A stretch of 64,000 nt of DNA from Trichobilharzia szidati (taxonomy: Eukaryota; Platyhelminthes; Trematoda; Strigeidida; Schistosomatidae), in contig OX235271.1 of assembly GCA_944472155.2 (NCBI GenBank), forward strand, positions 84,767,256-84,831,255. The letters run 5' to 3'. The stretch's first letter is position 1. The number at the start of each line of letters is the position of its first letter. Of this stretch, positions 1-64,000 are shown piece after piece. The position numbers and the translations under genes were made by a program. The notes under the pieces are model-generated. The model made no database searches and was not told the origin of the DNA. It saw nothing but the letters and a program-made list of their open reading frames with translations.

Positions 1-695
1 TAATGAGATCTTCTCCATGCCTATGGTATGACAAGGAGAAGAGATTCAAAATACCTGGTCTTTCAGCGTAGGATGCAAAGAATTGTATGTGTTGCCTTCC
101 TTCAAACCCTTTCTAGAATGTATTAGTCCCCATAAAGATAACAACTAGCTGCCTGGATCCAGTCTTCCAGTTTTGATCTCACCAGAAGTGATCATATCTT
201 TGGTGATTCTAGTAAACGCTCTGAGTATTGCCCATAAGGATCTGAAACTTCAAGTTGCCCCAGAACAACACTGTGCTGTAGTTTTTAGGTCACTTAGATT
301 CATATTAGTTTGAATTGATGCTTGAGTATTCGATGCGCATAGTTACGCATTTTGCCACGTTGACAGGGAGTATCCATTCTTCAGAACACTCTAAAAATTT
401 GTTGAGATCTTCTAGCAATGTGAGCGTGTCACTATCTCCAAATTCTTAAGTCATCCGCATAAAGGACCATAGAGGATTCGATGAGCACAAGTATCTCACT
501 GATATATATTATAAATAAGAGTGGCTCAAGTATAGTGCCTTGTAGCACTGCACTATGCACCGCTATCCAGGAGGAGAGTTTTGACTTGATCCCGACTCTC
601 AGTCTCCTACCTATGAGGTATACTGTTCTTGATATCAAAAGTTTTCAGTATCAAGAGCAGACTTGTGTGAGGTACTTTGTCGAAGGATAAATTGG
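1..695 (-). mobile_element. CR1/jockey-like non-LTR retrotransposon, reverse transcriptase fragment
   Basis: The minus strand translates to a decayed reverse transcriptase. At 432-638 a VLQGTILEPLLFIIYI stretch is followed by LYADDLRIW, which is the catalytic YADD motif of non-LTR elements. Further left, past frame breaks, pieces such as FLECSEEWILPVNVAKC match the region after the catalytic motif of CR1/jockey-type elements. The copy is broken by stops and shifts and runs off the left edge. Clade assignment (CR1 or jockey, like schistosome SR1) is by resemblance only. Confidence 0.75.
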
Positions 696-875
696 AAATT
701 TCTAGATAAGACCTTAAGATATATGTGTAACACTTGATCTTTGTGGTATTATATAAATACATATCGATTTTTTTATAACATAAATATCAGACACAGCAGA
801 AAACAGTTTACTGTTCACAATCATGTCAAATGTAACTGCAGAACTTACAAACTTAATTTTCATGATTCTCTTTCT

Positions 876-1132
876 ACGAGTTCATCACGGATTGATATCA
901 GTTAGAGAATCACTGAAAACTAGGGAGTACTGGACAGTTTGAGAATCATCGGCAGCACGCGCCCACTGGAGTTCGAACCCAGGACCTTCCGGTTACAAGG
1001 CAAGCTCGTATACCATTCAGTGGGTGCATACTGCCGATATTTCCCAAACTAGGAGGCGGAAACAGCTGTCCGGTACTACCTGGTGGGTTTTCAATGGTTC
1101 TCTAACTGATATCAATCCGTGATCAACTCGTA
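876..1132. repeat. F1 element, head-to-head inverted pair (short fold-back)
   Basis: The left arm (876-1019) is a minus-strand F1 copy with a B-box-like GTTCGAACCC complement and a hammerhead-like core. The right arm (1020-1131) is a plus-strand copy truncated inside the element. The outer 34 bases on each side are near-perfect inverted repeats around GATATCA. The ribozyme core is mutated in both arms. Confidence 0.8.
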
Positions 1133-1184
1133 AGAACAAATCTAATCCTTAAAAATCAACTATAGAAGATTCTCTTTCTTCTTT

Positions 1185-1720
1185 CCTATTCTTCGTAGGG
1201 GTAGTAGAATTTTCCAGATAGCCGGCCGGTACAGGTGTTGAATCACTCTTATTGCACGTTTACGCCTCAGTTGATTCAATTGATAAAGCTTCCATTATTA
1301 GTCTATCCCTCCACCCTGTTTTAATAGAGATTTTAAGCCTGCCAACTTATCTCATTCTGTTGTATTGTTGTATTTTCTAGATTTCTGATCTTACGCTGGT
1401 CAGCTAATATAGATTTTGCTAGGATTTTCTGATCCTTTAGTCTGACTGACTCTGTTCCAATAGTTTGACCTGCAATTTTATAATCTTTGTGGGGTAATAA
1501 ATAAACTAAATTTTATTTTGTTTATTGAGCACCATAGAATCAGTTAATTGGTATAATTCATTTCTAAGTGAGTTTAGTTTCTAGGTTTCAATACCACTTT
1601 TTGTTCCTGCTTTATTAAAAATTCTACATAGGCTGTCAGAGGTTCCTTCTTTGTGTGGTAGCATTACTTGAGGTTGTAAATTCACTATTGTTGGTGTTGT
1701 TACCTTTCTGCAAAATGTCT
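1185..1720 (-). mobile_element. Penelope-like element, GIY-YIG C-terminal fragment, left arm of inverted pair
   Basis: The minus strand carries the same C-terminal and 3' sequence as the plus copy at 1830-2365. The segment 1194-1227 is the near-exact inverse of 2326-2359. Frames are broken. Both copies are 5'-truncated and face each other across about 110 bp of AT-rich spacer. Confidence 0.75.
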
Positions 1721-1829
1721 GTCATGCAAATACTTCCTGATTAATCAACAATTATGCAAGAATATACAAAAACAAAATTAATAATTGTAGTGATAATAAT
1801 AATAAGAACAATAACCATGACAACACCAA

Positions 1830-2510
1830 CGGTAAGGAATTTAAATCATTAGTTGTACTTGCATACAAAGAAGAAACCTCCAAAACCTTATGCAGAATTC
1901 TTAACAAGGCAGGAATAAAAGTGGCTGGCATTCAAATCACCCACAAACTCAATTAGAAATAAGCTTTGTCAGTTAAAGGATCCTGTGCAGCCCATTAAAC
2001 AAAATAATCTAGCGTATCTAATAGCCTGCAATGACTGTCAGGTCAAATAAATAAGTCATATTAGTAGAAGGGGTGAAAAAGACTAACGGAGCCCAAAAAT
2101 TTAATAAATTTAAGATTGGTTGTCACTAATAAGATAAGCAATCTAAAAATTAGCTCAGCGATAACACCACATGCAGTCAATCTCAACCATCTAATAAAGT
2201 GGAATAAGCTGGCAATTCTAAAATCTAATATGACAGAGTGGAGAAGGAGAATGATAATGGAAGCTTTATCTATCGAATCAACTAAGGAGAATACGTGAAA
2301 TAGAAATGATTCAATACCTGTCGTGGCCGGCTATCTGGAAAATTCTACTACCCCTACGACGAATAGGAACGAATAAACGAAACCGTAAAACTCAAATTTT
2401 GAAGTCGTGTGATTATAATTGATATGATTATGAACGGTAATAAATTGTGTTCAAAACTTCATCCAGTAAATAATAATACAGTTTCACTGTATGATATAGA
2501 TAATGAACTT
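1830..2510 (+). mobile_element. Penelope-like element, GIY-YIG C-terminal fragment plus 3' tail, right arm of inverted pair
   Basis: The translation shows an IACNDCQ-like start of a GIY-YIG domain. After a frameshift come NKISNLKISSAITPHAV and EWRRRMIMEALSIESTK (2116-2298), the usual end of schistosome PLE open reading frames. A 3' tail with a GTTTCACTG-type end reaches about 2510. It is a dead copy. Confidence 0.75.
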
Positions 2511-2888
2511 GGAGCTCTATGTTCATCAAGTTGGAACGTATATCTCATTTATTTTCTTCTCATGGGTGATAGTCTACGGACATAAGAATAGAACTTGCGC
2601 CCTTTAGGTAGAGTATAATTCCATTGTGTGTAAAATTTATTTTGATAAAGTCTCGTAGTGTTATATTTACTGATCACGTTTCGATCCCAATTTATTGCTG
2701 CTCATAATCATATGAAGGTACTCATTCAAACTTTCTAACTTCGTTTGTATAATTCCAATATTTTTCATCACTTGACTTGATTGGTAGTTGTATTTTCCAT
2801 ATTTCTGGTATGAGTGATGAGTTGTGTCTATTGTATGTGTTGGGTGCAGATTCTATTCGGTAATCAACCTCTCTCTCCACCTACCAAT

Positions 2889-3253
2889 GAGATGCTTACT
2901 AGCAATTGGCCCTATTCAGGCTGGTAGTTACCTGGGGTTTTAGTGGGTTGTATTGACCAGTAAGGGGCAGCAGGTCAGCGTGAGGACAAATACTTGCCGA
3001 AGACATTCGCTAGCGGTCACTCTATGTCGTGAATTGGCAGGAGTTGGAATTCATGGACTGGCCATTAAAGCGGGTCCCAGTGGCTTAATGGTCTACGAGC
3101 TAGCTAGCCTTGTAACCAGAAGGTCTTGGGTTCAAATCCCTTGTGGTGGATGTGTACTGCTGAAGAGTCAAAAACAATGACGGAACAGCTTGCTGTCCAG
3201 CACCCCCAGTTGGTTTTTCAATGATTCTCTAGCCGATTTCAACTCATGATGAG
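2889..3253 (+). repeat. F1 tRNA-like/hammerhead short element, near full length
   Basis: The element starts near ATTGGCCCTATTCAGG. The tRNA-like part has an A-box-like TGGCTTAATGG near 3080 and a B-box-like GGTTCAAATCCC near 3130. Then come the hammerhead core CTGAAGA and a GGAACAGC...CTGTCC cleavage region (about 3150-3210), and the tail CTCATGATGA. Stem II is damaged. It abuts a PLE fragment on its right. Confidence 0.85.
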
Positions 3254-3925
3254 TTTCAACCCTCTCCCACCCTGTTGTGTGGTTATTTGCTAATACATGC
3301 AGTGCAGTTGCTGAGCTTTTTTCTAAATTACTTATCTTCGTGGGGTCAAACATTCCAACCTCAGCCAAATGCTTATTTTCCGACAATCTGACCACCCCCG
3401 ATCTACTAGTCTGACCTATGTAGTCGACCTCACTCACAGTTATCGAAAGGTATTTTGTAAACTAAATTATTTTGTCTAATTGGGTCAGCTGGGTCCTTTA
3501 ACCTACAGAGCTCATCCCTAAATGAGTTTGTAGGTTTAAATGCCACCCTAATTCCTGCTTTATTAATAATCCTACGAAAAGTCTACAGACATGTGTAACA
3601 CAGGCTTCAGCTACTTCAAGCGACAGGGTTTATTAATCTCCGTGACTGACTTATCTGTCTTAGCTGATATTATTCTTGTTACTTCTTCAATGACATAAGA
3701 TAACTTGGGTTGAATACCTGAAGTCTTTATATGTCCTTTACTTTTATCGGTAATATTTCACACCCAAAGAATAGGGTGATGTCTGTTGTACTGCACAAAA
3801 TAGTGGATATTTTACTCGCTTCGAAAGTCAAAACGAACCCTTGGTTTCCCCGTGAATTTCTCATTAAGCCACCTGCCGTCGAGGGTAGGAGGTATGAAAT
3901 GCTTGACGGCATTCACCATTATTTA
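3254..3925 (-). mobile_element. Penelope-like element, C-terminal and linker fragment
   Basis: The minus strand encodes DYIGQTSRSG (the GIY-YIG catalytic motif with the target Y and R), NLEKSSATALHVLANNHTTG, and further upstream decayed pieces such as KISTILCSTTDITLFFG. Several frameshifts and stops make it non-functional. Overlapping plus-strand reading frames around 3731-3994 are shadows. Confidence 0.7.
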
Positions 3926-4404
3926 ATTCACAGTTACACAATAATAATAACAGTTACAAATACCACATTCATAATGTGTACATGTTGTAAGTAAACCTTA
4001 TTCCTCTTACAGTGAGCTACTCATCTTTTTCAGTAATATGTTTAGTCACAATCAGTTGAATTCCTATAGCTGAACACGTCAAGTGAAAGTTGTATTCATC
4101 ATTAAACGTGTTAAGTTTACGGAGTCGAAACTGAAAACAGAAAATTTACGAAAGGGAGTCAAACCACCAAAAGAGAAGTATGGATGCTTAATTATTACCC
4201 ATGAAAAATGTATTCACAAATATATAAAAAGATTGTGTGCTCCATTACTTCAATGATAGAATATTCATCAGTCAAGCAGGAAGTGTTAGCTCAATTCCTG
4301 CTCAACGAACTACGAAATCAAACCGACCTGTTAGTGAACCCGGAAAAGAAGGGAGGTTGTATGTGAGACTAGCAATCACAGAGATTGATATGAATTAGAA
4401 GATT
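3926..4404. other. unassigned stretch
   Basis: AT-rich sequence with no open frame, repeat or RNA that I recognise. Confidence 0.5.
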
Positions 4405-5035
4405 TAACGAAGACCAGTACTGGGGAACTAGACAATCGTTTCAACCCTATGTGGAACTCTTCAACAGTACCGGCCCACCATCCCAACAAGGGTCAAACCT
4501 GGGACCTTCAGGTTATGAGGTCAAGTTCGTCAAACACATTCAGCCATTTAAGTTGGAATTCAATGACCTGTGAATTCTAACTTCTTCCAATGCCCGAAAT
4601 GTGTAGCACCAATGCCAGCCTATTTCATCAGTGAATGTATGTCCTCAGTGTTAACCTGATGATACCCACTGACCACAGATTCTCCGTGGTAGAACTCTAG
4701 ACAACTTCATTCTGTATTCAGTAACTAGTGTGCTTCAGACTAATTGTCAAGAATTAGTTTATAGGGATTTGATGTGTTTCAAGTCTGACCACAGATTGAT
4801 ATCAGTTATTGGTCAGGCTAAAATCACAAATTGACAGAAGTTAGAATTCAGAGGTCATCGAATTCCAATCCAGTGGGTGAATTGTCAGTGGGCTTGCCTA
4901 GCAACCTAAAGGTCTCAGGTTCGACTGCTGGTGGGACGATAGGTGGTTACTGGTGAAGATTGCCAAATAAGGACGAAACTTCCGTCCGGTACTCAAGTTT
5001 GAACTTGAAACAATCCACCACTTCAACAAGCATTG
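4405..5035. repeat. F1 inverted pair, strongly diverged
   Basis: A minus-strand copy at about 4405-4585 has a B-box complement near GGTCAAACCTGGGACC. A plus-strand copy at about 4835-5035 has GGTCTCAGGTTCGACTGC followed by GGACGAAAC and GTCCGGTACTC. About 250 bp between them contains ATATCAG tail fragments. Hammerhead cores are degenerate. Confidence 0.65.
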
Positions 5036-5039
5036 TAGG

Positions 5040-6015
5040 AATCTTTGAAACCATGCTTAGAAAAGATACATTTCAGTACAAAAACTCACTTTAAGAAAAA
5101 GACTCGCATAAATAATCTTATGGAGCCTATTAAACAGAATAATTTTAGTTTATCTAAAATCATGCATTGAATATGGCGTCAAATACACAGGTCAGAGTAG
5201 TAGATCATAATCATTTATATTATTGGAGCCGACAAATAGACCCTTTTAAGATAAGAAACTTAGAAATAAGCAGAACTCAGCCACAGAATAATTACATGCA
5301 GTCACACACAACCATACAACAGAATGAAATGGTGACACTCATAAAATCTGTTATAAGAGGCTATGTATACAGAGAAAAATACCAATAATCCAAACTGGCC
5401 CTATTCATGTAGTTATTTACCTGGGGTTTTAGTGGGAAACCGTGGCCAGTAAGGTACAGCAGGTTGGGCGTGAGGATAAATACTCGCCGAAGACATTCGC
5501 TAGCGGTCGTGCTATGTTCTGAATTGGCAGAAGTTGGAATTCATGCTCTGGGTATTGGAACTTGTCCCAGTGACTTAATGGTCCACAAACTAGCCCGCCT
5601 TGTAACCAGAAGGTCCTGGCTTTGAACCCCGCAGTGTAGGTGCGTACTGACGAAGAGTCCCAAACAATGACAGAACAGCTGGCTGTGCAGTACTCCCTGC
5701 AGGTTTTCCAATAGTTCTTCAACTGATTTCAACTCATGATGAAATCCTGTAACCGATAATCCAAACATTTCGTTTACCAAATCGACTGAGAATACATGTA
5801 ATTGGAATGATTTAACACTTATCCAGGACATCTGAAAAACTCTACTCTCACTAATGCAAATGGAGAAGAAGAAGAATGACAACTATAAAAGCTGATTTTC
5901 AAAATTGCGCACTTACATTTGACGTGATTATGAACAACAAACAGTGTTCGAAACGTTAACTAGTAAACAATAACACTATTTCATGCACTGAGTGTGATGA
6001 TCGGTATCGTAAAAC
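5040..6015 (+). mobile_element. Penelope-like element C-terminus and 3' tail, split by an F1 insertion
   Basis: Left part 5040-5395 encodes DPFKIRNLEISRTQPQN and a decayed GIY-YIG C-terminus. Right part 5756-6015 resumes with the NWNDLT-like end and the 3' tail ending in a CACTGAGTGTGATGA-type motif. The 360 bp between is an F1 element. Internal stops show it is dead. Confidence 0.7.
5396..5755 (+). repeat. F1 element inserted in a PLE, flanked by 11-bp direct repeat
   Basis: Near full-length F1 with the tRNA-like part at about 5560-5640, the mutated hammerhead region at about 5645-5700 and the tail AACTCATGATGAAATCC. It is flanked by ATAATCCAAAC at 5385-5395 and 5756-5766, a candidate target-site duplication within the PLE. 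Confidence 0.8.
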
Positions 6016-6182
6016 CCTGGGTGGTGCTGAGATTCTAGCTAATGTGTGGCCTCATGATTACTAGTTGAGTAGTCTACCAGTAGGATCCACCTGATAACCA
6101 GCTGTCATGATTTCACAGTAATCATCACTGTACGAATTTTCTGGTTTCTTCAACGAATATAGAATTTTGAAAGAATGAGATC

Positions 6183-6610
6183 GATGAACAAGGAATATTC
6201 TTTTCGATAACTTCTTCTTGATCAGGGTTCTACAGTTAAGAATACAATAAATACAATATAGGATTATCATTATTAACAGATAAATTGTCGAAAGTCTCCT
6301 GATACCGAATACTCCAAAAAGCAGAGACTGTTGCAATACGCCTAAAATCACTCAGGGCTCTGTATACAAAAGGAAAGGGTTCAGTCGGTATTGTCGCTAC
6401 TGTGATGGAATCTATAAATTGATAAATTCTGTATTATTTTTTCTCAATCCAGAGGTCTTCGAACTGTAATCTGTTGATAATATTATTGCTTCGATATTAT
6501 TTGAAACATTGTCGTTGTTAACAACGATAGTTCTTTAATTATCATGGACATATAACTGTAGAACCTGTTAAAGAAAAAGTTCTCGAAAAGAATATTCTTC
6601 ACTTAGTATA
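6183..6610. repeat. unclassified fold-back repeat
   Basis: GAATATTCTTTTCGA followed by a GGTTCTACAGTT stretch (about 6188-6240) recurs inverted as AACTGTAGAACC followed by TCGAAAAGAATATTC (about 6555-6600). A related TCGAAAAGTATATTC piece occurs near 41888. No coding content is evident; the minus-strand frame at 6061-6351 spans one arm and looks fortuitous. Confidence 0.6.
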
Positions 6611-6857
6611 CCCAGTCTTCTGAAAAATTTTAATGGGCATTTTTAATCATTTAGAATATAGAATTATAGGGAGAAGAATATTTATATATATGGTTGATAA
6701 ACATTACAGCATTTGGTTTAATGATGCCGTAGTGTTCTCTGAGCTGCTTGGCTTAATTGCGCAGCTTTCATCGCCCGTCTAGACATCATATTCAGCATTT
6801 GCTTTTGTGTGAAATGATTTAATTTCCAAGTGTTAGTTTTGTGGGGATTTGTGATTG

Positions 6858-6990
6858 ATTCGATCTCCTGTAGGGTCATGTATGCGTAGTACTAAAGAGT
6901 CCCAGAATAGTACGAGACAGTTGTCCCATAAACCTCGGGTTTAAGTGGTTCTTTGACTGATATAAGTCTGTGTGCAAAGTTGAAATTGTT
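6858..6990 (+). repeat. F1 3' fragment
   Basis: Diverged ribozyme region with GAGTCCCAGAATAGTACGAG and GTTGTCCC, followed by an F1-like GTGGTTCTTTGACTGATAT tail. Confidence 0.6.
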
Positions 6991-7074
6991 CAAATAATGT
7001 ATTTTTTAGCAACCTAAAAATCCCCATTTAGTCATATAAAAGAAGAGAAGAGTACTCTTTTCAGCGATATCATT

Positions 7075-7590
7075 CATGGTAAACTTTCCTAGGAGCAAAG
7101 AGAGTGTTTCCAAAGATTCGTCATTAAAACTCTAAGTTTTAGGTAACGGTTACGTAATACAGAATCTAAATCTACAATTAAATGGAGACATAGGCAGAAA
7201 TACTAAGGAACCAGTTGTCCCATCCATTGAAGAAAACCTTATTTGCAGCTGAACTTTGACTCACTTTTGTATTAAATCAGCGATATGCACGAACGTGAAA
7301 GATAAACTACCGCTACTGGCCCCATCACTGTGCATCTATCAGTTCACCTGCTCTAGTGAAGCTTGGTATGTTGAGCGTACTCAACGTCTACCATCCAAAC
7401 GTATCATCGAATATTTATCCTCATGGTTTTATAGTGGAGGAAAAAATATCCTGGAACATTAATCCTAGACACCCAAAAAACCTGCAAATCACCTGCAGAA
7501 TCATCGAAAGAATGGGTGGAAATCTTACCGAAGGTGTACAAATCAAACTTCTTCATACCACAGAAGCAATGGCAGTATACATACTTTGAC
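7075..7590 (+). mobile_element. Penelope-like element, GIY-YIG fragment
   Basis: 7256-7462 encodes DKLPLLAPSLCIYQFTCSS then AWYVERTQRLPSKR, the start of the GIY-YIG domain where C-x-Y-x-F-x-C and Y-x-G-R-T are usual. The G of YxG is lost (YVER). Overlapping frame 7356-7589 carries the C-terminal piece, so a frameshift splits the domain. Confidence 0.7.
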
Positions 7591-7594
7591 TGGA

Positions 7595-7935
7595 CACTAG
7601 TAACTAACTAGTGTGATGTGCCTAGCCTTTTGTTTGGTGCAGACTGAATTCTCTCAGTCAGGTTTGCAGTGTGGCCACCATTATAGGTAGCTCGCCATCA
7701 CGATGCACATTGATTTGATGATATTAGATGGTTGGAGGAAATCGGCAGGAAGTCTTGCTTGAACTGGGTTTCGTCCTAACTGGCACTCACCAGTCAGCAA
7801 GGCGTAGCTGCAACCTTAAAGGAACTCATATACCTTCTGAGATTCTAAATTGCATCACCCATTGTTGCAGTCATAGACGTTACCACTGAACTGTTTGGAC
7901 TTGTGACTGACCACCTGTATGACTGTATTGGATGA
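7595..7935 (-). repeat. F2 tRNA-like/hammerhead element with its flanking unit
   Basis: Ribozyme and pol III orientation is minus. The right part (about 7860-7935) is the complement of a tRNA-like A/B-box region. The left part holds the ribozyme-derived CTGGGTTTCGTCC complement, ending at TAGATGGTTGGAGG. A preceding GACACTAGTAACTA segment recurs near 45000 and 50040. The core is mutated. Confidence 0.7.
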
Positions 7936-7936
7936 G

Positions 7937-8036
7937 TTCCTTAAAATTTGCAGATAACCCCTGGCTGATGAGTGCGAACTAGCACGGAATCTAGGTCTAA
8001 GGCTTCCTGCCGATCGCCTTCAACCATCTAATATCA
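7937..8036 (+). repeat. F2 hammerhead fragment, inverted partner
   Basis: CTGATGA at about 7967 is followed by GTGCGAACTAGCAC, a perfect 4-bp stem II with a 6-nt loop. But GAA is mutated to GGA, so the core is likely inactive. It ends in CAACCATCTAATA and forms a head-to-head pair with the preceding copy. Confidence 0.75.
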
Positions 8037-8336
8037 CAAAGGCAATATATATGTCAAATCCCAAACTCTACACACAGAAGAGGTTTGTTCAATCACTGAA
8101 GCTAGAATGGGCCTAATCTATTGCAACATTGGATTTGTAAATTTTGTTAATCCTAAGTTTTTAGTCTTTTAATTATGTTATTCTCGTCTACTCTCTATGA
8201 CAGTGATCCTTACTTGGCTATCTCTTTCTCTCTCAATTTTAGTTAAGTTCTGCTCAGTCCCGTCAGTTATATTACGTCACTCAGTTTACTAACTTGACTT
8301 TTCTATAGTTGGTTTGTAAGTATTAGATTTGTTTTT

Positions 8337-8487
8337 ACGAGTTGATCACGGACTGATATCAGTTAGAGAACCCAAGTGGGTGCGTACTGCCGATGATTCC
8401 CAATCTAGGAGGCGGAAACTGCTGTCCAGTACTCCCAGCTGGTTTTCAATGGTTCACTAACTGATATCAATCCGTGATCAACTCATA
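8337..8487 (+). repeat. F1-derived 151-bp miniature with terminal inverted repeats
   Basis: The ends are inverted repeats of about 34 bp (GAGTTGATCACGGACTGATA against its complement). The middle is the F1 ribozyme region with CCGATGA and GTCCAGTACTCCC. U4 of the core is changed. It resembles the 876-1132 fold-back with its tRNA part deleted. Confidence 0.75.
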
Positions 8488-9339
8488 ATAGCCTGACTGT
8501 ATTTTAGTTTCTCCCCGATTACCACTTTTTTATATTCATTAATTGATTATCTAAAGCTTACAGTTCTAGTGACACGTCTTTGGAAATATTCCTATTGTTA
8601 CTAAGATTATATACATTTATTTATATGCGGTTTGAGAATGAGATTGCTAAAAATAGAGTAACTCTTCTCAGAACACTGTCTTATTCTGTGATTTACTTTT
8701 ATTCCTTTTAGTTTGTAAAATACTTTACTTGATTAATTAGTACTCGCTTGTGATTTATTGATCTCATTCCTCCCATTCACTATCCACACATGAGTACACA
8801 CCGCATATATCAACAATTTAGAGAACACGCTTATCATAATACCGCTTCATAGAGAGAATAAATTAACCATCTCAAAAGCACACTTACTCTCCTAACTAAT
8901 AGACTTTATGTACTAAGCTGACTATAGTTTGATAGGCACATATATATAAGTTACAAATACGTAATTACGCCTCTTTCGTTTGATCAGACTCGGTAAATAT
9001 TAACACTCTATGGGTATTCGGCATATTTTTTACTGTGACATTTATAGAGATATTGAATTGAAATACTATTTTGAAGCATCTACAAACACAGGCAAATGCA
9101 CACACACTTGTACACTTTTCATCTTACCGTCAGTCTGTTTACTGTCATCAAAGAATTTCACATAAAACTTTAAATAATCATCAATTAAAACTAGTATTCA
9201 AAAAAATGAAAAAATGAAAATAAAATTGACATTTAGGTGCCATACTGTTATTTAATATTAAATTTATTTACTTATTTATTGATTATGAATGTTTCTGTTA
9301 AATTACACGTCATTTGTAATTAACTAATGGTATTTACTG
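8488..9339. other. unassigned AT-rich stretch
   Basis: No coding frame, splice-bordered exon or recognised repeat. Confidence 0.5.
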
Positions 9340-9590
9340 AGTGTATGTGCTTTGGTGATTCGACAGTAGAATGTTTGCTAACCACACACGTGGTCCTGGG
9401 GTATGATTCCTGGCTGACTCACTCCTAAACCTCGCTTAGCCGGTGGTAAGATCGATAGTGAAGAGGGAAGGTTGGGTGTAGGGCTAGCTACCCTATCCTG
9501 TAAAAATAAAAAACGCTCACTGCTTAGGAAACTCCAGCACACTAGCTTGAAGTCTGATAGTCCCACTTGGAAAGTAAAGGAATAAAATAC
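9340..9590 (+). repeat. F4 tRNA-like SINE
   Basis: The tRNA-like head has GTAGAATGTTTGCTAACC and a B-box-like GGTATGATTCC near 9400. The body contains GAAGAGGGAAGGTTGGG, shared with the copy at 41592. The tail is AACTCCAGCACACTAGCTTGAAG and TCCCACTTGG. Confidence 0.75.
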
Positions 9591-9610
9591 ATGAAATAAT
9601 TCGTTGCATG

Positions 9611-10050
9611 ATTTCATCATGAAATGGCATTGGTTAGAGGAACATTGGAAAACCTTGGAACACTGGACAGCTGTTTAGTCAGCCTAGCTTGGGATTTGTC
9701 GTCAGTACGCACCCACAGTGTGGGGTTCAAACCCACGACCTTCTAGTTACAAGGCGAGCTCGTAGACCATTAAGCCACTGGGATTCGCTCAAATGGCCAA
9801 CTTCTACCAATTCATGACACAGCATGACCACTAGCCAGTGTATTTATCCTCACAACAGACCTTCTGGGATCCCATTGGTTTAAGAGTTCATTAGCTAGCT
9901 TACCTCGTAACCAGATGGCCCGAGTTTGAACCATGGGGGTGGGCAAGTGCCAATGAAGAGTCCCAAACTGGGACGAAACAGCTATGCTGTAATCCCAGGT
10001 TTTCAAGTTGTTCTGTAACCGATGTCAACTCATGATGAAATCCTGTAACC
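9611..10050. repeat. F1 head-to-head inverted pair
   Basis: The minus copy (9611-9861) and plus copy (9862-10050) meet within the tRNA-upstream part. Both outer ends carry GATTTCATCATG or its complement. The plus copy has GAGTCCCAAACTGGGACGAA, a stem II with a lengthened pairing, but CTGAAGA has become ATGAAGA. Confidence 0.8.
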
Positions 10051-10159
10051 AATTAGTCAATTCCGGACAAACCAATACTTGAATAAAATAATTCACTGAG
10101 CGTACAAAAGATTGGAACAGCTGCACACTTAACGATTCACCCAAGGGAAAAAGACTGGA

Positions 10160-10270
10160 CTTATGTGCATGTGTGTGTTGGCTAGTGGGTGAGTGACTCT
10201 CAAACTAGGAGGAAACAGTAGTCCAGTTCTCCCTGGTTGTCAATAATTCTCTAGTTTGTGATGAAACCTA
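10160..10270 (+). repeat. F1 3' fragment
   Basis: Contains CTCAAACTAGGAGGAAACAG and AGTCCAGTTCTCCCTGG, the F1 ribozyme region, then the GATGAAACC tail. Confidence 0.6.
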
Positions 10271-10664
10271 GTCAGATTGTTTCATTCATCATCATTTATT
10301 TTTAGTTTGAAAATAATAAAACAAAAATAATTGTTTATAATTGTTTCCATAGATAACTCTAGGTCTTTCAAAAGTATCGATTTGTATCGTCTATCATTTC
10401 AGTTTAAAAGCAATCCATGCATGACAACCATCTTATGCAGCTGAAATACTTCTTCTAAAATTCTGGCTACTAAATGGTGTTCCAGTATTTACATGAAAAA
10501 TAATTTTATTTATCGTATTCTACTGAATTATTTATTTTAACACAATTATGGTACAGCAGGTATACAAAGAAGACTGGCCTGCAGAATAATTTAAACAGTA
10601 GTACAAGAAACAAAATAGTCATACTGGAGGAAGAGCTAGTTATTTTCCCGAATGATATAACTAA
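10271..10664. other. unassigned AT-rich stretch
   Basis: Nothing recognised. Confidence 0.4.
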
Positions 10665-10830
10665 CAGTGGAATCTGCGGTCCGGATTTCGTCCCATTTAT
10701 AACTCTTCATCCGTAATCCCAAGTGAGTGATGGATGGTATTCTCACTGAGACTGGGACTCTTCACCCGCCGTTTCAAACTCCTACGCGTCTCATCCACTA
10801 GGCCACAGGCTTTCAGTCGCTAACTCATGG
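10665..10830 (-). repeat. F3 Sm-alpha-like fragment
   Basis: The plus sequence CAGTGGAATCTGCGG followed by TTTCGTCCCATTTATAACTC is the complement of a decayed Sm-alpha-type hammerhead. The tRNA-like region follows to about 10830. Confidence 0.55.
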
Positions 10831-11969
10831 GCAATATATGTTAGTTGTTGCTGCTAAGATGGACAACAAATGTGAATTACTTGAAACAAGAATGAATTAA
10901 TTATTTCCTGTTACTTTTAAAAATCCAAGTGAAAGAAGAAATTTACAGTGTGGACATTATTGGTATTCAATTTCGGCCACATATTTGGTGACTGTCTAAG
11001 TTGCTGAGCCAAATGATTGCTCTCAGTTTACCCAGGAATTTAGAAGGTGCCGGTTGGATTGAAAACTGACACAAACGTCTCCTGTAATCTAACAAAGCTC
11101 AGTTGTAGACTAACAACTATTCTATGGCGTGTAACCAGTCTTTGGACCAACATAACAGAAAACAGTATTCCCACCAGATTCTTCAACTACTGAAGTCAGT
11201 ACTTCAGGTAACATTTCTTATAAGGGTGGATGTATCACTAGGTAAAAGCAGTCCTTCAATCATCTTGAACTCCAACCTAATGAGATAAAAGGAACTTTAT
11301 TTCTCAGAGCTTCACTAGCTAAACATTTGTAAAACTAACCTTTTTATATCACAAAAATATCATGAAACTTCCCAAAATGGAGCGGAATTACATCTGAAAT
11401 TTTGAATTTTGACATTTCACATGAAACATTTATAGTGATTCATGATAACACTTGATGAGATAATGTATGATTATGGCAATATACAGAAAATTCACTTGGA
11501 GATCTCCATTTGTACAGGTTATTGTATTGGACTTCTTTCTTCTTCCATTCATCTTTTCTACATTCATCGTTCCAGTACTGAAGATTCTTTTTGGAAGAAA
11601 TCGCATACACACAATATACTACTTATAAATTTTTATCAGTAGCACGTGCCACACTCGTACAAATACTGACAATCTTAGGTATCTGCTATAGTTATTGACA
11701 CGACTCTTGAAGTGATTAGGTGAAACCTGGGTAGGTTGTTCGTCATATTACCGGAGAAAAACGAATATTTTATCAGGTAATTGTTACAACCCAACACTAT
11801 AGACCTGTTTCACATGTATTTCTGGAATGTTTTAGATGGTACAATTAGGAGAAAATACATAAGGGACTACTCTTAAAGAAGAACAAATAAAGTTTATTCT
11901 ATTCTGTAATTCTGCATGAGATATTTTAAACGGAACTTCTCAAATTTGTCATAAGTTGCACTCTTTCCG
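10831..11969. other. unassigned stretch with an F7 scrap
   Basis: Opposing short frames at 11430-11642 have no recognisable domain or splice borders. An F7-like TATCAGTAGCACGTGCCACAC piece lies near 11635-11655. Confidence 0.4.
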
Positions 11970-12130
11970 GCTCCGGTGGCTCAGTGGTTCGTCTACCTAC
12001 TTGGTGTGCGGTTTGATTCCCAGCCCATGCACTGTTAAGTTTCCCTTAGCTTGTAGTGAGCTTGATTGAGAGACAAGGATAGGTATGAGCCTAGCGACCT
12101 CATCACTATGTTCGACTCTGAACTCAAAGG
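11970..12130 (+). repeat. F4-like tRNA-derived SINE fragment
   Basis: GGTGGCTCAGTGGTTCGTC is a clear A-box region and GGTTTGATTCCCAGC a B-box. The downstream body is diverged. The 138-codon minus-strand frame at 12035-12451 overlaps this SINE and is not treated as a gene. Confidence 0.65.
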
Positions 12131-12959
12131 ATTTATATAGTGATGTGATAAATACACTCGTCTCGAATGCTGAAGACCAATAACATAATTATAGTGATCC
12201 CTTAGACAGATACATATAAACAGTGTTAAAGCAACCAAGGGAGAATGAACGAGTGACATTGTTACTTTAACCGGAAGAAAAGCCAGTTTTCTATTCGTTT
12301 CATGGAGTTCATAAAATACAGTAACAGCTAAAATTTTGTATACAAATGGCAATACAGTAATATCCAGGTGATTATCAATCAAGTGAATTATATAATTTTG
12401 TGTAGATTGCTGAGGTGGCAATTTTATTCCACATTGGTATAATACCTTCATTCTGTTATATTATTTTGAAGAATTCTTACTAGTTCTGTGATAAGAGTGT
12501 AACTTTCATAAATACAAAGAGATGGAGATGAACTTCTGGCTAATCTGAGATTTCGTCTGGACATTCTGGACCTTCACTTCCTTAAATTTATTGGTATAAT
12601 CTCTCCATAGGACATACTCTTTAGTGTGGAGAATACTGGAGAATAATGTTGACGAACCAAAAAGATTACCACAGTACTTAACTAAGAATTCTGAGTGTTT
12701 TTAACAATCACGTGTCGACAACAAGTGGTACAAAGAAGGTGACTGTGAGCCTAATTAGTGCTGGTTGGAAATAATCTCACCATTAGAACTGTAGTCAGCT
12801 TGCAGCATTGTAACAAATAAATAGTTTATTTTCAGCGAACGCAGTCAGCACTTCTGGATATTATCAGTTTCAAGTAATAATTTATTTTAACTTCACTGTC
12901 TACTTATAAGTAGTTACTTTCAATGAATACGCATTTCTTTCGCATGATAGTCCGTTACA
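12131..12959. other. unassigned stretch
   Basis: No recognisable feature. Confidence 0.4.
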
Positions 12960-13390
12960 AGTTAGATCATCAACTGACTTTAGTTAGAGAACCACTGAAA
13001 ACCAGAGAGTACTAGATAAATGTTTCGTCTTAGATTCTCTAGCTATACACCATTATTGGTCTTACCAGAGACCAAACCTAGGACTTTTGGGTTACAAAGA
13101 GAGAGAGTCCATTGACCATTCAACCATTGGGATGGATTCGAATTGTTGATAGTTCAACAAATGCTAGCCGATGGCATTGGTTGGCAGTTGCACTAAATGT
13201 CTCAAATTGGTAGAATTTAGAATTCACACACCATCGGCTCGCTTCGTAACCTGAAAGTTTCGTATTCTATCCACGATAAGGTGCGTACTGTGAAGTGTTC
13301 CAGCCATCCATAACCTCCAGTATCTCTATCTAATTGATGCCAGTTCCTGATAATTCTTGAAATCAGTCAAATCCCTGCAGATCAACACCT
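12960..13390. repeat. F1 inverted pair, diverged
   Basis: A minus copy at about 12960-13150 (AGTTAGAGAACCACTGAAAA start, TTTCGTC complement of the ribozyme GAA) and a plus copy at about 13195-13390 (CGTAACCTGAAAGTTTCG, GTGCGTACTG). Ribozyme sequence in the plus copy is largely deleted. Confidence 0.65.
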
Positions 13391-14439
13391 GAGGGGGGAG
13401 TATAATTCGTTTTCACATAAATCAGGCATTACATTACCTTTCATGTTACCCATTTTTCTGTATTAATTACAGTATATTTATATATATATATATTTCGCAA
13501 AACATTTTTAGAGGTTGTGTGTATTTATGAATATACCAACAACCTCATTCATTTCACGTTGTACGCTGTAAGAGGGGCAAGGAAGCACGGAAGCAAGCTG
13601 TAATTGATTACAATGTAAGCACCTTTTGAAAAATTTTCCTCTCTCTCTTTCTCTGCACTCCTCACTTCCTTTAAAGCATGCACGTATCGCCTTAAAGCTT
13701 CTTTACTAGTTGGCTATCTGTCTGGCTAATTAGAGATACTTTTTTGGAACTCATTAGGAGGCACATGTGGATTTCATATTTTTAAAATGGAAAAATATGT
13801 AGAAAATATTTTAAAAATTACCTAATTATTGTATAACTTCACATCTATAGTTTAACTGAAATAGACAATAAAAGAAATGGCTTTAGGAATGTTGTTCTGT
13901 AACATCGTTCATTTTCCACATGCTTGTTGTTGGGTCATACAATTTGAATTAGTTTTCTCAGTGTATATATTTCTTAACGCGTAAAGACAAAATATTTTCA
14001 GTTTAGAATTCATAATTCTTAATTATGTGAAACAGAAGTCTAATTTGTACTTGCTGGAATACATTGAGAAATAAAGATGGATAGCAAATGAAGATGTGAC
14101 GCCAATTAGAATATAAATTCCTTTCGAAAGTTAACTGATTCCCTTCGAATTTTCCAGAATATTTTGCAATTTTATTTGTATTACTTATAAGTAGTAAAAT
14201 GTTGGTTATGAAACATTTTCTTCATTACTGTGTGGATAAGAATATAAAAATACCACATTTAGGTTGATTTTGATTATCATTTAAATCTAAGACGCTTATT
14301 TCGTCCTTTTCGGAACTTAAAGGCTAGATGTGCCCGCATTTCCACTGCGATGCAAACCATGCATCAACCGAAAGCTACTTCTTGTGCTACGAGCATAAGT
14401 TATTAGTTGCATTTAGGTTAATTTGTATTTCCCGTTGAC
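13391..14439. other. unassigned AT-rich stretch with a short (TA)n tract
   Basis: Includes TATATATATATAT at about 13478-13492. No other feature recognised. Confidence 0.45.
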
Positions 14440-14690
14440 TGATTGTCTTGGCTCACGTGGCCATCTTAGCCTACTGATTTTGGCGTTTGAAAAGATGGGT
14501 GTGGGGTTTGAGTCTCACTTGAAGCGTCTTCAGCCACTGAGGGTACAGGTGCATACAGGTGGTGAGTCCGAATAGAATTGAAAACGCTTCCTGGATTCCA
14601 TTGCTAGTCATCATGGGACAGAATGACTTCATCAAAGCGTCAGTGCAAAGAGATGGTATGTCAACAGAGATCGGGCATTTTAGTTCAGTA
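14440..14690 (+). repeat. F3 Sm-alpha-like element
   Basis: A tRNA-like part near 14450-14520 is followed by GTGAGTCCGAATAGAATTGA and CTTCCTGGATTCCATTGCTA. The second piece corresponds to the cleavage side of the Sm-alpha hammerhead. Stem II and GAA are degenerate. Confidence 0.7.
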
Positions 14691-14984
14691 GATTAATCTG
14701 AGGACAAAATGTTGGACTGGTTAGGAAATCCATTTCGTAACAGCATTGAAACACAGATTCAACGGTGGATATTTTATACATATGATAAGAGTTTAAATTT
14801 TTTTCTTTTCTTCTTCATACCTTACTATCTCATGATAGAATACGACATATCATGGATGATATGGAAGGAGTATTTTAATAGATTTCATTTCAGGGTTTTG
14901 GTATTTCAAAAAACCATGTACTCTCATGTGAAGATACAAATTTCCGTGCTTGTATCTAGTCTTTTCCAGTCCATATTATTACTA

Positions 14985-16150
14985 TTATTTTCCCCTAGGG
15001 CTCCGAATGGAATATGGGTTTTCAGCATTATATCTCTGTTGCACTCTTCTTTCTCTCAGCACTTCCAACCGAACTCCAGGGCATGATAGGTGATATTATA
15101 CAACAATCTCCTCAGAGTGTATCTCATCCATCCGCGTTTCCATCAGCATATTTCTTGAGCAGTAGGTTTCCGGTTGGTTCGTTCCCAGAGTTCCGTATTG
15201 CTTGTCCTTTCTTTCAAGCTGTCTCACTCATCTTCACTATCGACCTAGAGAAGGCAGCTGCTGATGAAACTGTGCAGCAGTATGTTAGAAATGTTTTAGT
15301 TGACACATGCGCACTGAGGTGACATCAGTGTTGAAAATTTGGATTTTGTTTGTTGTGATGAGTACAGTAGATTTCCAGACTGATTTTAGAGTAATCAATG
15401 CATCACTCGCTTTTCCGATCCTACCTTTGATATCCTTATCTGTGCCGCCTGTAGTTGAAATGATGGTGTCTAGACCGGGTTGGTTACAGAGACAACGATG
15501 ACGATAGACGCTTGCTATTGTTTACTGAGTAACTTCACCATCTTTACCCTCTCTATATCCATCCGAATTCCTTTCTTGGATGCTTCTTCTTGTTTGGCTT
15601 GCGTATTTTTGAGTTTGTGTGACACCAGACATAATTCATCCACAAAATACGCATCTTCTGCAGTATTTTGTCAATGCCACGTGTCCACGTCTTTTCACTC
15701 CCTACAGTATGTTATACGATCAAGTCCACCACATTTAGGAGTATCGCCGACGATAGTAGGCAGTCTTATCTTATCATGCTTTCACTTTAAATCCTTCAGT
15801 TATGAATTATTTGGTATGTGGCATCACCATGCATCTGTCGAATGTTGTTTATTAAGGTTTACTGCACTGCACTCCGTAGAGTTGGAGCGATCTCCAAATT
15901 ATTCCTGATTGGCACAATCGAAGGCGTTTTCAAAGTTGATAAATTTGAGGTATCGATTTGGCTGCTATTCTACGCTCTATTCGATAACTATGCGTAGCGT
16001 CTCAACTCAGTTGGCATGCGATTTGCTTTTCATGGATCCAGCTTCTTGAGAGTGAGATTTTACTTCCTGTGCATCTTTTAGTCACTCTGTGATGATGCGG
16101 CTTAATATTTTTCTTGAAGTGGACAGGAGCATAATGGCACGCTAGATCGA
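14985..16150 (-). mobile_element. RTE (SR2-like) LINE, broken reverse transcriptase and 3' region
   Basis: The minus strand from 16150 leftwards gives LLSTSRKILSRIITE, then LRIVIE*SVE and NRYLKFINFENAFD, an RTE reverse transcriptase pattern including the F-x-N/D-A-F-D catalytic region. About 15000-15300 gives the RTE C-terminal region with RMRYTLRRLL-like remnants. Many stops and at least one internal deletion. The plus-strand frames at 14709-15908 are antisense shadows. Confidence 0.75.
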
Positions 16151-16997
16151 AAACACATGTTATAGTGTTTTAGTTTATTTATACTATAGACTTCTCATTT
16201 TATTGAAGAAAAGGAGACAATGAATTAGATAAGTTTGTGAATTCCAGATGAGGATAAAGTGTAATGTGTTAGAACTTGGGTGAATGTCTCCCGGAGTGTT
16301 GAGCTCCTTTTAAAGTTTTGAAGTGATGGTTATTTTTTTTGAATCTCCGTTCCCTAATTGTTTTCTTCTCACTTATATCAGCTGGTTATCAGAATTCATA
16401 AATACTGATCACTTTTTTATCACTGAAACTGACTGCCTTAAGGATCCCTTAAGTAAATTGAGATATTCAGTCTAATCCATCGTACTAAAGCATATTAAAT
16501 TCAATTTCAAGGCACACATATTTTATCCAGGAATGTACGAGGTCGCTTATGGGCAGACATGGAGGCAGCTAAAAGTAGGATAGCAGACGACAGGGTGGAG
16601 TGACGATGTTTCACTTGAACCCGAGGGACAAATAATAGGGAGAAGAATATATGTCTAGTCACACTGTGATATGCCTTCATTTCAGTTTCAGTATGCCAAT
16701 CCAGAGCTATTTTATACAGTCCAACCAAGAAAGTAATGATGAAAAAAATAAAAAATACGCCCCAACAATTTTCAACATTTTACCACTTTTATTTATACTA
16801 CTTATATTTTTTAAGTAGCTCAAATGTTTCAAAAATATTATAAATATCAATAGTAAAATGTAGAACAACACACGTAGGCGAACACATTAATGTTTTCAAT
16901 TAGATTTCATCAGATTTTAATCTGATATAAATAACTTCACAGGTGAATATTGAATATAAATTAATTGCAGTGATCTGTATATGGGATAACTTCTTTT
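16151..16997. other. unassigned stretch
   Basis: No coding or repeat feature recognised, apart from an AATAGGGAGAAGAATAT motif also seen near 6665. Confidence 0.4.
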
Positions 16998-17210
16998 ATT
17001 CCTTCAAGCTTCAAGCTACAGCTTCGAAGTTTTGGCAGCAGTGGTGCTTATTTTTAAGGGGTGGGGTCGCTAGCCCCATGCCCAACCTTCCCTCTTAACC
17101 GGTCCTTTTATTAGCTTAGCAAGGTGAAGTGGTGCGTCGGTCAGGGATTGAACCCCGAGCCACATGTGTGATTCTACCGCTAGCCACTGATGCCTAAAGA
17201 ATAAGAAGAC
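16998..17210 (-). repeat. F4 tRNA-like SINE
   Basis: The complement of a B-box (GGGATTGAACCCCGAG near 17145) and a body complement with GCCCAACCTTCCCTCTTAACC. It ends with the tRNA head near 17205. Confidence 0.7.
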
Positions 17211-17887
17211 CGTGCAATCACTCATAATAGTAGTAATTATTAATACTACTGTTATTCTGTTCACAAAAAAGATGAAAAGGTGGAACAATTTTAAGATAAC
17301 AAGAATAGTGAAAGACAGCATGATCAAACAAACAAATGGCCACATAGATATAGACCATAAAGGCTAAGAAAAACGGACTGTCTACATTCTAATGGAGGTA
17401 AACACACTATGAAGGCGTAATAAGATTATGGGTTGATTAGTTAGAGATGGAAAATTTCAAATAAGGGGTATCGTTGATGTCGTCATTTGGTAAAATCCTA
17501 ATTTGCCATGAGAGGGATAGTGGTAGTATGAACTTCTTCTGAATGCATGGCTTAGGCCTAATTCAACAGCTCGTGTGTAAAAGGTTGTTTTAGAGAATAC
17601 TACTAGATAGCTTAGGCAATACATTACTGAGCGTCTGCAATTTTGGCTTCAGTAAAGGACAGACAAAAACCACCAGAATCTTCATTTGATCTACTTGAAA
17701 ACAGTATTGTTTTGTGATATGTGTTGTTCTGAGTTTTTACTAGATTAATTGACGTTTTGCGTTGATCAGCTTTTGTATTACATTCAATTAATTGGATAGG
17801 AAATATTCTACCACTTTAAGTATTTTGATACGGTTGAAATTCGTTATAAAACATCTTTTAATAGAGTTTTAAATCATTTGCATTATA
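17211..17887. other. unassigned stretch
   Basis: Nothing recognised. Confidence 0.4.
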
Positions 17888-17891
17888 CTGT

Positions 17892-18181
17892 TGTAACGAC
17901 AGAAGACAAGGGCAGGCAACAGATATTTATAGATTTTTATGTACATTATTATTCATAATTACTGACAGAGAAACAGCGTCTTCTGATTAGTTGTTTTCTC
18001 GCTGAAAGTTAATCTTTCATCTCTTTGTGGCCGTTTCTTTGAAGGTCAGACTATTTATCTGCAATCATATCCTCCCACGCAAAGTTTTTGTTCATGTTGT
18101 TCTCATGACCAAGATTTGAGAAGTAAACATTGACGTAAATTGCTGTCTAGCAATTTCGGCTAGCAGACAGCTCTCACCACA
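17892..18181 (+). mobile_element. solo LTR (F6), candidate Ty3/Gypsy-type
   Basis: It begins TGTAACGACAGAAGACAAGG and ends CTCTCACCACA, a TG...CA border. It is flanked by CTGT at 17888-17891 and 18182-18185, a 4-bp candidate target-site duplication. A longer relative lies at 20358-20709 in the same orientation. No internal retrovirus-like coding region accompanies either copy. The strand is nominal. Confidence 0.7.
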
Positions 18182-18197
18182 CTGTTAATTCCTTCTT

Positions 18198-18392
18198 TTG
18201 ATTGGATGGAGGATTTCATCATGAGCTGACACTCGCCCACCGGGGTGGGTGCGTACTGCCAAAGAGTTCCAAACTAAGACGAAACAGCTGTCCAGTACTC
18301 CCTTCAGGTTTTCCAATGGTTCTCTAACTGATGTCAGCACCTCTATCCAACCAAACAAAATCCCTAAAAAACCAATACTTGGGAATTCCTTC
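18198..18392 (+). repeat. F1 copy with fold-back 5' end
   Basis: A short inverted tail piece (GGATTTCATCATGAGCTGAC) is followed by GGTGCGTACTG, a mutated core CCAAAGA, GACGAAACAGCTGTCCAGTA and the F1 tail to CCAATACTTGG. Confidence 0.75.
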
Positions 18393-19019
18393 TTTGTTAC
18401 TCTTTCTTTTATGTTACATTCATACTACTTATCACTAGTAAGTAGCCTGAGTTCCAGTTTTGTTACTGCATAAACAATAACTGTTATCTCCTGTTGAGGT
18501 TCATCTCATTTAATGTATTATTATTATTGTATTTGATACATAGAACTTACCTTCTTCGAGTCAAACGGTAGCCGTTGTATATGCGTTATTTGTATATCAC
18601 TCTCTCTGGTGAACACTACTGATTCAAAATACCTTTATTTTGTATCTGGCATTCGAGCACTGCCTAAACTAACCGTAGATTGTCCTTGGCACAGCTTTGT
18701 TATTTTTCTTCTTGACACTCAGTGACTGTGCATTTGACTGCATTTAGTCACAGACACGTCACAGTCTGAGTGCCGTACTCTAGAAAAATCTTGTTGTTCC
18801 GTTTTTTACGCGTAACTCAACTTCTGGTTTATTAATCATCAATTGAAATTCTCACTCCGGATTTTATAAAAGAAATCTAGAGATACCTAACCTACCCACC
18901 TTAAATACTCACAACTTATATTATCATTCGTTCATACGTTTAATCCGAACAAAAGACAAGAGAAAAACTGACTCTAATATGAGTTTCTGTGTTGTTTTTT
19001 TTTTAAATTTTCCATTTAG
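18393..19019. other. unassigned stretch upstream of exon 0
   Basis: No recognised repeat. The last 50 bases contain a strong pyrimidine tract (ten T) and ATTTAG, the acceptor for the exon at 19020. Confidence 0.45.
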
Positions 19020-19115
19020 AATCTCCATTCGGAAGTGTAAAAGGCGATGAACAAGACTCATTTGGCTTCCATGAGTATGATTCCCAGATATCAACTCCGG
19101 AAGCCAGTTTATTAA
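19020..19115 (+). CDS. coding-like internal exon 0, possible upstream exon of the supervillin-like gene
   Basis: It is bordered by a strong acceptor (T-rich tract then CCATTTAG) and a consensus donor, GTGAGT at 19116. Only the frame beginning TCT at 19022 is open, giving SPFGSVKGDEQDSFGFHEYD then SQISTPEASLL, an acidic, disordered-looking sequence. It starts after one carried base and ends one base into a codon. The two nearest downstream acceptors (19176/19177 and 19289/19290) lead to stops after 3 and about 25 codons. A phase-compatible join exists at the weak acceptor ending 19465, which would skip the ATG at 19372. It could instead be the penultimate exon of a separate upstream gene. Exons further left were not found. 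Confidence 0.5.
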
Positions 19116-19371
19116 GTGAGTCATTTGAAGTTATTCATGATATAATGATTTCTTTTTTAACAAATTTATTTTATAGGTACCTCCTAGTGAAATCATATCA
19201 TCAATTGACACATAAACACACCTACCTGCTAACAGTAAAAACCTTGATTGTGTGTTTTTCTCTAATAAAAACATTTTTATTTAAGCAGGAAAGCGTCGAT
19301 TGGGGCACGGGGCGTCAGTGTGTTATAAAGAAACCGCTACATTCCATTTATCCTTCTTTATATAAAACAAA

Positions 19372-20009
19372 ATGGAACATGACAGGGATAGATCAAATCT
19401 ACCGCCGTCTGTGATTTGTTTAAATCGACCAAAATATATTTATAGTAATCTGAGTATGAGTACAGAAGACTATCAATATCATGGAGGTGCTTATCATAAC
19501 CACCACCATGATAATGACGATGATGATCTTAGGAATTATACTGTCATTAAAAGAAAGCCTTCCGATTATCAGCATTATTATATACCAATTCATACGGACA
19601 GACAGAATAGCTACACAGAATCAATGGTCATCAATTCCCCACAAAAAGATTATGAATATCCACTCAGTGAGAGACAAGCGAATAGTGCTCATTACAAATC
19701 GACAAAATCTTCTCCATCCTACTATTATATTGATCCAACTCCACAGTATAAGCTGTCTACATCGAATAAATGGGATACTGAGTACACTTCAACTGGAGGA
19801 CTAGAGAGGAATGAGACTAAGAGTTATGACTATCATAACAATGCGGAACAGAATGGTGATCATCATCATCATCAGTCGTTTATTCGAGATATCAGTAATC
19901 GAAGATCCTCGAGAAGATCTGCAAGAATTACAGAACTTGTAAATTTATTTAGTAAAAACTTTGATGAAGAGAATAAACACAATACTCATGGGGTTAATTA
20001 TAAAAACAG
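19372..20009 (+). CDS. SVIL: supervillin-like gene, exon 1 (probable first coding exon)
   Basis: The ATG at 19372 sits in a good context (ACAAAATGG) just after an in-frame stop at 19363. TATA-like TTATAAAG and TATATAAAA lie shortly upstream, so this can be an alternative first exon. A second in-frame ATG lies at 19456. It encodes about 212 residues, low-complexity and polar, with His/Asp-rich runs (HNHHHDNDDDD, DHHHHH), many Tyr, and a basic end RRSSRRSARITELVNLFSKN. No globular domain is visible, as expected for the disordered N-terminus of supervillins. The donor GTAAATG follows the AG of a split Arg codon, and the phase matches exon 2 exactly. Membership of this exon is inferred from phase, strand and composition. 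Confidence 0.7.
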
Positions 20010-20357
20010 GTAAATGTTGGAACGATTTAATCTGTTTGACATTATTCAACATCATAATATGCGCTTATATATTTAACTGGAGTGTTTGAATAATCAATAT
20101 GTAAAGTTAACAAATAAGGTCACAGCGAGGCAAGAGCATCTAATTACGTTTACAATTATTATTGATTTCTTGTGTTCTATGACGAATGTAGGGGTTCCGC
20201 AGTACATCTTCACTGCATTCGGTTCACTTATGCCTAGCTCCACAAATACCCTTTTATTCACATGATTTTGGACTATTTCACCCTCTAATGCTCAGCTTAT
20301 CGCTTCCGATTCAACTTCCACTTGACGATCAGGTTTTTGTGAAGTAATTTGAATACT
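20010..20357. other. intron 1 start, nothing recognised
   Basis: AT-rich intronic sequence with no repeat or exon recognised. Confidence 0.4.
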
Positions 20358-20709
20358 TGTAACGACAGGAGACAAGGGCCAAGCAACAGATTGTTTATTG
20401 GGAAAATCAACAGATATTTACAGATTTTTTTATACATTATTATTCGTCATTGTTAGCAGAGAGGTGACGTCTTATGATTGGTTGTTTTCCTGCTGAAGGT
20501 TATTCTGTCATCTCTTTGTTGCTGTTTCTAAGATAGTCAGACAATTTATCTGCGAATCATATCCGCCCACGCTAAGTCTGCTGTGATTGGTTGTTGAGTT
20601 CCTCAAGGTTAGGCTTTGTTCTTGTTTTTTCTCATGACTCCGATTTGGGACGTAATCATTGACGTCAGTTGTTGTCTAAAATTTTGGTTTGCAGATAGTT
20701 CTCACGACA
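20358..20709 (+). mobile_element. LTR copy (F6), second
   Basis: Starts TGTAACGACAGGAGACAAGG, ends TTCTCACGACA, about 352 bp. It is colinear with the LTR at 17892 but has an extra segment around 20575-20640. Flanks are TACT and AACT, only a partial duplication. It lies within intron 1. Confidence 0.7.
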
Positions 20710-20717
20710 AACTTCGA

Positions 20718-20890
20718 TGGTGTATTCCCAATTTATCTTCATTTCTTTCTGAATATTTCTTTCGGCGATAGGTTCTCAGTTGCTTCTCTTCCTGCCAGAG
20801 TTCCATGTTGTTTATCCTTTTTAGTCAACGATTTGCTCTTCATTATCGAGCCGGAGAAGTTTCCAGCAGCCTGCTGATAATGCTTATGGT
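20718..20890 (-). mobile_element. RTE (SR2-like) 3' fragment
   Basis: The plus strand is the complement of the RTE C-terminal region, with TTTATCTTCATTTCTTTCTG and a CAACGATTTGCTCTTCATTA piece matching the copies at 15100 and 36400. Confidence 0.65.
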
Positions 20891-21159
20891 GATAGGTGTG
20901 TATAGTGATTGAACCATAGAGAAGAAGAACTGATTTTCAGATGATGGGTTTGTGTAGGGATTTGAATTGATATAAGTTCTTAGACTTGGTCACGAAACTA
21001 CATCAACGAAAAATCTCTGAAAACCAATGGCGAAATCTTCATTGAAATTAGTCCTAATCACCACAAAATCCCACAGGCTAAATATCAATCTCCAGTTCAC
21101 TGATGGCTACTGGATAGATGTCATGAGATTGTACTGAGAAGTCGTGAACAAATGCGATC

Positions 21160-21425
21160 ATTGAAGGTATTGGTTGGCGGTAGCACTACATCACTAGATG
21201 ACAGAAATTAAAGTTCTCACGTGGCTAAATTCCCACCCAAGTGGCTGAGTCGTCAGTGAGCTTTACCTCATAACCTGAAGGTTCGGGACAACGACATCTT
21301 ATTGGATCAGATGAAGAGCTCTGAGCCAGGAAGAAACAGTTGTCTAGTGCTCATTGCTTCTCGGTGATCTCTCTCATTAATATTGATTCGTGACGAAATT
21401 AACGTGGAAAGAACTAATTCGACAT
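21160..21425 (+). repeat. F1 copy, diverged
   Basis: A tRNA-like part with CAAGTGGCTGAGTCGTCAGT and CTCATAACCTGAAGGTTCGG is followed by TGAAGAGCTCTGAGCC, GAAACAGTTGTCTAGTGC and a GTGACGAAATT tail. Confidence 0.65.
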
Positions 21426-21594
21426 TGGTTTTAAAAATCTGGATCTCGTATAAGAGCAGTCAAGTTTCCGGTGTCACTTATTTATAGTCGTCTACATACT
21501 GAGTGTCTTGTCATTTACTTTGTACAACCTGTCGAAGGAGTCAGTAAATAATCTTTACAGGTATCATTCTCCTTATTGTATATTAAATTTGGAT

Positions 21595-22100
21595 TAGTTT
21601 TTTTTTCTTCTTACGCTCCCAGTAGGACACAGGGCTTCAAACTAGAGTATTGAAGTTTCGGCAGCAGTTGGATGCGGTTTGCTAGCCTCATGCCCAACCT
21701 TCCTTCTTCACCAGTCTTATTTACTGGCTAAGTGAGGTAAAGGAGTGCATCGGCCAGGGCTTGAACCCTCTACCACAAGCTTGGTTGGCGAGCATTCTAG
21801 TGCTGTGCCACTGACGCACTTATTCGGCTTAGTGCAACCTTCAATCCTTCCTGTAAACTTACGGGAGTCATCATCCACATATCCGCCGATGGTAGAATGG
21901 TAGAAGTTTGTTAGCCACTAGGGAGGTCAGGGTTCAGTCCCCGGCCAAAGGAATCTTAAACGTCTCCTTCTTTACCAGTCAGTAGTAAGTCCAACAAACG
22001 AGGAAGATTGGGCGTGTGAAGCCTTAGAGTCATCACCAAATTCATTGAAACTTCAAAGTTTGCAGCCGTATATTCCATTCCTAAGGTAAGAAATGAGAAA
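21595..22100. repeat. F4 SINE head-to-head inverted pair
   Basis: The minus copy at 21595-21830 carries complements of B-box (GGGCTTGAACCCTC) and A-box. The plus copy at 21885-22100 has GATGGTAGAATGGTAGAAG and GGGTTCAGTCCCCGGCC. The tRNA heads face each other about 50 bp apart. Confidence 0.75.
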
Positions 22101-22361
22101 AGAAAACAGATAGCATTCACGAGGTGAGTTTACAACTTTTCCGCTGTTCAATATGAATATATTGTAGAAGGGGTATACATCTCCTTCGTTGTGAAAACAT
22201 GACATTTTAAAAGATGGATATCAGCTAAATATATGAAAAAATTATCTACAAATTTTTTAGTTTTTCAACAACAAAATATCAAAATAACAATGTTTGATGA
22301 GAGTGTTTAGCTTGACAGTTTCAGGAGAAAAATTTCCATGTGTATATGCTCCAGGGTAACA

Positions 22362-23413
22362 AGGAATTATATTAGATAAGTTTATTTTAAATATCACTCG
22401 GTGATGATGCAGTATTAACAACTCAATGATGCTTCGATGATACCTTATTGCTGCTCATCATAATCGTTCAGTTTTAGTCATACGGCTTCAGAACTTGTCT
22501 TATATATATTTTCTCTCTCTCTTGTTTGTTGCCACTTTCAACGTCTACGGCATAGGCATTGCATCACCATGACTGGCCCTACTGAGTTAAATAACCTGGA
22601 AAAAAGCTCAGGCACTGTATTGCAGCCACTTGTATGTAATCAAAAAATAGGGTGGGACATGGCGAGAGTATTAAAAAGTAATATAGCTATAATTAGATAG
22701 TTATATTGGCCTCACAAAGCGCACACTTTCCAAACGCATATCTGAACATGATCCAACTTGGTTAATAAAAGAACAGTGCAAGACAGTTACTAGCTCACTT
22801 TTCCAGCAGTTTGTGAACTCAAGCAACGTAGATCCACCAGAGTCGTCTTTCAAGACTAACTACAAAGTGAGACCGGATAGTACAAAGAGTGTTAGGCTTT
22901 GGTATTTATGAGGTTGAGTATTACGTAAGCCACTTTTGAGTGATTATATCCATTACGACACCTCCTCCTTATCAATCGATAATGGACTACCATAGAGTTT
23001 CGCTAAATATAAATATGATTGTACAGCCTCTGAAGATGATTTCGTCAATTAAGAAAATTTCCTTCGCTGAATGGTCTTTAATTTTCTTCATGATTCACTG
23101 GGTATTTTCAGTAATATAGTTAGGTGAAGAGAGAGGTCAGTCACTGATGCTTTGTTGGTCGACTCAACATCACACAAATGCAATCAGGATGACGCAACAC
23201 CCGTACCAGAGATATACAAAGTGACAACAAACAACTGAAGAAAGTTGGGGAGACAAAATAGAGAGGAAAAGTGTATAAGATAAATTGTGAAACCGTGTGA
23301 CTAAAACTGATGTGACTATGAGCAGCAATAATTTCTTCTCGAAACCTCATCAACCAGTTGTTAATACTGCATCATTGTGTGATAATTAAAATAAACTTAT
23401 CTAATATGGAATT
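22362..23413 (+). mobile_element. Penelope-like element fragment with inverted terminal sequences
   Basis: The inner region 22690-22910 encodes DSYIGLTKRTLSKRISEHDP then TWLIKEQCKTVTSS, a clear GIY-YIG core (YIG-x-T, the catalytic R, and H) followed by a C-terminal tail. Upstream LNNLEKSSG (about 22590) belongs to a second diverged piece. The ends are inverted: GGAATTATATTAGATAAG at 22362 and CTTATCTAATATGGAATTAC near 23394, with matching GATGATGCAGTATTAACAAC inside. It is decayed but one of the better preserved GIY-YIG stretches here. Confidence 0.75.
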
Positions 23414-23810
23414 ACATTCTACCACAATGCCCAACTTCTACACACTAACAAGACATCACATTCGAATGTTAAAGTTGATTAGTCATAAACTGTTACTCAG
23501 CACAAATCTACATTGTGGTGAGGTTGAAGAATAGTGACCTAAGTGCATGAAGGATGTTCAGGTGGCTAATTAAATCTTTCATTGGTAATGACGATGTTTA
23601 CTGTTAATAATGAACGCTTTTCAGCATTAACAGAAAGATATCATTTGGGTAAGTGGCCTAATCAATAATTCCCAACTTTAAATTTAACCTGAACCTAATC
23701 TTATCGTATCCATAAACTTCAGCTTATCACTCTATACAGTAGTCATTTGAATGAATACTGACACTCACATGCATAGCTGACAGTTATTCTTGCAGTTTAT
23801 GATAGTAGAT
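23414..23810. other. intron 1, unassigned
   Basis: No feature recognised. Confidence 0.4.
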
Positions 23811-23882
23811 GGTTGGAGGCAATTGGCAGGAAGCCTTGCTGGAACTAGGTTTACTTATAAAGCGTGGTGGATAGCCATTCTG
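23811..23882 (-). repeat. F2 end fragment
   Basis: TAGATGGTTGGAGGCAATTG, GCAGGAAGCC and GGAACTAGG match the ribozyme-side end of F2. The rest is absent. Confidence 0.7.
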
Positions 23883-25764
23883 AAGTAGTGTCTTCTTGTG
23901 ATTTAAACACGCAAAAACTGTTTCACTAGTTTGAAGCAGGGCTCATGAGTCGTGGACCCCATATGACCAAGCTCATTGAGCCGAATCAGTTCAAACCAAC
24001 CAATTTCTGATTAGCTACTTGGACGGCTATCTGGGCTGAGTCCTACCCAGTACACTACCGAATATCTTTACCTCAAACTAGCGAAGCGACCATCCGGTAT
24101 TTAAGATCGCTTCGATCTACCTTGCAAGTACTGCTGGTTGAAATGAATGGTATACTGTTTCCCACCTAGATCATTCTGGTTTATTCTGACTGACCGGATT
24201 CAGAGTCATTCGAGTGCCTTTTCACTTAGTTTATTAATCGTTAACTTTGTCCTGCATTACTTTGAGATGTCTGCCAGTTTTCTGTACAAAGAGTTGTTGG
24301 TTCTAAAATCAATTAACGCTTTAGAATAAGTTTGAGGAATAAAGCCTTCTTCTGGCTAACTGAAAAATTATAGTTCTCTTGATAAAAATGATGGGAAACA
24401 GTTCGTAGAGGGAATAAACATGCAATCATGTAATAATTATTTTTCAGTAATACAATTATTTTCACGCTTAGAAAGTACATTGTCTTATTATGTGGGTTAC
24501 AGACACTAAATTGACAACGACAGCCGAATATAACAAGAGTGCATCATCGACTGAGTTGATAGATTAATGGCTGGGCACATTAGTTGTTGGTAGCCGAACT
24601 GTCTGTTAGCAAACTGACGTATAGATATGGTAAAATGCATATGTCTTACATTGAAATCATCATTTGAACATGTTCTCCATACTGTTTTTGTTTTGTCTTC
24701 GCTTCCCACTTTCTTTGTTGTCTCATAAGGATCTTTCATTTCTGCCCCCCTCCACCCGAGATTTAATCTGCCATCCATCATGCAATATACTACTGATAAA
24801 TCCTTGTCAGTAGCATACATTTTGAAATCCAATAGAACCATAAACCAATGGTCCTACTAATCGATTTTCAGTGACCAGCAAATATCTTCAGGTGATACTC
24901 ATAATCTGGTGTTTAGGCTACCATATATACCTTGATCTGTATTGTTTCCTTTAGAGCCACTTGTAAGTAATAGATGCTGAACGAACAGTGTAAGCATAAC
25001 AGCCTTCCTATAGGTCTGCGATGCGAAAATGACCACAGACAGTTTTAGTGCCAGGTTGTATAGCTCGGCTCCTGTTACTTGATTATTACTGTCAGATAGC
25101 TACTGCAGATAAGCAATTTTGCTAGAGGCAGAGTGTATAAATGTACCACACTTTGCCAGAAAAAATAACGTCAAAAAACTTAATTTTAGTCGTAAGCTAG
25201 TGAGTACAAAAAGAAGGACCCATCAACGCGATAACACAATAACGACCTTGAGACTGGCAATATTGTCTTTCCTGAAATATTGCCTTGTAAAAGTTCATTC
25301 AAGCGGTAAGTCTACAGACTTGACTGTGTCCAGCTGTCTAGTTTGTCCTTATTACCAATTGTACTTACAAATAATAAATTAACTATTGAGTAGTTTTCGC
25401 TTTCAGTTGTTCAAATAAGTTTTGATTTCTTCATGTTGGTTACGAGATTGATTGATGAAACACCTGTGATAAGATGAATATTCGTTAATTATTCTCATCA
25501 AGGACAAGTAGTCATCCACTAAAGTGCAAAGCTGAAAACAAAACTAGAATTCTATTGATCACAGATAAAGATGGAGAGAGGGACAGATCACAGTAACATA
25601 TCTGAAACATATGACATTGTAACAGAGTATTTTCTTTCCACCACCCACGTTTCACCTCCAGGCAAAATAAAGTAGAAAACGTGTACCTTCACGAACAACA
25701 ATGGATACATGTTTCGAAACATCTTAAGTACAAAACACTCTTCATAAGACGAAATTCTACTTTA
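23883..25764. other. intron 1, mostly unassigned
   Basis: An F7-like ACTGATAAATCCTTGTCAGT piece lies near 24792-24811. Frames at 24147, 24506 and 25119 show no domain or splice support. Confidence 0.4.
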
Positions 25765-26000
25765 AACACTCATTAGGTGCGAACGCACTGGTGACGTTCG
25801 AACGTTAAATTGACCTGAAAATAAGAAATTTGGGCCTCTAACTCAATCCGAACCCTAATCTTTCTTTAAATTGGCCCTTATACCTCCTTAATTAGGTTAA
25901 CCTAATTCTAACCTATCCGTAGCATTAACCTAACTAACCTTAATCTTTGCCTAACCTAACCTAGATCTGGCTAGATATGCTGTTACACTTCATTCAGCAA
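25765..26000. repeat. F5 element with degenerate telomere-like block
   Basis: Starts with TGCGAACGCACTGGTGACGT. CTAACC/CCTAAT-type units are scattered from about 25850 to 25965. They are irregular, not a true (CCCTAA)n array. Confidence 0.65.
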
Positions 26001-26189
26001 TTTGTTTCATGAATATAGTACCATTCCTCTGGTCTCACTATCTTGGTTTGACTGAGCATTCCAAAGTTGCTGATGCAGTTGCGCTAAAAGGGTGCCTAAA
26101 AGTTTAATTTCACACACCATAACAAATGTTAAAGAGACACCTTATATCATATATCTGTCTAGTTTCAAACAAGAGGCAAAATTGAACAA

Positions 26190-26960
26190 TAGCGTCCCAG
26201 GTATGAACGCACGAGTGACCTTCAGCCGACCAATCATAAAAATGTGGAATGTTTGCTCAAAAAAATGACGTATATTGACAAGAAAATGCTTGAAAAAGCA
26301 TTAGGCAGGTTATCTTTCTCTGACATGGCTTTAAAATACGTCCTCGTTATGACGAGGAATATCAGTTGCTAAGTTAGACTAGTTTCTGTACATGTATTCA
26401 CCGAGATGACTACAGATAAAGTGGTTTTATGAATCGTTTATCTCTCTCATCCTGCTTGCAGTCTTCCAAAAAAGCCCTCGGTTGAATTATTATGGTTTCC
26501 AGCAAGAGGGTAGAAGACTACTTACCAGGAAAACGTGGATAATAAAAAATTAAAATCAATGATATCCACTATAAATCTATCCCTAATCGTAACCATAAGC
26601 TTAATCCTGACCCTAACACTAACCTAACCTTAATCTTAACTCTAATCATAACCTTTGTTCAAACCGTGATTCTAACCCTAATGCTAATTATAACCTTGAT
26701 CCTAACCCTAATAGCAATACTTACCTTAGCCCTAATCCTAACCCTAACGAGCTATTAACACATTGTCCAAACAGTAGTTGAAAACGTGATCTGGGTGAAA
26801 TTTGCTCCTAAGTTGGTGAATAGCCTTGATATTTCAGCTATGATAATAACAGATGCTGTTAGCCAACGACTAGCATGCGTTCAAGGCCATTGGAGCGTTC
26901 ACACTCCAGGGACGCTATTGTTGAATTTTTCCAAACAAGTAATATCAGTTTAACAATGAA
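26190..26960. repeat. F5 element, larger copy with telomere-like block
   Basis: A short F5 start (GAACGCACGAGTGACC) lies at about 26205. From 26475 a longer copy runs with CCCTAACACTAACC-type units at about 26580-26755, then GGTGAAATTTGCTCC and GCATGCGTTCAAGGCC. It is the inverse of 37685-38060. Confidence 0.7.
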
Positions 26961-27097
26961 ACACTGAAACGATATTCCTACTAAATTTCAGTTCATTATT
27001 TTTGGTTATGCGTACTATGTATGTTTTTCAGAATATTGATTCATACAATAAAGTAAATACTTAGAGTTCCTACATAAAGAAAATCTTCACTCTTCAA

Positions 27098-27195
27098 ACA
27101 CACACACACACACACCACATAACTTGAATAAAAAACATTGCTAACAATTTAACAAGCATAAAAGTTCACTGTATCCGTGTGTGTTTGTGTGTGTG
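27098..27195. repeat. (CA)n and (GT)n microsatellites
   Basis: A (CA)n tract is near 27098-27115. An imperfect GT tract (GTGTGTGTTTGTGTGTGTG) is near 27176-27195, inverted relative to it. Confidence 0.85.
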
Positions 27196-27579
27196 AAACA
27201 TTACCTCAATCAATAAACTTCAAAACAAATTATTACAGTAAATGTCTGGTTTGTAATTAACTTCTGTGAAAATTCTCTATTGTTTTAAACCATTGTACTT
27301 CATAGATTTTCAATTTCGCTCTAAGTTCCACCCACACAACACACTTCTACGCCTATGATTGGTCGGTGTGAAGGTAATTTTAAAACAGCCAATGAATGTG
27401 TAGGATACATATCTCGTACTACAGACCAATCGAATTAGAGATAATATAATGTGTACATGTGAAATGAAATTTAGCTTTTTATATTGAAAATTTATATCTT
27501 AGCTACTGTTCTTTGCTCACTTATGTTACGAAAGCATATTGTGACTACTATAACTTCTTTGGAATTATTTATTACATAG

Positions 27580-27867
27580 GCCCGTGAGTTCATCAGAAGA
27601 AAGTGGTGGTTTACCAGAGGGTAATAGTGTGCAACAAAAAATTCAACAAAAATCATTTTCCGGGAAATTACCTAGAACAATATCCTTGTATTCGTATCAT
27701 TCTCAACCACATCAAGAACATAACAAAATCAATAATAACAATAATAATACTAATAATAATACCAACAAGATTACTGATCATTTCAACAAACAAACAAATA
27801 AAATTCCTGTAAATAAAGAAGAAGGCAACTGTGAAGATAAATATTCAAAAATGTCGATTAGTGAAAG
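27580..27867 (+). CDS. SVIL: supervillin-like gene, exon 2
   Basis: Acceptor TTATTACATAG, donor GTAAGTG at 27868. One base completes the Arg codon from exon 1; the exon ends two bases into another Arg codon. About 95 residues: PVSSSEESGGLPEGN, a basic stretch, then an Asn-rich run around KINNNNNNTNNNTNK encoded by an AAT/AAC microsatellite, and the end KYSKMSISER. The SxSER end continues into RIACIRQ of exon 3. No folded domain is visible; the region is likely disordered. Confidence 0.8.
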
Positions 27868-28019
27868 GTAAGTGATGGTTTCTTATTTATTGGAAAACAT
27901 ACCCATAAGCTAAATCGTTGTGGCCAACTTCTATATTATTATTATTATTGTTATTATCACCAAGACAAACATCCTGCATATTCTTATTAATAGTAATTTC
28001 AAGAATGATACGTACTGAC

Positions 28020-28330
28020 ATATAGGTTACAGAACCATTGAAAACCAGTACGGAAGTACTGGACATCTGCTGCGCCCTTGTGTTGGACTCATCAGTAGTA
28101 GGCACCAAGACTCGGGACCTTCAGTATCCGAATGAGCTATGAGCTCGCATGAAGGTCCTGGGTTCTACCCCTGGTAGTATTATGGGTGTGCACTGAGAGG
28201 AGTACCAAGGAAGTACGAAGTAGCTATACAGTACTCTAATACTGGTTTCTAAGGATTATGTAAATGAAGTCAGTTTACAATCACTATTGAAATCAATCAG
28301 ATCCCCTCAAGTTTTCAACATTTGAAATTC
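28020..28330. repeat. F1 head-to-head inverted pair in intron 2
   Basis: The minus copy (about 28020-28140) contains the complement of CTGATGAGTCC. The plus copy (about 28140-28330) has GAAGGTCCTGGGTTCTACCC and a decayed ribozyme. It starts 150 bp after the exon 2 donor. Confidence 0.7.
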
Positions 28331-29055
28331 AATAAAGATTTCTTCACGGTAGTTAAGTTTCCACAGTATTGAGGAAAACCCTTCACAGTTCTGTCATATG
28401 TCCTTCTAGCTAATTAACATCAATTACTGAGATATCTACAACTGAAATTCCTTGTTTGTAAGCGCTCGTGGACAAGATGTGCCCCCAGGCAAACTGATTC
28501 TGACATTTCGTTTGTTTTTTAGGGTAGAGATTACATGATCTACAAAACAGAAAGCCTAACTCATCTAAATCTACTGTCAAGCCCAGAAAAAACCATTCTA
28601 GTGATTGCTAACCTGAAATCCCTTTAGTTATTAAATGCTTACTTGCTGCAGTTTTGACGATACTTTGCTAGAAGAACAATTGCATTGCTCAAATTTATTC
28701 TTTGGAAAATAAAATCTATCGTGTTGGAAAGAATTTTGAAGCATTGATTATTATTCACAGCAAACTTACATTCTGAAAATTCACTGCATCTCCTCATCAC
28801 TGTACAGTGAAGTCACTTTCTTTAATATGATTCTAAGGTCAAAATTTGTTTGATGAAACTTTGTTTAACGTAGAAAAGTTTGGTCTTACTGATTTCATGC
28901 CTAAATGAAGTGCTTCAGTTCATTGTAGATGAGGTTTCGTTTAAAAGAAAACGTAACAGTTAGTGATAGGTCAGAGGGAATCTTTAGTATAGCAGTAGAA
29001 GTAGAAATATTTGCCAAGGTATATTTTTATTTACTATTATATAATTCCCAATCTT
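28331..29055. other. intron 2, unassigned
   Basis: No recognised feature. Confidence 0.4.
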
Positions 29056-29210
29056 TTGCATCCCGCATGGAACATAGGTCTTCAGGCTTGAGCCTTCAAG
29101 CTCCAGTAGCGATACTTTTTTATGCGGTGACGTTGATAGCCTCACACTACTCTACCATTCTTGTTTACAGAGCTTACTACCAGCCTGATAGGGATAGTTA
29201 CTGACAATGT
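29056..29210 (-). repeat. F4/LINE 3' tail-like fragment
   Basis: CATGGAACATAGGTCTTCAG, GAGCCTTCAAGCTCCAGTAG and GATAGCCTCACACTACTC are the complement of the F4 tail and body. The tRNA head is missing. Confidence 0.5.
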
Positions 29211-29889
29211 AAGTACTGAACATCTAAACATTTAATAAAATGTAACAAGACGACGATGAACGAATAAATGTAACATAACCAAAGGTTATAGAAAGTCAGA
29301 AGATTACATTTTTGAAGTAATTAACCATCCTGATGAAATTTACGATAGAGAAGTTTATGAATGCATGGATGTAACTGTGATCCATACTGAGGCATACATA
29401 ACATCGGGCTTTTTAAACAAATGATTTCACTAATCTTGAATACCTCAGTCATGACTCTGATACTTTCACATGTGGTCATCACCAAACTATAGATGTCAAT
29501 TATTTTTCCTCGTGTTCAGAAACAATGCGTTATTTTGACTAGTGCGATTAACCATGAAGTTCTAGATCCAAGATTGTATTTCTGTTGTCTCTAACCTAGT
29601 GATACCTTACTCTCACCATCTGTGTGTGACTAAATACCCCCTGTGCTTAACACAAGGGATGCAAGTCACCGAATTTGATACAAATTGGTGAATATCAAAC
29701 AAAGTTTTTGTACTGGAGGCTCTATAGTTTATATATTGTGGTAGTTCAGTTGGCTAACTGCATAGACAGTTAATAATGATAATAATAATAATAATCATAA
29801 TTCCTTCGGTTTCCAGATGGAACATAGGACTTCAGCATCTATGAGTTTGTTAACTTCTATTACTAACATGAGATTATGATTACATTCCC

Positions 29890-30400
29890 TATTGATCCAG
29901 TCATACTTGACTGAAAGCTCAATCTCTGGAGGCGTGTTGGCTGTTTCTTATGGATGCTTCAACGATGCCTTGAGACTGTCATTAGTAGCAAACAGTGGGA
30001 TCCAAGGAGCATGTTCCATCCTATTTGTGACTCACTACCTGGAGGTAGTAATTAATGGCATTCCCACTGATAGCCACGGTTCCGAAAGGCAATACTAGGT
30101 GGCCAAGCCAATCGATCAACCTGTTATGTAATGCATTCCAGTTATTAATTAATTTCAATCTGAAACTATCCGTACTAGTAGCTAACATGCCAAAAAGGAT
30201 TGAGCGTTTCCCTCCAATATGACAAATCAACGGAAGATGTGAAATGACTTAAATTGATAGTGCGTTGCATCAGAAATAACTTAGTGGATAACTCTATGAC
30301 ATTTGACTCAATGGGTTCGAAGTTCGAGTGTCATTTTGACATGACCATCAGCTGACAAGTCTCAAATGGGACGAACCATGCGTCTTAGCTCCTATGGCTC
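29890..30400. repeat. F3 Sm-alpha-like inverted pair in intron 2
   Basis: The minus copy (29890-30090) holds the complement of the hammerhead (CAGTGGGATCCAAGGAGC, CATCCTATTTGTGACTC). The plus copy (about 30277-30400) has GGGTTCGAAGTTCGAGTG, then CTGACAAGTCTCAAATGGG. Both ribozymes are mutated. Confidence 0.65.
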
Positions 30401-30534
30401 TCCATAACTAACCTGGTAGCTCTGTAAACTTTTGCAAGCCATTTCTTTAATCAAGTAATCATTGAATGCTAATCAACAGTTGTGATTTTTTTTTCTTACG
30501 CATTCATTTTTTTAAAATTTTATTTATTGAACAG

Positions 30535-30725
30535 AATTGCATGCATCCGACAGAATAGTTTAAATTGGAGAGAACGTGTTGAACGTCCATCACCAAATGA
30601 AGAGAGTACCTGTGATATTAATAAAATTCGAATGTCATTGTATGAAAATCAAGAATCATGGAGAAAACGTGCTGAATCGCGAAACGAAGAAGAGGTCAAT
30701 GCAATGCCTGAAAGAATTAAAAAAT
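30535..30725 (+). CDS. SVIL: supervillin-like gene, exon 3
   Basis: The acceptor TTATTTATTGAACAG follows a long T-rich tract. One base completes Arg from exon 2. It encodes RIACIRQNSLNWRERVERP and, after an acidic linker, MSLYENQESWRKRAESRNEE. This gives two related N-x-x-(x)-W-R-x-R motifs, a pattern seen ahead of the gelsolin-like part in supervillins. The frame hits a stop at 30728 if unspliced. The likely donor is GTTAGT at 30726, leaving one base that pairs with two bases of exon 4 to give Phe. That donor is weaker than the others and is the least certain border; an alternative GTCAAT lies inside the exon. Confidence 0.75.
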
Positions 30726-33129
30726 GTTAGTCTACATTTTATATTTGTACCTACCTATATTTCTTCATTCACAGAATTTCCCCCATTTTTAAGAGTGATT
30801 TTAAAACATATCCCTGAAAGTACATCAGTTTGAATGACCACCACACTGAAAGGATAGAAGTGAAAACGAAACATTTCTGAGGCAGTAGGGGCCAATTATA
30901 CTAACGTGAAAAAATCCAGGTGCAATTTTATATATGCATAATTCTGAAGTCTACTGTCTAGACATAATTCTTAAACAACATTTACTGTCACACACTGACA
31001 AGACATGTTGATTGAAACTGGTGAATTTTGGAGTATGCTATGACGCAACTCCTCTTTTAGTAATTGCACGTTAAATTGTAATTGTGTGTATGGAACATTC
31101 CAGAGTACCTAAGAAGGATGACTCATAAACGCAACGATCACGTGAATGACCTTGAGCAACCAATCAAAATCGTCCAATAAAAAATAGGCATTGATTATGT
31201 GGAAAAGCATGTTTAAGGCAACTAAGTAGGATAGAAACGGTTAATAGTCTCTTAAATGCTGCAAATATGTCTCCCGATTTCTCGTGAAAGAGGTTTCTAT
31301 TCATAAGTTTGCCCAGGCGATTGTATAATATGTCTTTTTAGAATCCATTCGTCATACTTTCGCAGGTTTTTTTTCAAAATGTTCTCCAAATCCTTCTATA
31401 GGATAAGTAAGAGTCGCAATTGTACTGGGTAAATGAAATCTGGGGAATAGTTCACTTTATTAGTGAATACGTCCCAATTACGGTAATTGGGAGTATGTAT
31501 TCAAATCGTCAGTATAAATAATTGTCCATAGAGCCACTAACTAAACCATAAAGTGACGCTCTAATTAGTGCTTTACTGTTATTCTTTTGGTGTTTGACTG
31601 CTAATTAATATAGTTGCATTTATCGGTTAAATCAAAGCAGTTTCTGGATTTTATTGACATGTGTTAACTACAGAAAATCAAGGTGTACTTGACGTCTTTT
31701 TCGGAACTTCGCAGAAGTGTACACCCACAAAAGTCGATACAAATAAGATATTATGGGTTATTGGTTTCCAAATCATACGGTGGATGGTATTTTTTGATGA
31801 TTTCATTTGCCAGATCTCATGAAGAGTGGTGGTTGGACATTTTTAATTATTTTCAGGGTAGAATGAAGCAAGTGTTCAATGCTTTTAAATTTTCAAAGGT
31901 TTTCCAAATAAGTTCATGTTAGAAAAGTATACTGTCTGAATACTTTCCATTTTTTTCAAAGAAATCGTGGTGAAATTTCAACTCAAACTAAGTAAATTGC
32001 AAATTACGAATTTTATCCAGTACATAGCCAGTTTGCTAATGTAGCCAGCTAGAATTTGGCTCTCTGAGCTAAATAAAACTGAGGTACACCATTGATAAGT
32101 TTAGTCCCGTATGAGTGAAACGGTTTTCCCATATTGAGATCACTTCTGCCTGGTTATCAAGCACTACTGGTTAGTGTCACTGGTATCTTACTACTGATAT
32201 CAATCTGTCAGTAGTACATAGTTTACTTTCCAGCCTATCAAACCCGCATAAATTTTAGTCAGGGCGTGATTATCCATAACCACTTGGGTATTGCTTTAAA
32301 TCCACAGACTGCAGTGACTAAAAGTTTAATTTGACCGAGTTTCTAAAAACACTTATTCACCTTTATTACACTAGAAGTGAAAATTTTTCACTAAAAAATT
32401 AAATTTATGCCTTTTGGGTGTGTCATCTTCAATTTTTCTGTTTATCTCAAAGTGACTCACTCATTGTTGTTATTATTATTATTAACATGTCATTCAACTC
32501 TATTTCTGTGTGTTTCTGAGCTACGTTTATTGATTGTCAATCGATAAATAATTATTTCCTGTTTTCTTCTGAAAATTTAATTATAAAATAAATCATAGGT
32601 TTACCTTCATATAACAGTTAGTGGAGAGCGATGATATAACAAAGCCTTAATACCCTCAGTTGGAGTTAGGGATAGGCCACATACAGCAGCATAAAATCAT
32701 CAAAACGCAATTTTATGCGATAACCTTTGAAGCCTGCAGCCTAAATATGCCTATGAAGCAACATTTACTATCACAGAATAGTAAGAACTCTAAAGCCGAC
32801 CAAATAAATACCTCATAAAAAAATATCAAAATAATATATTACTTATGGTTAGTTAGTACATGAAAATGGCAACATTACAATAAGTGTCGTTGTTGTTAAG
32901 GTATATCACAAGACCACTCCTATCTGAAGAAGCTCAAAATTGTAATTGACTGCCTTTCTTCTATAACTTGTCAGTGCAAGGAGACGGAAATGAAAGGGTG
33001 ATAAATTTATTTTGATGATTGCTCATATACTTGCTCACGCATAAAAAAAGTTGACATAAAAATATTATTATGGTCGTACTGACACTATTGATCAGTTATA
33101 TATTTATTATTTATGATTACTGTTCACTC
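30726..33129. other. intron 3, first part
   Basis: Mostly unassigned AT-rich sequence. A small F5-like piece lies at about 31095-31200 (AACGCAACGATCACGTGAAT, GACCTTGAGC). The frame at 31683-31922 shows no domain and no supported splice borders. Confidence 0.45.
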
Positions 33130-33300
33130 AGGTTCTAGGTGAAATATAGGGCTTCAACAACACACCTCCATTTCCTCTGTTCTCTATAGTCTTTTTCTAT
33201 CTGACTCCACTACTACCTTTATTGTCCTATCCCCTCCACATCATCCTTGAGTCTATGCCCAACTAATCGTTTTCCATTCGGGTTCCACTCGACCAACTAT
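33130..33300 (-). mobile_element. RTE 3' tail fragment
   Basis: GGTGAAATATAGGGCTTCAA and the following CTCC/CATC-rich sequence match the 3' tail of the minus RTE copies at 43935 and 63220. Confidence 0.5.
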
Positions 33301-33689
33301 ACATAGTGCTCTTAAATATTGGTAGCATGTATTTTTAATGTCCAAAATTAAGTTTAATAGATAGATCAATAAAAGACTGACTCAGCTCAGTCTTTAGACT
33401 AATCAGCATTTATAGAGATAATAAAAGATCACGTGTTTGTCTAATTATCTATTAATCAAGCTATTTGATTGGTTAATAAATTAATCGATCAATAAGTGAA
33501 TTAATGTTAATTAACTTTGTGAGGAAAACAACAATTCAAATTTAATGCTAGTTATGTCTAGTAAAAAATAAGTAGACGACGTTTTTGACTAAGGGGAAGA
33601 TTGACAGTAGTTTAATATGTGATATTTGTCATTAAGTGCTTCATAGTATTATACATATTCAAATGTCAAAAGAGAGTAGTTTAAAAGGC

Positions 33690-33910
33690 GTGAACCAACA
33701 CTGGCGTGAAAAGTGATTCCCATTACAAATGTGAGATAGACAAGTATAAATATCTTGGGCGAAGTGAAAGAATAACTACCCGAAGGGGGCAATGGACGCA
33801 GCAATGATCTTGAAACAAGCAATTGATATAAAAAGCCAATTTGGGTGCCTAATTCAACCCACTAAACCTAATCTTTCCCTTACCTAACGTTCACTACACC
33901 AGATAAAAGT
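33690..33910. repeat. F5-like fragment
   Basis: AATTTGGGTGCCTAATTCAA and ACTAAACCTAATCTTTCCC resemble the F5 start and telomere-like block at 25830. Diverged. Confidence 0.45.
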
Positions 33911-34429
33911 GCCACTTATATTTTTCAGTAAGGCACAAAGTTATTGGAAAAGATCACTTATAATTTTGATTTCCCTGAGAATCAAATTAAATGTATGTAT
34001 AATGTGATGACCTCAAATTTAAGTAACCCTCAGATAAAGACACATTTAATCGGTTTCAAGTTACATATTCCAGGACTTTTGGTTAACAGTTTCAATTCAG
34101 ATACACCTATGACCATAAAGAGGAAACATAGCGTGAAACTGAGAAAAAGTGTTTTCGTGAATTTTTGGAATAAACAGCATTCTCAAAGTTTTCACATTCT
34201 TTTAGATATGGAATGCCAAGGAAGGCACATAAATCCGATACTCTAGTTAGGTCTATATCATCCTGTCATAAACTTGCTTAAGGTTCAACTGAAGAGCCGG
34301 AAACAGTAGATGAAAAGGTAACATTTAAGGTAGCTTCTGATGTATCAAGAAACTGAAAATTCTAAGTAATTCTAAGACAGATTTATGGCACTTCATTTGA
34401 TGTATTCTTCACATATTCTCCGTACGACT

Positions 34430-34600
34430 GAAGGTGTCAAAGTCAGCTAGGATCAGGAAAGCAAAACAGGCCTTCATTAATCTGAAGTCAGTATGGAAGT
34501 CTCCTGCACTCTGAATAAGGAACAATATCTGAATATCTGAATGTCAAGTCAATGATTCTGTGTGGAAAATACCAATCCAGACATAAATATGAGAACAAAC
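34430..34600 (+). mobile_element. RTE fragment
   Basis: Translates to RIRKAKQAFINLKSVWKSPA, the segment after the reverse transcriptase in RTE elements. A related stretch is at 52440. Truncated on both sides. Confidence 0.65.
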
Positions 34601-35085
34601 AGTTCAGTGCAAAGCATACGGAAGCTTACCGTTTTCGGCAGGCTTCTTTTGATTTTGTAGATGACTTTGAATGAATTCGTCTTGCACATTCATTGAGTGA
34701 CCAATGTTGAATATATGTTCAATTGTAGCACTCCTTATTGATCCACTGCTACGTTTTCGTAGCCAAGTGAGATAATGTTTTTTGACTGCTTTAGATAAAA
34801 CATGTTCCGAACGTCCTTTATATCTCGCTCCATATGAGCAAGTAAATTGACAGCTACACATAGAAGTGGTCAGATGCGATAGTTTATCTTTTGAGTTGTT
34901 GAAGAACAATTGGCGGCTTGGGAATATGAGTCGTAATGTAGGAGCAGAGAAAGTTGCTTTCAGGGCGTTAGATATTTTTCTCTTTAGGATGGCGGCTAGA
35001 AGGTCACCTTTGAACGCCACATTGATGTATGGCATCTTCTTCGACATAGAGCTGCGTTGTTGTTTGTTGATTTTCGGCCTAATGT
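34601..35085 (-). mobile_element. Penelope-like element, GIY-YIG domain fragment
   Basis: The uninterrupted 147-codon minus frame (34604-35047) has PYINVAFKGDLLAAILKRKI, a linker, the MCSCQFTCSYGARYKGRSE domain start (YIG has become YKG), HYLTWLRKRSSGSIRSATIE and HIFNIGH. The catalytic-motif Ile is lost, but spacing and the downstream His are kept. It is one of the longest open PLE stretches here. Confidence 0.85.
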
Positions 35086-35448
35086 GAATCTATGAAGCGT
35101 GGTGGATAAGCATTCTCTTCAAATGACTGATTCGACTTACTACTATGTCAGTAATGCTTTTTTTATGAATTTTTTTATGAATTCTTAGTAACATGTTTTT
35201 CTTAACCAGCCCTTTGTTTACTCTTTCTACCTATTACGCAAATATTTATTTTGAACACGTTTCTTCATGCTCTTTCATTCACATTCTATTTTTCTGGGTG
35301 TCTTTCATATTACGCAACTTAACCCTTATCTATACTTTTCAGTCTTCATCCCACTCCTACACGCCAATTACAATTTGATTATTCCTCACAGTTTTGGAAT
35401 ATTTTGATGACGTAAACAATAAATAAGCCTAACTAATCTCTATTTGTG
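35086..35448. other. intron 3, unassigned
   Basis: T-rich sequence; nothing recognised. Confidence 0.4.
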
Positions 35449-35660
35449 GTATTAGGTGGTTGGAGGCAATCGGCAGGAAACCTTGGACCTAGGTTTCGTG
35501 CTAGTTGGCGCTCATCAGCAAGGTGTATCTGCAACCTTGAAGGGACTGATGTCCCTTCTGAGATTCGAACCCGCGTCACCCAGTGCTATAGTCAGAGACG
35601 TTACCACTGAGCTGTTCAGCCTCGCGACTGACCTCTTGTAGGACTGTATTGGATATCTTT
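35449..35660 (-). repeat. F2 tRNA-like/hammerhead element, structurally complete ribozyme
   Basis: Read on minus: a tRNA-like part (A-box-like AGCTCAGTGGTAACGTC, B-box-like GGGTTCGAATCTC, about 35565-35615) leads to a hammerhead at 35480-35524, then CTGCCGATTGCCTCCAACCA. Direct pol III transcription would run from tRNA part to ribozyme. Confidence 0.85.
35480..35524 (-). ncRNA. hammerhead ribozyme, F2 type, canonical core
   Basis: On the minus strand: helix I ACCTTG (35519-35524) pairs perfectly with CAAGGT (35480-35485). The core CTGATGA is at 35512-35518. Stem II is GCGC...GCAC with a CAACTA loop and one C-A mismatch. GAA is at 35495-35497. Stem III is the self-complementary ACCTAGGT (35487-35494), C17 is at 35486, and cleavage is expected after it. 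The very short stem III would favour paired (dimeric) hammerheads in a multimeric transcript. Activity is inferred from structure. Confidence 0.75.
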
Positions 35661-35769
35661 GTTTGATGGCCCTAAAGTACACACACACACAATAATTTTA
35701 TATAAATTTGACTGTACAGTCAAAAAGAGACTCTTCACTGGACCTTTTTGATCTTAGATTCTATATTGT

Positions 35770-36620
35770 TCAAAAACTTGGTGCACGTGTCACCAAAAGT
35801 ATTTTCATCAAGTGACTGCAGACGTTCATGATCAGCTACCCCCGCTATCTTGTCATTGAAGTAACTAATTAGCAAGGATCTCCGGCAGAGTAGCGGCCCA
35901 ACTAAGAAGCTCGTTACCCAAAATATACGCAGAAGTAAATGGAGATAAATGGGAAAAACGATGAGGAATGTGCTTAGTGACATGACACGCCAGGTTAGCC
36001 CTTGAATGGAACCTGGATGAAAAGTGACAAGTTGGGCTTGGATTCGACGGTGATATGGAGGAGATCGTGTGTGTAGCAAATGAAATCTTACGGGCAATCT
36101 TAGCGACAGCTTAAACCGAATGCAGTGAGAGCGGAGTAAAGTGAATAATTATACATTGATATTATATTTTTAAAGATTATTATAGGAATGAATTAAAAAT
36201 GATGTATGTTATCATAAACTAGACAATTTATTGTACCTCCTTAACGTTACCCTGAGACCCGTAAATTACTCATGATTTTCCCGTCGGGTTTCTTTCGAGC
36301 GACTACCTGGCGTGTGATGTCACTCAACAGCCTTCTCAGTATTACCTACCATTCATTTCTCTCTTCTTTCCTGCATATTTATTAGGCAGTAGTTTCTTGG
36401 TTGGTTTGTTGCCAGTCAGTGTTCTTTTTTGCTTATCCTTTTTGGCAGGCCGTCCAATCTTCAGTATGGAGACAGGGCAGTTGTTGATAAAAGACTGCAA
36501 CAGCCTGTTGGAAATGCCTCTGGGGACTAGCCTGCCACATCTTTTAACCATAATGAGGTCCTGAGTAACTTGAGATCAGTATTGAAAATCTGAATCTTAT
36601 TCCTTATGCTGAGTTTCAAT
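35770..36620. mobile_element. two RTE 3' fragments, tail to tail
   Basis: The plus copy (about 35770-36115) translates to RRSKWR, MGKTMRNVLSDMTRQ and the WNLDE...GDMEE region, the RTE C-terminus. The minus copy (about 36280-36620) encodes ISNRLLQSFINNCPVSI and KKDKQKRTLTGNKPT, the same region. Both have stops. Confidence 0.75.
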
Positions 36621-37459
36621 AGATTTTTACACGGACTTCCGATTAATGAGTGTTTATCATGCTTTCCGTATGCGAGATAAGTGAAAGAAGTGACCTACTT
36701 CAAATTCCTCCGGCTAGTAGTGATTAGTGCTTGTTGTTGCTATTGTTGTTATTGATTGTCCGGTGTCTTCATCACCTCTGTCTTCTCTAAGTTCACTTGC
36801 CTAGATCTTTTGTGAACGAAATTCATTGGCTAATTTGACCACTAATAGTTTCCATGTTGAACAAATTTTTCAACCACTGGTTGATGGTATATGCTAATTC
36901 TACATTTAACTAATACTGACATTTATAAACGTAGAAATGTGTCTCTTTTCAGGAAACTTCATTATAAAATACAAGCCGAACAAACAGTTGCTTATTTCAT
37001 TTCTGAAAATTGTAGTCTCACGATGAACAAAAAATGTTTGCATTGCAGCATAATCAAACAAAGAAAGAAAGAACATCTGTGGTGTTTCTATTTTTCATTT
37101 TTTTAAAAATCTTTGTCAGTAACAGGATGGAAGTACTTTAATCCTGCGTGATTTTTCTGTTTAGCAGTTGGAAAAGATCCCAGTTTATTTTTAGCATATT
37201 TTTTAAACAACGTGAAAGCGTGTTGTTTCAGCTGAATAGCTTAATTTATCATCTTGATTCCAGTTAATTCTAAGGAACAGGGTATCAAAATACTGGTACA
37301 TATGCGCGCGCACCCATATACACACACTGCAGACTGTATCACCAGTTAACGTGTTTTCTCATCTATGGTAAACGGCTGTAGCCTGTCATATATCCATATA
37401 TACATGTATACAAAAAAAAATAGCTGTAATCTCTCTACTACGTTTATACCTTGTCACAT
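36621..37459. other. intron 3, unassigned with short simple tracts
   Basis: GCGCGCGCACCCATATACAC lies near 37303. No coding feature. Confidence 0.4.
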
Positions 37460-38065
37460 GATAGTTTGTACGGTAGGAATTGAAACAGTGGGGAAGTTAA
37501 ACTATTTGTCATAGCTAAGGTTCAAGGTCTGTCAAAAGTTAACCTTCAAGAGCCAATCAGATTTAGGGAACTCCATGAAATATCATAACAAACCAAATCT
37601 ATGGATGTGATGAGGGTAGGCTCAGTATTCTACTTATACTTTTTTCTGTAAATTTAAACTGTTAAGTAGGGTTAGGGGCGAGGTTCAACAGTAGTGTCCC
37701 AGCAAGGCGAACGCTTCAATGACCTTGAACGCATGCTAATCGTTGGTTAACGGTACTTGTCATTATTGAAGTTGAAATATCAACGCTATTCACCAAATGA
37801 GGAGCAAATTTCACCCAGAACACGTTTTTAAATACTGTCTGGGCAATGTGTAAATAGCTCGTTAGGATAAGGGTTGTAATTAGGGTTACGATTAAGGTGT
37901 TTAGTTTAGGATTAGCGTCAGGATTCAGGTTAGGCTTACGATTAGGGATAGATTTAGAGTTGACGTCATTTATTTTAATTTGTTTTATTATCCACATTTT
38001 CCTGGTAAGTAATCGTCAGTTGTCTTGCTGGAAACCATAGTAATTCAACCGAGGGTTAGGGGTAG
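37460..38065. repeat. F5 element with telomere-like block, inverse of 26475-26960
   Basis: Contains GAACGCATGCTAATCGTTGG, CACCAAATGAGGAGCAAATT, then TTAGGRTTR-type units at about 37860-37960 and TCCACATTTTCCTGGTAAGT. Each is matched in inverse order and strand in the 26.5 kb copy. Confidence 0.7.
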
Positions 38066-38214
38066 GTTGAAGAAAATTACCAAGAATATCAGTGGATCTC
38101 AGAGTACGATGATATACAGTCACCTGTATGTATATATCTATCATTCATAGTATGATTTCTCCATGGGATGCATTCTTACACCACATTAGAGACAATTATC
38201 TAGTGTAGTGGACC

Positions 38215-38780
38215 AAGTTAAACTTTAAGCACAAGTAAGTACCAGTGGAGTGCGACCGCACCACTGACCTTGAAATGTTCATCGAGCAGATTAGTAAAAT
38301 CAAGCAAATAATGTTGTGATTATGAATAAAATATGCTTATTGAACTATAATGTTGTTAAATGGGATATCTGGCAAGTTTCATGTTAAGTTTAGGAAAGAT
38401 TAAATTAAGGTGTAGGCTAAGAACAGATTAAGGTTAGGTTGACTTAATGAGAGCTACATCAGGGTTAGTTTGAGTTAGAGTTGGGTTAGTTTAGGAATGT
38501 TTTCACGCAAGGGTTAAGTTGAGGGGAGATTAGGGTTCTTGTTAAGGTTAGAATGTGATTAAATGACTTGATTGATACCCCAATCCAAAATTGAGAGGTA
38601 TTTTTGTCACACGTTAAAGAAAGGTACCCTGTATAACAGCTTCATGCGTTTTAAATAATCATTTTCAAGCATGCATGTATTTTTTACTCAAAAGTAGTCT
38701 TTAACATGAGGTTGATACGTTCAAGGTCATTTACCCCAATGGTTATTACTGGTGCCTAAAGTTTAACTTTACCGTGAAAT
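38215..38780. repeat. F5-like elements, second set
   Basis: GAGTGCGACCGCACCACTGA and GACCTTGAAATG (about 38248-38280) are followed by scattered GGTTAGG/TTAGGG-like units at 38380-38560. A further TTCAAGGTCATTTACC piece is near 38732. Confidence 0.6.
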
Positions 38781-39200
38781 GTTTATGAATACATTTTTGA
38801 AGGTTTATGATACTTTTCTCTATCTGAATTCTGATTGGTTGTTCAGGGTCATTGTGATTTTAGCTATAATCGTATAACTTCGTTTGAACAGCTTGTGAAT
38901 GTTTGACACATATTCAGAGTTTTGACGATTGTCACGGTTTGTAGGAATTACTAAAGCCTACTATTGCGTTCACACAAAGATTATATGTCTTGCCAAAAGT
39001 GCACAATAGTGGTTTTCTGCTAGACATGCTAAACTCCTCATACATTTGCATTTGCTCTTACAGCCTCTCGATACTGAAATTGGTCAAACAGCCTAAAATA
39101 CAATTTTGAATTTGTTGAAGGGATAAAAGATTTAAGTGTGAACAATAAATTCATACCATTTTTTGACATATTCTCTTTATTCTCACTAATGTACCATAAG
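38781..39200. other. intron 3, unassigned
   Basis: Nothing recognised. Confidence 0.4.
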
Positions 39201-39268
39201 GTCCCAGTTGCTAAATGGTATAAGAGATCGCCTCGTAACCCGAAGGTACTGGGTTCGCAATCGAATGG
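39201..39268 (+). repeat. F1 tRNA-like fragment
   Basis: TGGTATAAGAGATCGCCTCG, TAACCCGAAGGTACTGGG and TTCGCAATCG form the A/B-box half of F1 without the ribozyme. Confidence 0.65.
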
Positions 39269-39279
39269 ACGTATACTTC

Positions 39280-39510
39280 GTGTGTTGGTGGTACAGAGGT
39301 TAGGATGCTCTCCGACCATGCACATGGTCCGGGGTACGATTCCCGGTCGACGCACTTCTTTACCTCACTAAACCAGCAATAAAGCTGGTGAAGAGGAAAG
39401 GTTGGGCATGAGGCTAGCAATCACATCCTGTAAAAATAAAAACTGCTACAGAAACTTCAAGCCTCTAGCTTGAAGCCCTATGTTCCACTGGGGACGTGAA
39501 GGATTAAAAA
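39280..39510 (+). repeat. F4 tRNA-like SINE
   Basis: tRNA head with GGTGGTACAGAGGTTAGGAT and B-box GGGTACGATTCCCGG. Body GAGGAAAGGTTGGGCATGAG, tail AAACTTCAAGCCTCTAGCTT and TGTTCCACTGGGG. Reading frames at 39038-39420 are shadows of this repeat. Confidence 0.85.
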
Positions 39511-39629
39511 AAACGTACCATTAATGCAAAACAATGGATGTTATTTGTGAAGAACATATTAGAAACAGAAAATGGATATTGACATTCCTGTATCCTTTTT
39601 GGCGGAACTTATTTTGAGATGAATAGTGA

Positions 39630-40140
39630 ATATTCATTTTTTTCTATTTAATAAGGAATTTTACAGAAAAATTGACGGTGTGGCTATAGGGTCACCATTA
39701 GGACCAATTCTACCTCACATTTTCCTCGAATAATTATAGAATCCACCTTTGAAAGGTGTTATTGGTGAACTAGATTTCTATTGTCGTTATTTGGATGATA
39801 CGTTTTTGATTTGAAAAAAAAGTAGAGTGAAGCAAAGAACATCCTTCAGAAACTAAATGATGTACAATTTAATATTATTTGGTTCACAGAGCAAGAGTGA
39901 TTCTCTATGATGGTTACCTTAACGAAGAAATCAAGATTATTAGGCTATTTCATAAATTTGATTCCCTTGATAAATTTCGATAAAGAAAGGAATACGAAAT
40001 TCGCAGTATAAAATGATATCATTCTGTTTCACAGGTTCTCATCAGATGCAGACTACCTGAGATTACAATGGTTATATAGGTGATAATAACATGCTTTAAT
40101 GTATAAGTGGTAGTAGAGAAGAAATACTATAAAATTGACG
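39630..40140 (+). mobile_element. Penelope-like element, reverse transcriptase fragment
   Basis: Translates to EFYRKIDGVAIGSPLGPILP, then FYCRYLDDTFLI, the PLE reverse transcriptase core (GSPLGP and Y-x-DD motifs). Stops interrupt it. It is the only recognisable PLE polymerase core in the window; the others are C-terminal. Confidence 0.8.
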
Positions 40141-40384
40141 CATCCAAAATGTAAGCGTTACAATTTTTAGCTTAAGTTTTCAGCATCAATTTATACACTT
40201 TCAAAGTAGAAAAGAGGGGGATGGGGTTAGACAGAAAACAAAAAAATAACAGTGTTAGCTTGTAGGTTCATATAGCAACTAAAAAAACAAAAGCGGTTAC
40301 AGTTTATAAGATTGAGATTTGTTCAATGAGTTAAGATCACTGAATTAGATGACTAATTAATATAATCAAATTCGAAATTCAGTT

Positions 40385-40895
40385 ACCAAGGGAGTGAGAG
40401 GTTAATAACACTCTCTTTCTGTATGCATAAGTCTGGTTGGTTTGAATCGTTCGATTGCGATCTCTTCGGCAAATCGTAGTAAATTTGCTGTCCTTTGTCT
40501 ATTTGATATTTTGAAGGACTTAGAAATCTCTATGAGATGTCCGGTATCAGCAATATGTCTGGTAATTGCACTCTGAGAATATTTGCTTCCTTTCAGGCAC
40601 AAGTTTCTTGGAATATGTTCAGAAAATCGGATAGAAGCCCTGCTTTTCGTCCTTCCAATGTACTTGCTCCCGCAAGTGCACATAAATTCATAAACACAGT
40701 TAGAGGTGACATCAGTGGGGTATTTATCCAGTTTCGACTGGCCTTTAACAGAAGTGGTGCTGTATAATGTTATGAGTTTAGCTACAGGGAAGCTTCTTTT
40801 CATTGCATCTTTCAGTCTTTTGTCAATCTTTTGTGACACTGCATCTCCTTTGAATGGGAGTGAAATAAACACTTCCTTTTTTTCCACAACTGTCT
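40385..40895 (-). mobile_element. Penelope-like element, GIY-YIG domain, open reading frame
   Basis: A 161-codon uninterrupted minus frame (40402-40887): VFISLPFKGDAVSQKIDKRL, linker, CVYEFMCTCGSKYIGRTKSR, IRFSEHIPRNLCLKG, SAITRHIADTGHLIEI and ISNRQRTANLLRFAEEIAIE. The GIY-YIG signature residues (Y-I-G, R, H) and the C-x-C pair are present. It is the best preserved endonuclease half here. It lacks the polymerase, so it is not autonomous. Confidence 0.9.
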
Positions 40896-40914
40896 TATCT
40901 TTTTCTCTACTATA

Positions 40915-41560
40915 CTTTTGTATTAGACAATTACTGAATGAAAATGGATATGCAGGAAAGTTTGTTCATAAAAATTTGAATTTACCGCGAAGTCAAGCCA
41001 GTGTGTCTACAGCTCCGAAGAATCTCTTACACCTTATTGAGAACATCAGTGAAATAGTAACAAAACGCTTAAGGAATGCACTAAAAGGAGCATTCAGTGT
41101 AGTAGGAGTAAATTGTCCCTTTACAACCACTCTAATTTTATTTTTCTCAAATAAGGATGAACTACTTAATTTCTCCGCCTCAGTTTGATTGCTTCTGTGG
41201 AACCAGTTACATTAGGCATACAATTAGATATGTTCATCCACGAATTTATCAACATCATCCTGTCATAATTAAGCAAGTGATGGACAAAGTCATTTCGTAG
41301 CTGTGTTTTAGCCTACCTCGTAAATACTGAACATTAAGCGGATGTTAATGTGGCATTCAAAGTTATCTATCGTATTCCGACTGATCTTAATTATGTCTGA
41401 CAAGTTCATCTTTTATATGCATCTGAAGCCGTTGGAATCCACCTCAAGGAACTAATGTGTTAAGAAGAAGTTCCTCTAGACGCTTTTTTTACCTTGGATA
41501 TCAATATCTGATTGTAATAATCTGACAATATCTCCTTCTGTCTAAGCCTTTTACAAACAG
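40915..41560 (+). mobile_element. Penelope-like element, linker and GIY-YIG fragment
   Basis: RQLLNENGYAGKFVHKNLNL, then VSTAPKNLLHLIENISEIVT and LRNALKGAFSVVG match the PLE linker. After frame breaks CFCGTSYIRHT is a mutated GIY-YIG start (YIR). It may be the other half of the plus copy at 39630, split by the minus insertion. Confidence 0.75.
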
Positions 41561-41591
41561 TTATTGATTGTATATCGTCTTCATACCTTTT

Positions 41592-41825
41592 ATCGTCGGT
41601 GGCACAGTGGTAGAGTGCTCGCCAACCTTGCAGGTGGTTCAGGGTTCGATCCCCGGCCGACCCACTCCTTTACCTCACTAAGCCGGTAGTAAGAGTGTTA
41701 AAGAGGGCAGGTTGGGCATGAGGCTAGCAACCCCATCCTATAAAAGTAATCACCACTGCTACAGAAACTTCAAGCCTCTAACTTGACGCCCTATGTTCCA
41801 CTGGGAACGATTAGGGATTACATTT
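41592..41825 (+). repeat. F4 tRNA-Gly-like SINE, best copy
   Basis: The head at 41595-41662 folds tRNA-like: GTCGG pairs with CCGAC, A-box GGCACAGTGGTAGAGTG, B-box GGTTCGATCCC. The anticodon region is non-standard, so it is not counted as a tRNA gene. Body and tail are as in the 39280 copy. Confidence 0.85.
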
Positions 41826-42109
41826 TTATGCTTTCCATCACTTATATATATATATAAATATCACAGAAGAGGTAGATAAGGAAATTATCGAAAAGTATAT
41901 TCTCTGCTCAATCTTCTGTTTTGTCTTCTAAACGAGAAAAACCTTTTTTTACAAATCTCACATATTACATGCCGTAATTTTTAATTTCGCCGCACCGCCA
42001 GTTGAATACAATATTACATATTGGACTGATGAAATAGACTAGCCTGGTCACACCAAGTTTTGTACGTAGTAGAGATTTGAAGTTCTAATGAGTAGTTGTG
42101 GCCAGTAGG
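41826..42109. other. intron 3, unassigned with a short (TA)n
   Basis: TATATATATATA lies at about 41845. A CGAAAAGTATATTCTC piece is related to the fold-back at 6183. Confidence 0.4.
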
Positions 42110-43000
42110 GTTCACTATGTTGGAGTGAAACAGGTACTTATCGATGACATTGGCTGACAGTAGTGGAATTATCGCGAACCGACAAAAGTTAGTATTCCTG
42201 GGTCATTGAATTCCAATCGAGTAGCTGAATGGTCAGCGGACTAGCTTCGTAACCTGAATTAGTTGGATCTAATCCCTTGGTGGATGGGGTCATGGGTGCG
42301 CACTACTGAGACATAGCAAACTAGGACTTAACAACTGATCAGTACCCCTTGATTTTAAATACTTCGCTAAATGATGGGGTTTCGTGACGAAGCCTTCACT
42401 TTGAAATCTACAGTTTGTTTTGGAGATTTCTCGCTTTTAATTTACGAGGAAGCAGTACTGAACACGATACATAGATGGAAATGGAAAGTCCTACTAAGGG
42501 GGAAATGAAATGATAACTACTTTGGATTCGGACTGTGTTGATTTCCAGAGATTTGATTGATTTCACGTTTGATCGAGAATTAACACCAATCTGAGGATCA
42601 GTAAGAACCAGGGAGTACTGGAAAGCTATTTTATCCTATCTTGGGAATCTTCAGCAGTACGCACCCGCAACCTTATCATTTATCGAACACAGGACTTTCA
42701 GATTACCAGGTGACCTAGTTGACCCTACAGCTGAAGAGGGTTATCACTCCTTACTTTTGCCCACTCGCGATATTTAGCTCAAGGGCTGTCCAATGTCACT
42801 GGTGATTATCTGTCCTCACATCGAACTTGGTGGACGCCACTGATGAGGACTTCCCAATAGAATTTCAGGGAACTTTGTCCTGTAGTCAGATACTGGTGAG
42901 CATTTGACTAATTTTCAAGTGTTGGTTTGCAGGTGAACGAATTTGCCTGCTGGCCTGAATATTTTGAATTCGATCCCTGTAGGAGTAGTGGGAAAACTAC
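42110..43000. repeat. F1 copies, plus then minus, plus a partial
   Basis: A plus copy at about 42110-42375 (CTTCGTAACCTGAATTAGTT, ACTAGGACTTAAC). A minus copy at about 42550-42830 whose complement reads GCGTACTGCTGAAGATTCCC. A diverged partial at about 42830-43000. The 5' splice-proximal boundary is 160 bp before exon 4. Confidence 0.6.
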
Positions 43001-43162
43001 CTTAAAGTTTCACTCCTTATTTTTCTAAAATGAATTTTATGTGTTTAATGAAGTAGAAATACAATATTATAAGGCATTTCTTTTATAAGCTATATTAATC
43101 TTACCAATTATAAATGTTTCACTATATAATGTTAATTCTTTATACTCTATTTTCCATAGCAG

Positions 43163-43291
43163 TTATCAATCAGAGTACAGAATCTCAGCCTGCATTACAA
43201 CGAAGAAACACACAAGATTCTTCTACAACTACACCAAAATGTTTACCGGCTGAACCAATATTACGTAATGCAAGCAAAGAAAATCGTCCAG
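43163..43291 (+). CDS. SVIL: supervillin-like gene, exon 4
   Basis: Acceptor TTTTCCATAGCAG. Two bases complete a Phe codon with the base from exon 3. Donor GTAAGA at 43292. About 43 residues: INQSTESQPALQRRNTQDSS, then TTTPKCLPAEPILRNASKEN and RP. Ser/Thr/Pro-rich and uncharged at first, so probably disordered. A competing acceptor three bases upstream would give another frame that lacks this composition. One or more further exons could be hidden in the 12.4-kb intron before it. Confidence 0.75.
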
Positions 43292-43439
43292 GTAAGATTA
43301 ATATCAGTAACATACTAGTTAAATGCTCTTTTCATCATATAAGTTATTCTCTGCAGTACCGAGAATTAAGTCACTTGGTATGAGAGTCTTTATGCGGAGT
43401 ATGTTTCTTTTAACTTCGAAAATATGTCTGATGTGAGAA

Positions 43440-43645
43440 ACGTACGGTAGTGAGTGGTGACTGTCAGTGGAATCCAGGATGTGTGTTTCGTCTTATCTGA
43501 GACTCATCAACCGGATGTACTGGATGCATTCCCCAGTAAGTGATGGTGTTCCCACTAATACTCGAAATCAGCACTATTCATCCATACAAGGAGCCAGTAT
43601 CTTGGCAAGTGTTGGACATTTCTGTCTAATCAACCAATGGGAGAA
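43440..43645 (-). repeat. F3 Sm-alpha-like element
   Basis: The complement reads ATCCGG, TTGATGA, GTCTCAGATAAGAC, GAAACACACATC, CTGGAT. Helix I and stem II pair well, but C3 of the core has become T. It is 150 bp after the exon 4 donor. Confidence 0.75.
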
Positions 43646-43934
43646 TCAGAAGTGACTTAGAAAAGAATAAAACTTGTAATCCACACTGCTGTTAGCAAAC
43701 TGTAAAGGTGTCATGAAACTAGGTTGGGTTTGCGCAAATCACTTCCTTCCTCACTTTAATTATTTTCAAGTTTAATTAATTGTTTTTCTTTAATTATAGG
43801 AACAAACTATTTTGCACGATTTAAAGTAAATCGCTAGGGGAAAATGTTTGGGCATAAATGTCACATGAAACTAATTGACAGTTGAATAAGATGAATATTT
43901 ATTTATTTATTATAATAATAATATTATTATTCTG

Positions 43935-44210
43935 TTGGGTTTTAAGTGGAACATAAAGGTTTCCGCAACTGTTTTAGCCAGCGCTACAATTTCCTATGAG
44001 CTTTCATTTCTTCCTCACTACACGATCTCCTCCATATCTCCATCTGACACGCGTCCACCTCGTCGTCTCCCATTCAGGTTCTATCATTCGGAGGTTTGCC
44101 TGGCGTGTGATATCCCTCAACAGTATCTTCAGAGTATGCCCCATCTATCTCTATTTCCTTCTGCATATTTGTTGGGTGATACGTTCTTTGGTTGGCTTAT
44201 CGTCCGCTAG
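43935..44210 (-). mobile_element. RTE 3' fragment
   Basis: The complement encodes the RTE C-terminal region and tail. GTTTGCCTGGCGTGTGATAT and CATATTTGTTGGGTGATACG match the 36300 and 15100 copies. Confidence 0.7.
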
Positions 44211-44816
44211 AGAGCTCGCCTTGTAACCAGAAGGTCCTGGGTTCGAACCGTGGTAGTGAGTGCGTAGTGATGAAGAGTCCCAAACTAGGACGAAACATCA
44301 GTCCAGTACTCCCAGGTTTTCCAATGGTTCTCTAACTGATGTCAGCTCATGATGAAATCCTGCAACCAATCAAACAAAATCCCTACAAAACCAATACTTG
44401 AAAATTAATCTGATGCTCACTAGCGACTGGCCCTATTCAGGCAGTTATGTGGGGTTCTAGTGAGAAGTCGTGATCAGTAGGGTACAGCAGGTCGGGTGAG
44501 GGGACTAATGCTCACCAAGGATGACATTCGCCAGTGGTCGTGCTATGTCATGAATTGTCACAAGTTGGAATTCATGGGCTGGCCATTGGATTGGGTCCCA
44601 GTGGCCTAACGGTCTACAAGCTAGATCGCCTTGTAACCTGAAGGCCCTGGGTTCAAACTGTGACGGTGGGTGTGTACTGTTGAAGAGTCGTAAACTAGGA
44701 CGAAATATCTGTCCATCCAGTAATTCCAGGTTTTCCAATGGTTCTTTAAGCGATGTCAGCCTATGATGAAATCATGTAACCAATCCATCAAATCCCTACA
44801 AACCAATACTTGAATA
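44211..44816 (+). repeat. F1 tandem dimer (partial plus full monomer)
   Basis: Partial monomer 44211-44409 starts within the tRNA-like part. The full monomer 44410-44816 follows head to tail, so CCAATACTTGAAAATTAATC runs directly into TGATGCTCACCAGCGACTGG. Ribozyme cores are ATGAAGA and TTGAAGA, both with C3 changed. Stem II GTCCCAAACTAGGAC is intact in the first. Confidence 0.85.
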
Positions 44817-44867
44817 AGTTCCTTGTTACTTATCTTGTCCGACTAGCTATCTGATCGTGCTTATTTT

Positions 44868-45150
44868 AGATGGTTGGAGGCAGTCAGCAGGAATCCCTGG
44901 GGCTAGGTTTCATGCTTTTTGCCACTCATCAGTCAGTAAGGTTTATCACTGAGTTATTCAGGCTTGCGATTGACATCCTGTAGAAGACTATATTAGATAA
45001 TTCTATTGGACACTAGGAACTGAGTAAATAATGCCATGCGTTTAATCCTTTATTTGTTGCACGGTGATGACTGACAAGCCATTTGCCATGGTGGCTACAT
45101 TGAAACGATGACTGATGGAATTCAGTCTGCATGACACTAGTTACTTATTA
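44868..45150 (-). repeat. F2 element, internally deleted, with flanking unit
   Basis: TAGATGGTTGGAGGCAGTCA and GGGGCTAGGTTTCATGC are the ribozyme end, with CTGATGA on the complement but no helix I. The tRNA part is mostly deleted. The GACACTAGGAACTGAGTAA unit follows. Confidence 0.65.
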
Positions 45151-45169
45151 ACTAGTTGTAAAGGCACGT

Positions 45170-45400
45170 TTAATAGAATTTGGTATCTCTATATAGCTGT
45201 GTTGTGCTAATTCTGGTCTTTACGTTGTGTTTCTTTGTGTTCCGTTCACGTCTCCCATGTTTTTCCGAAACGCTGAATCATTTTGCCTTCTCTAACATCA
45301 AATGTATCTCCTTGATATTTGATGTTTTTCTGTCGATGAACGTCTCCTTGTGAATATACTACTGACAAATCTTATCAGTAGCACTCGCCACAACATCATT
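45170..45400. repeat. F7 unclassified repeat
   Basis: GGTATCTCTATATAGC, GTGTTTCTTTGTGT and ATACTACTGACAAATCTTAT followed by CAGTAGCACTCGCC recur at 57375-57520. Confidence 0.6.
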
Positions 45401-45882
45401 TAGTTTTATAAAATACAAGTAAATAAAACACAAACTATTGTCCAGTAAGTTTGTTATCGCTAAATAGCCTTGTCTTTTTTCGATTTAAACAAGGATGACC
45501 TTCAAAAACTTTTGAAGAGAATTCTTTATTACATATTATTCAAAGTTTTATTAGAATCTGTTTCCGTGTGTGTGTACTAATATATATAAAAGAGGTAGTC
45601 ATATGACATGTGTAGATAAAATACCGTTAAAAAAAGAATACATAATTGAATGAAAAGCCAAGCCATTAAGGTTTGGTGAAAATCATTCACTCACTCGCTC
45701 ACTCACTCACTACAAAAAGAAATAAATTTAAATATATCAGGTTAATTAATTAATTTATTTATTCTCTAAATATTGAAATTAAAACCCTGTGGTAAAATAA
45801 AAAGTTAAGAAAATTGATCAGGTGGGATTATCTTCCTGTTTCATTCAACTACACATGACTCTTGTTATCTATGGTAGAATTA

Positions 45883-45919
<37 letters not shown>

Positions 45920-46159
45920 GGAAAACAGATGAGAATAGGTTGTGATATTTTGCTTTTAAAAGTGATTTGCTTTATTGATTTTTTGGCTATACCTTTTCAC
46001 TTCAGTTTGAAGAGGACTTATGCGAAGTTAAATCTATCGTATATTCTCATTACTTTATTACACACAACGAATATTGATCCATTTCATTCCTTTCGAGTTC
46101 CAAGTGTCACTATCTATAGTGCTCCAAGATTTTTGAAGTTTCAGTAGAGGCCGTGATGT
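45401..46159. other. intron 4, unassigned with an (AAT)n microsatellite
   Basis: (AAT)n runs at about 45884-45920. CACTCGCTCACTCACTCAC lies near 45690. Otherwise nothing recognised. Confidence 0.5.
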
Positions 46160-46345
46160 TGTGGTTTTTGCGGGGATGAAGATCCTAGCTCAACATGATC
46201 AACCTTACCTTTATTCTAGCCTTTTCCTATCGGCTAGTAAACTGGGCGAGGTTAAGGTGTACGTTGGATGGGAATCGAACTTGGAAAGCATTCCTACTAC
46301 TGGATGCACTATTGGATGCACACTGCCAAGGCGATGGTATATTCA
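46160..46345 (-). repeat. F4-like SINE fragment
   Basis: GGGAATCGAACTTGGAAAGC is the complement of a B-box. GGCTAGTAAACTGGGCGAGG and upstream resemble the F4 body. Diverged. Confidence 0.5.
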
Positions 46346-46374
46346 GCATTGGAGATTATTTAATCCTTGAATTA

Positions 46375-46990
46375 TTTGTTCATCTTGAAGTGAATTGGTG
46401 GATGATGACTAGCAGTGGAATCCAGGATGCGCATTTTGTCCTATTCGGGACTCGTCAAGTGGATGTACCTGCACTCCTCAGTGAGTGGTGGTGTTCCAAC
46501 CGAGGCTCGAACTCAATGCCCATAATTTCAAACGACAAGGTGTACTCCACTAAACCACTTGGGCTACGAGAGCCACCTGTTGTGGAACGCGTCTTATTAA
46601 TTATTTAATTTAATTTAGATTCTCTCATCGATTGATTGGACCGAAGTGCTCGGTCTCAGGTTGACGTGTCCGCACCTGGTGAAAATGCTTAAATGATGTC
46701 TGGACATGTAAATTGAAGTCTATTGGTGGACGGTGACGCCTTGACGTTCAAAACTACGGGTACTGGGTTCGAGCCTCGGTGGGAACACCATCACTCTCAA
46801 AGGGGAATGCAGGTGCACGCAACTGACGAGTCCCAAATAGGACGAAATACGCATCCTGGATTCCACTGCTAGTCATCATCAACCAATTGACTTCAAGTTA
46901 CATGACCGGATATCGTCGAAGCATCTGTACAAGGAACCAACATATCAACCGGAGACTGAGCATTTCTGTCCAGTTAACTGATGAGAAAAT
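46375..46990. repeat. F3 Sm-alpha-like inverted pair
   Basis: The minus copy (46375-46580) and plus copy (about 46600-46990) are head to head. The plus copy has a tRNA-like part (GGGTACTGGGTTCGAGCCTC, about 46755) and hammerhead pieces: CTGACGA at 46823, stem II GTCCCAAATAGGAC, GAA, ATACGCATC, CTGGATTCCACTGCTAG. Helix I is not closed in this copy. The complement of the minus copy has TTGACGA. Confidence 0.8.
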
Positions 46991-47654
46991 TTAAATGGAA
47001 TTAAATATATGTTCATCCGTTTATCTCATTTTCGCTAGTCCCAAAATACCATTTGTACTTCCCCCTCTCCAGGCCTTTGCTATTTACTATGCTCTGATAA
47101 GAGACATCTGTTTTATTTCAAATCAACAGATGTACTTTGCAGTACATTTAATATTATTATTACTATCATTCTTATTTTTTTACTTAATAAGAACTATATA
47201 AGTTGCATACATTGCTGATATCTTGGAATAATTACACATTTTTTTATCAAGATGTTAATGACTGTGTATATATACATAGCATTCATGTTGTATACAGTTC
47301 CTAATTATTTTAATTATCATTTTATTTTTTAATGTCTGAGTAAAAGAGAAGATAAGAAACTGTAAAATATCAAGTCATTCAAAATACTCTATTCGATGGT
47401 CTTGATACTGTACCAAGAAGTAGCTAGTTTCACTGTCTGTATTCATCTAACAGGGAACTTCTTAGATAACTTTCATAGGTATATTGCTCATAGGCTAGTT
47501 ATATTTTAGATTCTAAAATTTACTTCATGAATAATCCCCATCCAGGCATTGTAATGAAAACAAAACACGTAGTAGTTCAGCGAAGAGTCTCTTTTCGGCG
47601 GCGAATTCATTTTCTTAGCTACACAATCGCAATTATATATATATATGATTGCAT
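46991..47654. other. intron 4, unassigned
   Basis: AT-rich; nothing recognised. Confidence 0.4.
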
Positions 47655-47936
47655 GAAGGATTTCATCATGAGCTGACATCAGTTACGGAACCACTGGAAA
47701 CCTGGGAGTAATGGACAGCTGTTTCGTTCTAGTTTGGGACTCTTCAGCGGTACGCACCAACCGGGATTTGAGCACAGGACCTTCTGCTTACAAGGCAAGC
47801 TCGTAGACCATTAAACCACTAGGACCCGATCCAGTACTCCCAGGTTTTCCAGTGGTTCTCTAACTGATGTCAGCTCATGATGGAATCCTCCATGAAATCA
47901 AACAAAATCCCTACAAAACCAATACTTGAAAAAATA
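47655..47936. repeat. F1 fold-back: full minus copy then 3' part in plus
   Basis: The minus copy 47655-47828 includes a hammerhead-like region (47707-47756, complement core CTGAAGA, stem II GTCC/GAAC with one mismatch, GAA, ACAGCTGTCC). Plus segment 47829-47936 begins at the cleavage-site sequence CCAGTACTCCC and ends CCAATACTTGAAAA. Confidence 0.85.
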
Positions 47937-48289
47937 TATGAGTTATTTTTTTTATGCATGTGTACATTAAGTTTGTCAGACAAACTACAAACTACAATTG
48001 GTTATGGTTATTTTAACTAAACAGGTGAAAATTAGTAAGTTTTGGGTAGAGTTGTGTAGTACAAAAACGGTCAAGAAAATTGGGTGTTAATGAAACTAGG
48101 GTAGTAACAAAGTGATGAGTTGTCACAAACACTTGTTAAAAAGGAGTCACGTAATAATATGAATAGTTTGATGATTGAGTTGTACTCAGGATACACACAG
48201 GAACAAAGTAGAGAATACGAAACTACGCAAGAGTTCTAAATGAGTACAAGAATTATAAGGAATTAAAGAAACAGGCAAACAAACAAAAT
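47937..48289. other. intron 4, unassigned
   Basis: Nothing recognised. Confidence 0.4.
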
Positions 48290-48660
48290 TAAGTCATCAA
48301 AAATCAGCAAAGTTGTTACCATGATAGTAGAAGTGGTTGAGTAATTAATTCTCATTTGTATGCACACCTCCAGTTTTTCTGTGTGAATGGCCAGAGCTTC
48401 AGCGATATAAGGAAGATGAAACTGTATTACCTTTGGCAGGTTATTCTTGACTGTGTAGATTACTTTGAAGAAGGAGGCGATTATTAAGATGAAATGATCA
48501 GTGTTAACCAGGTGTTCAATTATCGCACTCCTTATAGCACCACTATTGCCTTTTCCCTACCATGCTGGGTAATGTTCTTGAGTCCTCTTGGACAGGATGT
48601 GCTTCGAATCACCGATGAACAAGGTGAACTGATATAGGCATGTATGGGTGCTTGTTCAGT
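48290..48660 (-). mobile_element. Penelope-like element C-terminal fragment
   Basis: The complement translates in pieces to RGLKNITQHGREK, then IRSAIIEHLVNTDHF and VIYTVKNNLPKVIQF, the GIY-YIG C-terminal part, with stops. Confidence 0.6.
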
Positions 48661-48870
48661 GGTAGAATACCCATCAGTTCGGTTCCCAGTCGATTCTCGC
48701 CTAAACCTCGCCTAGTTCATCAGGCGATTATAAACCTGGAAAAGAAGTCACGTTGACTTGGTGATATCAGTCCATGCTAACTCCGTAAAAACCCCACTCA
48801 CCTCTACTGAAACTCTAAAAGCTTAGAGCCCTCTATCCTACATGGAATGCGAGAAAGTAAACAAAAACAA
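48661..48870 (+). repeat. F4 SINE, diverged
   Basis: GCTTGTTCAGTGGTAGAATA is an A-box region, with GGTTCCCAGTCGATTCTCGC after it. The body and tail are recognisable, ending CCTACATGG. Confidence 0.65.
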
Positions 48871-49224
48871 ACTGCTAGCAAATTCCTCCTTAAATTGTCT
48901 GGTAGTGTGATATTAAGAAATCAAACTGTTGCTACAGTTAGTAAAATTACGTAGGCACAAACAGACATTTCTCAAAATTTCATTGTGGAATTCTTTTGTT
49001 TTTCAAAGTTCACTTGTCTGAAAGATTTACTAGGTCATGTGAATATCACTAAACAATCCTGTATATATATATATATATATATATATAAGATGGCTAAAAC
49101 AAAACGTCTTTTTCACAGTTGTTTCATATTGTAATCATTGATATCCGTATTCAATGGACTCATGTAAGCCAGTAAGTGGAGTTGTTACCGTACATAGATA
49201 ATTTATTAATCATGATCTTCGAGT
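48871..49224. other. intron 4, unassigned with (TA)n
   Basis: (TA)n lies at about 49061-49087. Nothing else. Confidence 0.5.
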
Positions 49225-49450
49225 GTCTCTTTGCATGGGATTTCATTGGTTTCAAGTTTAATAACGGACTGACATAAGTTAGAGAACCATTAGAAGCAGG
49301 TTAGTATTGGACAGCTGTTTTGTCCTAATTTTGAGAAGCACCTATGACCCCACTAAAGAGTGAACCTAGGAACTTCAGCTTACAAGGTGGACTCGTTGAG
49401 CATTCAGTCACTGGGATGAAATCCAATAGTGGGTTCATGAATTCTAACTA
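49225..49450 (-). repeat. F1 copy, diverged
   Basis: TAGAGAACCATTAGAAGCAG, TGGACAGCTGTTTTGTCC and ACAAGGTGGACTCGTTGAGC give the F1 complement with a decayed ribozyme. Confidence 0.65.
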
Positions 49451-49815
49451 CTGATAATGATTCACTGAATTCAAATCTAGTGGACGAATCCTGTTCTGTT
49501 TGGTAGACAATTTCACAATTCTGGATAGTATGTTGTGTTGAATTGTAAAGAATTCAAAGAAAATATTGTTAAGGTGTTATTAATGGTGTAAAGTCATCTA
49601 ATACAGTGTATAACTCTTGAAGTAGAAAGTGTTATCTGGAACTATAAATTCGTCTGAATGATGAAGTGGCTATGACGAGTGACCTATCTGATAAATGATT
49701 TACAAAGCAAACTTAAAGCAATACAAGTAAGCAAACAATATAGTGTTTTCGGTCAGATCACATCAGGGTTTACACTAATATACATAACTTTAAAAATATA
49801 TGTGAAATATTATTG

Positions 49816-50110
49816 GTATTAGATGGTTGGAGGCAATCAGCAGAAAGCCTTAGACCTAGGTTTCGTGATAGTTGGCATTCACCAGGTAGTGAGGCGTATC
49901 TGCAACCTCGAAGGAACTCATGTCCCTTCTGAGAATTCGAACTTGCGTCATCCAGTGCTGCAGTCAGATACGTTACTACTGAGCTATTTGGGGTTAGCGA
50001 TTGACCTCCTGTAGGACTTCTTCGGATACTTTAATTCGACACTAGTCACTAGATAGAGTGATATGTCTAGTCCTATCTTTGGTGCAAACTGAATTCTATC
50101 AGTCAAGTTT
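49816..50110 (-). repeat. F2 element with flanking unit
   Basis: The complement of the ribozyme has core CTGGTGA (A6 changed). The tRNA-like half with A/B-box complements lies at 49925-50000, followed by the GACACTAGTCACTAGATAG unit. Confidence 0.75.
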
Positions 50111-50197
50111 GTGAATGTGAAATATAAATCATTAGGATTGTAAGATTGTGTACATAGATTGTGCAATTAGTCATAATGATAATACTACTACTACTAC

Positions 50198-50231
<34 letters not shown>

Positions 50232-50580
50232 TCTATTTATAACAAAGATGAAACCCGTGGACAGATTTATGATAACAAGGACAATGAAAAAGCGGCATGA
50301 TTAAACAAATAAATGTTCAGATAGACGCAAGAGATAAAACCGTTTCTCACTACCACTTGTTATCGCTAATTGCTCCACCTTTTTATATTTGTAATTATTA
50401 TTATTATGACTAATTGTACAATATGTATGCACAATCTTATCATCCAATGGACAAATTATCATGATTGGTTTATATTTAATATTTTTTTAGTAAAGTTATG
50501 TATATATGTATGTATGTATGTATATAAGGGGTCTAATTGAAAGTAATGCTATTCGCTAACTAATATCCATTTGTGATCGA
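50111..50580. other. intron 4, unassigned with ACT/AAT microsatellite
   Basis: (ACT)n then (AAT)n lies at about 50180-50231. TATGTATGTATGTATGT lies near 50503. Confidence 0.5.
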
Positions 50581-50985
50581 ACTTGAGACAAATTGAATCT
50601 TCACTAACAAATTCTTGAAAATTAATGTGATGACCACTAGTAGTGACTAGTAGAATCTAAGTGGTCGTGTGGGTCAGCGCAAATACTTGCCGATGACGTA
50701 AGCTAGCAGCGGCGCAACAACAGCTTATTGACAAAAGTTAGAATTCATGGGCCAATCATTGGTTCCTGTCCCAGTAGCTGGATGATCAATGATCACCTCC
50801 TTCCTTCGTGATCTGAAGGTCCTGGAATCGATCTCCATTGGGATCAGGGGTAGGCATCACTGAAGAGTCCTAAAAAGGGACGAAACAGCTGTTCAGAACT
50901 CCATCAGTGGTTTTCACCGGTACTCAAACTGATATTAATCCGTTATCAAACTAGAAACAAATCAAATCCCCATAGAATAATTCTT
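50581..50985 (+). repeat. F1 tail plus full monomer
   Basis: A short tail (ACAAATTCTTGAAAATTAAT) runs directly into the monomer start TGTGATGACC. The ribozyme has CTGAAGA, stem II GTCC/GGAC, GAA, ACAGCTGTTC, but helix I is lost. Confidence 0.7.
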
Positions 50986-51106
50986 GAAAATTATTCACTT
51001 AAATGTGTTGTGTTGAATTTTACTATGGGAATCTTTAATATTTTGATATCTCAGTTTACACAATATCTTGATGTTGTTATGGTTGTTGTTTTTCTTCTTT
51101 TCAAAG

Positions 51107-51189
51107 AATCCAAACAGCCTGTTGAGCTTGCGCGAACAAAATCCGTTGACAGTTCATTCTTGTCAAAGTCAACTCCACCAGCTAAACAG
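51107..51189 (+). CDS. SVIL: supervillin-like gene, exon 5
   Basis: A T/C-rich tract then TTTTCAAAG is the acceptor; two bases complete a Glu codon. Donor GTAAGAC at 51190, phase 0. 28 residues: ESKQPVELARTKSVDSSFLS, then KSTPPAKQ, a basic and Ser-rich piece with phosphorylation-type RTKSVDSS. Phase fits exons 4 and 6. Confidence 0.8.
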
Positions 51190-51211
51190 GTAAGACTCTA
51201 ATTATCTTCTA

Positions 51212-51515
51212 CAGCAGGTCGAGTGCGAGGACAAATACTCGCCACAGATGACATTCGCTAGTAGTAGAGCCACATCAGGAATTGGCAAAAGTAAGAATTA
51301 ATGGACTGGCCATCGGATAGGGTCACAGTGACTTAATGGTCTACGAGCTAGCTCACCTTGTAACCAGAAGGTCCTGGATTCGAACCGTTGTGGTGGGTGC
51401 GTACTACTGAAGAGTCTCAAACTAGGCTGGTGAAACAGCTGTCCACTACTCCTAGGTGGTTTTTCAATGGTTCTCTAACTGATGTCAGTTCATGATGAAA
51501 TCCTGAATATTTTCC
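51212..51515 (+). repeat. F1 copy immediately after the exon 5 donor
   Basis: It begins about 22 bases into intron 5 at ACAGCAGGTCGAGTGCGAGG. tRNA-like part 51330-51390 has CCTGGATTCGAACC. The ribozyme core CTGAAGA is present, but stem II is disrupted by a GGCTGGT insertion. Confidence 0.8.
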
Positions 51516-52009
51516 CTGCATTAACTCATAGCTTATATAGAGTAAAGAAAAATGTGTTGAACAACTGATTACTTGACCACTGATTGACAATTAGTTTTTG
51601 GGTTTCATACTTTAGCATCGTCATAGTTTGTTTTTTGTATGAGGAGACAGTTAAACTTGTGTAGTAGTGGCTTGGTATTGCAAATTTAAGCATCACTAGT
51701 TCTCAAGGCATTTATACATGCCTTAATTATAAAGTATTAATGATAAAAACAGCTCTATTCTGGGCAGTATGTTTACACAGCCTTGAGTTCCCAGTGCATT
51801 TTATTGCAAAATGCCTACTCCTAATACAGGATCTTCAAGTAAAGTAGTAAAATTGGTGATGCGATACTGTTCGACCTGATGCCTGAGTCCAATCCCTTAG
51901 GATATTTTTCCTCATGTCATTTGAGAAATGACATCCAACGAATCCAAAGATTTAATTAGATGATGAAAAATAATAAGAAATGAAGAAAAGTTGATGCAGT
52001 GAGCTGGAA
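51516..52009. other. intron 5, unassigned
   Basis: Nothing recognised. Confidence 0.4.
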
Positions 52010-52970
52010 TAAAAACCAGTAAGACAAGGCTGTCTGCTTATTACCATCGACGGTATTCTTAATTGTGTTGGACTGGATTATACGTTAGATTGTACACAGG
52101 GAGTGAAAAGACAGGAATACATTGGACTGATAAGAAGACTCTAGAGGATCCGGGATTTCGTTCGGGGATGATTTATGTTTAATGTGACACAAACTTGAAG
52201 ACTTGCAGGTGAAACCCAACAAACTGGCTGAAGAAGCAGGCAGTGATTACAGGACTCCAGGTGAACATAGAGAAGACGAGGTTGATGAAGATAACTAACC
52301 AACAGCAAAAGGGACAACAACCAGCACCAATCACCATCAACAGGAGAGGTTTGACAGAGGTCGCCCCCTTCACTTATCTAGGAAACATCTTTCCAATCAT
52401 AGGCAGAACAGATGAAGATGTCGAAGTCGTAATCAGGAAGGTAAAATACGCTTTCATCAAACTGAAATCAGTTTGAAAATCTTCTGCACTCCCCCTCAGC
52501 ATCAATAACAAGATTTGGATTTTCGACATAAGTGTGGAGTCGATCAGTCAGTTCTCCTATATAGGTCAGAAAACTGCACAGCGTGTCACAAAGAGGATTT
52601 CCAACAAGTGGCTGCAGACTTTTATCAACAAATGCCTTCGCTGGCTCTGTACTGAAGATCAAATGGCAGGTCAGAAATAAATAGCAACAAGAAACTCTGG
52701 CTGGGAACAAACCAACTAAGAGCTGTTTGCTCAACGAATATGTAGGATAAAATGGAGATGGGTAGGGCATACGTTGAGGAGGCCGTCGAATGAAATCGTG
52801 CTCAATGCAGGCGATCACTCTAGTGGAATCCGAATCGAAAGCGACGACTGAGTCGTTGGTGTGAGGGTGACATGGAAGAGATCGTGTGAGGAGGAGGAGG
52901 AGATGAGAGATGTGCTGTTGACGCCGTATGTTCCACTCGCAACCCAAGGAATAATAATAACAATAGTGAT
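52010..52970 (+). mobile_element. RTE (SR2-like) LINE, 3' part of the coding region
   Basis: A decayed RQGCLL motif (about 52025) is followed after frameshifts by ITGLQVNIEKTRLMKITNQQ (52243-52476), FTYLGNIFPIIGRTDEDVEV and IRKVKYAFIKLKSV. Further on come NKWLQTFINKCLRWLCTEDQ and the terminal IKWRWVGHTLRRPSNEIVLN. This order is characteristic of RTE-clade ORF2 ends. The antisense frame 52468-52986 is a shadow. Confidence 0.85.
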
Positions 52971-54363
52971 ATAAACCGGCCACCATACCATTTAAAGAAT
53001 CCCTGTGTGGTAACTCTCAACTGAAATCGTTATAAAAACTGGAGAAAGACTTATTGAAAATGAAGGATCACCAGAGTTATGATCAGTACTACACATTGTT
53101 TTACTTAACACAGTACTACATCTTTGTATCACATGGTATTTTATATGAGAAATATAAGTAGATCACATGATCTGATAAGTTAGTTGAAACATTAACGCTG
53201 ATATTACTTTTTTATCGCTTAAAAATGAATAAAAATAATGAAGAAATCAAGATGTATCAAAAGTGTGGATGCATTATTATTATTCGCCCTTTGGGTTCCT
53301 AGTGAAGCACAGTAACGTGTCATTAGATCACTTGGATGTCTGCTGGCTTTACCACTGGCTTTAAGATTGCAAATGAGGCTTCAGTTCCTCCTCATATACT
53401 GAAGAGTATGATATTTTGAGTTAAATAGGTTAGAAGCAAATGAATCAACACTATGATAACTAATTTAGATTTCGAACCCTAAATATCCCCTAGGTGATAC
53501 TGAGATGTTATATCAATCTGTCTTTAGAAAACCGTCGACTTTATGGATAAACATCTTCTCTTGGCATTGAAAGTTTTATTTGTCCACTTATCATTTTTAC
53601 ACATATCACTCAGTGCCATGGAGAATCGTCCATGCTGTGTAAACATGGTGTTTTCTTCCGTATACACAATTTCTTGTCTTCACGGGAATATGAGTTCTCT
53701 GAAAATTACAGATGTATGCAACTATTGACTACTGTTGACCAACAAATAGCCAACAGATGGCATCATTATCTCATAGAGAATAAACGTTGTCCTGTGTGGG
53801 AGCGTTACTGAGTTGTTGGGTTCGTCTAACTAGATTCGAATTCTCCTCTAGAACATGACTCTGTAGCTAACTGATCACTTGAAAATATCCCCCACACTGA
53901 GATAGATAAAAAAAATTCAGACAGGGAATAAATGACGACTCAAACGACAAAAACAATACACATAACAACCACGACGTTTCTTTATCAGAGAAAATACATC
54001 GTATATCATATTTACAAAACTTCAGGAGTTTAAGCCACAAATAAATTAACAAACATCCCTCAGAAAATCAAGCCATTAATTAACGAATCAAAAACAACGT
54101 CCAATCAGGTTGCTGTGTCGGTGTACGCATTAACCATGACTTCACGGCTAACAAAGAAGGCTGTTCTTCCTCACAAGTTGGTACTTTATTTATACAGTGG
54201 ATTGTACTCAATTTTCGGTTGACTGATTTAAGACTGTTTACTGAACTCTTAATAGGTTGAGAAGAATATTTCATTCATATTTCCTTGTATGAATTTTACA
54301 TAATCTATTGTCTTTGCATTCATTCGTTGTAGACCGTATATTATTATTTTTTCTCTCTTTAAG
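52971..54363. other. intron 5, rest
   Basis: Mostly unassigned. Frame 53543-53728 (61 codons) starts MDKHLLLALKVLFVHLSFLH, resembling a signal peptide, with several Cys after it. No splice support or homologue is known to me. Confidence 0.4.
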
Positions 54364-54530
54364 GCATCCAAAATTTCACAGAATGTCAATGTACCACCTA
54401 TTGAAGACAAAGCATTATCTGATTTTTTCACAAGTAAACCAGTCGTTGAGTCGCCTACTGAATCAACTCCCGTCCAACTACCAACTCTGTCTGCACAACC
54501 AGATAAAGAAATGCAAAGTATGTATGAAAG
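54364..54530 (+). CDS. SVIL: supervillin-like gene, exon 6
   Basis: Acceptor TTTTTTCTCTCTTTAAG, donor GTGAGAA at 54531. It starts in phase 0 as exon 5 requires. About 55 residues: ASKISQNVNVPPIEDKALSD, then FFTSKPVVESPTESTPVQLP, ending MQSMYER with the last Arg codon split. Pro/Ser/Thr-rich linker sequence. Confidence 0.8.
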
Positions 54531-54794
54531 GTGAGAAAATATAATCTATAGAAAGAACTAGAAAGCAGTACAAAATTTGCATATATTCAGAATTCCTTTC
54601 TTTTGGTAATCATTCGAATATTTTGTAATTATGTATAATGGAGGCCAGATAACAGTGAAAATGTTAGGAAGAGGGATTGTAAAAGTATCTGTCAGGACGG
54701 ACAAGCTTCTTTGTTCGCCATGATTACTGACATGACAACCTGAGTGAACAGTTTTGATTCGGAAACTTCATAGATTCATATCCCTTAAATGAAT

Positions 54795-55710
54795 GTGAAT
54801 AAAGCAAGAACAACAGTGGTTTGTGCAGAATAATATGGTGCCATCATTGTTTATTTTGTTGGCTTCTCATCAGCTGCCTACAGCCCAAAGACATTATTAA
54901 GTATATCTACAGAGTTCATTTAAAAAAATCAATATATGCATACAATGCTAGTTATAATTATAACTGCTTTATCTCAAACAATAATGATCATACACACGAT
55001 GGAATCTTTCGGCATTACGTAATCAAATGAGAGAGAGGATGAAAACATCCATTTACCAGGACAAGGAAAGATTAATAACCTCTTCTTTCTGAACGAATAT
55101 AACGTGTTTCAAGCGCTTGATGGAGATTGCTTCAGCAAACTTAAGGAGAATTGAACTCTTTTGCCTATAGATAACTTTAAAAGATCTTGCGACGTCCACC
55201 TCATGATCCGTGTCAAGGAGATGCCTGGTGATGACACTGTTGAAAGCATTTGTTCCCTTTACACATAGGCTTTTCAGTATATGTTCAGAAAATCGGAGGT
55301 ATGTCCTTCTTTCTGTTCTCCCAATGTAACTGCTCCCGTTCGACAGGCAGGAACCAGCTTTAGCTGCAAGACAGGCTCTGCTTAGTGATGTAATTGATTT
55401 TTTGTTGACAATCGCTGTAATATTTTCACCTATAAAATCAAGTTGAACGAAGATGGGCGTTTTTCCCACTGTGATTTGCTTGACATTTGAGCCTTCAGAT
55501 CTTCCGTACTTGTTAATAAACCTTTGGGGGGGGGGGTTAACCGTTGTTCCTCAACATCTTTTCGAGATATTCTTTCTGTGGATAAACTTAATAATGTATT
55601 TGGGCTGTGCGCAGCTGAGATGATGAGAAGCCAACGAAATAAACAATGATGGTACCATTTTATTCTGCAAAAACAAATGTTGTTCTTGCTTTATTCAAAG
55701 CTTAACTTTC
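54795..55710 (-). mobile_element. Penelope-like element with inverted terminal repeats (pLTR-like) and GIY-YIG frame
   Basis: GAATAAAGCAAGAACAAC begins the left end (about 54797), and its inverse GTTGTTCTTGCTTTATTC ends the right (about 55687-55704). Both arms carry a hammerhead-like CTGATGAGAAGCC region. Inside, the minus frame 55053-55469 encodes FIGENITAIVNKKSITSLSR, SYIGRTERRTYLRFSEHILK and SVITRHLLDTDHEVDV, an intact GIY-YIG core with a short internal deletion before it. Left ribozyme: G12 changed to A. Right ribozyme: five-base insertion in the core. Confidence 0.8.
55526..55537. repeat. poly-G run
   Basis: A run of nine or more G inside the PLE at 54795-55710. Unusual in this AT-rich DNA. 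Confidence 0.7.
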
Positions 55711-56634
55711 TGAGGGTTTGTTAAATATAACCATACCAAGTTTATTGTCTAATATAAGTTGTCGTTTTCCTTCTGGTCATAGTTTTTCCTAGTCTGATTT
55801 TGTGTCTGTCGTAGTGTGGGAGATATTTTTAAGTGGGTATAGCGTCGCCTTCTGGAGACACATTTTTGTGAAGTTACACAAAAACCACAACCCAGCTTGT
55901 ACTCTGTCATAACAGTGTGATAAAAGCATTTTACATATAATTCGGAGTAATCTGACGGGTATTCCTGTCGATGTCAAGTTTTCTGGAATACGTACTCACC
56001 TTGCATAATCTTCAAATTGTCAACTCAGTTGATTTCAGATACTTGGTTAGTTAGTAAGAATGTTTAATAAACTCGATTTTAACTACTAAAGAGTTAAACC
56101 TGAGGATGAAATGACAGTGTACAAGTTTTTACTATTTCTACTGTCTGATACCAACTGTTTACATACTCAGTCCTGATATTGATAATAATCTCGACAAACA
56201 GAACATCCTTATGTACAGATAATCTTCAATCGGTTTCTGGATAGTTGCAATGAACACAGACAGTACTTATTCTGCTGGAAAATTAAGCGTTACACCTTCA
56301 GATAAAGATTTCATCATTGATACTAACAGAAAATTTGATGGTATTGGCATAAAAAAAGGAACTTACAGAACACTTGATGCCGATTATCACCTAAGTTGGC
56401 TTAAATATTGTTTCTACAAATTCGGTTTTAAGAATATTGAGATCACTTTTGAGGATAAAGTATTTTGAAGAGAGAAAGAACGAACATGTTTGCAGGATAA
56501 TACGAGCTCGTTTTATTTCGTGGATACTCATCAACTGCATAAATCCTAAACAAAATCAAATTATAAGTTTCAAAAAAGTTTTGGAACATACCTTTTCATA
56601 ATTTTTTGGAGTTATTTATAAACATATTGATTAT
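55711..56634. other. intron 6, unassigned with a 72-codon frame
   Basis: Frame 56250-56468 (+) encodes SDKDFIIDTNRKFDGIGIKK and YHLSWLKYCFYKFGFKNIEI, a composition typical of a folded protein. I recognise no family and see no splice borders. Confidence 0.4.
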
Positions 56635-56955
56635 TTAATTGGTGGATGATGACTAGCAGTGGAATCCAAGGAGCACATTTCGTCCTATTTGAGACTCGTC
56701 ATCTGAATGTACCTACATCCCCAGTGAGTGATGTTCCCACCGAGGCTCCAACCCAGTGCCCGTAGTTTCAAGCGCCAGATGACGAGTCCCAAATAGGACG
56801 AAGTGTGCATCCTGGATTCCACTGCTAGTCACCATCCACCAATTTAATTCTGACTACATGCCCAGACATCGTCGAAGCATCTGCACAAGAAGCCGATATG
56901 CCAACCTGAGACCAAGCACTTCGGTCCAATCAATCGACGGGAAAATTTGAAATTC
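56635..56955. repeat. F3 Sm-alpha-like inverted pair next to exon 7
   Basis: The minus copy (56635-56770) and plus copy (56775-56955) meet inside the ribozyme upstream region. Both cores read ATGACGA, so C3 is changed. Stem II GTCCCAAATAGGAC is intact in the plus copy. The right end is about 35 bp before the exon 7 acceptor. Confidence 0.8.
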
Positions 56956-56989
56956 AATTAAATATTGATTATTTATTTATTTCTTGCAG

Positions 56990-57204
56990 GATTGTCGATG
57001 CTCGACGTGCAGCTAGACCAGAAAAACGAAAACCTCCGAAAGACTTTAAAAATCCCCTAAAAGCATTAGAACAAAGAGAAAATATCAAATCTAACTATGA
57101 AGAAGTACGTACAAACAAAACGACAGAACAACAAGCCAATACAAATTTAACACCATTTCAACCATTGTTACGTGCTGTGGATCCATCTTTGAAAGTTGGA
57201 TTAG
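56990..57204 (+). CDS. SVIL: supervillin-like gene, exon 7 (last in window)
   Basis: Acceptor TTTATTTCTTGCAG, donor GTAAAA at 57205. One base completes Arg from exon 6; the exon ends one base into a Gly codon. About 71 residues: RIVDARRAARPEKRKPPKDF, KNPLKALEQRENIKSNYEEV, then a Gln/Thr-rich part and LLRAVDPSLKVGL. The basic stretch followed by N-P-x-KAL-x-x-R-x-x-I-x-x-x-Y-x-E is the strongest family signal. As I recall it, supervillins have this just before their gelsolin/villin-like repeats, which bind actin and membrane partners. No following exon (starting with two carried bases) was found to 64000, so the gene must continue. Family identity rests on my recall of the motif, not on an alignment. 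Confidence 0.75.
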
Positions 57205-57374
57205 GTAAAAATTATGCATTTTTCATTTTCTTTTTGCAAATTTATTAATGAACGCTTCAGATGACAATTGAAATCATTAAACATTTTTGAAAAGATTTAA
57301 GGAAATTGCGTTTGAAAGCTGGGATGTAGTCATTCGTTGCATACCGAGTGAAATGACTGAAACATTCCAACTGC

Positions 57375-57520
57375 GATTTGGTATCTCTATATAGCCAAAT
57401 TATGTACACCTTATTTTCAACACACAATTTGCATATTGTGTTTCCTTGTGTCCTTTTACATACTACTGATAAATCTTATCGGTAGCACATGCCACACTCG
57501 TCCTCCCATCAAATAGTTTC
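57375..57520. repeat. F7 unclassified repeat
   Basis: TTTGGTATCTCTATATAGCC, GTGTTTCCTTGTGTCC and ATACTACTGATAAATCTTAT are shared with 45170-45400. Confidence 0.6.
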
Positions 57521-57639
57521 GAACGGAGCCGCTCCGACTTTATTGGTTCTACCCCTTCCTGTTGTACCTTGGTCCCAGCTTCCTTATCTCACTGAATGCA
57601 TTTCTGCAGTTGGCTGATGTTAACCCGTTCCGAGTGAAA

Positions 57640-57870
57640 CATACGGCTTCAAACCTTAGACTTTGAATTTTCAATAGCGGTGATATCGTTTATATTTTCA
57701 CAGGATAGGTTTGCTAGCCTCCCACCTAACCTTCCCTCTTCTTTAGCCTTCCTATCACCTGGTAAAATACATTAGGTTTAGGAGGGCTTTGGACGGGAAA
57801 CGAATCTGAACCTCATGTATGATTGGAGAGCGTTTAACCAGTGAACCACCGAAACAGTTATTCATAGTAG
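57640..57870 (-). repeat. F4 SINE, diverged
   Basis: CATACGGCTTCAAACC (tail complement), CCCACCTAACCTTCCCTCTT (body) and GGGAAACGAATCTGAACC with TAACCAGTGAACCACCG (tRNA head complement). Confidence 0.65.
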
Positions 57871-58429
57871 TCTGAAATATATATGCAAACTAAACATTGG
57901 GTTATGGTAACCTATATCTATCTTGTTCTCGTCCACAGGAAATCCTTAAGTCTGATATGTTGCACAAAAGGGCTATGTAACAAAGGCAAGTAAATGTATT
58001 GCACTCCTAATTACTTAACATCGACCAACACGCTGAAGACTGGATAGCTTATTATATCGGCTACCATCCAGACAGCAGTTCGTAGAAATGTTACTGATTT
58101 CCATAGGATGTTACAGATTTTTGTTCTGTCCTCATCTGTTCATTGTAGGTATATTTATTAGAATTCCTGGAACAAGATGTAGTTTAAATGTCATCTCATT
58201 TCATCTTATTAGTCAGACCTGAAAACAAGTATACTTGATATCCAGGAACCAAACAGCCCAAAAGTATCATAAACCTGAATTCGAAAATAAGGCTTGATTT
58301 TTTTTATAGAAGTTCGTAGGTATTTCTCCAGCTGAATTTTCCTAATTTATTCTCTACTGGAATCTTCTCCATCCTGACTCAAAATATACGCATCAGTATT
58401 TCAAGTTTATTCACTAATTGATTTCTGTT
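57871..58429. other. intron 7, unassigned
   Basis: Nothing recognised. Confidence 0.4.
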
Positions 58430-58625
58430 GGAGAACTATTGACAAATAGTACTAGAGTACCGAGATGTTGTTTCTTCCTAGTTTGGGACATGTATGATCA
58501 AATCAGGGGTCGAACCCAGGATCTATGTCGGTACACAGCGAGCTTGTGGACCATTCAGCTACTGGAACGGAATCCAATGGTGGGCTCATGAATTCTAACA
58601 TCTGCTAATTTGTGATGCATCAAAG
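58430..58625 (-). repeat. F1 copy, diverged
   Basis: GGGGTCGAACCCAGGATC is a B-box complement. Nearby are GTTTCTTCCTAGTTTGGGAC and a TGAATTCTAACATCTGC end. Confidence 0.65.
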
Positions 58626-58683
58626 TATAATGAAAGCAGTAATAATGAAGAGATATATAATATTTACATTCTCTTTCTTTTGA

Positions 58684-59545
58684 ATAAAGCAAGAACAACA
58701 GTGGTTTATGCAGAATAATATGGTACTACCACTTATTTCGTTGGCTTCTCATCAGCTGCTTACAACCTAAGGAAATTATTAAGTTTATTTACAGAAAAGT
58801 TTTAACATACTTGCAAATTTTACATGATGTCAGTTGACAGAAGGTTCCGGAGTTATCGAACAGTGCTCAGAAAACTACACTTACATAGTTTTTGCATAGG
58901 GAGTCCAAGTTTAAACAAAGTAGAGGAAGAGGTCAAAACCAAAGATTACATAATCAAATGAAAGATGGAATAAAGACATCTAGTTAGCAGGGCAAAGTAA
59001 AGACTGATAATTGCTTCTTTCTGAACACATAAATTAAGTTTTAGGCGTCTGATAGAGATTGCTTCGACAAATTTGAGGAAAATTGAGCTTTTTTGTCTGT
59101 TGATAAATTTAAAGGATTTTCCGATTTCAACCTCATGACCTTTCTCCTCATGGCTTCAACCTCACCTCCTCTGATATGGTGTAATTTTGCTTGTCTGTTG
59201 TTTTAATGATTTGAGTTGAACTCAGCACACTGTTACTCATCATCTTACGCACCCCTCGTCTTTATTACGTAACTTCTTTACCATTGTATGCATACATTTA
59301 CCATGTTTAAACTTGAACTCTCTATGGAAAGACTAAATAAACGTATTTTTTGAGTACTGTTCACTTAGTCCAGAACCTCCTGTCAACTGATATCATGTAA
59401 AATTTGCAAGTTTGTTAAAACTTTTCTGTAAATAAAGTTAATAATTTCCTTAGGCTGTAAGTGGTAGCTGATGCGAAGCCAGTGAAATGAATGATGGTAC
59501 GATATGATTCTGCACAAACCATTTGGTTGTTCTTGCTTTATTCAA
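58684..59545 (-). mobile_element. Penelope-like element remnant with inverted terminal repeats
   Basis: The left end is GAATAAAGCAAGAACAAC at 58683-58700; the right end is its inverse near 59524-59541. The inverted arms extend about 150 bp, including TTACATGATGTCAGTTGAC and its mate. The inside is a decayed minus-strand PLE C-terminus (about 58960-59150). The left arm holds a complete hammerhead on minus. The right arm (plus) has CTGATGC in the core. Confidence 0.8.
58710..58759 (-). ncRNA. hammerhead ribozyme in a PLE terminal repeat
   Basis: On minus: GCAG (58756-58759) pairs with CTGC (58710-58713) as helix I. Core CTGATGA is at 58749-58755. A minimal stem II GAAGCCAAC closes with a single G-C. 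GAA is at 58737-58739. Stem III starts ATAA and ends TTAT, with an inner TGG/CCA pair. U17 is at 58714, with cleavage expected after it. Hammerheads with minimal stem II are described in PLE terminal repeats. All conserved core bases are present here; activity is inferred. Confidence 0.7.
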
Positions 59546-60394
59546 ATTCATATAGGAGGATAAATGTAAGAAATTTTCTTTCTTCCTATACTTTCTTCTT
59601 TATTTTATGATTTGTGATTATCATAACTTCAATCAGTTAATGAGTGGCAATTAAAATACTTCAAAGTTTTCATCTTATTACTAATGTGTGTGTGTTTGTG
59701 TGCAAAAATGGTTTTCACTTTACTATTTCTCTTTCTAAGTTTAATTAGAAGCGCTTATTTTCTTATTTATTTTAGCTATGATATAGATGTTGTTTACCTC
59801 CATAGTCACCTTTCGACTTATTCATCTAAAATTTGAAGAAAAGCTCTTCCTTTTTAAGCTTAAGCTCTTCCTTTTTACATGTTGTACGAATCTCTTTTTA
59901 TTGCTTTAAGCAGCATTTCAGTTCTTAATTAGACAGTATATTTCCAAGGGGGAGGGGTGTGTGTGTGCTGGTCGGGGATGGATCCACACGGAGCATATTT
60001 TACATACTGAAAATGAACAGTCAACAAACTTATCATTTAATTGGAGAGAAATCTAAATCTCTTCAATCCTTACTTTTGGATATATATAAAAGTTAACATA
60101 GTAATAACATCAGTTTACTTCAGAAATGTATTTTAGACAATCAGTTTTGCCTGTCTATGTACAATAGGTAGTATATACAGTATAACAAAATAGGATTTTA
60201 TGTCCTAAACACTGATTAGTGATAAGTGCAAGCAATGAGCATTATAACCTATGCTTCAGTAAATCTGTATATCGCGATGATAAAATTATTAGTCAATCAC
60301 AGAAGCTATGTAGTTGATTTAATTAGGATTATTATCATTTGAAGGGAATCGAGTCTTTCTCTCATTACCTCATTGTTTATGATTGTAAACAGAT
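59546..60394. other. intron 7, unassigned
   Basis: Includes a GTGTGTGTGTTTGTGTG tract near 59685. A tandem AAGCTCTTCCTTTTTA repeat lies at about 59841-59880. No coding feature. Confidence 0.45.
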
Positions 60395-60486
60395 TGGTTG
60401 CAGATACGCCTTGCTGACGAGTGCCAACTAACACGAAACCTAGGTCCAAGGCTTCCTGCCGATTGCCTCCAGCCATCTAATACCAA
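60395..60486 (+). repeat. F2 ribozyme-side fragment with complete hammerhead
   Basis: Truncated upstream of the ribozyme at TTGCAGATACG. It ends CCAGCCATCTAATACC, the usual F2 end. No tRNA-like part. Confidence 0.85.
60408..60452 (+). ncRNA. hammerhead ribozyme, F2 type
   Basis: Helix I GCCTTG (60408-60413) pairs perfectly with CAAGGC (60447-60452). Core CTGACGA is at 60414-60420 (position 7 is free). Stem II GTG/CAC (60421-60434) has a fourth C-A mismatch. GAA is at 60435-60437. Stem III is self-complementary ACCTAGGT, C17 is at 60446. All invariant core bases are kept. The absence of the upstream promoter half makes independent transcription unlikely; it sits sense in intron 7. Confidence 0.75.
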
Positions 60487-60779
60487 GGATTGTAAACATT
60501 TGTGAAAAAGATATATACAAAAACAGGGAGTTTAGAGAGGAGGTTCTATTTAGCGACTTCAGTCGCATTCATATATATACAGTTGTTTTCTGAAAAATAG
60601 AATGGCAATGAAAGAGATGAACTAGTGTAGACGTAGTTCCTAATATTCATAAATACATAAGAGAAGTTGAATTAGGTACTTGATGAGATAAATTATTTAT
60701 TCAATGAGTTGCAGTCAGTACAAATGAATTCGAAAGAATGGAAGAGTTATAAAAGTTACTAGGATAGTAGAAATGACTG

Positions 60780-61180
60780 AAGAAGACGCTTTTACATTTA
60801 GAACTTCGGTTTCTTTATGCAAATTGCTAGACCTTCAGCAATGCAAAGTAGGCGGATGCATATCATAGCTTTGAAGGTGAATTTTGTTCAGAGTGAATGT
60901 CTAGTGTCAACGAGATGTTCAACTCTTACACTCTTTATAAAACTCCTTTACCTATAGTATTCTTGAACCCTTTTAGCCAGAATAAGCATCAAACAATCGA
61001 AATACTTGGCTCTATAGGAGTAGGTGTACTGATGCATGCATGCAGATGTGATAAGATGTGAAATTTCATCTTTGAAACTTTTGTAGACCAGTAAGTAGCT
61101 GGAGAGCACTGTTCTTGAAGATCCTACTGTATTCATTTTTCAAAAAAAAATGTATCTAAATGAGGCTGTACAGCCGAAGA
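60780..61180 (-). mobile_element. Penelope-like element, GIY-YIG C-terminal fragment
   Basis: The complement encodes SFKDEISHLITSACMHQYTY, SYRAKYFDCLMLILAKRVQE and, after frame breaks, a PLE tail. The GIY-YIG tyrosine motif is destroyed (KYFDC). Confidence 0.65.
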
Positions 61181-61420
61181 AAACGAAATCACTGGAAAGA
61201 GAGAGCGTCTTCACTGAACCCTTTGATGAAGGGATGATTCATGAATAGTGAAAATTGTCTTTAGTGTTATCAACACTGGAACACAGTCATTTAATGAATA
61301 TGTGTCGCCTAAAAATGACTACAGTTCTGTTTTCCACATCAGCAAAACTGACTTTGACAAATGCATTTTCTTTTCAAAAAATAGTGTTGATAAATTGTTT
61401 TAGTTTCCATATTATCACAA

Positions 61421-61842
61421 AGCTCATGATGAAATCCTGTAACCAATCAAATCCCTACAAACCAACACTTGAATATCAATGTGATGCTCACCAGCGACTT
61501 GCTCTATTCAGGTAGGTAGTTACCTGGGGTTCTGGTGAGAAGTTGTGACCAATAGGATGCAGCTGGTTGGGTGTGAGGACAAATACTCGCCGAAGACATT
61601 GGCTAGGGGTCGCGCTATGTCGTGAATTGGCAGAAGTTAGAATTCATGAACTGGCCATTGGATCGGATCCCAGTGGCTCAATGGTATACAAGCTCGCCTT
61701 GTAACCAGAAGGTCTTGGGCTCGAATCCCGGTGGGTGCATACTGATGAAGAATTCCAAACTAGGACGAAACAGCTGTCCAGTACTCCCAGGTTTTCCAAT
61801 GGTACTCTAACCAACGTCAGCTCATGATGAAATCCTGTAACT
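61421..61842 (+). repeat. F1 tandem: tail plus full monomer
   Basis: Tail 61421-61474 runs straight into monomer 61475-61842. tRNA-like part 61670-61730 has AATGGTATACAAGCTCGCC and GGGCTCGAATCCCGG. The ribozyme has GGACGAAACAGCTGTCC and helix I intact, but C3 is changed (ATGAAGA). Confidence 0.85.
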
Positions 61843-62164
61843 AATATTCTCCTATAAGTATACTGTATACTAGCCTCTACAATGAACGTCATTCAACTCA
61901 AAGTGACTGATAAATCCCACATCATAGTCAAAAATACGATTAAGTTTATGACTATTTACCTGAAAGAATCCTGGGAAATCATGCCATCTTATGTTTGTCA
62001 CATTGAAGTACTCCTGTTGTTAATTTATTTGTTGAAGACACTTCAGGTAATTAAAAATGTTACTTAGCCCAGGATGTGTGTTTGAGGGGACTCATAAATC
62101 CCTTATCAAGGAAGAGAAGCGATAAAACTCCTTTTCAACAGTTTCCTTCAGTCGTCACTAGAAT
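61843..62164. other. intron 7, unassigned
   Basis: The short frame at 61882-62067 has no domain or splice support. Confidence 0.4.
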
Positions 62165-62540
62165 CAAGTTAGACCACGAATTGATATCATTTAGAGAACC
62201 ATTGAAACCATCAGCGATTAATGGACATCTGTTTCTGCCTCCTAGTTTGGGACTCGTATGCAGTACGCACCCACTGACAGGGTTCGAACCCAGGACCTTC
62301 CGGCTACAAGGCAGGCTCGTATACTATTCAGCCGCTAGGACCCGATTCAATGGCCATTCTGTGAATTCTGACTTCTACCAATTCGTGATTTTAGTGCGAA
62401 TGGCACCAACGAATGTCATCGGTGTGAACTCCGTATTCACTCCCGACTGGATTCACCCAACTGGTTACTACTTCTCACTAGAACTCTTCCGGGCAATTTT
62501 GTCCTGTAGCCAGTCAGTCACTAGCAAGCCACATATTAAA
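62165..62540 (-). repeat. F1 copy, near full length
   Basis: The complement has GGTTCGAACCC near 62280 and GAGTCCCAAACTAGGAGGCA in the ribozyme region (subfamily with AGGAGGC, like 876 and 8337). The upstream F1 part runs to about 62540. The plus-strand frame at 62076-62567 is a shadow. Confidence 0.75.
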
Positions 62541-63214
62541 TTAATTCAACTATACCTGACCGAATGAAGGAAAGAAAGATAACTGAAAACCTGAATTACC
62601 ACATTTCAAAACAGACTAATTAGTCGAATGAAATAAAAATATAAAAAAAAGGAGACGGTAAAAAACAGTCGTGATCTTTACTACACCATCAGTGTTATTT
62701 TCTTCACTGTTGATTTGAACATTGTTTTTCTATTACTTAACAGGTATTGATTAGTTAGAAAAGAAAGGATTTATATACAGAAAAATATTGTGACAGGTAG
62801 TAGTGGTAGTCGTAGTATTCACTGATTTGTATTCAAACTGATTTGTATCAATATTAGTGTTATTGTTTTTCTTCAAGATACTTCAAGCTGTATAAAATAA
62901 CAACTTTGGGGGGTGGTAAGATGAACGAAAAATGAAAGTGTTGGTAAACTGTTGAGGTTTATAACAGATGAAGGAAACAACTAGAAGCACAAGTATGCAT
63001 AAAGGTTTTATGATCCAGTGAAATAACATAAAATTTAGACATAAAGCAGGAAGAGTAGGGGATGGACAGAATTTCCTGCCCAACTTGTTGACGATAGTTA
63101 TCTACACCAATGCCCTGTCTCAGTTGGACTCATAAGCAGATCTGCGCATAGCCAATATCAGATTCATTCTTATGAAATACACTAATGACAGGTAACAACT
63201 ATGTCATCATTAGT
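62541..63214. other. intron 7, unassigned
   Basis: AT-rich; nothing recognised. Confidence 0.4.
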
Positions 63215-63655
63215 GTCCCCTTGGGTTTCGAGTGGAATATAAAGCTTTAACCAGTACATAGTCAATTCATCGTTTTATCTATAGTCATTTTTATGCTGGC
63301 TGCATTATCGTCTATAAGTCAGTGTAAGACCAACGCCCAAATAATTGCTTTCTAATCACGTGTGATGTCTCTCGACGGTCTCCACTGCACATATTTAATC
63401 CATCTCCATTTTCTTCGGTGTACTTGTCGGATGATAAGTTCCCGGTTGGTTTGTTGCTTGCCAGGGTCCCTTGGTGTTTGTTCTTTCTTGCTGTCCACTT
63501 GACCTTCAAATATGGAGCCTGTCGAAAGCAGCTGTTGATGAAAGTTTATAGCCCCTTCGGAAATACTTTCCTTGATACTCTGAGTGTCTGTACCATACAG
63601 AATCAGTGTTCTGACATTAGTATAGAAGATGTGGTAATCTTGTTCCTCATATAAA
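63215..63655 (-). mobile_element. RTE (SR2-like) 3' part
   Basis: The minus strand encodes KKEQTPRDPGKQQTNRELII, then RRKWRWIKYVQWRPSRDITR, the RTE C-terminal W-R-W-I motif. Upstream pieces match the post-polymerase region. The 3' tail to 63215 contains GGTTTCGAGTGGAATATAAA. Confidence 0.8.
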
Positions 63656-63659
63656 ACTA

Positions 63660-64000
63660 GAGTTATCTGTTCAAATGAGATACTGAACGAAGAACTCGGT
63701 AATATTCGTGATCTACTAAGTAGAAACGAATATCCGACTAAATTCGTGAACAAACACATGAATTTAGAAAGTAAAAGTTCCAAGGTGCCCACTGTTCCTA
63801 AATAATCAGTCTTCCTAAGATTACAACTCACGGGTGATTTTAATAGCGAGATCTTATCACAGCGACTGAGAAGGGCTTTGAAAAGGACTATCAACACAGC
63901 TAAGCTATGTTGTATATTCACTAGCCAACCAATACTTACTTCAAGAAATAAAGACAGACTGCCCTGTTTTGCCTCTTCCATGTGTATTTATCAGTTTAAC
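63660..64000 (+). mobile_element. Penelope-like element, linker and start of GIY-YIG, runs off the right edge
   Basis: The plus strand reads LSRNEYPTKFVNKHMNLESK, then VFLRLQLTGDFNSEILSQRL, LKRTINTAKLCC and DRLPCFASSMCIYQF. The last is the entry to the GIY-YIG domain as in the 7256 copy. One or two stops or shifts are visible. Confidence 0.75.

Follow-up and report, generated by a model that had tools for sequence, protein, structure and literature searches.

In Schistosoma mansoni, about 38,500 hammerhead ribozyme candidates have been reported (PMC2770079). Among the described elements closest to the locus considered here are the SINE-like Sm-alpha and Sj-alpha of Schistosoma (W36.2 in S. 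mansoni), which, like the F2 family described below, have a type I hammerhead and A and B boxes and occur as tandem and dispersed copies (PMC8490949; PMC2576457). The metazoan non-LTR retrozymes of coral, mussel and axolotl also carry a type I hammerhead, in tandem units of 150-450 bp whose RNA is highly self-paired (PMC7229834). The way in which such elements are inserted may hint at the enzyme that moves animal retrozymes. The authors of the retrozyme work regard Penelope-like elements as a strong candidate, since both kinds of element have hammerheads and tandem copies and they occur together (PMC7229834). In published Penelope inserts the 5' side carries an inverted copy, and a single short duplication encloses the entire insert; head-to-head is the most frequent of the inverted arrangements, and self-priming on an antisense template is the explanation favoured in that paper (PMC3846280). 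In vitro, a Penelope-like protein was found to extend the two target strands and to begin reverse transcription at internal positions, and hammerhead cleavage is not needed for the insertion of a Penelope-like element (PMC11167929). Penelope-like reverse transcriptase sequences are present in Trichobilharzia szidati (PMC4465651), a bird blood fluke of the Schistosomatidae that is very probably the host of the elements described here.

The window, the 64-kb stretch of DNA analysed here, lies on C1 of the 1.11-Gb assembly. At 60396-60485 on the + strand it holds a 90-bp insertion that aligns to positions m256-m345 of the 345-bp F2 unit found in tandem arrays, with 2 mismatches in the 90 aligned bases (nhmmer gives 60394-60485). 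An exact 11-bp repeat, GATTGTAAACA, stands on either side on the + strand, at 60381-60391 (left) and 60488-60498 (right), and this length of duplication was reached by 0 of 150 random pairs. Because the unit alignment starts at m256 and the copy sits within an 11-bp duplication, it is a 5'-truncated insertion. It is very probably a retrotransposed copy of F2, an Sm-alpha-type, tRNA-like-SINE hammerhead retrozyme with the putative life cycle set out below. The ribozyme (recognised by a covariance model), the family structure, the arrays, the truncation, the duplication and the head-to-head inserts were all found directly in the analysis. Position m256, just 5' of the distal helix, is also where three copies elsewhere in the genome begin (L033, L041 and L043). 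Possibly this shared start reflects microhomology (GGTTG), four copies being few.

The initial annotation had placed a complete hammerhead at 60408-60452. A covariance-model search with Rfam RF00163 (Hammerhead_1) reaches exactly these limits on the + strand, as one of 9 matches in the window at or above the gathering score of 34 bits (40.5 bits, E 8e-7), and on reading the type I core is intact, with CUGACGA at 60414-60420 and GAA at 60435-60437. The perfect 6-bp helix I claimed for it was confirmed from the sequence (60408-60413 paired with 60447-60452), as was the palindromic 4-bp stem III, ACCU/AGGU (60438-60441/60442-60445). Sequence and RF00163 alignment together give an A60438-U60445 pair and put C17 at 60446. 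Hammerheads cut after C17, and partly on this general knowledge the cleavage site is predicted between 60446 and 60447 (+) in the RF00163 alignment, in agreement with the 5'-OH end at 60447 that the annotation had implied. Stem-loop II (GUGC-CAACUA-ACAC, 60421-60434, +) is less regular. In the RF00163 alignment its loop-closing C60424.A60431 is unpaired, which leaves 3 bp; the same AACAC occurs in the array unit taken from L049 and in L031, L040, L044 and L045. Helix I resumes on the far side of an internal loop as a distal helix, in which GCAG at 60400-60403 (+) pairs with CTGC at 60456-60459, and these four GCAG/CUGC pairs are invariant in a 6-copy alignment. Neither the unpaired C.A nor the distal helix figures in the initial annotation.

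Stem III, ACCUAGGU at 60438-60445 (+), has no loop. Its own 4 bp cannot form on itself, whereas two copies pair over 8 bp in a dimer. In predicted folding, with energies that leave out loop contacts, two molecules of the 60408 copy reach their co-fold minimum of -38.6 kcal/mol (against 2 x -15.6) as the double hammerhead, whereas the hammerhead is not the preferred fold of the lone copy (-11.6 kcal/mol, its own minimum being -15.6). A relative with closed stem II gives -45.4 kcal/mol for the dimer, -17.5 for its own minimum and -15.0 for the hammerhead fold. The whole 345-nt F2 unit folds with a z-score of -4.84, and 0 of 100 shuffles were as good; strong folding is likewise predicted for published retrozyme circles. 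Is the lone copy then dead? It need not be, because most invertebrate retrozyme hammerheads are reported to cleave efficiently as monomers (PMC7229834), so that a dimer may not be needed, and because short-stem hammerheads from W elements of S. mansoni show in vitro cleavage (PMC8490949). For W25.2 and W36.2 variants, three of five tested S. mansoni candidates cleaved, the other two having disabling changes (PMC8490949). By inference, the lone 60408 copy would only be weaker.

The full F2 unit of 345 bp has Pol III-like A and B boxes (m178-193 and m221-230) followed by the hammerhead. No tRNA was found by ARAGORN over the 64-kb window. The GC content of the unit is 49.6%; that of retrozymes is given as below 50% in the Results and below 45% in a figure legend of the same paper (PMC7229834). 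A longer copy in the window (35445-35664, -; nhmmer 240.7 bits) retains the A box (AGCTCAGTGGTAA, 35601-35613) and B box (GGTTCGAATC, 35562-35571) upstream of its hammerhead at 35463-35536, where RF02275 scores 42.3 bits, under its gathering score of 52. Another longer copy, at 49812-50038 (-; nhmmer and alignment), has core A6 changed to G, and further copies were found by nhmmer at 23798-23853 and 44861-45009.

Outside the window F2 also forms arrays. L049, a 2-kb stretch of C616, is a head-to-tail array with a period of 345 bp, five whole units that differ pairwise at 0-4 of 345 positions, and six hammerheads above the RF00163 gathering score. On C576 and C5, matches are spaced 345 and 341 bp apart and span about 6.7 kb (133638-140379) and about 17 kb (42778021-42795135), respectively (40 of 5009 first-look candidates scored). 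The W elements of S. mansoni lie on a sex chromosome, a location that the C5 and C576 arrays may or may not share. A genome search with 60392-60487 as the query, in which 40 of 2541 first-look candidates were scored, listed 42 matches. One is the 60408 copy itself and two are partial; the other 39 are 95-99% identical to the query along 85 or more of its 96 bases. Twenty stretches (among them L033, L043, L048 and L049) covering 22 of the 42 listed matches were chosen by similarity to the ribozyme. Among the 19 run against Rfam (all but L048), 17 reach the gathering score, and L033 and L043 have no RF00163 match at that level. Intactness in these stretches is no test of selection, since they were picked by ribozyme similarity. 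Of the 17 F2 rows that come from unselected sequence (the window plus twenty 10-kb stretches), 4 have both the core and A15.1-U16.1 intact. An older F2 subtype (L027:8383-8605, window 7717-7944 and others) has insertions on one or both helix I strands, CTGA on the 5' side and AAG or CAG on the 3' side, some copies having the 5' one only, and core A6 is G in several of its copies. Where both strands carry them, the insertions are no more than suggestive of a paired change.

The initial annotation had also raised the idea of a separate hammerhead SINE lineage. This is supported by features that set F2 apart as a family: a unit of 345 bp, boxes of Pol III-like kind, tandem arrays and first-look candidates that run into the thousands (2541 and 5009, 40 scored in each case). 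Two further families, F1 (Sm-alpha-like) and F3, follow the same plan of boxes, hammerhead and tail. None of 1000 mononucleotide shuffles reaches the similarity score between the F2 and F1 heads, although part of this likeness may come from the tRNA-like boxes. F2 is in look a sister lineage of F1 because their heads are similar. The F3 head has no demonstrable similarity to the F1 or F2 heads (246 of 1000 such shuffles reach the F2-F3 score), and the tails show none either (516 of 1000 shuffles for F2-F1, 902 of 1000 for F2-F3). The most frequent of the three families is F3, with 30 copies in the window; its hammerhead is like GTACTGCTGAAGAGT...CAGTAC and its tail contains GATGTCAGCTCATGATGAAATCC. 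In all, 47 hammerhead-element copies make up 14.4% of the window. The 20 unselected 10-kb stretches hold 67 copies (F1 5, F2 12, F3 50), or 6.0% of 200 kb, and Rfam finds four hammerheads above the gathering score in the 15 of them that were scanned. Extrapolated to the whole genome, these figures amount to about 370,000 copies of the elements and about 30,000 good ribozymes. One further repeat in the window, at 26577-26741, consists of tandem CTAACCCTAA-like units and is telomere-like in look.

What is new here is the frequency with which copies of F2 and of its sister families are inserted in head-to-head pairs. With gaps of at most 60 bp, 264 kb contains 17 head-to-head, 0 tail-to-tail and 2 tandem pairs of these families (in this order, 7/0/0 in the window and 10/0/2 in the 20 unselected stretches). 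With gaps of at most 120 bp the counts are 10/1/1 and 12/1/5. At another threshold the window gives 7/0/1 (at most 60 bp) and 11/1/2 (at most 120 bp). Among genome matches, pairs within 500 bp number 6/0/1 in one list of 74 places and 4/0/0 among the 42 listed for the 60392-60487 query. In 12 of the 20 stretches chosen by ribozyme similarity an inverted arm adjoins the plus arm within 5 bp, or in 10 of 18 once L047 and L048, which were picked as known pairs, are left aside. The literature search found no paper joining retrozymes with a head-to-head arrangement.

Seven F2 composites are wholly enclosed within their stretches (L032, L033, L037, L038, L041, L043 and L051), and in six of them one duplication of 12-15 bp surrounds the whole composite; L043 has none. 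If single copies are included and 60408 is left aside, there are 12 enclosed inserts, of which 7 show one duplication of 12-15 bp, and L042, L043, L044, L050 and L052 have 4-8 bp repeats only. At their outer ends, left arms stop at m135-145, after CAATCAAAAA, in six of the seven composites (m197 in L043), and right arms at m342-m2 in all seven; the query ended there too, though longer arms occur in L050 and L052. For the arms that cross m345/m1 (L032, L037, L041, L051, L050 and L052), the template must have been circular or have exceeded one unit in length.

The window itself contains similar loci. An F2 pair at 7585-8038 consists of a minus arm at about 7937-7717, continuing 3' to 7585, and a truncated plus arm at about 7938-8038 (nhmmer); no duplication was found around it, a wider try included. 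An F1 pair at 56633-56964 has a 14-bp repeat, ATATTGATTATTTA, at its ends. Altogether 5 of 11 head-to-head loci in the window have a duplication of at least 8 bp: 56633-56964 (14 bp), 18197-18381 (12 bp), 9601-10051 (10 bp), 869-1137 (10 bp) and 47646-47932 (8 bp, a length reached by 5 of 150 random pairs). At 7717-8038, 46602-47007, 12953-13370, 27994-28295, 8330-8487 and 43445-43658 there is none of at least 8 bp. Single copies in the window have one of at least 9 bp in 3 of 12 cases (60408, 62164 and 50647). Close inverted repeats, defined by arms of at least 40 bp and a spacer of at most 400 bp, number 25 in the 264 kb. Fifteen overlap hammerhead elements, wholly or in part, and the other ten do not, so that inverted pairs are enriched in these elements but not exclusive to them. 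One inverted repeat outside the hammerhead families, 58679-58917/59304-59546, has arms of about 240 bp with 84% identity.

How might such inserts arise? For the transcription, cleavage, RNA circles and enzyme of the F2 cycle we infer the following course. The 345-bp arrays or dispersed copies would be transcribed from Pol III-like signals or by read-through. Hammerheads would cut the tandem transcripts at GUC|C, helped by the palindromic stem III, which would let two copies pair with each other. Multimeric or circular RNA would then be reverse-transcribed at a staggered target cut, and both target strands would often be used in one event, to give a head-to-head insert inside one duplication. 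The reverse transcriptase would most likely be Penelope-like. Head-to-head arms within one duplication match the published Penelope insertion signature and, with the caution that the signature is not exclusive to Penelope, this likeness supports the idea that Penelope-like elements may move retrozymes. A fuller proposal is that schistosomatid hammerhead retrozymes are integrated by Penelope-like machinery, with cDNA primed from both strands of a staggered cut on multimeric or circular RNA and starting at two preferred unit sites, one after CAATCAAAAA (m135-145) and one after AATACCA (m345). We hold the case for it to be evenly balanced. If it is true, head-to-head inserts are the genomic record of such priming and the long-sought partner of metazoan retrozymes is identified. 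The signature, common to published Penelope inserts and present in very many copies in this genome, is directly testable. On the minus strand of the window, frames 34607-35089, 40405-40965 and 55056-55550 have similar cysteine-rich YIG-like stretches, perhaps the GIY-YIG endonuclease part of Penelope-like elements. Pfam did not confirm a GIY-YIG identity for the three frames. The protein encoded by 40405-40965 shares 77% identity with one of T. szidati and also matches one of T. regenti.

What if the enzyme is instead that of a LINE, acting by twin priming on tandem RNA? This is the most serious alternative, possible though on balance doubtful. The arms of L033, L038 and L043 do not overlap on the unit, as predicted for one RNA, and those of L032, L037 and L041 fit too if the RNA was multimeric. 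Left arms that end at m135-145 and right arms at m342-m2 are also what internal second priming would give. However, the arms of L048, and by 19 bases those of L051, overlap even on a multimer. In addition, it is for Penelope that head-to-head copies in one short duplication have been described (PMC3846280), and a Penelope-like enzyme that extends both target strands with internal starts in vitro (PMC11167929). A second possibility is that the inverted arms come from self-priming of a cDNA that folds back, which is how the palindromes at inverted Penelope junctions are explained in PMC3846280. The arms would then be expected to meet at the same unit position, but they do so in none of the seven enclosed composites. 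The junctions are thus not fold-backs of one cDNA, and this origin is improbable.

The arrays raise a different question, namely whether F2 is mainly a satellite spread by unequal exchange or circular DNA, with retrotransposition incidental. The near-identical arrays fit such a description: one of about 2 kb was seen on C616, and hits extend across some 6.7 kb of C576 and 17 kb of C5. Nevertheless, dispersed truncated copies with duplications of 11-15 bp need insertion at staggered cuts, and a mainly satellite nature is very improbable.

The initial annotation had the 60408 copy lying sense in an intron and in principle able to cut the pre-mRNA, a placement that the searches given below did not verify. 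Has the copy acquired a function in a host gene? By this account it would cut the host pre-mRNA and alter its processing, as proposed for SmPoMuc and for amniote introns. A published precedent comes from the SmPoMuc genes of S. mansoni, whose introns contain hammerheads together with A and B boxes (PMC2576457); in addition, the core of the 60408 copy is intact and its + orientation is that of the recognised coding frame. That frame, 19366-20010 (+), shares 80% identity with a protein of Trichobilharzia regenti. It is the sole coding frame recognised on the + strand and lies 40 kb upstream of 60408. It ends in AGGTAAATG, which reads either as arginine-stop or as a splice donor, and the stop reading (stop at 20011-20013) parallels the T. 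regenti relative, so the coding frame may simply stop at 20010. With stops given as X, the + frames between about 14 and 64 kb had no Pfam match at E 0.01, and ten single ORFs of the window had only matches under the cut-offs; a protein search anchored on the 19366 frame, with a greater assumed length, found no match. The copy is also young, its 2 mismatches to the array unit giving no sign of long retention, and the C.A in stem II, the stem III without a partner and the weak monomer fold also speak against this account. Co-option is very improbable, a little more so even than a mainly satellite nature. Most likely the 60408 ribozyme is an ordinary passenger. As the copy has neither A and B boxes nor a tandem partner, it would cut a host transcript only weakly and incidentally, if at all.

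Finally, the motif is short, and covariance support across family copies, which the initial annotation had looked to, did not rise above shuffles. In six window copies two pairs changed on both sides, a count reached by 143 of 500 shuffles. In 17 copies (20 alignment rows minus three without hammerhead letters) there were six cells with both-side change (508 of 2000 shuffles), four of them in helix I (127 of 2000 shuffles for helix I alone). Nevertheless, a chance resemblance can be dismissed, because the E-value of 8e-7 applies to the whole 64-kb window, because at least 39 other genome matches have the high identity to it given above (95-99%), and because 17 of the 19 relatives run against Rfam reach the gathering score.

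How, then, does F2 compare with known elements? The Sm-alpha unit is 333-335 bp (PMC8490949; PMC2576457) against 345 bp for F2, and F2 has another loop II, other stems II and III and another 3' part, as compared through F1 and the Rfam consensus. The distal GCAG/CUGC helix is common to F2 and to F1 copies in the window such as 46420 and 46817. The W25.2, W26.2 and W27.2 elements of S. mansoni (399-428 bp, type I hammerheads) occur, like F2, as tandem units and many partial dispersed copies (PMC8490949). Copies of 81-88 bp dominate in W25.2 (PMC8490949), near the 90 bp of 60396-60485. The F2 unit is shorter than these three, and the likeness is one of description only. With the metazoan retrozymes F2 shares head-to-tail units, its 345 bp falling within their range of 150-450 bp. 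Their duplications exceed 4 bp, the length in plant retrozymes (PMC7229834), and those of F2 are 11 bp at 60408 and 12-15 bp at seven of the twelve further inserts that are enclosed. F2 differs from them in its tRNA-like Pol III boxes and very short stem III, and its RNA circles are only putative. Penelope-like elements have a hammerhead in their pseudo-LTR region (PMC11167929) and insert as inverted head-to-head copies inside one duplication of 8-10 bp (PMC3846280), against 11-15 bp for F2. No protein-coding frame is expected in the 345-bp F2 unit, which could only borrow a Penelope-like enzyme.
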